This document shows positions 1 to 35,690 of a stretch of DNA of 35,690 nucleotides, one piece after another (the stretch's first letter is position 1; the number at the start of each line of letters is the position of its first letter). The stretch covers positions 1 through 35,690 of the forward strand of contig JACCTL010000002.1 of the NCBI GenBank assembly GCA_013812395.1. Reading direction: 5' to 3'. A program made the translations under genes and the position numbers. This DNA comes from Euzebyaceae bacterium. Lineage in GTDB: Bacteria; Actinomycetota; Nitriliruptoria; Euzebyales; Egibacteraceae. The notes under the pieces are model-generated. The model did no database searches and was not told where the DNA came from. It saw only the letters and a list, made by a program, of their open reading frames with translations.

Positions 1-109
1 GCTCGCTGGCCTGTGCCGCCAGCTCCCCACGCTCCGTCTCCAGCCGCGCGCGCAGGGCCGTGACCAGCCGCTTGGGCGGCCGCTTGGCAGTGGGCGTCTC
101 GTTGGCCAT
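1..109 (-). CDS. Partial CDS (C-terminus off window), possibly TraR/DksA-family protein
   Basis: Reverse complement from ATG at 109 reads MANETPTAKRPPKRLVTALRARLETERGELAAQASE, open to the window edge. The coiled-coil-like 'LRARLETERGELAAQ' resembles DksA/TraR N-termini; the zinc finger is not visible. Confidence 0.45.
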   Translation of the reverse strand, partial: MANETPTAKRPPKRLVTALRARLETERGELAAQASE

Positions 110-237
110 GGTGCGGCGGAGTGTAAGACGCGCGACGGTAGTCAGCAGCGGCCGGATGGACCTGGGTCGCTACCATGCCGGTCTGGTTTCCACAGGACCG
201 CACCGCCGGCCGCAAGCTCGTCGCACAGGAGGTACGC

Positions 238-3200
238 GTGGGGTTCAACCCCGTCGAGCAGCACCCCGACTTTCCTGCGCTCGAACAGGGTGTGCTGGCG
301 CGCTGGAAGGAGCGCGACGTGTTCGCGCGCAGCCTCGTCGAACGTGCCGGCGGCCCGCTGTTCCGCTTCTACGAGGGTCCCCCCACCGCCAACGGCCGCC
401 CCGGTGTGCACCACGTCGAGGCGCGGATGTTCAAGGACCTGTTCCCCCGCTACCTCACGATGAAGGGCTACCGGGTCCCTCGCAAGGCGGGCTGGGACTG
501 CCATGGCATCCCCGTCGAGATCGAGGTCGAGAAGGCACTGGGCTTCACCCGCAAGCAGGACATCGAGGACTACGGCGTCGCCGAGTTCAACGACCGCTGC
601 CGGGACTCGGTGCGCCGCTACGTCGACGAATGGGAGCGCCTCACCGAGCGGATTGGCTTCTGGGTCGACACCGACGACGCCTACTGGACGATGAGCACCG
701 CCTATGTGGAGAGCGTCTGGTGGTCACTGCAGCAGCTGTGGGAAGCCGACCTGATCTACCAGGGCCACCGGGTGGTGCCCTACTGCCCCCGCTGCGGCAC
801 CGCGCTGTCGGACCACGAGGTCGCCCAAGGCTACGCGCAGGCGGTCGACCCGTCCGTCTATGTCCGCCTGCCGGTGCTCGACGGTCCCCTCGCCGAGGCG
901 GGCGCCTCGCTGCTGATCTGGACCACGACCCCGTGGACGCTGATCTCCAACACCGCCGTCGCCATCGGTGAGCGCATCCGTTACGTGCTGGCCCGTGCCG
1001 CCGGCGATGACCCCGAGGGTGAGGCCTGGCCGGCGGGCGGGGACCTCCAGGGTGAGGGCCGGCCGGCGGGCGGGGATCTAGTAGTTGTTGCAGCCGACTT
1101 GGTGGAGGCCGCGCTCGGTGAGGGTGCCGAGGTGGTGCGCGAGGTCGGCGTCGACGAGTTGCGCGGGGTCCACTACCGCGGACCGTTCACCTACGTCGAC
1201 CCGGACGACCCGCCGGCGGCGTGGCGCTCGGTGACCGTCGCCGACTTCGTCACGACCAGCGAGGGCACCGGCCTGGTCCACATGGCCCCGGCGTTCGGCG
1301 AGGACGACATGCGCATCGGTCGCCAGCTGGACCTGCCCGTGATCAACCCGGTGGACCTCGAAGGTCGCTTCGACGAACGGGTCACCGACTTCGCCGGCCA
1401 GTTCGTCAAGGCCGCCGACGCCGGGATCATCGACAACCTGCGCGAGCGCGGGTTGCTGCTGCGCGCCGGCGAGTACCGCCACACGTACCCGTTCTGCTGG
1501 CGCTGCAGGACGCCGCTGCTGTACTACGCCAAGCCGTCCTGGTACATCGCCACCACCCGGGCCCGCGACGACCTGCTGGCGGCCAACGCCGGCGTTGACT
1601 GGCACCCCGCCCACATCCGCGACGGCCGCTACGGCGACTGGCTGACCAACAACGTCGACTGGTCGCTGTCACGTGAGCGCTACTGGGGCACCCCGCTGCC
1701 GCTGTGGCGCTGTGACGGCTGCGACCACGTCACCTGCGTCGGCTCGTTGGAGGAGTTGGGCAAGCTGGCGGGCACCGACCTGTCCCAGCTGGACCCCCAC
1801 CGCCCCTTCGTGGACGAGGTGGTGATCGCCTGCCCGGAGTGCGACGGCGACGCCCGCCGGGTGCCCGAGGTCATCGACGCCTGGTACGACTCGGGGTCGA
1901 TGCCCTTCGCGCAGTTCGGCTATCCCTGGCAACCGGGCAGTCGCGAGGCGTTCGACGAGGCGTTTCCCGCCGACTTCATCGCCGAGGCGATCGACCAGAC
2001 CCGCGGCTGGTTCTACTCGCTGATGGCCATCTCGGTGCTGCTGTTCGAGGGCCGCAACAGCTACCAGACCGTGCTGTGCCTCGGCCACATCGTCGACGCC
2101 GACGGCCGCAAGATGTCCAAGTCGGTGGGCAACATCCTCGACCCGTGGAGCCTCATCGACGCCAGCGGTGCCGACGCGCTGCGCTGGCTGATGCTGACCG
2201 ACGGGTCGCCGTGGCTGTCGCGCCGGGTGGGCACGGAGCCGCTCGACGAGGTGGTCCGCCGCTTCCTGCTGACGCTGTGGAACACCTACTACTTCTTCGC
2301 CACCTACGCCCGCATCGACGGCTGGACACCGGGGACAGGGCTCGCCCCGCCCCTGGCTCAGCGCCCAGTCATGGACCGCTGGGTCCTGGCCGAGCTGGCC
2401 GGGACCGTCGCCGTCGTCGACCGCTCGCTGGAGGCCTTCGACGCCACGACGGCCGGGCGGGCGCTGACCGCCTTCGTCGACGACCTGTCGAACTGGTACG
2501 TGCGGCGCAGCCGACCGCGATTCTGGGCCGCTGCCGACGCCGCGGAGTCAGATAAGGCCGCGGCCTTTTCCACCCTGCACGAATGCCTGGTCACCGTCAC
2601 GGCGCTGCTGGCCCCGTTCACTCCTTTCCTGTCCGACGAGCTGTACACCAACCTCGTGTGCGCGGTGGACCTCGACGCCCCGGACAGCGTGCACTTGCTG
2701 GACTTCCCGTCCGTGGACTCCTCGGCGGTCGATGACGACCTGTGCGCGGCGATGACCGCCGCACGGCGGATCGTCGAACTCGGCCGACGGGCGCGCAACG
2801 AGGCGCGCATCGGCGTTCGCCAGCCGTTGCACCGGGCGCTGGTGACGTTGCCGGCCGGCGCACGGGCGGGCTGGCCCGCCGTGGCCGAGGTGGTCGCCGC
2901 CGAGCTCAACGTCAAGGCCATCGAGTTGGCTTCCTCCGACTCGTCGCAGGTCGCCGGAGCGCTGCGCTACCGCCTCAAGCCGGACTTCCGCGCGCTGGGC
3001 AAGGCGTTCGGCCGGCGGACGCAGGTGATGGCCACGGCGATCCAGTCCGCCGACGCGGCCTCGTTGGCGCCGAGGCTGCTGGCCGGCGAGGACGTTGAGG
3101 TCGACGTGGAGGGCGAGCCGGTCGCCGTGACCGCCGAGCAGGCCCGGGTGCTGGAGGAGTCCCAGACCGGCTGGCAGGCCGCCAGCGACGGGCCATACAC

Positions 3201-3498
3201 CGTCGCCGTCGACGTGACGCTCGATGACGAGCTGCGCCGGGAGGGGCTCGCCCGCGAACTGGTGCGCGCGCTCAATGACCTGCGCAAGCGCCTCGATCTG
3301 CAGCTGTCCGACCGGGTCCGCATCCGTGTCGACGCCGATGGCGAGGTGGCGGCGGCGCTGTCCGTGCACGGCGACGCGGTCGCCGGCGAAGTGCTGGCCG
3401 TCGCCGTCGAGCTGGGCGCCGTCGACGACGGGGAGCGCATCGAGGTCGCCGGCCACCCGCTGGACGTGCGCCTCGACGTGGTGGATGCGCCGTCTTGA
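238..3498 (+). CDS. ileS: Isoleucyl-tRNA synthetase (actinobacterial/eukaryote-like type)
   Basis: Class I aaRS motifs: FYEGPPTANGRPGVHHVEARMFKD (HIGH region) and GRKMSKSVGN (KMSKS); WTTTPWTL and GLVHMAPAFGEDD editing-domain motifs. GTG at 238 has AGGAGG at 227-232. The ORF is open from ATG 175. Confidence 0.97.
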   Translation: MGFNPVEQHPDFPALEQGVLARWKERDVFARSLVERAGGPLFRFYEGPPTANGRPGVHHVEARMFKDLFPRYLTMKGYRVPRKAGWDCHGIPVEIEVEKALGFTRKQDIEDYGVAEFNDRCRDSVRRYVDEWERLTERIGFWVDTDDAYWTMSTAYVESVWWSLQQLWEADLIYQGHRVVPYCPRCGTALSDHEVAQGYAQAVDPSVYVRLPVLDGPLAEAGASLLIWTTTPWTLISNTAVAIGERIRYVLARAAGDDPEGEAWPAGGDLQGEGRPAGGDLVVVAADLVEAALGEGAEVVREVGVDELRGVHYRGPFTYVDPDDPPAAWRSVTVADFVTTSEGTGLVHMAPAFGEDDMRIGRQLDLPVINPVDLEGRFDERVTDFAGQFVKAADAGIIDNLRERGLLLRAGEYRHTYPFCWRCRTPLLYYAKPSWYIATTRARDDLLAANAGVDWHPAHIRDGRYGDWLTNNVDWSLSRERYWGTPLPLWRCDGCDHVTCVGSLEELGKLAGTDLSQLDPHRPFVDEVVIACPECDGDARRVPEVIDAWYDSGSMPFAQFGYPWQPGSREAFDEAFPADFIAEAIDQTRGWFYSLMAISVLLFEGRNSYQTVLCLGHIVDADGRKMSKSVGNILDPWSLIDASGADALRWLMLTDGSPWLSRRVGTEPLDEVVRRFLLTLWNTYYFFATYARIDGWTPGTGLAPPLAQRPVMDRWVLAELAGTVAVVDRSLEAFDATTAGRALTAFVDDLSNWYVRRSRPRFWAAADAAESDKAAAFSTLHECLVTVTALLAPFTPFLSDELYTNLVCAVDLDAPDSVHLLDFPSVDSSAVDDDLCAAMTAARRIVELGRRARNEARIGVRQPLHRALVTLPAGARAGWPAVAEVVAAELNVKAIELASSDSSQVAGALRYRLKPDFRALGKAFGRRTQVMATAIQSADAASLAPRLLAGEDVEVDVEGEPVAVTAEQARVLEESQTGWQAASDGPYTVAVDVTLDDELRREGLARELVRALNDLRKRLDLQLSDRVRIRVDADGEVAAALSVHGDAVAGEVLAVAVELGAVDDGERIEVAGHPLDVRLDVVDAPS
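1015..1080 (+). repeat. 33-bp in-frame tandem duplication inside ileS
   Basis: gagggtgaggcctggccggcgggcggggacctc / cagggtgagggccggccggcgggcggggatcta, encoding EGEAWPAGGDL / QGEGRPAGGDL. Confidence 0.9.
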
Positions 3499-4037
3499 CC
3501 GTCCGAGTCACCAGACGGCGGTGGACGGCTGCGACGGCGTCGGTGGCTACGGCCGTGGTCGCGGCAGGTCTGCTGGCGGCGCGCCGGCGAGCGGTGCGCG
3601 CCGGGGCGGGACCGGGCGCGGTGGCGCGCCACCTCAACAACTGGGAACCGGAGGTTCTGGTTGGGCGCAGCGTCCAAGCGGCGTCCTATGTGTGGGCCGC
3701 GCCGGTCAGCCTCGCCGGGCTGCTGGCCGGTGCAGCGGCGGGGGTGCGACCGCAACGGCGCGGCGGTGTGCTGATCTTTGCCGGCGCGCGGGGCCTGACC
3801 GGCTGGGTGCTGCGGTCACGGGGTTTCTCCGCCGGCGCCCTCGGCCATGTGGTGGTCGCACTGGACGAGCCGAGCGAGCGGCTGCTGCGCCACGAGCTGG
3901 TGCACGTGCGCCAGGCCGAGCGCCTCGGCGTGTTGATGGCGCCGGTGTACCTGGGACTGCTTGCGGTCTACGGCTACCGGGCGCACCCGCTGGAAGTGGC
4001 CGCCTACCGGGTGGCGGCGCGCAGCCCGGCGCTGTAA
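3495..4037 (+). CDS. Hypothetical membrane-associated protein with HExxH motif
   Basis: 180 aa; TTG start overlaps the ileS TGA (TTGA). N-terminal hydrophobic helix; contains LLRHELVHVRQAERLG and a hydrophobic C-terminal stretch. Confidence 0.7.
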   Translation: MTVRVTRRRWTAATASVATAVVAAGLLAARRRAVRAGAGPGAVARHLNNWEPEVLVGRSVQAASYVWAAPVSLAGLLAGAAAGVRPQRRGGVLIFAGARGLTGWVLRSRGFSAGALGHVVVALDEPSERLLRHELVHVRQAERLGVLMAPVYLGLLAVYGYRAHPLEVAAYRVAARSPAL

Positions 4038-4096
4038 CGACCGCTGCCTCCCGTGCGCAGGTCTGGAGCGCTACCGCTACCGCTGGATGAGCGCGT

Positions 4097-4114
4097 GGCT
4101 GGGGGCGGCCAGCC
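4097..4114. terminator. Possible stem-loop between convergent genes
   Basis: GGCTGG-GGGCGG-CCAGCC perfect 6-bp stem in the gap between convergent CDS ends (4037 and 4123). No clear U-tract. Confidence 0.3.
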
Positions 4115-4122
4115 GGTCTGAC

Positions 4123-4371
4123 TCAGAAGCGCTCGTCGTCGTGCGGCGGTGGTGCGCTCGTCCACGACGACGGGGGTGGGTCAGTGTCGGGCGCCTGTGC
4201 ACCCTGCCGGCGGCTCGGCCGCGCTCGCCGGGCGCCGGCGGCGAGCAGCAGCGCCGCAAGCACGCAGGTGGCGATGGAGGCGTAGACCCAGCCCAGGTCG
4301 GCCGGGCGCAACAGCCCCACGAACAGCAGGACTGCCGCCACCGCCACCAGCAGCAGGCTGGCGACGATCAC
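4123..4371 (-). CDS. Small two-TM membrane protein of unknown function
   Basis: 82 aa, GTG start, MIVASLLLVAVAAVLLFVGLL...WVYASIATCVLAALLLAAGARR. Follows divIVA in the same orientation. Confidence 0.6.
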   Translation of the reverse strand: MIVASLLLVAVAAVLLFVGLLRPADLGWVYASIATCVLAALLLAAGARRARPSRRQGAQAPDTDPPPSSWTSAPPPHDDERF

Positions 4372-4398
4372 CGAACAGTCCGATCTTGCGTCGCGGCC

Positions 4399-5232
4399 CT
4401 ATCCGCCGCTGCGCCGGCCATCCGTGGCATCCGCGTTCTCTTGCGCGTCGGCCGGCTGTACACCGGGCTCCTGAGCACCGGCCCGCTGAGGCTCGACCTC
4501 CTGGACGTCAATCTCCTGGGAGCCGACGTCCTGGTCGCCAGACTCGTGCAAGCGCAGGTCGTGCGGGCCGTGCGGGCCGGGCCCGTCGGGCGGGCCAGTG
4601 CCGGCCCCGTCGGCGTCGGCGTCGGCGTCGGCGGCGTGGGACTCCAGGCGCTGCGCCAGCTGGGTCATGCCCACCGGCAGGTCGGGGACGTCACCGGCGC
4701 GGTCGAGCAGGGCGAGCTGCTCGGCGATGACCCCGCGGACCCGCTCCCTGTACTCGGTGCGGAACCGCTGCAGGTCGGCCACGGCCGTGCGCACGCGCTC
4801 GGACTCCACCCGTGAGATCTCGTGCGTTTGATCCGACTCTCGCTGCGCGTCGGCCCGCAGCTGGTCGGCCGTCGCCGTGGCCTCGGCGACCAGCTCAGCG
4901 GCCTGGCGCTCGGCCTCCTGCACCGTTTCCGCGGCGCGACGGTCGGCATCCTCGGTGGTGGACTCCGCCTCGGCCCTGGCCTGGGCCACGGTCTCGTCGG
5001 CGGTGCGCTGTGCGGTCAGCAGCGTCCGCTTGAGCAGCCCCTGGTCCTCCACCGACTCGACGGACTCGCTGTTCAGCTTGCGCACCCGCTCCGTCTGCTC
5101 GTCGCGTTCCCGCGCGAGCTGGCCGAGCTGGTCGGCGACACGGTCCAGGAATGCGTCGACCTCGTTCTGGTCGTAACCCTTGAACTTCTCCCGGAAGACC
5201 TGGGCCTCGATGTCCTGCGGTGTCAGCGTCAT
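4399..5232 (-). CDS. divIVA: DivIVA/Wag31 family polar growth and septum placement protein
   Basis: N-terminus MTLTPQDIEAQVFREKFKGYDQNEVDAFLDRVADQL is the DivIVA domain; coiled coil follows. Start abuts the yggT stop (TAGATG). Confidence 0.95.
   Translation of the reverse strand: MTLTPQDIEAQVFREKFKGYDQNEVDAFLDRVADQLGQLARERDEQTERVRKLNSESVESVEDQGLLKRTLLTAQRTADETVAQARAEAESTTEDADRRAAETVQEAERQAAELVAEATATADQLRADAQRESDQTHEISRVESERVRTAVADLQRFRTEYRERVRGVIAEQLALLDRAGDVPDLPVGMTQLAQRLESHAADADADADGAGTGPPDGPGPHGPHDLRLHESGDQDVGSQEIDVQEVEPQRAGAQEPGVQPADAQENADATDGRRSGG
4435..4539 (-). repeat. 15-bp periodic repeat (7 units) in the divIVA C-terminal tail
   Basis: Sense pentads GDQDV GSQEI DVQEV EPQRA GAQEP GVQPA DAQEN; the plus strand reads VLLRV GRLYT GLLST GPLRL DLLDV NLLGA DVLVA. 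Confidence 0.8.
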
Positions 5233-5517
5233 CTAAAACAGCCCCATGTTCGCCCGGCTGCACAGCAGGCCCCGGACAATTCTGATCGCGAAGAACAGGA
5301 TGAGTGGTGACAAGTCGAGCGCGCCAGCGCCGATTCTCACCGGTGGGATGAGCCCGCGCAACGGCAGCAGCAGCGGGTCGGTGATCGACCGCACGAAGCG
5401 CGCGATGGGCCGCAGCGGCTCGGGAAGCGCCGGCACATAGGACAGGATGATGCGCAGCAGCAGCGCGATGAAGTACAGGTCCAGCGCAACGCACAGCACG
5501 TTCAAGACGATGTTCAT
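5233..5517 (-). CDS. YggT family membrane protein
   Basis: 94 aa, MNIVLNVLCVALDLYFIALLLRIILSYVP...IARFVRSITDPLLLPLRGLIPPV; classic YggT signature between sepF and divIVA. Confidence 0.9.
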   Translation of the reverse strand: MNIVLNVLCVALDLYFIALLLRIILSYVPALPEPLRPIARFVRSITDPLLLPLRGLIPPVRIGAGALDLSPLILFFAIRIVRGLLCSRANMGLF

Positions 5518-5586
5518 CAGCCGACTCTCTGGGCGCAGACGCGCCGCGTTGTCGTCACCGTCACGGCAACCATCTCCCCGTCACCA

Positions 5587-6081
5587 TCACGCCTGGTTGA
5601 AAAAGCCGCGCTCGGACAGTCGGCGGCGCTCCTCGGTCGACACGTCCACGCCCACCGGGGTCAGCAGGAACACCCGGTCGCCGACCCGCTCGATGCGCCC
5701 GTCGAGGCCGAAGATCAGCCCGGAGGCGAAGTCCAACAGCCGCTTGGCGACGCTCTCGTCGGCGCCCGCGAGGTTCATGATCACCGGCACGCCGTTGCGG
5801 AAGTTGGCGCCGACCTCCTCGACGTCGTTGAAGGTGCCCGGGTTGGTGACGTGGACCTTGCCACCCGGCGCCGGACGGGCGCCCGCCGGTTCCAACCGCG
5901 TCTCGCCGGAGCGCGACGGCCCGATCGTTCGCACGTTCGACCGCTCCTGCCGCGACTCGCCGGCTGTGCGATCACGCCGCGACGTTGCCGCCTCTTCTTC
6001 TCCCGCAGCGTCGTAGTCGTCGTCGTACGGCTCTTCGACCAGGCCCAAGAAGGCCATGGTCCGCTGCCACATCGTCGCCAT
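5587..6081 (-). CDS. sepF: Cell division protein SepF
   Basis: [17 protein letters not shown]...[71 protein letters not shown] 6081 preceded by AGGAG. Confidence 0.95.
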
Positions 6082-6097
6082 CTCGAATCTCCTGTCG

Positions 6098-6796
6098 CTA
6101 CGCCGGTCGAGGCCCGAAGATCGCCTCGCCGACCCGCACGATGGTGGCACCCTCTTCGATCGCCACCTCGAAGTCGTCGGTCATTCCCATGGACAGCGCC
6201 GCCACCTCGGGAAAGCGCGCGCGCAACTCGTCGCGCAGCGCGCGCAGGCGGGCGAAGACCGGTCGGGGGTCGGTCCCCATCGGCGGCACCGTCATCAGGC
6301 CCTCGCAGACCAGCCCGTCCAGCTCGCGCACCCGCGACACCAGGGCTCCAGCGTCGCCGACACTACAGCCGCCCTTGCGGGGGTCCTCGCCGGCGTTGAC
6401 CTGCACCAGGACCCGCTGGGCCGGCGCACCCGTGCTGGCCCGGCCCGCCCGTGCCCGCGCGGCCAGGGCCTCGGCCAACTCGATGCGATCCACCGAGTGC
6501 ACCAGACTGACCAGGCCGACCAGCTCGGGCACCTTGTTGCGCTGGAGGCGGCCCACGAAGTGCCAGCGCACCCCGTCGCCTACCTGCGCCGCCTTACGCC
6601 GCAGCTCCTGGGCCCGGCTCTCGCCGAAGTCGGTCTGGCCGGCTTGCAGCGCCGAGCGCACCGCGTCCGCGTCGAAGCGCTTGCTGACGGCCACCACGGT
6701 GACCTCGGCGCGGGCACGACCCGCACGCTCGGCGGCGGCCGTCACGCGCCGGTCGACGTCGGCCAGGCGGCCGGCGAGTTGGGTCAGGACAGGCAT
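6098..6796 (-). CDS. YggS/PLPBP family PLP homeostasis protein
   Basis: [17 protein letters not shown]...[33 protein letters not shown]...[12 protein letters not shown]...GLMTVPPMG...[28 protein letters not shown]. Confidence 0.93.
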
Positions 6797-6801
6797 CAGG
6801 C

Positions 6802-7650
6802 TCAGTCTAGGGAAGCCGCCGCAGCCGACCGCGCAGGCCCCGCCGCTGCTCGACGCACGACAAGGCCCGCCTGGCGCCCCGCCGCCCAACCGGCGGCGCC
6901 GGCCCCGCCACCGGTGGTGGCTCGGTGACTGAACCATGCCGCCGGCGCGCAGCGCGTGCAGCCGCCGAGATGCTCCACCCCGGCGACACCCGCCGCCGCC
7001 AGCTGGGCGGCCACCGCTGCCCGCAGGTCAAGCGACGGCGAGCCCCAGGTTGTGCGGGCCGCGGCCTGTGGCCACTCAGCTGCCACCTCGTCGTGTAGGG
7101 CGTGAGCAACCTCGTAGCAGCAGCCGCCGATAGTCGGGCCGACCAGCGCCACGACACCGCTGGAGTCGGCGTCGGCGAGGGTGCGCACGGCCGTGGCGAC
7201 CACGTTGGCCTGCACCCCGCGGCGCCCCGCGTGCACGGCAGCGATGCCGCGACCGGGGTCCACCAACAGCACCGGCACACAGTCGGCGACCAGCACCGCC
7301 AGCGCCACGTCGCACTCGAAGGTGACAAGAGCATCGACGCCCGGAATCGCGTCGGCATGGTCGCAGACACCCCGGCCTGCATCGGCCGACCCCACGACGG
7401 CTACCTCGCCGCCGTGGACCTGCTCCATGAACACCGCCGATTCCGGCGTGGCGCCGATCAGCGCGAGGGCATCGCGGCGCGCCGAGGCCACGTCACCGGC
7501 TCCCACCACCAGCGAAAGGTTGGCATCTGGTACTGCGGTTGGTGCAGGTACGGCGATCGGTGCGACGCGGCCGCTGAACACCGCCCGGACGGCGGGATCC
7601 TCGGCGACCTGGGTGCCGATCGGCGGCTGGACGTCGTGGACCGGCGTCAC
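6802..7650 (-). CDS. pgeF: Peptidoglycan editing factor PgeF / polyphenol oxidase family (YfiH)
   Basis: [62 protein letters not shown] motifs; 4-nt overlap with ftsZ. Confidence 0.92.
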
Positions 7651-8840
7651 CGCTTCAAGAAGGATGGGATGTCGAGGTCATCGTCGTCGTCGCTGTGAAC
7701 CACGGGCGAGCGATCGCCGCGCGGGCGGAACACGTCATTCTCCTCGTCGTCATCGTCGTGCAGCGGTTGGGAGGTGGCAGGCGGCACCGGCCGGCGTGAT
7801 CCCGAGTCACGACGCTCCATGGGCCGCAACACGCCGCCGCTGCCGCCCCCACCGCTCATCGTCGTGCCGGTTTCGGCGAAGCCGGCGGCGATGACGGTGA
7901 CCTTCACCTCGTCGCCCAGCGCGTCGTCGATCACCGCGCCGAAGATGATGTTGGCGTCCGGGTCGGCGGCCTGGGAGATCACCTCGGCGGCCTCGTTGAC
8001 CTCGTACAGGCCGAGGTCACTGCCGCCGGCGATCGTCAGCAGGACGCCGTGCGCCCCGTCGATGGACGCCTCCAGCAATGGCGAGCTGACGGCCATGCGG
8101 GCCGCCTCCAGCGCGCGGCTGGCACCCCGCGCCTTGCCGATGCCCATCAGCGCGCCGCCGGCGTCGCGCATCACCGTGGACACATCGGCGAAGTCAGTGT
8201 TGATCAGTCCTGGGGTGGTGATGAGGTCGGTGATACCGGCGACACCCTGCAACAGGACGTCATCGGCGAGGCGGAACGCCTGCAGCACCGACGTCTCCTC
8301 GTCGGAGATCTCCAACAGCCGGTCGTTGGGAATCACGATGAGGGTGTCCACGGCCTCGCGCAGGTTCTCGATGCCCTTCTCGGCCTGCATGCCGCGGCGC
8401 CTGCCCTCGAAGGAGAACGGCCGGGTCACCACACCGATCGTCAGCGCCCCGAGGCCTTTGGAGATCTCGGCAATGACGGGAGCACCCCCGGTGCCGGTGC
8501 CGCCGCCTTCGCCGGAGGTGACGAAGATCATGTCGGCGCCCTTGAGCACCTCTTCGATCTCGTCGCGATGCTCCTCGGCGGCTCGCCGGCCGACCTCCGG
8601 GTCGCTGCCGGCGCCGAGGCCGCGCGTGAGCTCGCGACCCACGTCGAGCTTGACGTCCGCGTCGGACATCAGCAGTGCTTGCGCGTCGGTGTTGACGGCG
8701 ACGAACTCGACGCCCTTGAGCCCCGCCTCGATCATGCGGTTGACGGCGTTGACGCCGCCACCCCCGATCCCGACGACCTTGATGACCGCGAGGTAGTTCT
8801 GCGGTACCGCCACGAGGGCCCCCTTCTCACCGGGTCTCAC
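7647..8840 (-). CDS. ftsZ: Cell division protein FtsZ
   Basis: [43 protein letters not shown] tubulin signature, C-terminal [12 protein letters not shown]. Start ambiguous: GTG 8840 or GTG 8813 (VAVPQNYL, preceded by AAGGGGG). Confidence 0.98.
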
Positions 8841-8854
8841 CGGAGCCTTTAGTC

Positions 8855-8871
8855 ACCCTCAGGTTGAGGGT
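8855..8871 (-). promoter_or_regulatory. Stem-loop / inverted repeat in the ftsZ leader
   Basis: Perfect 7-bp inverted repeat ACCCTCA-GGT-TGAGGGT between the candidate promoter and the ftsZ start codon. Confidence 0.55.
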
Positions 8872-8900
8872 TATGGTTATGTAAACCTCTTGTTGCGGTG

Positions 8901-8929
8901 AAGATAGACCCGGCGTTCGGGAGCGTCAA
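8901..8929 (-). promoter_or_regulatory. Candidate sigma-70-type promoter for ftsZ
   Basis: Minus strand TTGACG (8929-8924) - 17 nt - TATCTT (8906-8901), in the only sizeable gap between ftsQ and ftsZ. Confidence 0.55.
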
Positions 8930-8957
8930 GCAGCAGTCCGCTTTTGGCGGAAATCAC

Positions 8958-9806
8958 TCAGCTGGTGGGGACCACCACCGGGTTGCCAGGGGCGGTGAGG
9001 TTGATCTCGGCGATTTGCAGGTCCGCGTCGCGACGCTGCAGCTGCGCCAACAGCTCCAGCAGCACGGCGCTCTTGACGTCCATCCGCTCGGCGGCGCCCA
9101 GTCGCACCCAGATTCGCGGCGGCAGCGCGTCCAGCGCTCGGCCCTCGGCCCGCAGGCCACGCAGGCGCAGTTGCACCCGCAGCCCCGGCTCACTGGGCGC
9201 GTCATAGCGCGACACCGCCCGGCGCAGCCGCCGCGGCAGCGCCCGGTGGACCCGTAAGGCGTTTCGCACCGCCGGGTCTGCAACGGCGACACCGGGAGCG
9301 GGCAGCACCGCTTGCACAGCGTCGATGCGCGGCAGCCGCCCGGGGCGCGCGTCGTCATCTGGCCTTATGACCACGCCGGCGGCGTCGATCTGCCAGGGTT
9401 GGCCTCCCGCACGGACCGACGCCAGCGGCACGCGGGCGGTGACCACGATCGTCACGGTCGAGGGTGGCTCGCGCTGCAGTTGCACCTGCTTCACCCACGG
9501 CAGGGCAGCCACCCGCTGCCGCGCCGCCGCCAGGTCGACCGTCACCAGGTTCTGGCCCTTGCGAATGCCCGCGATGTCGCGCACCAGTTGGCCCTGTGCG
9601 GCGGCCACCCCGTCAACGCGCACACCCGTGATCGCGAACAGCGGGGAACGAGAGACGGCGACCGCCGCCACGGCCACGACAATCAGGCCCAGGAATGACA
9701 GCGCCCAGCGTCGCCGCCGGCGATACTCCGCCGTGGCAACCTCCCGGCGCCGCTGCAGGATGCGGGAGTCCGCGGTCGGGCCCGACGCCGGCGCTCTGCT
9801 GCTCAC
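8958..9806 (-). CDS. ftsQ: Cell division protein FtsQ (POTRA domain)
   Basis: Single N-terminal TM (WALSFLGLIVVAVAAVAV), SPLFAITGVRVDGV...KGQNLVTVDLAAARQRVAALPWVKQVQLQREPPSTVTIVVTAR; located between murB and ftsZ. Confidence 0.93.
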   Translation of the reverse strand: MSSRAPASGPTADSRILQRRREVATAEYRRRRRWALSFLGLIVVAVAAVAVSRSPLFAITGVRVDGVAAAQGQLVRDIAGIRKGQNLVTVDLAAARQRVAALPWVKQVQLQREPPSTVTIVVTARVPLASVRAGGQPWQIDAAGVVIRPDDDARPGRLPRIDAVQAVLPAPGVAVADPAVRNALRVHRALPRRLRRAVSRYDAPSEPGLRVQLRLRGLRAEGRALDALPPRIWVRLGAAERMDVKSAVLLELLAQLQRRDADLQIAEINLTAPGNPVVVPTS

Positions 9807-10768
9807 GACGGCTTCCCCGTACCGTCGAAGCCGGCCAGCACGACCTCGGTGTCCAATCGCACCCCGTGTTTTGCCAGCACCGCTCGGCGAACGTCGGCGA
9901 TGACCGTGTGAACGTCGTCGGCGCGCGCCCCACTGCCCACCGTGATGAAATTGGCGTGCACGGCACTGACGGCGGCGCCGCCAACGCGATGGTGCTTCAT
10001 TCCCGCCGACTCGATCAGCCGTCCCGCCGAGTCCCCCTCCGGGTTACGGAACACGCTGCCGCAGGACGGTTCGTTGATCGGCTGGTGGGTGCGGCGCCAC
10101 TGCCGCATCTCGGCCATGTCGGCCGCAAGCTTCTCGGCATCCGTGCGGCGTAGGCGCAGCGTCGCGCGCACGACGACCGCATCGGCGGGTAACGCCGTCC
10201 GGCGGTAGCGCATCTGCAGGTCGGTGGCCCGTAGCCGCTCGACCGCGCCACCATCCCGCAGGCGCACGACCTCGGCGTCGACGAGAACCTCGGACAGTTC
10301 GTGGCCGTGCGCACCCGCGTTCATGCGTACGGCCCCACCCAGGCTGCCGGGGATCGCCACGCCAAAGGCCAGGCCCCCCAGCCGCTGGCGCGCCACGGTC
10401 GTGGCCAGCACCGGCATCGGTTCGGCGGCGCCAGCGGTGACCAGCACCGCGGCACCCAGTGCCTGATCGGCGCCGCCGGCGACCGCCACACCCCGAAACC
10501 CACGCCCGAGGATCACGGCCACACCGGGCCAGCCGGCGTCGGCCACCAGCAGGTTGGAGCCTCTGCCCACGATCAGCCACGGGCGGTCGTGCTCGGCACA
10601 GACCCGTGCGACGGCGACGAGGTCCTGCGGGGTCTGGGCGCGCACCAGCGCGGCGGCAGGACCGCCCACCCGCAGCGTGGTGTGGCGGGCGAGCGGCTCC
10701 CCGGCCAGCACTTCACCCTCGACCGTGGCGGCCAGCGCGGCGACAACAGCGTCAGCCATCGCCGCCAC
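9803..10768 (-). CDS. murB: UDP-N-acetylmuramate dehydrogenase
   Basis: LARHTTLRVGGPAAALVRA, LIVGRGSNLLVADAGWPGVAVIL, GIPGSLGGAVRMNAGAHG-type motif, CGSVFRNPEGDSAGRLIESAG. Confidence 0.96.
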   Translation of the reverse strand: MAAMADAVVAALAATVEGEVLAGEPLARHTTLRVGGPAAALVRAQTPQDLVAVARVCAEHDRPWLIVGRGSNLLVADAGWPGVAVILGRGFRGVAVAGGADQALGAAVLVTAGAAEPMPVLATTVARQRLGGLAFGVAIPGSLGGAVRMNAGAHGHELSEVLVDAEVVRLRDGGAVERLRATDLQMRYRRTALPADAVVVRATLRLRRTDAEKLAADMAEMRQWRRTHQPINEPSCGSVFRNPEGDSAGRLIESAGMKHHRVGGAAVSAVHANFITVGSGARADDVHTVIADVRRAVLAKHGVRLDTEVVLAGFDGTGKPS

Positions 10769-12185
10769 CGGGCCGACCGCGCAGGACCGCCAGCAGCGCA
10801 GGTCCGACCTCGGTGATGTCGCCGGCGCCGAAGGTGAGCACGAGATCGCCGGCCGACACCAGCTCGGCCACTTTCGCCGGCAGGTCCGACACGGCGGGGA
10901 AGTAGTGTGTCTGCGCCCCGGCGGCCCTCGCCGCCTCAGCGATCAGCCCCCCCGTGACGCCAGGGACGGGTGCCTCCCTGGCGCCGTAGACGTCGGTCAC
11001 GACCACAACGTCGGCGGCGGCCAATGCCTGGCCGAACTCGGCGTACAGGGCGGCGGTCCGCGAGTACAGGTGCGGCTGGAACACCGCCACCACGCGCCCG
11101 GCAGGTGCCGTCTGGTGCGCGGCGGCGAGGTTGACGGCCAGCTCGGTTGGGTGGTGGGCGTAGTCGTCGACGACCGTGACACCCGCGGCGACGCCGACGC
11201 GCTGGAAGCGCCGCTGCGCGCCGGTGAAGCCCCCCAGGCCACGCGCGATGGCATCCCAGCCAGCGCCTGCCCACAGCGCGGCGGCTGTGGCCGCAGCGGC
11301 ATTGAGCAGGTGGTGGCGGCCTGGCAGGCGCAGGATCAGCCGCCCCAGCTCGTCGCCGTCACGCGCCAGGGTGCAGCTCGACCCATGCGCGTCGAGGGTG
11401 ACATCGGTCAGGCGCAGGCCGGCGTCATGGTGCTCGCCGTACGTCAGCAGCGGTCCGGCGACCCTGGCCCGCAGCGCCTCGGCTCCGGCGTCGTCGCGGC
11501 AGACGATGGCCAGGCCGTCCGCCGGCAGGCGGGCGAGGAACTCGCAGAAGGCTTCGACCACGGCGTCCAGGTCGTCGTAGGTCTCATGGTGGTCCAGCTC
11601 GACGTTGGTGACGATCGCGCAGTCGGGGGCGTAGGACAGAAAGGAGCGGTCCGACTCGTCGGCCTCGGCCACGAAGACGTCGCCGGTGCCGTGGTGCGCG
11701 GCGGTGCCCGACTCGTGCAGGGCGCCGCCGATCGCGAACGAAGGGTCGAGCCCGGCGGTCTGCAGGCAGACCGTCGTCATCGAGGTGGTGGTGGTCTTGC
11801 CGTGCGTGCCCGCGACCAGCAGCGCCCGGCGGTCGGTCATCAGGGCGGCCAGCAGCTCGGCGCGGGTGACCACGGGAATGCCCAACTCCCGCGCCCGGGA
11901 GACCTCGGGGTTGCTCGCCGGGACGGCGGTGGAGACGGCCACCAGGGTGGCGCCGTCGACGTGGGCCGCGTCGTGGCCGACGTGGACGCGCGCGCCCATC
12001 GCCACCAGGACGCCGATGGCACGGCCGCCGCGGAGGTCGCTGCCGCTCACGCGATGCCCGCGTTCCAGCAGGATCGTCGCCAGGGCGCTCATGCCGGCCC
12101 CGCCCACGCCGACGAGATGGACCGCGGCCCCCGCGGGCAGCCGCCGCGGCGCAGCGTCCGGCGAGCGGTGATCCGCAGCGCTCAT
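10752..12185 (-). CDS. murC: UDP-N-acetylmuramate--L-alanine ligase
   Basis: VHLVGVGGAGMSALATILLERGHRVSGSDL, AGTHGKTTTTSM, EADESDRSFL, DDYAHHPTEL. Confidence 0.97.
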   Translation of the reverse strand: MSAADHRSPDAAPRRLPAGAAVHLVGVGGAGMSALATILLERGHRVSGSDLRGGRAIGVLVAMGARVHVGHDAAHVDGATLVAVSTAVPASNPEVSRARELGIPVVTRAELLAALMTDRRALLVAGTHGKTTTTSMTTVCLQTAGLDPSFAIGGALHESGTAAHHGTGDVFVAEADESDRSFLSYAPDCAIVTNVELDHHETYDDLDAVVEAFCEFLARLPADGLAIVCRDDAGAEALRARVAGPLLTYGEHHDAGLRLTDVTLDAHGSSCTLARDGDELGRLILRLPGRHHLLNAAAATAAALWAGAGWDAIARGLGGFTGAQRRFQRVGVAAGVTVVDDYAHHPTELAVNLAAAHQTAPAGRVVAVFQPHLYSRTAALYAEFGQALAAADVVVVTDVYGAREAPVPGVTGGLIAEAARAAGAQTHYFPAVSDLPAKVAELVSAGDLVLTFGAGDITEVGPALLAVLRGRPGGGDG

Positions 12186-13315
12186 CGCTGGACTGCCCGA
12201 CGAGTCACGTGCCCAGCGGCGGCGGCCACCAGCTCGGCCAGACGAGCAGCGGCATCGGGACGGCCAAGGCTTCGAGCCGCTGCGGCCGCGGCTGCTCGGC
12301 GAGCGTCATCGCACAGCAGCGGCGCAACGGCCGCCACCAGGCTGGAGCCATCCAAGTCCGCATCTCGGATCATCGTGGCGGCGCCGGCGTCGACCAGGGC
12401 CTGCGCGTTGGCCGTCTGCTCGTCGGCGGCGGCGTGGGGGAAGGGCACCAGCACGCTGGGCAGCCCCACCACGGTCAGCTCGGCGATGGTGGACGCACCA
12501 GCCCGGCAGACGACCATGTCGGCGGCGGCATAGCCCAGGCGCATGTCGTCGAGGAACGCATCGCAGCGCACCAGCAGCGCAGGATCAGCGCCCGTCCACG
12601 CCGCGGCCGCACGCGCGTGGTCCCGCGCGCCGGTGACGTGCAGCACCTGCACGCCGGCGGGGTCGGGCCAGGCCGCCGCCAGCAGGGCGTCGTTGATGCG
12701 ACGTGCCCCCAGGCTGCCACCGAAGGCCAGGACGGTACGCCGGTCGGGATCGAGCCCTAGGGCTTCCAACGCCTGTGGTCGCAGCGCCGCGAGGTCCGCG
12801 TGCCGCAGGTCGGAACGCACGGGGTTGCCGGTCACGACCGTGCGCGCCGAGCGGGGGAAGCGTCCTTGTGTGCCGGGGACACTCACCGCGACCGTGAAGG
12901 CCCAGCGCGCGGCGATGCGGTTGGCCAGCCCCGGCGCGGCATTCTGCTCGTGGATCAGCAACGGGATGCCGGCCAGCCGGGCAGCCAGCGCCAGCGGCCC
13001 GGAGACGTAGCCACCGAAGACGCAGGCGGCGGCGGCGCCGCGCTTGCGTATCAGCTGGGCCAGCGACCGGGCGGACCGAACGACAACGAACGGCAGGCGC
13101 ACCGTCTGCGGCGACAGCCGGCGCAACAGTGGTGCGGCCGCGACCTCGTGCAGCACCCAGCCGGCGGCTGGGACCATGCCCGACTCCAATCCCGTCGCCG
13201 TGCCGACGAACTCCACGTCCAACGTCGGATCATGGTCGCGCAACGCCTCGGCGGTGGCCAGGGCCGGGGTGACGTGCCCGGCGGTGCCACCGCCCGCGAG
13301 CAGGACCACCGTCAC
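12182..13315 (-). CDS. murG: UDP-GlcNAc:undecaprenyl-PP-MurNAc-pentapeptide transferase
   Basis: LLAGGGTAGHVTPALA, GGYVSGPLALAARLAGIPLLIHEQNAAPGLANR, CRAGASTIAELTVVGLPSVLVPFPHAAADEQTANA. Confidence 0.97.
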   Translation of the reverse strand: MTVVLLAGGGTAGHVTPALATAEALRDHDPTLDVEFVGTATGLESGMVPAAGWVLHEVAAAPLLRRLSPQTVRLPFVVVRSARSLAQLIRKRGAAAACVFGGYVSGPLALAARLAGIPLLIHEQNAAPGLANRIAARWAFTVAVSVPGTQGRFPRSARTVVTGNPVRSDLRHADLAALRPQALEALGLDPDRRTVLAFGGSLGARRINDALLAAAWPDPAGVQVLHVTGARDHARAAAAWTGADPALLVRCDAFLDDMRLGYAAADMVVCRAGASTIAELTVVGLPSVLVPFPHAAADEQTANAQALVDAGAATMIRDADLDGSSLVAAVAPLLCDDARRAAAAAAARSLGRPDAAARLAELVAAAAGHVTRRAVQR

Positions 13316-14607
13316 GTCCGCCTCACGCGCTTGGCCTTCGCGGCGCCTACCTGTATGGCGCCGGCCTTGATGGCGCCGACCTTACTGGCGTGGGCACTAC
13401 CGGCACCGGCCTGTATGGCGCTGGCCCCAGCGGCGCGGGGCTCGCCGGCGCGGGCGATCGCCAGCAGGATGCCCAGCCCGAGGGCGGTGACGACCAGTGA
13501 TGAGCCGCCGAAGCTCACCAGTGGCAGGGTGACCCCGGTGACCGGCAGCAGACCCACCACTGACCCGATGTTGATCACGGCCTGCAGCAGCAGCCAGCCG
13601 GTCAGCGAGACAGCCAGCAGCCGGCCGAACGGGTCGGGCGCGCGGCGAGCGGTGCGCAGCCCGAAGACCGCCAGCAGCACGAACAGCAACAGCACGCCGA
13701 GGGAGCCGACCAGGCCAAGCTCCTCGCCGATGATCGCGAAGATGTAGTCGGTGTGGGCGTTGGGGATGTACAGCCACTTGCCGCGGCCCTGGCCGAGCCC
13801 GGTGCCCGTCCAGCCTCCCGATCCCAGCGCCAGGTAGCCCTGCACCGTCTGGTAGCCGTAGTGCGCCGGGTCCGACATCGGATTCAGCCAGGCCATGAAC
13901 CGGCCACGGCGATAGTCCGAGGTGGCGATCCCCACCGCTGCCAGCACCCCCAGCAACGCCACCCCGGCACCGACGATGCGCACCGGCAGCCCTGCCGCGA
14001 CCAGCGTCACGCCGCCGATGCAGGCGATCAGCACAGCGGTCTCCAGGTCGGGTTCGAGCATGACGAGCAGGCCGACGAGCCCGAGGAGCGGGACGGCGGG
14101 CAGCAGCAGCGCGCGCAGGTCGCCTCGGCGCAGGACCCTCCAGCGGCGGGCCAGCACGTGCGCAAGATACAACGGCACCGCCAGCTTGAGCAGCTCGCTG
14201 GGCTGGAAGCGCAGCGGCCCCACGCCAAGCCAGCGGCGTGCGCCGTTGACGACGATCCCGACCCCGGGTATCGCCACCGCGGCCGCCGCCACCAGCGACA
14301 CGACCAGCAGCGGGATCGCCAGGTGGCGCCAGCGGCGGTAGTCACAACGGGCCGCGACCACCATCAGCGGCAGCCCGAGCAGGTTCCACAGCAGCTGTCT
14401 AGCGAAGATCCCGAAGGCGTTGCCACTCTCGGCGGTGGACGCGACAAACGACGCCGAGAACGTCATGATCAGCCCGAGCAACCACAGCACCGCGGTGGTG
14501 GCCACCAGTGCCCGGAACTCCAGGGTGCTCTCGCCGGCGACGGTGGCTCGCGTCCACCGCACCGCTTCCGTCCCACTCCAGCGCCTCCGCGCGACGTCAC
14601 TGGCCAT
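13312..14607 (-). CDS. ftsW: Lipid II flippase/glycosyltransferase FtsW (SEDS family)
   Basis: Polytopic SEDS protein: VVNGARRWLGVGPLRFQPSELLKLAVPLYLA, YIPNAHTDYIFAIIGEELGLVGSL, LPLVSFGGSSLVVTALGLGILL. Confidence 0.96.
   Translation of the reverse strand: MASDVARRRWSGTEAVRWTRATVAGESTLEFRALVATTAVLWLLGLIMTFSASFVASTAESGNAFGIFARQLLWNLLGLPLMVVAARCDYRRWRHLAIPLLVVSLVAAAAVAIPGVGIVVNGARRWLGVGPLRFQPSELLKLAVPLYLAHVLARRWRVLRRGDLRALLLPAVPLLGLVGLLVMLEPDLETAVLIACIGGVTLVAAGLPVRIVGAGVALLGVLAAVGIATSDYRRGRFMAWLNPMSDPAHYGYQTVQGYLALGSGGWTGTGLGQGRGKWLYIPNAHTDYIFAIIGEELGLVGSLGVLLLFVLLAVFGLRTARRAPDPFGRLLAVSLTGWLLLQAVINIGSVVGLLPVTGVTLPLVSFGGSSLVVTALGLGILLAIARAGEPRAAGASAIQAGAGSAHASKVGAIKAGAIQVGAAKAKRVRRT
13333..13452 (-). 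repeat. 15-bp periodic repeat (about 8 units) in the ftsW C-terminal tail
   Basis: Sense pentads RAGEP RAAGA SAIQA GAGSA HASKV GAIKA GAIQV GAAKA; the plus strand reads GLRGA YLYGA GLDGA DLTGV GTTGT GLYGA GPSGA GLAGA. Confidence 0.85.
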
Positions 14608-14666
14608 GGGAGCGCTCCCGCGCGACGTCAGTCGCCATCGCAGCGCCTCCGCGCGACGTTACCGGC
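14581..14666. repeat. 31-bp tandem repeat (two full units plus a partial) spanning the murD end and ftsW start
   Basis: gcgcctccgcgcgacgtcactggccatggga / gcgctcccgcgcgacgtcagtcgccatcgca / gcgcctccgcgcgacgttaccggct...; phase exactly 31 nt. Confidence 0.9.
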
Positions 14667-16141
14667 TGGCCGACCTCCCGGCTGGGCAGCGCGGCCACGG
14701 CGGTGCGGAAGGCACGGCCCCGCTCGGCGTAGTCGCTGAACTGGTCCATCGACGCGCAGGCGGGGGCCAGCAGCACGGTATCGCCCGGTCTGGCCAGGTC
14801 GGCAGCCGCGCGGACGGCGACGTCCAGGGTGCCGGCCTGCACCACCGGCAGGCCAAGCCCAGCGACGAGGGCGGCGAGATCAGGGCCCGCGGTGCCGATG
14901 GTGGCGGCCGCGCGCACGTAGCGGGCCACGTCGTCGCGCAGGGACTCGAACGTCAAGCCCTTCGCCAGCCCGCCGGCGATCCACACCACCCGGCCGCCCC
15001 CGCCGACGCTGCCGCTGCCGCGATCCCCGCCGACGCTGCCGCGGTCCCCGCCGAGGCTGCCGTCGCCGCGGTCTTCCCTGCCGAGGTCGCCGCCGCCGCC
15101 GGCGTCATCCCCAAAGGACGCCAGCGCGGCCGCCGCCGCGTGCGGGTTGGTGGCCTTGGAGTCGTTGACATAGGCGACCCCGTCGACGGTGGCCACGGCC
15201 TCGAGGCGGTGTGCCCCGGCTCGGTAACCGCGCAGGGCCGGGGCCAGGGCGCGCGGGTCGGCGCCCGCGCAGCAGGCGGCGGCGACGGCGGCGACGGCGT
15301 TGGCCAGATTGTGGGGACCGCGCAGCGCCAGGTCGCCGACGCCGATCACCTCGACCGGCTCGCCGCCCAGGAAGGCCACGATCGCGCCATCGTCGATGCC
15401 CACCTGCCCGTGCCGCGGCCGCGACAGGGTGAAGGTGGCGCGGCGACCGGGAGGGGGATGGGCCACCACCGCTGCCTGCGCACCGCGATCGTCGGCGTTG
15501 ACCACCGCCCAGTCCGTCGGTCGCTGCGCGCGCCACACGCGCGCCTTGGCCGCCTGATAGCCGTCCCACCCGCCGTGCCAGTCGAGGTGGTCCGGCGCCA
15601 GGTTGAGCAGGACGGCCACGTCGGGGCGCAGCGTCTGGGCGAACTGCAGCTGGAAGCTGGACAGCTCGGCGACCACCAGCCCGGCCGGCTCGTCGGCCCC
15701 GAGCAGTGACACCAGCGGCGTGCCGATGTTGCCGGCCGCCGCGGCACCCAGGCAGGCGGCCAGCATCTCGGTGGTGGTGGTCTTGCCGTTGGTTCCCGTC
15801 ACTGCCAGCAGGCGGGTACGCCCCGCGACCAGCCGCCACGCCAGCTCCGGCTCGCTGTACACGGGCACTCCCCGGCGGATCGCCGCCGCGAGCACGGGGC
15901 CGTCCTGCGGCACGCCAGGGCTGGTCACCACCAGATCGACGGCTTCCACGTCGGCGGCGGCCGAGCGTCCCAGCCGGACCGTGGCGCCGGCGGCCCGCAA
16001 CGCCTCGGCGCGGGCCACCAAGGCTGGCCCATGCGCGGCGTCGACCACGTTCACTGCGACCCCGCGGCGCAGCAGCTCGCGGGCGGCTGCCTCGCCGGAC
16101 ACGCCAAGTCCAACGACGAGGACGCGACTGCCGGGCGTCAT
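14597..16141 (-). CDS. murD: UDP-N-acetylmuramoylalanine--D-glutamate ligase
   Basis: MTPGSRVLVVGLGVSGEAAARELLRRGVAV, AVTGTNGKTTTTEMLAACLG, NLAPDHLDWHGGWDGYQAAKAR, YVNDSKATNPHAAAAAL, LLAPACASMDQFSDYAERGRAF. ATGA overlap with mraY. Confidence 0.97.
   Translation of the reverse strand: MTPGSRVLVVGLGVSGEAAARELLRRGVAVNVVDAAHGPALVARAEALRAAGATVRLGRSAAADVEAVDLVVTSPGVPQDGPVLAAAIRRGVPVYSEPELAWRLVAGRTRLLAVTGTNGKTTTTEMLAACLGAAAAGNIGTPLVSLLGADEPAGLVVAELSSFQLQFAQTLRPDVAVLLNLAPDHLDWHGGWDGYQAAKARVWRAQRPTDWAVVNADDRGAQAAVVAHPPPGRRATFTLSRPRHGQVGIDDGAIVAFLGGEPVEVIGVGDLALRGPHNLANAVAAVAAACCAGADPRALAPALRGYRAGAHRLEAVATVDGVAYVNDSKATNPHAAAAALASFGDDAGGGGDLGREDRGDGSLGGDRGSVGGDRGSGSVGGGGRVVWIAGGLAKGLTFESLRDDVARYVRAAATIGTAGPDLAALVAGLGLPVVQAGTLDVAVRAAADLARPGDTVLLAPACASMDQFSDYAERGRAFRTAVAALPSREVGQPVTSRGGAAMATDVARERSHGQ
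14993..15061 (-). repeat. 21-bp heptapeptide-encoding repeat inside murD
   Basis: Units 15041-15061 (GSLGGDR), 15020-15040 (GSVGGDR), 15014-15019 (GS), 14993-15013 (GSVGGGG) in a Gly/Asp-rich insertion. Confidence 0.85.
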
Positions 16142-17220
16142 CCGGCCACCCCCCGGTTGATGGCCTCGGCGTAGAACAGGCCAAGACCGAACCCAACTGC
16201 CAGGCCACCGACGATCCAGAAGCGCACCATCACGGTCGTCTCGTGCCAACCACCGAGCTCGAAGTGGTGATGCAGGGGGGCCATCTTGAACAGCCGCCGG
16301 CCGAACAGCCGGAAGCTGCCGACCTGCAGGATGACGCTGGCGGTCTCGACCACGTACAGCCCGCCGATGATCACCAGCAGCAGCTGGGTCTCGGTGAGCA
16401 CGGCCAGGGCGGCGAGCAGGCCACCGATCGCCAGAGATCCTGTGTCACCCATGATGATCTTGGCGGGAAACGCGTTCCACCACAGGAAGCCGAGGCAGGC
16501 GGCCATGGCCGCCGCGGCCGCGATCGCCAGGGCGTCGGCGTGCAGGGTGACCGCCAAGGCATAGTCGCCCTCGTGGCGGAACTGCCAGAACGCGATGATC
16601 GTGTAGGCGCCGAAGACCAGGGCGCTGACGCCGGCGGCTAGCCCGTCAAGGCCGTCGGTCAGGTTCACGGCGTTGGAGGTGGCCGCCAGCATGATGAAGC
16701 ACCACAGCACGAAGAAGCGCCCGAAGTCGAAGCTGGTCGCGCCGATGAACGACAAGTTGGTCGAGGTCTCCGCGACGTACTGGGCACCGACGGCGAAGAT
16801 GCCAGCCACCAGCGCCTGACCGGTGAACTTGGCCGTCTTGGTCAGCCCGAGGCTGCGGTTGCGGCGGATTTTGATGTAGTCGTCGAGGAAGCCGACCGCC
16901 CCCATCCCCGCGAAGACCCCGACGGCGAGCAGGCCGCCGGAAGACCATGCGTCGAAGAAGCTGACGGTGCCGCGGGCCGACCACCAGCCGGTCAGCGTGG
17001 CCACGACATACCCGAGGATCGCCGACAGGATGATCGCCGTGCCGCCCATTGTGGGGGTCCCGCGCTTGGACATGTGAGCCTGCGGCCCGTCGTCGCGGAT
17101 CAGCTGGCCGTAGCCGCGGCGGCGGAAGAAGCGAATGACCAGCGGTGTACCCACCAACGAGGCGATCAGGGCGACGCCGGCGGCGAGGAGGACGCTGCGC
17201 ATCCCGAAGATGTCGGTCAC
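16138..17220 (-). CDS. mraY: Phospho-N-acetylmuramoyl-pentapeptide-transferase
   Basis: DDGPQAHMSKRGTPTMGGTAIILSAILGYV, GFLDDYIKIRRNRSLGLTKTAKF, NAVNLTDGLDGLAAG, AFPAKIIMGDTGSLAIGGLLA, PLHHHFELGGWHETTVMVRFWIV. Confidence 0.98.
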   Translation of the reverse strand: MTDIFGMRSVLLAAGVALIASLVGTPLVIRFFRRRGYGQLIRDDGPQAHMSKRGTPTMGGTAIILSAILGYVVATLTGWWSARGTVSFFDAWSSGGLLAVGVFAGMGAVGFLDDYIKIRRNRSLGLTKTAKFTGQALVAGIFAVGAQYVAETSTNLSFIGATSFDFGRFFVLWCFIMLAATSNAVNLTDGLDGLAAGVSALVFGAYTIIAFWQFRHEGDYALAVTLHADALAIAAAAAMAACLGFLWWNAFPAKIIMGDTGSLAIGGLLAALAVLTETQLLLVIIGGLYVVETASVILQVGSFRLFGRRLFKMAPLHHHFELGGWHETTVMVRFWIVGGLAVGFGLGLFYAEAINRGVAG

Positions 17221-18617
17221 GAGGCCTGCCCCGCCACGCGCGGCGTCGACGCCGGGGTGTGCAGCGCGGCGGCGACGCGCTCAAGACCCACCGAGCGGCT
17301 GGCTTTGACGAGTACCGCGTCGCCGGCGGTCAACCAGCCCACGACCGTGACGATCGCCTCGTCGGCGTCGGCGACCACAGCCACGGCCTCGGCGGGCAGG
17401 CCGGCCTGCCGGGCACCCTCGGCGACGGCGGCGGCAAGCTCGCCCACCACCACCAGACCGTCAAGGCCCAGTGCGGCAGCACGGCGGCCGATCTCGCGGT
17501 GCGCCGCACCAGCGTCAGCGCCAAGCTCGGCCATCTGACCCAGCACACCGAAGCGCCGACCGGGCGCGGTCATAGCGGCCAGGGTCTCCAGTGCAGCGGC
17601 CATCGAGGCCGGGTTGGCGTTGTAGGCGTCGTTGAGCACCGTGACGCCCCCGGCGGTGGTGGACAGCTCCATGCGCCAGGGCGACACGCTGGCGTCCGAC
17701 AGGGCCAGCGCCGCGGCCGCCAGGTCGACGCCGCACGCGTCCGCGGCCGCCATCGCGGCCAAGGCGTTGCCGACGTTGTGGGCGCCTGGCAGGGGCAGGC
17801 GGACCTGCACGTCCCCCACGCGGAACGTCGGGCGGGCGGCGCTGTCCAACCGCACGTCGACCGCGCGCAGATCGGCGTCCGGGCCCGTGCCGAAGGTCAG
17901 TATCCGGCAGGCGGCCAGCCCCGCCATCGCGGCCACGCGAGCGTCGTCGGCGTTGAGCACGGCCACGCCGTCGGTCGGCAGCGCCGCCACCAGCTCGGAC
18001 TTGGCCTGGGCGACGGTGTCGACGTCGCCAAACATCTCCAGGTGTGCCACCCCGATATTGGTGACCACGCCGATGTCGGGGCGCACGATCTGCGCCATCT
18101 GGCTGATATGGCCGAGCCCCCGCGCGCCGAGCTCGGCGACCAGCACCTGCGCGCCGGGCTCCAGCAGGCAACACGTGAGGGGCACGCCGAGCTCGTTGTT
18201 GTAGGAGCCGGGGTTGGCAACGACCCGGCGGCCAGCGCCGACGGCAGCGGCGATCAGGTCCTTGGTCGTGGTCTTGCCGCTGGAGCCGGTGACGGCGACG
18301 ACGGTGGGGTCGACCGTGGCGCGCACCCAGGCGCCAAGACCCCGCAGTGCGTCCGCTGGGTCGTCTACGGCCACCCCACCCCTGGGTCCTGCGTGGTAGC
18401 CGACCCGGCACAGGTAGCCGCCGGCGCCCGCAGCCGCAGCGGCGGCGATGTGGTCGTGGCCGTCGCTGTGGGCTCCGGGCAGCGCGACGAACAACGAGTT
18501 GGCCCGGACCGTTCGCGAGTCGATCGTGACGTGGTCCACGGCCCGGCGACCGTCGGCGGGGTCGAGCAGGACACCGCCGACCACCTCGGCCAGGTCTGTC
18601 AGGGTCAGGCGCATCAT
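17217..18617 (-). CDS. murF: UDP-N-acetylmuramoyl-tripeptide--D-alanyl-D-alanine ligase
   Basis: MMRLTLTDLAEVVGGVLL, TIDSRTVRANSLFVALPG, AVTGSSGKTTTKDLIAAAVG, NEL/NNELGVPLT, LNDAYNANPASMAAAL. ATGA overlap with murE at 18614-18617. Confidence 0.96.
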   Translation of the reverse strand: MMRLTLTDLAEVVGGVLLDPADGRRAVDHVTIDSRTVRANSLFVALPGAHSDGHDHIAAAAAAGAGGYLCRVGYHAGPRGGVAVDDPADALRGLGAWVRATVDPTVVAVTGSSGKTTTKDLIAAAVGAGRRVVANPGSYNNELGVPLTCCLLEPGAQVLVAELGARGLGHISQMAQIVRPDIGVVTNIGVAHLEMFGDVDTVAQAKSELVAALPTDGVAVLNADDARVAAMAGLAACRILTFGTGPDADLRAVDVRLDSAARPTFRVGDVQVRLPLPGAHNVGNALAAMAAADACGVDLAAAALALSDASVSPWRMELSTTAGGVTVLNDAYNANPASMAAALETLAAMTAPGRRFGVLGQMAELGADAGAAHREIGRRAAALGLDGLVVVGELAAAVAEGARQAGLPAEAVAVVADADEAIVTVVGWLTAGDAVLVKASRSVGLERVAAALHTPASTPRVAGQAS

Positions 18618-20158
18618 CGGGACTCTCCCGGAGCCTTCGTGGCGGTGAGCAGCGCCCGCGCGACCAGACGGTCGTCGAAGTCCACCGTGCGGTCCCCCAG
18701 CTCCTGGTAGGTCTCGTGGCCTTTGCCAGCGATGATCACGACGTCGCCGGGGCCGGCGGCGTTCAACGCGGTGGCGATGGCGTCGCGGCGGTCGATGACC
18801 ACCTGCCAGTGCGCGCCATGGACGACAGCGGCACCGCCCGCAACCGCAGCGAGGATCTTCGACGGGTCCTCGCCGCGCGGGTTGTCGCTGGTGAGTATCG
18901 CCAGATCGGCAAGGCGCGCGGCGACCCTGCCCATCAGAGGCCGCTTGCCGGTGTCGCGCTCGCCGCCGCAGCCGACCACCACCACGACGTTGCGATCCGT
19001 CCGGCCCTGGATGATCCCGCGGGCAGCGACCAGCACCCGCTCCAGGGAATCCGGTGTGTGGGCGTAGTCCACCAGCACGGTGAACGGCTGACCGGCGTCG
19101 ACGGGCTCCATACGCCCGGGAACCCCGTCGCAGGCGGCGATCCCCGCAGCGGCCGTGGCCAGGTCGACCCCGACGACCTCGGCGGCGGCCATCGCGCATA
19201 GCGCGTTGGCCACGTTGAAGTCGCCTACCAGCGGCGTGCGCACCACGACGGACCCGCTGCGCAGGTGCGCCACAAAGCGGCAGCCGTCCCCGGTGGCTTG
19301 CACGTCCGTGGCGGTCACGTCGGCTGGCGTGGCCGTCGCTGCGTCCCCGCCCGCCGCGCCGGACGGGCTCACCGCCACCAGTTCCGCGTCGCTCGTTTGC
19401 GCCAGCCGCCGCCCGTACGGGTCGTCGACGTTGATCACCGCGGTCGGGGTGTAGGCGGAGGTGAACAGGCGCGCCTTGGCCTGGAAGTAGTCCTCGAGGT
19501 CAGCATGGAAGTCCAGGTGGTCCTGGCTGAGGTTGGTGAACAAGGCCACCGCGAATTGCGTGCCGGCGACTCGGCCCAACGCCAGACCGTGGCTGGACAC
19601 CTCCATCGCCGTCGCCGTGACCCCCGCACCACGCATCCGCGCCAGCAGGCGCTGCAAGTCGGTCGCCTCGGGGGTGGTGCGCACGCCGGGGACCGCCTGC
19701 CCCGCGATCAAGGTCTGCACGGTGCCGATCATCCCCGTGCGATGGCCAGCGGCCCGCAGCACCGACTCCAGTAGGTACGCGGTCGTCGTCTTGCCGTTGG
19801 TGCCGGTGATCCCGCACACCGTCAGCGCCGCCGAGGGGTTGTGATGCACGCGTGCCGCGACCGGTCCCAGGACGTCGGCGACATCGGGCACCTGTAGCTG
19901 CGGTACCGGCTGGTCGAGTAGCCGCTGAACCAGCAGCGCCGGGCTGCCCGCGGCCACGGCGGCCGGCGCAAAGTCATGGCCGTCAGCGTGGTGTCCGGGA
20001 CGGCACGCGTACAGCACCCCCGGGCCCGCCTGCCGGCTGTCGTGGGTGACGTCGCGCACCTCGGCGTCGGCGTCGGCTGGGACCAGACGGGCGTTACAGC
20101 CTGCCACGCGCAGCAGGTCGCGCAGCTGCGCGGCAGGCGCGGAGTTCAGGTTCGTCAC
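18614..20158 (-). CDS. murE: UDP-MurNAc-L-Ala-D-Glu ligase, likely meso-diaminopimelate-adding
   Basis: GITGTNGKTTTAYLLESVLRAAGH, MEVSSHGLALGRV, TNLSQDHLDFH, VDYAHTPDSLERVL, TSDNPRGEDP (DNPR is typical of meso-DAP enzymes). Conservative GTG start at 20158; the frame stays open upstream, with ATGs at 20206 and 20338. Confidence 0.95.
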   Translation of the reverse strand: MTNLNSAPAAQLRDLLRVAGCNARLVPADADAEVRDVTHDSRQAGPGVLYACRPGHHADGHDFAPAAVAAGSPALLVQRLLDQPVPQLQVPDVADVLGPVAARVHHNPSAALTVCGITGTNGKTTTAYLLESVLRAAGHRTGMIGTVQTLIAGQAVPGVRTTPEATDLQRLLARMRGAGVTATAMEVSSHGLALGRVAGTQFAVALFTNLSQDHLDFHADLEDYFQAKARLFTSAYTPTAVINVDDPYGRRLAQTSDAELVAVSPSGAAGGDAATATPADVTATDVQATGDGCRFVAHLRSGSVVVRTPLVGDFNVANALCAMAAAEVVGVDLATAAAGIAACDGVPGRMEPVDAGQPFTVLVDYAHTPDSLERVLVAARGIIQGRTDRNVVVVVGCGGERDTGKRPLMGRVAARLADLAILTSDNPRGEDPSKILAAVAGGAAVVHGAHWQVVIDRRDAIATALNAAGPGDVVIIAGKGHETYQELGDRTVDFDDRLVARALLTATKAPGESR

Positions 20159-20255
20159 GAAGGCTTTCGTGGTCGAGGGCAGGCGTCGGCGCTTGCAGGC
20201 GAGCATACGGGTGGGTGCCCGTTTCGCCCGGCAGCCACCACGGCCGGACGGACGG

Positions 20256-20318
20256 GCGCATTCCGCAGCGCGCAGGTAGTCGTAGTCGGTTGCGAACTCC
20301 ACAGCACGCAAGTAGCCG
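20256..20318. repeat. Imperfect 27-bp repeat (period 36) at the ftsI/murE junction
   Basis: gcgcattccgcagcgcgcaggtagtcg (20256-20282) vs gcgaactccacagcacgcaagtagccg (20292-20318), 21/27 identical; minus strand encodes GYLRAVEFA / DYLRAAECA. Confidence 0.75.
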
Positions 20319-20337
20319 CAGGCGGTGGCGCGGCCCA

Positions 20338-22251
20338 TTAGCGCCGCGCGGGACGGTGCACCCATGCGGGCAGCGCCGGGCGTTGCGCCCAGCCCGGAAG
20401 CGGCGAAGTGGTGCGCGGCCCAGCGACGAGCGGGGAAGCCAGCGGCGAGGGCCCGCCGCTGCCCGCCGTGGTGACGGCGCTGCCGGCGACCGGGGCGGCG
20501 GAGCGTGCCTTGGGGTCCGAGGGAGGAACGTGACGGTGGTTGAGGACGAAGCCCATGATGTCGGCGAACACCGGGCCGGCGGTCAGGCCGCCGTAGTACA
20601 GCGGCCGTGGCTCGTCCAGAGCGACGCCGACGACCACGGCGGGATCCTCGGCGGGCGCGAAGCCGACGAACGAGCCCACGTAGGCTCCCGGCTCGTAGCC
20701 GCGGTGGGTGGTTGACGGCTTCTGTGCCGTCCCGGTCTTGCCACCAACGGCATAGCCGGGCACCGCGCACAGTTCGCAGGTGCCGTACTCGTCGTCGACG
20801 ACACCGACGAGCATCCGCGCGAGCGTGCCGGCGGTCTGTGCGGACACCACGCGGCGCCGCGGCGCCGCAGCCGCAGCCTGCAGCCGGCCGTCTGGGCGCA
20901 CGGTCCCACGCACGAGGGACGGCTGCACCTGTTCGCCACCCGCTGCGATCGTGGTGAAGACCGACGCGACCTGCAGAAGCGAGGCCGACACGCCTTGACC
21001 GATGCTGATGGTTGGCAGGCTCGTGTCCCACCAGCCCTTGACGCCCGGCAGCAACCCAGCCGACTCTCCCGGGAAGCCCACGCCGGTCTCGCGCCCGTAT
21101 CCGTAGCGAGCCAGGTACTCGTGCAGGCGCCGGGGACCCAGCCGCTGGGCGATCTTGATGGTGCCGATGTTGGACGACTGGGCCACGATCTCGGCCAGCG
21201 TCATGCGCTGCGTCGGGTGGCTGTGCGAGTCGCTGAAGACCTTGCTGCCCACCCGGTGGGTGTCGGGCACCCGCAGGCGCTCGCGAACCGAGACCACCTC
21301 CTCTTCCAGCGCCGCGCTGATGGTGATGACCTTGTTGACGCTGCCTGGCTCGAAGATGTCGGTGACCACGCGGTTGCGCCGCGCGGCCACCGGCGAGTCG
21401 CCGATGCGCTCCGGGTCGTAGGTGGGCGCCGACGCCATCGCCAACACCTGGCCCGTGGCGACGTCGAGCACGACCGCGGAGCCGCCCTCGGCACCGTAGC
21501 TGGCCACCGCGTCACCGAGCACCCGCTCGGTCATGGACTGGATCTCGCGATCGACGGTCAGCACGACGTCGCGCCCCGGCACCGGGGGGGTGACCTGCCG
21601 GGGCGCGGCGCTGATCTCCAGACCACCAGGGGCCCGTTCCAGCTGTAAGGCGCCCGGCTGGCCGGCGAGGATCTGGTCCAAGCCGAGCTCCAGGCCGGCA
21701 AGCCCCTCGCCGTCCACACCCGCGAAACCGACGACGTGTGCCGCCAGGCCGTCAGACGGATAGACGCGGCGCGACTCCTCCAGCACGCCGAGCCCGGGCA
21801 GCCGCAGCGCCGTGACCTGCTCTCCCACCCGCCACGGCAGCTGGCGGGCCAGGTACACGAACGTCTGGTCTCCCGCCAGCAGCTGTGCCAGGTCCTTGGC
21901 GCGGCGGTCGAGCAGCGGAGCAAGCTGCTGGGCGATCGCCATCGGGGTCGTTTGGCTGCGGCGCACCTCGCGGGGATTGGCATAGATCGTCGCGGCGGCC
22001 AGCGACATTGCCAGCGGCTCTCCGCCGCGGTCGTACAACCGTCCGCGGCGAGCGGGCAGCGTGACCTGGCGCTGGCTCTGGCGCACCGCCAGCCCCCGGT
22101 ACTCGGCGGCGTTGACGACCTGGATGCTGACCAGTCGCCAGCCCATCGCCAGGGTGACCGCCAGGTAGGCGATCAGCAGCAGCGACAGCCGCCGCCGTGA
22201 GCTCGACCGCGCCATGGCCTCGCGACAGCCCGCCACCGCGCGACGGGTCAT
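20338..22251 (-). CDS. ftsI: Class B penicillin-binding protein FtsI/PBP3 (peptidoglycan transpeptidase)
   Basis: SxxK EPGSVNKVI, SxN AQSSNIGT, KTGT GGKTGTAQKP; N-terminal TM LLLIAYLAVTLAMGW. Start uncertain: ATG 22251 or ATG 22215 (MARSSSRRR). Confidence 0.95.
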   Translation of the reverse strand: MTRRAVAGCREAMARSSSRRRLSLLLIAYLAVTLAMGWRLVSIQVVNAAEYRGLAVRQSQRQVTLPARRGRLYDRGGEPLAMSLAAATIYANPREVRRSQTTPMAIAQQLAPLLDRRAKDLAQLLAGDQTFVYLARQLPWRVGEQVTALRLPGLGVLEESRRVYPSDGLAAHVVGFAGVDGEGLAGLELGLDQILAGQPGALQLERAPGGLEISAAPRQVTPPVPGRDVVLTVDREIQSMTERVLGDAVASYGAEGGSAVVLDVATGQVLAMASAPTYDPERIGDSPVAARRNRVVTDIFEPGSVNKVITISAALEEEVVSVRERLRVPDTHRVGSKVFSDSHSHPTQRMTLAEIVAQSSNIGTIKIAQRLGPRRLHEYLARYGYGRETGVGFPGESAGLLPGVKGWWDTSLPTISIGQGVSASLLQVASVFTTIAAGGEQVQPSLVRGTVRPDGRLQAAAAAPRRRVVSAQTAGTLARMLVGVVDDEYGTCELCAVPGYAVGGKTGTAQKPSTTHRGYEPGAYVGSFVGFAPAEDPAVVVGVALDEPRPLYYGGLTAGPVFADIMGFVLNHRHVPPSDPKARSAAPVAGSAVTTAGSGGPSPLASPLVAGPRTTSPLPGWAQRPALPAWVHRPARR

Positions 22252-22312
22252 CAGCGCGACGGGCGAGGAGGACCCTGCGGGTCGCCTTTTCGCCGCTGGC
22301 CATGAAGACCGG

Positions 22313-22717
22313 CTAGCCACCAGCGTTGGGGTCCCGCGACGCGACGCGCGAGTTCGCCCGTGCCGGCTCCAGCGCAAGGAACGCCGGCTGCTGGGCCTCC
22401 ACCATCCCGAGCCTTGTCTCGGCCACGCGGCGGATCCGGTCCGGGGCCTCCAGTCGCGCGACGCCGACCGTCAGTTCGTCCAAGCGCAGGTGCAGCGTGT
22501 CCACTTCGGTGACCAGCGCTCGGTGCGCGAAGGACTGCTCGGCGGCCAGGGCGTTGAGCGACACGCCACCGAAGACGGCGAGCACGATGACGAGGATCAT
22601 CAACGCGATGTAGCGACGGGCGTGGCGCGTCCGGCCGACGACGCGCAGCGGTGGCCGGCGGGTCGACGTTGCCTGCGGCCTGGGGGCTGCCGGAGGCCGG
22701 GCTAGGACAGCGGTCAT
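22313..22717 (-). CDS. ftsL: FtsL-like septum formation protein (single TM plus short coiled coil)
   Basis: MTAVLARPP...RRYIALMILVIVLAVFGGVSLNALAAEQSFAHRALVTEVDTLHLRLDELTVGVARLEAPDRIRRVAETRLGMV; position between rsmH and ftsI. Confidence 0.82.
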   Translation of the reverse strand: MTAVLARPPAAPRPQATSTRRPPLRVVGRTRHARRYIALMILVIVLAVFGGVSLNALAAEQSFAHRALVTEVDTLHLRLDELTVGVARLEAPDRIRRVAETRLGMVEAQQPAFLALEPARANSRVASRDPNAGG

Positions 22718-22719
22718 CG

Positions 22720-23742
22720 TCAGACCTCCCGCGACGAGGCGGTCGGGATGGGGCCGTCGGCGACCTTCTCGGCCGCGCGCAGCCTTGCCGAGCGAGCGCG
22801 GGGATTGCGCCGGATCTCGGCGTCGTCGGGACGCTGCGCCCCACGGGTCAGCAGCCGCACCATCGGTTCGCGGCCACAGCCGCATACCGGCAGCTGCGGC
22901 GGGCAGATGCAGCCGACAGCAGCGTCGGCGAAGAACCGCTTGGCGAGGCGGTCCTCACCCGAGTGGTAGCCCAGGACGGCGATGCGCCCGCCGCGCCTTC
23001 CAGCAGCGGCGGGCGCCACCGCCTCCAGTGCCTGGGGAAGGGAGGCGCTGAAGCGGTCGAGCTCTGCGTTGACGACGATGCGCAACGCCTGGAAGGTCTT
23101 GGTGGCCGGGTGTGTGCCGGCGTGGCGGGCAGGGGTCGGCACCGCCGCGCTCACCACCTCGGCGAGCTGACCGGTCGTGGTCAGGGGGCGGGAGCGCACG
23201 ATGGCCGCGGCGATTCGTGGCGCGTAGCGCTCCTCGCCGTACACGCGCAGCAAGCGAGCCAGCTCCCGCTGCTCGGTGGTGTTGACGACATCGGCGGCGG
23301 TGGCGCCGGCCGTGGGGTCCATGCGCATGTCCAGCGGGCCGGAGGCACGGAACGAAAAGCCCCGCGCGGCGCGGTCCAGCTGCAGCGAGGACACGCCGAG
23401 GTCGTACAGCACCCCCAGCAGGGGCCCAGCGCCGGCGACGACGGGCGCAATCAGCTTGGTCAACTCTTCGTAACCGGCGTGCAGCAGCTGGACCCGGTCG
23501 CCGTACGCGGCCAGCCGCCGCCCGGCGAGCTCCAGCGCATCGGCGTCGCGGTCGAAGCCGACCAGCCGCACGTCGGGTCCGCTGGCGGCCAGCAGCGCGG
23601 CCGCGTGACCGGCGACGCCGACCGTGGCGTCCACGAGCACTCCCGCGCCGTCGGGCACCGCCAACAGGGCGGTGACCGGGCCGACGAGCACCGGCTCGTG
23701 GGCCGGGCGACGCTGGGCGATTGGCTCCAACACAGTGCCCAT
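22720..23742 (-). CDS. rsmH: 16S rRNA (cytosine1402-N4)-methyltransferase
   Basis: HEPVLVGPVTALL, VDATVGVAGHAAALL, GFDRDADAL, LYDLGVSSLQLDRAARGFSFRASGPLDMRMDP, YHSGEDRLAKRFF, CICPPQLPVCGCGREP. Confidence 0.97.
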   Translation of the reverse strand: MGTVLEPIAQRRPAHEPVLVGPVTALLAVPDGAGVLVDATVGVAGHAAALLAASGPDVRLVGFDRDADALELAGRRLAAYGDRVQLLHAGYEELTKLIAPVVAGAGPLLGVLYDLGVSSLQLDRAARGFSFRASGPLDMRMDPTAGATAADVVNTTEQRELARLLRVYGEERYAPRIAAAIVRSRPLTTTGQLAEVVSAAVPTPARHAGTHPATKTFQALRIVVNAELDRFSASLPQALEAVAPAAAGRRGGRIAVLGYHSGEDRLAKRFFADAAVGCICPPQLPVCGCGREPMVRLLTRGAQRPDDAEIRRNPRARSARLRAAEKVADGPIPTASSREV

Positions 23743-24174
23743 CTAGAAGATGCCGAGGTTGAACGGCTGGTCGGTGTTGGCCAAGTCGTCCATGGCCTGG
23801 TCGCGGTAGGCCTCCCACGCGCCGGTGTGCCACAGCTCCACCCGAGCGTCGGCGCCGACGACGGTGACGTCTTTGACCAGATTGGCGTAGCTGCGCAGCC
23901 GGGCCGGGATCGTGACGCGGCCCTGGCGATCGGGGGTCTCGGGGTGCGCCGCCGACGTGATCGCCCGGGCGAACGATCGCTCACGGCGGTCGGTGGAGCG
24001 CAGCGAGCGCAAGCCAGTCACGATCCGCTGCCAGTCAGCGGCCGGGTGAACGGCCAGGCAACGGTCGGGCGCAACGGTCATCACCAGCCCCTCCTTGAGC
24101 GAGTCGCGGAAGGCCGAGGGCAGGATCAGCCGGCCCTTGGGGTCCAGCGTGTGCTGGTACTCCCCCAGGAACAT
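23743..24174 (-). CDS. mraZ: Transcriptional regulator MraZ
   Basis: MFLGEYQHTLDPKGRLILPSAFRDSL...PDRQGRVTIPARLRSYANL duplicated AbrB-like motifs; abuts the rsmH start (TAGATG). ATG 24186 is an alternative start. Confidence 0.95.
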   Translation of the reverse strand: MFLGEYQHTLDPKGRLILPSAFRDSLKEGLVMTVAPDRCLAVHPAADWQRIVTGLRSLRSTDRRERSFARAITSAAHPETPDRQGRVTIPARLRSYANLVKDVTVVGADARVELWHTGAWEAYRDQAMDDLANTDQPFNLGIF

Positions 24175-24198
24175 CGCGGCGCCCATAACCTCGCCTGT

Positions 24199-24228
24199 GG
24201 CCTCCATCACCCCCCACTGTCCACCACT
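24199..24228 (-). promoter_or_regulatory. Candidate MraZ operator boxes (three phased 10-bp direct repeats)
   Basis: Minus strand AGTGGTGGAC | AGTGGGGGGT | GATGGAGGCC immediately upstream of mraZ; resembles known TGGGN/GTGGNG-type MraZ boxes. Confidence 0.55.
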
Positions 24229-24253
24229 TCACTCCCCGAGTCAAGCAAGGAAG

Positions 24254-24268
24254 GCCGCAGTCCGCGGC
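24254..24268 (-). terminator. Possible weak stem-loop downstream of the HNH gene
   Basis: GCCGC-GGACT-GCGGC followed on the minus strand by CTTCCTTGCTT. Confidence 0.25.
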
Positions 24269-24379
24269 AAACTCCCCACGGCAGCGCTGGTCAGGGACGG
24301 TGGTGCAGGGTGGAGAGAAGGTCAGGCGAGGCGGCGGGGCGGACGTCAGCCAGGCACAGAGCCGGCGGAAAGGGCTCGG

Positions 24380-25024
24380 TCAGCCGGCGGACAGGGCGTC
24401 GCCGAGGTAGTCCGCCCAGTCATCGCGGACGCCGCCAACCGCGACGACCAACCAGAACGCTGCGCGGGGGGCATAGGGCGCCCGTGCCAGCGACATGGCA
24501 GCCTCGGCCGGGGTGTAGTCCTTCTTGCGGCTGTTGCAGCGACGGCAGGCCGCCACCACGTTCTCCCACTCGTGCGGTCCACCGCGGCTGCGCGGCACCA
24601 CGTGGTCGACGTTCTCCGCCGTCCGCCCGCAGTACTGGCAAGTGTGGTCGTCACGGATGAACACGCCCCGCCGGCTCAGCGTCGCACGTCGGCGGTAGGG
24701 AACCCGCACGAAGTGGCGCAGACGCACCACCGACGGCGCGGCGATGTCGATCGTGACGGAGCGGAAGCGGTGGCCGTTGGTATGCACGACATCGGCCTTG
24801 GCCGACAGCACCAGCACCACCGCTCGGCGCGCCGGCACCACGCACAGCGGCTCCATTGTGGCGTTGAGCACCAGGGCCTTGCCGGGGCCGCCGCGGTTGC
24901 CGGGCCTTGCGGTGCCGCCGGAGAACTCCACGGCGACGGGCACAGCGCTGACGACCGCGGTGCCCGCAGTCAGCTGGGGCCCTACAAGCCCCAAGGGTGG
25001 TGGGCCGTCCACGCCGTCCTCCAA
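24380..25024 (-). CDS. HNH endonuclease family protein
   Basis: CQYCGRTAENVDHVVPRSRGGPHEWENVVAACRRCNSRKKDYTPAEA: HNH core with two CxxC motifs; N-terminal start uncertain. Confidence 0.9.
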   Translation of the reverse strand: MEDGVDGPPPLGLVGPQLTAGTAVVSAVPVAVEFSGGTARPGNRGGPGKALVLNATMEPLCVVPARRAVVLVLSAKADVVHTNGHRFRSVTIDIAAPSVVRLRHFVRVPYRRRATLSRRGVFIRDDHTCQYCGRTAENVDHVVPRSRGGPHEWENVVAACRRCNSRKKDYTPAEAAMSLARAPYAPRAAFWLVVAVGGVRDDWADYLGDALSAG

Positions 25025-25106
25025 CCGGCTGTAGCCAACGTTGCCGCCGGCTTGGCCGCGCCACTGTAGCCGACCGCCCGCGGCCGGATCCCGCGCGGCG
25101 CCGTCC

Positions 25107-25829
25107 TCAGCGATCAGGGCTCACCAGGCCGGAGGGACCACCCAGCCGGCCGTCATGCAGGCTCAGCACGCGGTCGGCGAAATCCAGCAGCTCGGCGTTG
25201 TGGGTCGCCAACAGGCAAGCGCTGCCCTCGGCGCAGGCGCTGCGCAGCGCCACCGCCACCCCTTTGGACCAGTCCTCGTCCTGATGACCGGTCGGCTCGT
25301 CAGCCAGCAGCAGCCGTGGCCGGCGCACCAACGCCCGGGCCAACGCGGCGCGCTGCTGCTCCCCCAGCGAGCCCTCCGCCGGCAACCGCTCTGCCAGCGC
25401 CGACAGGCCGAAGCGTTCGAGCAGCTCCGCCACCCGCTGATCGTCGCGGGACCCGGCCAGCCGCAGCGGCCACGCCACGTTCTCCGCGACGGACAGATCG
25501 GCGGCCAGGCCAAGGCGCTGCGGCACGATCGCCAGCTCCTCCCAGCCCAGCTCTGCCTGGCGCACGGGCTCGCCACCACGCCAACGGACCGTCCCCGCAT
25601 CCGGCTCCTCCCAGCCCGCCAGCAGGTTGAGCAGCGTGGTCTTACCCGAGCCGGACGGGCCGACCAGCGCCACCAGCTCACCCTCGCCGACCTGCAGCGC
25701 CACGCCTCGTACGGCCAGCACCTCCTCCGAGCCGCGCCGGTAGGTCTTGCGCAGTCCTTGGGCGCGCACCACGACGCCGTCGGTGTCCTCGGCGGGGTTG
25801 TACGCGTCGGAGTACCGCCGAGGGCTCAT
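25107..25829 (-). CDS. ABC transporter ATP-binding protein (LolD/MacB-like), degenerate signature motif
   Basis: Walker A GPSGSGKTTLL, Walker B LLLADEPTG, H-loop THN; signature region reads EGSLGEQQR instead of LSGGEQQR. ATGA overlap with the upstream ATPase. Confidence 0.9.
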   Translation of the reverse strand: MSPRRYSDAYNPAEDTDGVVVRAQGLRKTYRRGSEEVLAVRGVALQVGEGELVALVGPSGSGKTTLLNLLAGWEEPDAGTVRWRGGEPVRQAELGWEELAIVPQRLGLAADLSVAENVAWPLRLAGSRDDQRVAELLERFGLSALAERLPAEGSLGEQQRAALARALVRRPRLLLADEPTGHQDEDWSKGVAVALRSACAEGSACLLATHNAELLDFADRVLSLHDGRLGGPSGLVSPDR

Positions 25830-26719
25830 GTCTCTGGCGCTGCTTGCGGCCACGTCTCGGGCCCTATCGCTGGTGCTGCTTGCGGGCTAGGCGGGCTGAT
25901 CACCACGGTGCCGTCGACCAGTTGCAGCACCGCGCGCCGATCGGTGAACAGTGCCAGGGCCTCCGGTGGCAAACAGATGCGCCCGGCGGCGTCGATCACC
26001 GACAGCCGTCGCGACTCGGCGGTCTCGGCTTGCACCGCGCCGTGACGCAGGAACAGGGTGCGTGCGGCCACCGCCACGGCCTGCGGGTCGTGGGTCCCCA
26101 GCACGACGCCGATGCCGCGCCCCGCCAACGCCACCAGCACTTCCAGCAGCGCGCCACCGTTGGCGCTGTCCAGCTCAGCCGTCGGCTCGTCGGCTACCAG
26201 CAGCACCGGCTCACCGATGGCGGCCTGGGCGAATGCCAGTCGCTGCTGCTCGCCGCCCGACAACGTCGTGGGCAACGCGTCCTTACGCGCGCTCAGCCCG
26301 AGGTCGTCCAACAGCTCGTCGCCGGTGTCGTCGACGTCTTTGAGACGCGCGGCCAGCTGCAGATGCTCGCGCACGGTCAGATGCGCCACCAGGTTGTCGG
26401 ATGGCCGCTGGTACACGTAGCCGACCAGCCGCCGGCGGATGCCGCGTAGCCGACCGGTTGACAACCCGCTGATGTCGACACCGCCGACGCTCACGCTGCC
26501 GGCCGTCGGGCGGTCCAGTCCCGCCAGGATCCGCATCAGCGACGACTTGCCGCTACCCGAAGGACCCACGATCGCCGACACGGTTCCGGCCGGGAATACC
26601 GCGTCGACGCCCTTGAGCGCGTGCACCTCGCCGGTGGCCGTCCAGTAGATCTTCACCAGCGCGGTGCAGGTGGCAGCCGCAGCGGCCCGGCTAACCCTCG
26701 GCGGCTTAGCCCGCAGCAA
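25826..26719 (-). CDS. ABC transporter ATP-binding protein with C-terminal AbrB-like extension
   Basis: Walker A GPSGSGKSSLM, LSGGEQQRLAFAQA, LLVADEPTAELDS, GTHD; C-terminal LSVIDAAGRICLPPEALALFTDRRAVLQLVDGTVVISPP. Start uncertain (TTG 26719 or GTG 26656). Confidence 0.88.
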   Translation of the reverse strand: MLRAKPPRVSRAAAAATCTALVKIYWTATGEVHALKGVDAVFPAGTVSAIVGPSGSGKSSLMRILAGLDRPTAGSVSVGGVDISGLSTGRLRGIRRRLVGYVYQRPSDNLVAHLTVREHLQLAARLKDVDDTGDELLDDLGLSARKDALPTTLSGGEQQRLAFAQAAIGEPVLLVADEPTAELDSANGGALLEVLVALAGRGIGVVLGTHDPQAVAVAARTLFLRHGAVQAETAESRRLSVIDAAGRICLPPEALALFTDRRAVLQLVDGTVVISPPSPQAAPAIGPETWPQAAPET

Positions 26720-29414
26720 GGCGCAACACGTCCGCGACGTTGGTGCGATCGGCCGCACGCTGCACCAGCATCGCCCCGCACCACGCCAGCACCGGCAAGG
26801 CGGCAACCACCGCCAGCAGCAAGGAGGCGGGCACGGTGAACAGCGGAGCCGGCGGCACCTGCGGCAAGGGGTCAAGCCTGGTGTTGATCAGCCACGCCGC
26901 CGCCAGGGCCAGCAGGGTGCCCGATGTCAGCGCCGCGGCCAGCATCCCGGCCACCTCCACGGCCACGGCCGTCCGGTTAGCCCCGCGCGACAGGCCCATC
27001 CGCGAGCTGAGCGCATAGCTGACCTCGCGCTCGGCCTGTCGGGCTTGCAGGTACAGCAGCAGGCCGATGATCGCCAGCAGCGCCGCCGCCAGCCCCAGCG
27101 CCTGTAGGTAGCGGAACGTCCACCCCAGGCCAGCCAGCCCCGGTCCGCCGGCCACCTGTTGTGCGGTCAGGATCTGCGGCGGGTTGCTGAGCGTGAACCC
27201 CGACAGCGCCACGCTGTTCTCGTCGGTGACGCCGAACCCGTCGGCTTCCAGGGCCGCCACGATGTCGCCGGGGTCCCCCCGCAACCAGGTCTGCGGCTCG
27301 AACAGCAACGCCGCGCCGATGCTGGACTGCGAAGCGGCGTCCACCGCTTCGACGTAGCGCCGCGCGTCGACCACCAGCAGCGGGCGCCGCTCGGACGCGC
27401 CCGGGAAGGCCTGCGGGCGGGCGACCACCTGCAGGGGCACGCCGTAGTCGGCGTCACGCAGGGTCGGCTGGTCGGGGATGCCGCCACCGACGGCGAGCAC
27501 GGGCAGGCGGCCGCTGTCGGCCCGCAGGGTGGCCAGCAACTCGGGCAGCGGCCGGTCGGCGAAACGGTCGTCCCAGTTGACCGCCGCCGGCAAGGTGTCG
27601 GGATCCACCCCGAGGATGTTCACCTCGACGCGGCCGTCGAGGGTGGCCCGCTGGAACTGCGCGAGGGTGGTGGGGAACCGCCCGACGGCGGTGGGGATGG
27701 CGCCGGGGCGGACCTCGGCCGACACGTCGCTGCCCACCACGATCTGCGCCTTGGCCTGCACCGTGCGCTGGGAGGTGGCCACCAGCGTCGCCGCGTAGAC
27801 GCCGATGCCGACCGCCAGGCTGGAGGCCACCACCAGCAGCAGCGCCGCGCGCGAGGCCCCGGCCAGCTGCCGGGCGGCCAGATACAGCGAGGGTCGCCAG
27901 CCGTCGCCGGCGCGCCGCAGCCGCGGTAGCACTCGTCGCATGGCGCGACCGGCCAGGCCGGCGCAACCCGCGATGAACAGCAGCGGGAAGGCGAGCACCA
28001 GAGCGTCGATGCGCGGTGGCGCTCCCAGCTCGACGGCGACGTCCGAGCCCGCCACCACTTCGTAGTAGGACGCCGCTGCCAGCGCCAGCAGCACCGCCTC
28101 CCATGGCAGCCGCGCGGCCAGCCGCCTGCCCGGTGCGGCGGCAGCGCTGGCTTGCGCACGGCGCGCCGCGACGGGCGTCACCACGGCGAAGACCACGACG
28201 GCCAGCGCGGCGTTGCGGATCACCGCGCGGACCGCGCCGACCCGCACCGCGGCGTCCCCAGAGGCGCCCGGGCCGAGCAGATCGACCAGCCACACCGCCA
28301 TTGCCAACCCGGCGGCGGCACCGAGCAGCACCGGCAGCAGCGCCTCGACGCCGGCCCGCGCTCCCGTGGCCAAGGGTGTCTCACCGGCCGCCGTCAGCAC
28401 CTGGTGCTCGATGCGCCGGCGCTGGGCGGCGAAGGCCGCCGCGGCGGCCACGACCACGATGGCGACGGCACGGCCCGCCAGCGACAGCAGCGACACCGGC
28501 CCGCGCAGCACCGCGGCGGTCTCGTCGACCTCGCCGACGACAGCGGCGAGCACACTACGGGTCTCGGGTGGGCCGTAGGCGCTCAGATCGTCGAATGGCT
28601 GGCCCAGCTCGGTGCTGGGGTTGGCGATGTCGGTACCGATGCGGTCAAGCCGCGCCCGTGCCGCCCGCAGCTGCGGCAAGGTCAGGTCGGCGAACTCCAG
28701 CGGCGCCTGCCAGCGGAAGGACGCCGGCGGCAGCGTACGGCCGGCGGACAGGAACGCGTCCAGGTCGGCCAGCAGCATCGGCGGTGGCGGCGGCTCGAGT
28801 CCCTCGGTGTCGCGCGTGGTGAACAACGACCCCAACGGCTGCCAGTATTCGGTTAGCCGAGCCGAGCGCAGGTCGACGTAGATGCCGGCGACCGGAGCCT
28901 GGGCCTCTTCCTCACCAAAGCCCACCGTCACGGTGTCACCTGGCTCCAGGCGCAGCTGCTCGGCCACCGAGTCGGGCAGCCACACGCCCCGGGCGCCGGG
29001 CGCAGAGTCGATGACCTCGATGTGCTCGCCGAAACCGTCACGCGTCAGCATGCGCGCCCGCACCTGCTCACCGTTGGCCGAGGCGCCGAAGACCGACGCC
29101 AGACCGAACAGGGTGGGCTCAGCCAGGCGCCCCACCCCGGCGGTCGCTGCGCGCAGCGCCGCGTCCGCGGGCTGGAACGTCCGGCGGTCCGGGACTCCGG
29201 CGGTCTCCACGCTCAGCCCCCCCGCCTCCGGGGTCACCCCCTCCAGGGACAGCGTCACCGCCGCGTTGCCCGCCGAGGCCAAGAACAGCGGCGCCGACGC
29301 CGTGGCCAGCGCCAGCACCGCCGCGCCCGCCGCCACCGCCGCACCCAACGTCGGCAGCCGCAGCAGCCGCACGGGCGCCTTGGTCCACGCGGCGGTCGGC
29401 GGGCGCAGTCTCAT
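26706..29414 (-). CDS. FtsX-like ABC transporter permease (about 10 TM, two extracytoplasmic domains)
   Basis: 902 aa; one N-terminal TM, large soluble domain, central TM cluster, second soluble domain, three C-terminal TMs with ALGLAAALLAIIGLLLYLQARQAEREVSYALSSRMGLSR. GGAGG 8 nt before ATG 29414. Confidence 0.88.
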   Translation of the reverse strand: MRLRPPTAAWTKAPVRLLRLPTLGAAVAAGAAVLALATASAPLFLASAGNAAVTLSLEGVTPEAGGLSVETAGVPDRRTFQPADAALRAATAGVGRLAEPTLFGLASVFGASANGEQVRARMLTRDGFGEHIEVIDSAPGARGVWLPDSVAEQLRLEPGDTVTVGFGEEEAQAPVAGIYVDLRSARLTEYWQPLGSLFTTRDTEGLEPPPPPMLLADLDAFLSAGRTLPPASFRWQAPLEFADLTLPQLRAARARLDRIGTDIANPSTELGQPFDDLSAYGPPETRSVLAAVVGEVDETAAVLRGPVSLLSLAGRAVAIVVVAAAAAFAAQRRRIEHQVLTAAGETPLATGARAGVEALLPVLLGAAAGLAMAVWLVDLLGPGASGDAAVRVGAVRAVIRNAALAVVVFAVVTPVAARRAQASAAAAPGRRLAARLPWEAVLLALAAASYYEVVAGSDVAVELGAPPRIDALVLAFPLLFIAGCAGLAGRAMRRVLPRLRRAGDGWRPSLYLAARQLAGASRAALLLVVASSLAVGIGVYAATLVATSQRTVQAKAQIVVGSDVSAEVRPGAIPTAVGRFPTTLAQFQRATLDGRVEVNILGVDPDTLPAAVNWDDRFADRPLPELLATLRADSGRLPVLAVGGGIPDQPTLRDADYGVPLQVVARPQAFPGASERRPLLVVDARRYVEAVDAASQSSIGAALLFEPQTWLRGDPGDIVAALEADGFGVTDENSVALSGFTLSNPPQILTAQQVAGGPGLAGLGWTFRYLQALGLAAALLAIIGLLLYLQARQAEREVSYALSSRMGLSRGANRTAVAVEVAGMLAAALTSGTLLALAAAWLINTRLDPLPQVPPAPLFTVPASLLLAVVAALPVLAWCGAMLVQRAADRTNVADVLRLAAG

Positions 29415-29415
29415 A

Positions 29416-29504
29416 CAGAATCCCTCCGGGATGGGGGCCGGCTTCCGCCGACTGCAGAATCCCTCCGGGATGGGGGCCGGCTTCCGCCGACTGCAGAATC
29501 CCTC
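29416..29504 (-). repeat. 39-bp perfect tandem repeat (2 units plus 11 bp) between the TetR and permease genes
   Basis: cagaatccctccgggatgggggccggcttccgccgactg at 29416-29454 and 29455-29493, then cagaatccctc 29494-29504. Confidence 0.95.
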
Positions 29505-29507
29505 ACG

Positions 29508-30134
29508 TCACACCATCTCGACTCCGGCCAGCTCGTTGAGCGCGGAGCCCCAGATGAGCACGAGCGCGTCCACCGCATCGCTGCGCTCGTGTTCCTCTCC
29601 CAACACCGCCCAGCAGTAGGCGAAGTGTTCCACCATCGCCACCAGCGCGGAAGCCACGGTCAGGGCGGGCGGTCCACCCCGTCGCCCCGACGCCGCCACG
29701 GCCGCCGCCAGGTTGTCGGCGACGCGTCGCACGAACAGCGCGCGCGACTCCAGGTACAGGTCGGCGAAGCGGCGTTCCTCCCGCGAGGCTTGCAACCAAG
29801 TGCGCATCACGACACGGTCCTGGGCGTAGCGGTCGAGAAACCCGCCGATGATCCGCTCCAACGCCCCTCTGACGTCGTCGGCCTTCCACGGCGCAGAAGC
29901 TAGCGCCACGAAATCTCCCTGCGCGGTCCCCACGAGGTCGGCCAGCACCGCTGCCTTGTTCTCGTAGTAGGTGTAGAAGGTCCCGTGGCTCACCCCTGCC
30001 CGCATGACGATGTCCTCGACGCGCGTGGCCTGCCAACCGAGCTCGTCGAACGCCTCGCGGGCAGACTGGCGCAGGCGGGCGGCGGTGCGCGCCCCGCGCG
30101 ACAGGGCGGCCGGCCCTGTGTCGCCGTCGCTCAC
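29508..30134 (-). CDS. TetR/AcrR family transcriptional regulator
   Basis: RQSAREAFDELGWQATRVEDIVMRAGVSHGTFYTYYENKAAVLADLV: canonical TetR HTH. GTG 30134 start just after the oppF stop. Confidence 0.92.
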   Translation of the reverse strand: MSDGDTGPAALSRGARTAARLRQSAREAFDELGWQATRVEDIVMRAGVSHGTFYTYYENKAAVLADLVGTAQGDFVALASAPWKADDVRGALERIIGGFLDRYAQDRVVMRTWLQASREERRFADLYLESRALFVRRVADNLAAAVAASGRRGGPPALTVASALVAMVEHFAYCWAVLGEEHERSDAVDALVLIWGSALNELAGVEMV

Positions 30135-30139
30135 CGCGC

Positions 30140-31249
30140 CTATCCCACGGGGCGCGGGGCCGCGGCGTCCGGATGGCCCCCCGGCGGGCCGGCCACCGCG
30201 TCCTGCCGCGGCTGGATCTGTCCGCTCTCGATGTTCTCGGCCCAATGGCACGACGCGGTGTGACCCGAGGCGAGCTCTCGCAGCGCCGGCACCTCGTCGT
30301 CGCAGCGCGTGGGCTGGCGGTACGGGCAGCGGGTGTGGAAGCGGCAGCCCGAGGGTGGGTTCGCCGGTGACGGCAGATCGCCGGTGAGGATGATCCGCTC
30401 GCGGTTCACCTCGACGGCGGGGTCGGGAATCGGCACCGCCGACAGCAGCGCCCTGGTGTAAGGGTGCAGCGGTCGTGCGTACAGCTCGTCGGCGGGCGCG
30501 ACCTCCACGATCGTGCCGAGGTACATCACCGCGATGCGGTCGGAGATGTGGCGGACCACGGCCAGATCATGGGCGATGAACAGGTAGGTCAGGCCCAAGT
30601 CGTTCTGCAGATCCTCCAGCAGGTTGATGACCTGCGCCTGGATAGAGACGTCCAGGGCGGACACCGGCTCGTCGGCCACGATGAGATCAGGGTTGACGGC
30701 CAGGGAGCGGGCCAGCCCGATGCGCTGGCGCTGGCCTCCGGAGAACTCGTGGGGATAGCGGTTGGCGGCGGCCGCCGGCAGCCCGACGATGTCCAGCAGC
30801 TCGTGGACCCTGCGGTCAGCCTCGTCGCCCTTGGCCAGACCGTGGACCCGCAGGGGCTCGGAGACGATGTTGGCGACGTTCTGCCGGGGGTTGAGCGACG
30901 AGTACGGGTCCTGGAACACCATCTGCATGCGACGGCGCAGACGCCGCAGCTCCCGCCCTGACAGCGACGCGATGTCCTCACCGTCGAACAGGATCCGCCC
31001 GGCGGTGGGGTCGTACAGACGCAGCAGCGTCCGCCCCACGGTCGTCTTGCCGCAACCGGATTCGCCCACCAGGCCCAGCGTCTCACCCCGCCGGATGGTG
31101 AAGCTGACCCCGTCGACCGCCCGGATGTCGTTGCCTTTGCGCCCGAAGAACAACCCGTCGTTGCTGGGGAAGTGCACCTTGAGGTCATCGACACGGACCA
31201 GGTCGGTGTCCTGGCGGGCGGCGGCGTCCACCTGCTGCGTGTCCGTCAC
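30140..31249 (-). CDS. oppF: Oligopeptide/dipeptide ABC transporter ATP-binding protein (OppF-like)
   Basis: [67 protein letters not shown]-terminal [17 protein letters not shown]. Confidence 0.93.
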
Positions 31250-32310
31250 GCCGGCCGCTCCTCCCCCAGCCCAGCGCTGGACTGTCCCTCGGCTGGTGGC
31301 CGGCGGATGCCGGCGGCGACGAGGTCACGCTCCGGCACGGGGTTCCAGCACGCCACCCGATGAGCGGCGGCACCGGTCGCGCCGTCCAGCTCGCGCAGGA
31401 CGGGCAGCTGCTCCCACGACTCTGAGGTGGCATAGGCGCAGCGCGGCGCGAAGGCGCACGCCGTGGGTTCGCTGGTCTGGTCGCGTGGCGCCCCGCCGAT
31501 GGGGTCAAGCCGCTGCTTGCGCACCGCGTCAAGGCGTGGCACCGACTTGAGCAGTCCGACGGTGTAGGGGTGCTTGGGGTTGGCGAACAGCTCCGCGGTC
31601 GGGGCGGTCTCCACGAAGCGTCCGGCGTACATCACGTGCGTCCGCGCGCAGACGCCGGCCACCACGCCAAGGTCGTGAGTGACCAGGATCAGCGCCATGC
31701 CCTCTTCGCGGACCAGCGTGCGCAGCAATTCCAGGATCTGCGCCTGGATGGTCACGTCCAGCGCCGTGGTCGGCTCGTCGGCGATCAGCACCTTGGGCTG
31801 GCAGGAGATCGCCATCGCGATGCCAACACGCTGGCGCATGCCGCCGGAGAACTGGTGGGGATAGTCGCGCAACCGCTGGCGGGCATCGGGGATGCCCACG
31901 CGGTCCAGCAGCGATCCCGCCTCAGCCGCCGCCTCCTTTTTGTCCATGTCCAAGTGGGTCCGCAGCGCCTCCGTCAGCTGCCTGCCAACGGTCAGCACAG
32001 GGTTCAATGACGTCATCGGGTCCTGGAAGACCATCGCGATGTCGTTGCCGCGGATGTGGCGCAGGCGCTCGTCGGGCAGCGTCAGCAGGTCCTCGCCGTC
32101 GAAGGTCACCTGCCCGCCGCTGACGCGACCCGCCGGGGGCAGGATGCCGAGCATCGCCAGGGACGACACACTCTTGCCACAGCCGGACTCCCCCACGATC
32201 CCGAGGGTGTCGCCGGGGTCCAGGTCAAACGAGATTCCGTTCACGGCGTACACCGTCTTGCCGCGCGTCGAGAAACGCACCGCCAGGTCACGGACTTCCA
32301 GCAGCGGCAT
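31246..32310 (-). CDS. oppD: Oligopeptide/dipeptide ABC transporter ATP-binding protein (OppD-like)
   Basis: [88 protein letters not shown]. Confidence 0.93.
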
Positions 32311-32344
32311 GGTTACGGTCCTGCCTCGAGGCTGTGGGACCGCA

Positions 32345-33241
32345 TCATGCCCGCAGCTTGGGGTCGATCGCCTCACGCAACGCGTCGCCGAGCAAGTTGA
32401 AGGCCAGCACGCTGAACACCACGGCGAAGCCGGGGAAGAAGACCAGATGCGCCGAGTTCTGCAGTCGTGAGGCGTTCTCGGCCAGAAACTTGCCCCACTC
32501 CGGCAGCCCCGGGTCGTTGGGTCCCAGACCCAGGAAGCTCAAGCCGGCAACGTCGATGATGGCCGTCGCCATCGCCAGGGTGGCCTGCACGATCACCGGC
32601 GCGATCGAGTTGGGCAGGATGTGCACGGTCAGCAGCCGCAGCCCGGGAGTGCCGACCGAGCGGGCCGCCAGCACGTAGTCGGCCTCGCGCTGGGCCAGGA
32701 TGGATCCGCGCAGCAGCCGCGCGAAGATCGGCACGGTGGTAATGCCGATCGCGAACATGATCTGGAACAAACCCCTGCCCAGCAACGTCACCAGTCCGAT
32801 GGCCAGCAAGAAGCCAGGGATGGACAACATCAGGTCCATGAACCGCATGATGACGCCGTCGACCCGCCCGCCGAAGTAGCCCGAGATGGCGCCGAGGACC
32901 ATCCCCAGCGACAGCCCGATCGCCACGGAGACGACGCCAACGAGCAGTGACAGGCGCGCTCCGTAGATGATCCGCGACAGCACGTCGCGTCCCTGCTCGT
33001 CCAGGCCGAAGGGGTACTCGGCGCTGGGCCCCGGCGGGACTGCGGCCAGTGACCCAACGCTCTCCTGCGGGCCGTAGGGCGCGATCACCGGGGCGAAGAC
33101 CGCGCAGATGACGAAGAACAACAACAGCCCCGCGCCGACCCATGCGGCGGGGTTGCGCCGGACCCGCCGCCAGGCGTCCGACCACAGCCCGGAGGGCTGC
33201 TCGACGGCCAGTTGGCTGGCTTCGGCCTCGGCGATGCTCAC
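32345..33241 (-). CDS. oppC: Oligopeptide/dipeptide ABC transporter permease (OppC-like)
   Basis: VSIAEAEASQLAVEQ..., FGLDEQGRDVLSRIIYGARLSLLVGVVSVAIGLSLGMVLGAISGYFGGRVDGVIMRFMDLMLSIPGFLLAI; EAA-loop VLAARSVGTPGLRLLTVHILPNSIAPVIV. Confidence 0.94.
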   Translation of the reverse strand: MSIAEAEASQLAVEQPSGLWSDAWRRVRRNPAAWVGAGLLLFFVICAVFAPVIAPYGPQESVGSLAAVPPGPSAEYPFGLDEQGRDVLSRIIYGARLSLLVGVVSVAIGLSLGMVLGAISGYFGGRVDGVIMRFMDLMLSIPGFLLAIGLVTLLGRGLFQIMFAIGITTVPIFARLLRGSILAQREADYVLAARSVGTPGLRLLTVHILPNSIAPVIVQATLAMATAIIDVAGLSFLGLGPNDPGLPEWGKFLAENASRLQNSAHLVFFPGFAVVFSVLAFNLLGDALREAIDPKLRA

Positions 33242-33272
33242 GGTCTGGCTCCTCGGTGGCCCCCGCAGGCTG

Positions 33273-34277
33273 TCACTGGTAGCGGATCCTCGGGTTGAGG
33301 AACGCGTAGGAGATGTCGACGAGGAGGTTGACCACGACGACCAGGAACGCGAAGAACACGATCCCGCCCTGCAGCACCGCGTAGTCGCGGTTGTTGATGG
33401 CGTTGAGCATCCAGGTGCCGACACCCGGCCAGGCGAAGACGGTTTCGGTGAGGATGGCGCCGGTCAGCAGCAGGCCCGTCTGCAGCCCGATCACCGTCAC
33501 CACCGGCAGCAGCGAGTTCTTGAGGATGTGGCGCCGGTCGATGACGGCGGTGGTCAGGCCCTTGGCGCGGGCGGTGCGCACATAGTCCTCGCTGAGCACG
33601 TCCAGCGTGGCCGCACGGGTGATCCGCGCGATGATGGCCAGGGGGATGGTTCCCAGCGCGATCGCCGGCATCAGCAGGTGCGCGACGACGTCGACGAATG
33701 CCGCCCCGTCACCCGCGATGATCGCGTCGAGCAGATAGAAGTTGGTCGGGTGCTCCAGGGAGCGGGTGATGTCAAGGCGGCCGATGCTCGGCAGCCATCC
33801 CAGTCGCACCGCGAAGATGTACTTCATGATCAGCGCCAGGAAGAACACCGGGAAGCTGATGCCGATCAATGAGGCCACCAGGCTGGTGTTGTCAAGGACA
33901 CCCTGGTAGCGCTTGGCCGCGACGAACCCGAGCGGGATCCCCGCCAGCACGGCGAACAGGATCGCGGCGAACCCGAGTTCCACTGTGGCCGGGAAGCGCT
34001 CCAGTAGTTCCTCCACCACTGGCCGGCGCGACAGGACGCTGCTGCCGAAGTCGCCCTGAATCAGGTTGCCGGCGTAGCGCAGGTACTGCACGAAGATCGG
34101 CTGGTCCAGGCCCAGTTCGCGGTTGATCGCCTCGACGGATTCTTGGGTGGCGCGCTCACCCAGCAGGGCAATGGCGGGCCCACCGGGCAGGGCCCGCACG
34201 TAGGCGAACACCAGGATGGACAAGCCGATCAGGACGGGCACCAACAACAACAGCCGCTTGGCGACATACCTCAGCAA
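33273..34277 (-). CDS. oppB: Oligopeptide/dipeptide ABC transporter permease (OppB-like)
   Basis: MLRYVAKRLLLLVPVLIGLSILVFAYVRALPGGPA...LDQPIFVQYLRYAGNLIQGDFGSSVLSRRPV...TARAKGLTTAVIDRRHILKNSLLPVVTVIGLQ. Confidence 0.94.
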   Translation of the reverse strand: MLRYVAKRLLLLVPVLIGLSILVFAYVRALPGGPAIALLGERATQESVEAINRELGLDQPIFVQYLRYAGNLIQGDFGSSVLSRRPVVEELLERFPATVELGFAAILFAVLAGIPLGFVAAKRYQGVLDNTSLVASLIGISFPVFFLALIMKYIFAVRLGWLPSIGRLDITRSLEHPTNFYLLDAIIAGDGAAFVDVVAHLLMPAIALGTIPLAIIARITRAATLDVLSEDYVRTARAKGLTTAVIDRRHILKNSLLPVVTVIGLQTGLLLTGAILTETVFAWPGVGTWMLNAINNRDYAVLQGGIVFFAFLVVVVNLLVDISYAFLNPRIRYQ

Positions 34278-34326
34278 CGCTCATCCCGTCCGTTTGCCAA
34301 CCCAGTACTCGGGAACTACGAGCCGA

Positions 34327-35690
34327 CTACGAACCACCTTCAATCGTCACGAGGGAGAACGGCTCCAGTGACACCGGGCTGGTCTGGTAGCCCTGCACGT
34401 TGGCGGTGAAGGCCAGCGCCGGCTCGGTGTGCACGTAGGGGATGCCCGGCAAGAAGTCCATGATGAGGCGGTTGGCTTCCTCGTACAGCTCGACGCGACG
34501 CTCCTGGCTGGTCTCGACCTCGGCCTCGTCCAGCTTGTCGAAGATCTCCTGGTTCTCAAAGCCCCAGGCCTTCTGCTGCGACTGGAAGAAGGTACCGATG
34601 AAGTTGTCGGGGTCACCGAAGTCACCCGTCCAACCCAGCAGGTACAGCCCGTAGCGACCGTTGTCGACGTTGTCCAGGTAGTCCGGGCTCCAGATGGCCG
34701 ACTTGGTCTGCACGTCGAAGCCGGCCTCGTTCAGGTCGGCAACCATCGCCTCGAAGTTGGCCTGCGGGTCCGGCATGTACGGGCGGGACACGTCGGTCGG
34801 GTAGGCGAAGTCGATCTTGACCGGCAGGTCGTAGCCGGCGTCGGTCAGGATCTGCTTGGACATCTCCGGGTCGTAGGCGTACTCGGCCACGTCGTCGGCG
34901 TAGCCGAAGACCTCCGGCGGCATGAACTCCTTGGCCACGACACCCTGGCCGCCGTAGAAGCCGTCCACGACCTCCTGGCGGTCGATCGCGTGGGCCAGCG
35001 CCTTGCGCACCTCGATGTCCTGCAGCGGCTTGACGGCCTGGTTGATGCCGACGTAGCCGATGTTGAACGCCGGGCGGGTCAGCAGCTGGAACTGGTCGTC
35101 ACCCTCGATGGTCTCGAAGTCCTCCGGCGACACCAGGTCGTAGCCGTTGATCTCGCCGGTCTGCAGAGCCTGCAGCTGGGCGGCGGGGTCGGTGGGCCGG
35201 AAGATCAGGGTGCCGATGTTGCCGGGAGCGTCGCCCCAGTAGTCGGGGTTGCGCTCCATCACCAGCCGGTCGCCGCGGATCCACTCGGAGAACATGAACG
35301 GGCCGGTGCCCGTCGGGTGCTCCGTGCCGTAGGTGCCGCTGGCGTTGAAGATGCCCTCGGCGTTGACCCGGCCCTCGTCGGCGTTGTACTTCTCCAGCGC
35401 CGCCGGGCTGGCCATGGTGAAGTTGGTCAGCGCCATCGCCGGCAGGAACGAGGCAGACGGCTTGGTCAGGTTGATCGTCACCTCGGATTCGGAGGTGGCC
35501 TCACAGGATTTGAACAGCGAGTCCTCGGGAGCGCCGCTGTCGGGATCGGTCTCGGCGAAACCGCCGAACACCGTCTGCCAGTAGTAGGTCGCCGCCGGGT
35601 TCTGGAAGGAGCCCTCGAAGTTGTACCAGCGGTCGAAGTTGAAGCACACCGCCTCGGCGTTGAACGGCTCGCCGTCGTGGAACGTCACGC
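34327..35690 (-). CDS. ABC transporter substrate-binding protein, family 5 (OppA/DppA-like), N-terminus beyond window
   Basis: VTFHDGEPFNAEAVCFNFDRWYN...GTGPFMFSEWIRGDRLVMERNPDYWG...VGINQAVKPLQDIEVRKALAHAIDRQEVVDGFYGGQG; frame open to the window edge. Confidence 0.94.
   Translation of the reverse strand, partial: VTFHDGEPFNAEAVCFNFDRWYNFEGSFQNPAATYYWQTVFGGFAETDPDSGAPEDSLFKSCEATSESEVTINLTKPSASFLPAMALTNFTMASPAALEKYNADEGRVNAEGIFNASGTYGTEHPTGTGPFMFSEWIRGDRLVMERNPDYWGDAPGNIGTLIFRPTDPAAQLQALQTGEINGYDLVSPEDFETIEGDDQFQLLTRPAFNIGYVGINQAVKPLQDIEVRKALAHAIDRQEVVDGFYGGQGVVAKEFMPPEVFGYADDVAEYAYDPEMSKQILTDAGYDLPVKIDFAYPTDVSRPYMPDPQANFEAMVADLNEAGFDVQTKSAIWSPDYLDNVDNGRYGLYLLGWTGDFGDPDNFIGTFFQSQQKAWGFENQEIFDKLDEAEVETSQERRVELYEEANRLIMDFLPGIPYVHTEPALAFTANVQGYQTSPVSLEPFSLVTIEGGS

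Follow-up and report, generated by a model that had tools for sequence, protein, structure and literature searches.

Results

The stretch of DNA analysed here (35,690 nt, hereafter the window) corresponds to contig C79 in a draft genome of 2.19 Mb, 71% complete and labelled G000, from a member of the Euzebyaceae (Actinomycetota, Nitriliruptoria). On its minus strand, a TetR/EthR-type regulator gene (29508..30132, start approximate) is followed by a gene for an FtsX-type permease of 902 aa (26706..29414, with its ATG at 29414-29412). Pfam matches TetR_N in the upstream gene and FtsX in the downstream one, and the shared strand gives the pair the appearance of an operon. The 39-bp perfect tandem repeat that the original prediction placed upstream of the permease was recovered by TRF at 29416-29504 (period 39, 2.3 copies, 100% match), where it has the top TRF score within the whole window. 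Two imperfect tandem arrays elsewhere in the window, at 990-1076 and 14579-14666 (periods 33 and 31), are at first sight unrelated.

Read on the minus strand, the repeat unit is CAGTCGGCGGAAGCCGGCCCCCATCCCGGAGGGATTCTG. Unit A, the gene-proximal full repeat (29416..29454), has its last base 1 nt before the permease ATG; unit B, the upstream full repeat (29455..29493), has the same sequence; and just past the TetR stop lies a partial third copy, GAGGGATTCTG, whose 11 nt (29494..29504) equal the 3' end of the unit. The TetR stop and the permease ATG are separated by 93 nt, and the array takes up 89 of these, so that the repeat fills this gap nearly, though not entirely as had been proposed. The TetR stop codon is in the same frame as the permease, and this frame remains open across the array, the first start in it being the permease ATG.

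Both hairpins predicted for each unit were reproduced with the proposed stems and loops, as a single unit folded alone gave GTCGGC/GCCGGC closing a GGAA loop and ATCCC/GGGAT closing a GGA loop. In unit A, hairpin 1 (GTCGGC-GGAA-GCCGGC, with one G-U pair in its stem) lies at 29437..29452 and hairpin 2 (ATCCC-GGA-GGGAT) at 29420..29432, both on the minus strand. Hairpin 2 contains, on that strand, a GGAGG Shine-Dalgarno (SD) motif (29423..29427) placed 8 nt from the permease ATG, as originally described, and this last GGAGG is probably the SD of the permease; unit B carries its GGAGG with no start codon behind it. The proposed check by RNA folding gave a divided answer: the single unit forms both hairpins, but the whole 131-nt leader had no extra fold stability over shuffled sequence (z = +0.35). 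The cost of opening the SD was 5.2-6.2 kcal/mol with the element and 1.5-6.0 kcal/mol, mostly about 4, in etfA leaders lacking it; since these values overlap, they make no strong case for a switch. No Rfam match was found on the element (cmscan, E<=1).

A search of the unit against its own draft genome showed that the leader is not unique. About ten other sites hold diverged copies, and a BLAST search with the leader found such copies on contigs C36, C149, C122, C143, C168, C141 and C125. They define a family with units of 39-45 bp, in which a hairpin of variable sequence is followed by a near-constant CCCATCCCGGAGGGAT, itself a hairpin containing GGAGG; wherever the loop of hairpin 1 has 4 nt in the aligned copies, it reads GNNA. 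With up to two mismatches, the 16-base core CCCATCCCGGAGGGAT occurs at 12 places on nine contigs of this genome and its reversed pattern at none. In the comparison with relatives, for which gene calls in the draft genomes are ORF calls made in this analysis, the core pattern gave 9 matches each in G000 and its sister species G001 (0 for the reversed control) and 7 in G020, including a 4x45-bp array. Because the search seed contains the SD core, copies that retain this core are over-represented among those recognised. Tandem copies are also present elsewhere in G000 (2x42 on C36, 3x42 on C149 and 2x39 on C143), and with about 15-20 recognisable units in this 71% complete draft, copy number is low, unlike that of high-copy REPs. 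At a gene end on C125 (L008:1522-1613), a 2.2-copy, 41-bp tandem array has a unit resembling a very diverged element.

A covariance model of the element matched G000, G001, G012, G014 and G020 with E-values of 1e-4 to 1e-11, and its strong matches were confined to a few Euzebyaceae genera among 397 Actinomycetota genomes; the element was absent from the plasmid and phage collections. A single viral-contig match to an 18-mer core had neither hairpin 1 nor a nearby start and was discarded as chance, as were one-mismatch core matches outside the family, which occur at chance level and lack hairpin 1. In start-proximal copies, three pairs of hairpin 1 changed on both sides and 98.6% of cells were paired, a value as high being reached in 1 of 500 shuffles, whereas covariation of hairpin 1 was weak in window-type copies. 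The open-access literature held nothing relevant on palindromic repeats in Euzebya, and the element family is apparently undescribed so far.

At distances of 1-7 nt, same-strand copies precede the starts of etfA (G000, G001 and G014), etfB (G012), tuf (G000), nuoF (G020), sucC (G014) and ribBA (G020, core only), where the names etfA, etfB and nuoF were given from their sequences without a family search. Copies also stand directly before the start of the permease in both G000 and G001 and before that of an arginine-deiminase-type gene in G003, again on the same strand. On contig C36 of G000 and C174 of G001, the element occupies a convergent gap flanked by a LuxR-type gene (so labelled from its C-terminal sequence) and a fatty-acid desaturase gene. 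Inside a fatty-acid desaturase gene, at L002:2129-2196, the mycobacterial antisense sRNA ASdes of Rfam matched with 64 bits, probably reflecting conserved coding sequence, a real sRNA being unlikely.

In related genera, orthologous sites are frequently empty. Most Euzebyaceae etfA genes follow etfB after a short gap with an ordinary AGGAG, GGAGG or GAGG SD and no element, and the 4x45-bp array is missing from the nuoF orthologues. Only one further clear orthologue of the permease is preceded by a TetR gene, that of G017 (54% identity over the first 400 aa), where the two genes overlap as a TAGTG stop/start and the element is absent. Given these empty sites, the simplest account is that the occupied ones gained the element. 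In the sister genome G001, of the same genus, the equivalent locus lies on a 6,602-base contig and likewise carries two units. The leaders of G000 and G001 are 90% identical, the starts of the permease coding sequences 85% and their third codon positions 73%. Of the 39 positions, 6 differ between the two units of G001 and none between those of G000, a pattern consistent with re-duplication or homogenisation in G000 at a later time; the recent duplication that had been suggested fits as well. Before etfA in G000, the upstream copy has decayed and the ATG-adjacent copy is intact.

Insertions within conserved genes consist of single or tandem 38-42-bp units that keep the reading frame. In G001 (C176), three 42-bp units lie in sense orientation in the linker of an AAA+ ATPase, and in G000 (C168) the linker has one antisense unit; both species keep the frame, and nine related orthologues have no element there; the opposite orientations in sister species apparently reflect independent insertions. 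In the SMC gene of G000 (C149, L003:1479-1599), three in-frame 42-bp units lie in antisense orientation, past the hinge and ahead of the C-terminal SMC_N match, and the array in G001 (C34) is shorter.

Discussion

The array at the TetR-permease junction is very probably a lineage-specific palindromic repeat of the Euzebyaceae, REP- or RPE-like in character, which spreads and amplifies in tandem and whose 3' half supplies an SD. Of the possibilities raised in the original prediction, the dispersed REP-like element is the one that agrees with the data, as related copies sit at many unrelated sites in this genome and in other Euzebyaceae.

From the distribution of the copies, we can propose how such an array might arise. 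Units, which would move as DNA, enter gene junctions, and also genes in frame, after which tandem copies are gained or lost. At the present locus, the array parts the TetR stop from the permease start, which overlap in the distant G017 orthologue. The next gene begins a few nt after GGAGGGAT, in which the 3' half ends, so an insertion at a stop/start junction would bring its own SD. The downstream gene would remain translatable and the insertion tolerated. The 3'-most unit, unit A, would then be the working ribosome-binding site of the permease, allowing translation to restart independently, and unit B would be a redundant tandem copy. Selection would retain the gene-proximal core and let upstream copies drift. 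Stop codons are few in the unit, whose period is often divisible by three, so that in-frame insertion into flexible protein regions could be tolerated. No transposase or target-site duplication was identified, and copies could therefore also come from recombination or template switching.

Other explanations were weighed against this one. A cis-regulatory RNA, in which the SD is hidden in hairpin 2 while hairpin 1 responds to a ligand, a protein or temperature so as to coordinate translation, would account for the compensatory changes in start-proximal copies, the GNNA loops, the GGAGG within the loop and arm of hairpin 2, and an SD opening cost slightly higher than is usual for empty etfA leaders. 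As the primary nature of the element, whether as a switch or as the SD decoy also suggested, it is nevertheless unlikely: the entire leader folds no better than shuffles, the opening cost falls within the span of ordinary leaders, covariation in window-type copies is weak, Rfam has no match, the element is missing from most orthologous genes, and copies within genes or a convergent gap could not serve as leaders. A regulatory role for the element is possible on these sequence data, and the genes it precedes (etfA, etfB, nuoF, ribBA, sucC and tuf) are central and mostly energy- or flavin-related; that a mobile ribosome-binding hairpin was recruited for their common translational control, with tandem copy number tuning output, seems to us quite improbable. 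Palindromic units adjoining a TetR gene naturally suggest an operator array for that regulator. This is extremely unlikely, since the element also lies beside unrelated genes such as tuf, etfA, nuoF and SMC and in genomes with no match to the permease; moreover, the array sits past the TetR stop in an apparent same-strand operon, and no sigma-70-type promoter was found near it. A classical CsrA site presents GGA in an apical loop over the SD, and hairpin 2 does the same in the predicted single-unit fold, but PF02599 was not found in this genome (71% complete), while the E. coli, B. subtilis and T. maritima controls were positive, leaving binding by CsrA/RsmA barely conceivable.

The size of the element, its palindromes, and its intergenic and intragenic spread recall a classical REP mobilised in trans by a RAYT, or Y1 tyrosine transposase (PMC3733652). 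Such an origin is very doubtful: Y1_Tnp (PF01797) was absent from all element-bearing genomes searched, several of them incomplete drafts, and appeared only as a fragment in G019, with positive controls matched; nor was the GTAG/CGTC tag seen by eye at the unit ends of aligned copies. With neither tag nor RAYT found in this search, the Euzebyaceae element is not filed as a REP.

The likeness to REPs is otherwise considerable. REPs are short palindromes that are transcribed and sometimes intragenic, including in genes for DNA repair and DNA maintenance (PMC3733652), and like these 20-40-bp hairpins, the Euzebyaceae units are dispersed (39-45 bp, at about ten sites in one genome), cluster in tandem as in BIMEs, are plausibly transcribed and are in some cases intragenic, here in SMC. 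Many of the junction copies abut the downstream start, whereas for REPs the distance to the downstream gene varies. RPEs are palindromic repeats found between genes and in frame within conserved protein genes of Rickettsia (PMC10969869, PMC2229807), and the Euzebyaceae element is likewise both intergenic and in-frame intragenic, but RPEs are mostly about 105-150 bp, compared with 38-42 bp for the in-frame units here, and belong to an unrelated organism. The element also shares its small size, dispersal and hairpin folding with bacterial MITEs (ERIC, RUP, Correia/NEMIS), the small non-autonomous dispersed repeats that form hairpins (PMC2229807). It differs from these in that neither terminal inverted repeats of a known IS nor a target-site duplication was recognised in it.

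Mycobacterial interspersed repetitive units (MIRUs), which are about 50-100 bp long, are larger than the two-hairpin, SD-supplying unit of about 40 bp described here. By description, the two are alike in being short, apparently mobile actinobacterial repeats at gene starts; MIRUs reportedly insert at start codons and spare downstream translation by an internal ORF coupled to the gene at -4 nt (PMC12548453). The position is comparable, as TetR and permease overlap in G017 where G000 and G001 have the array, and other copies lie 1-7 nt before starts. No internal ORF with a 4-nt overlap onto the permease start was found, the upstream stop being that of TetR. Judging from its SD, the Euzebyaceae element would thus spare downstream translation as MIRUs do by another route, supplying an SD instead of coupling an ORF.

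In summary, a repeat of this kind, whether selfish or neutral, would encode a tolerated in-frame peptide and carry a ready-made SD, and this combination would explain its entry into the operon junctions of essential genes. Furthermore, the AAA+ linker, occupied in both orientations in sister species, offers a natural comparison for how a repeat may spread without a recognisable transposase.
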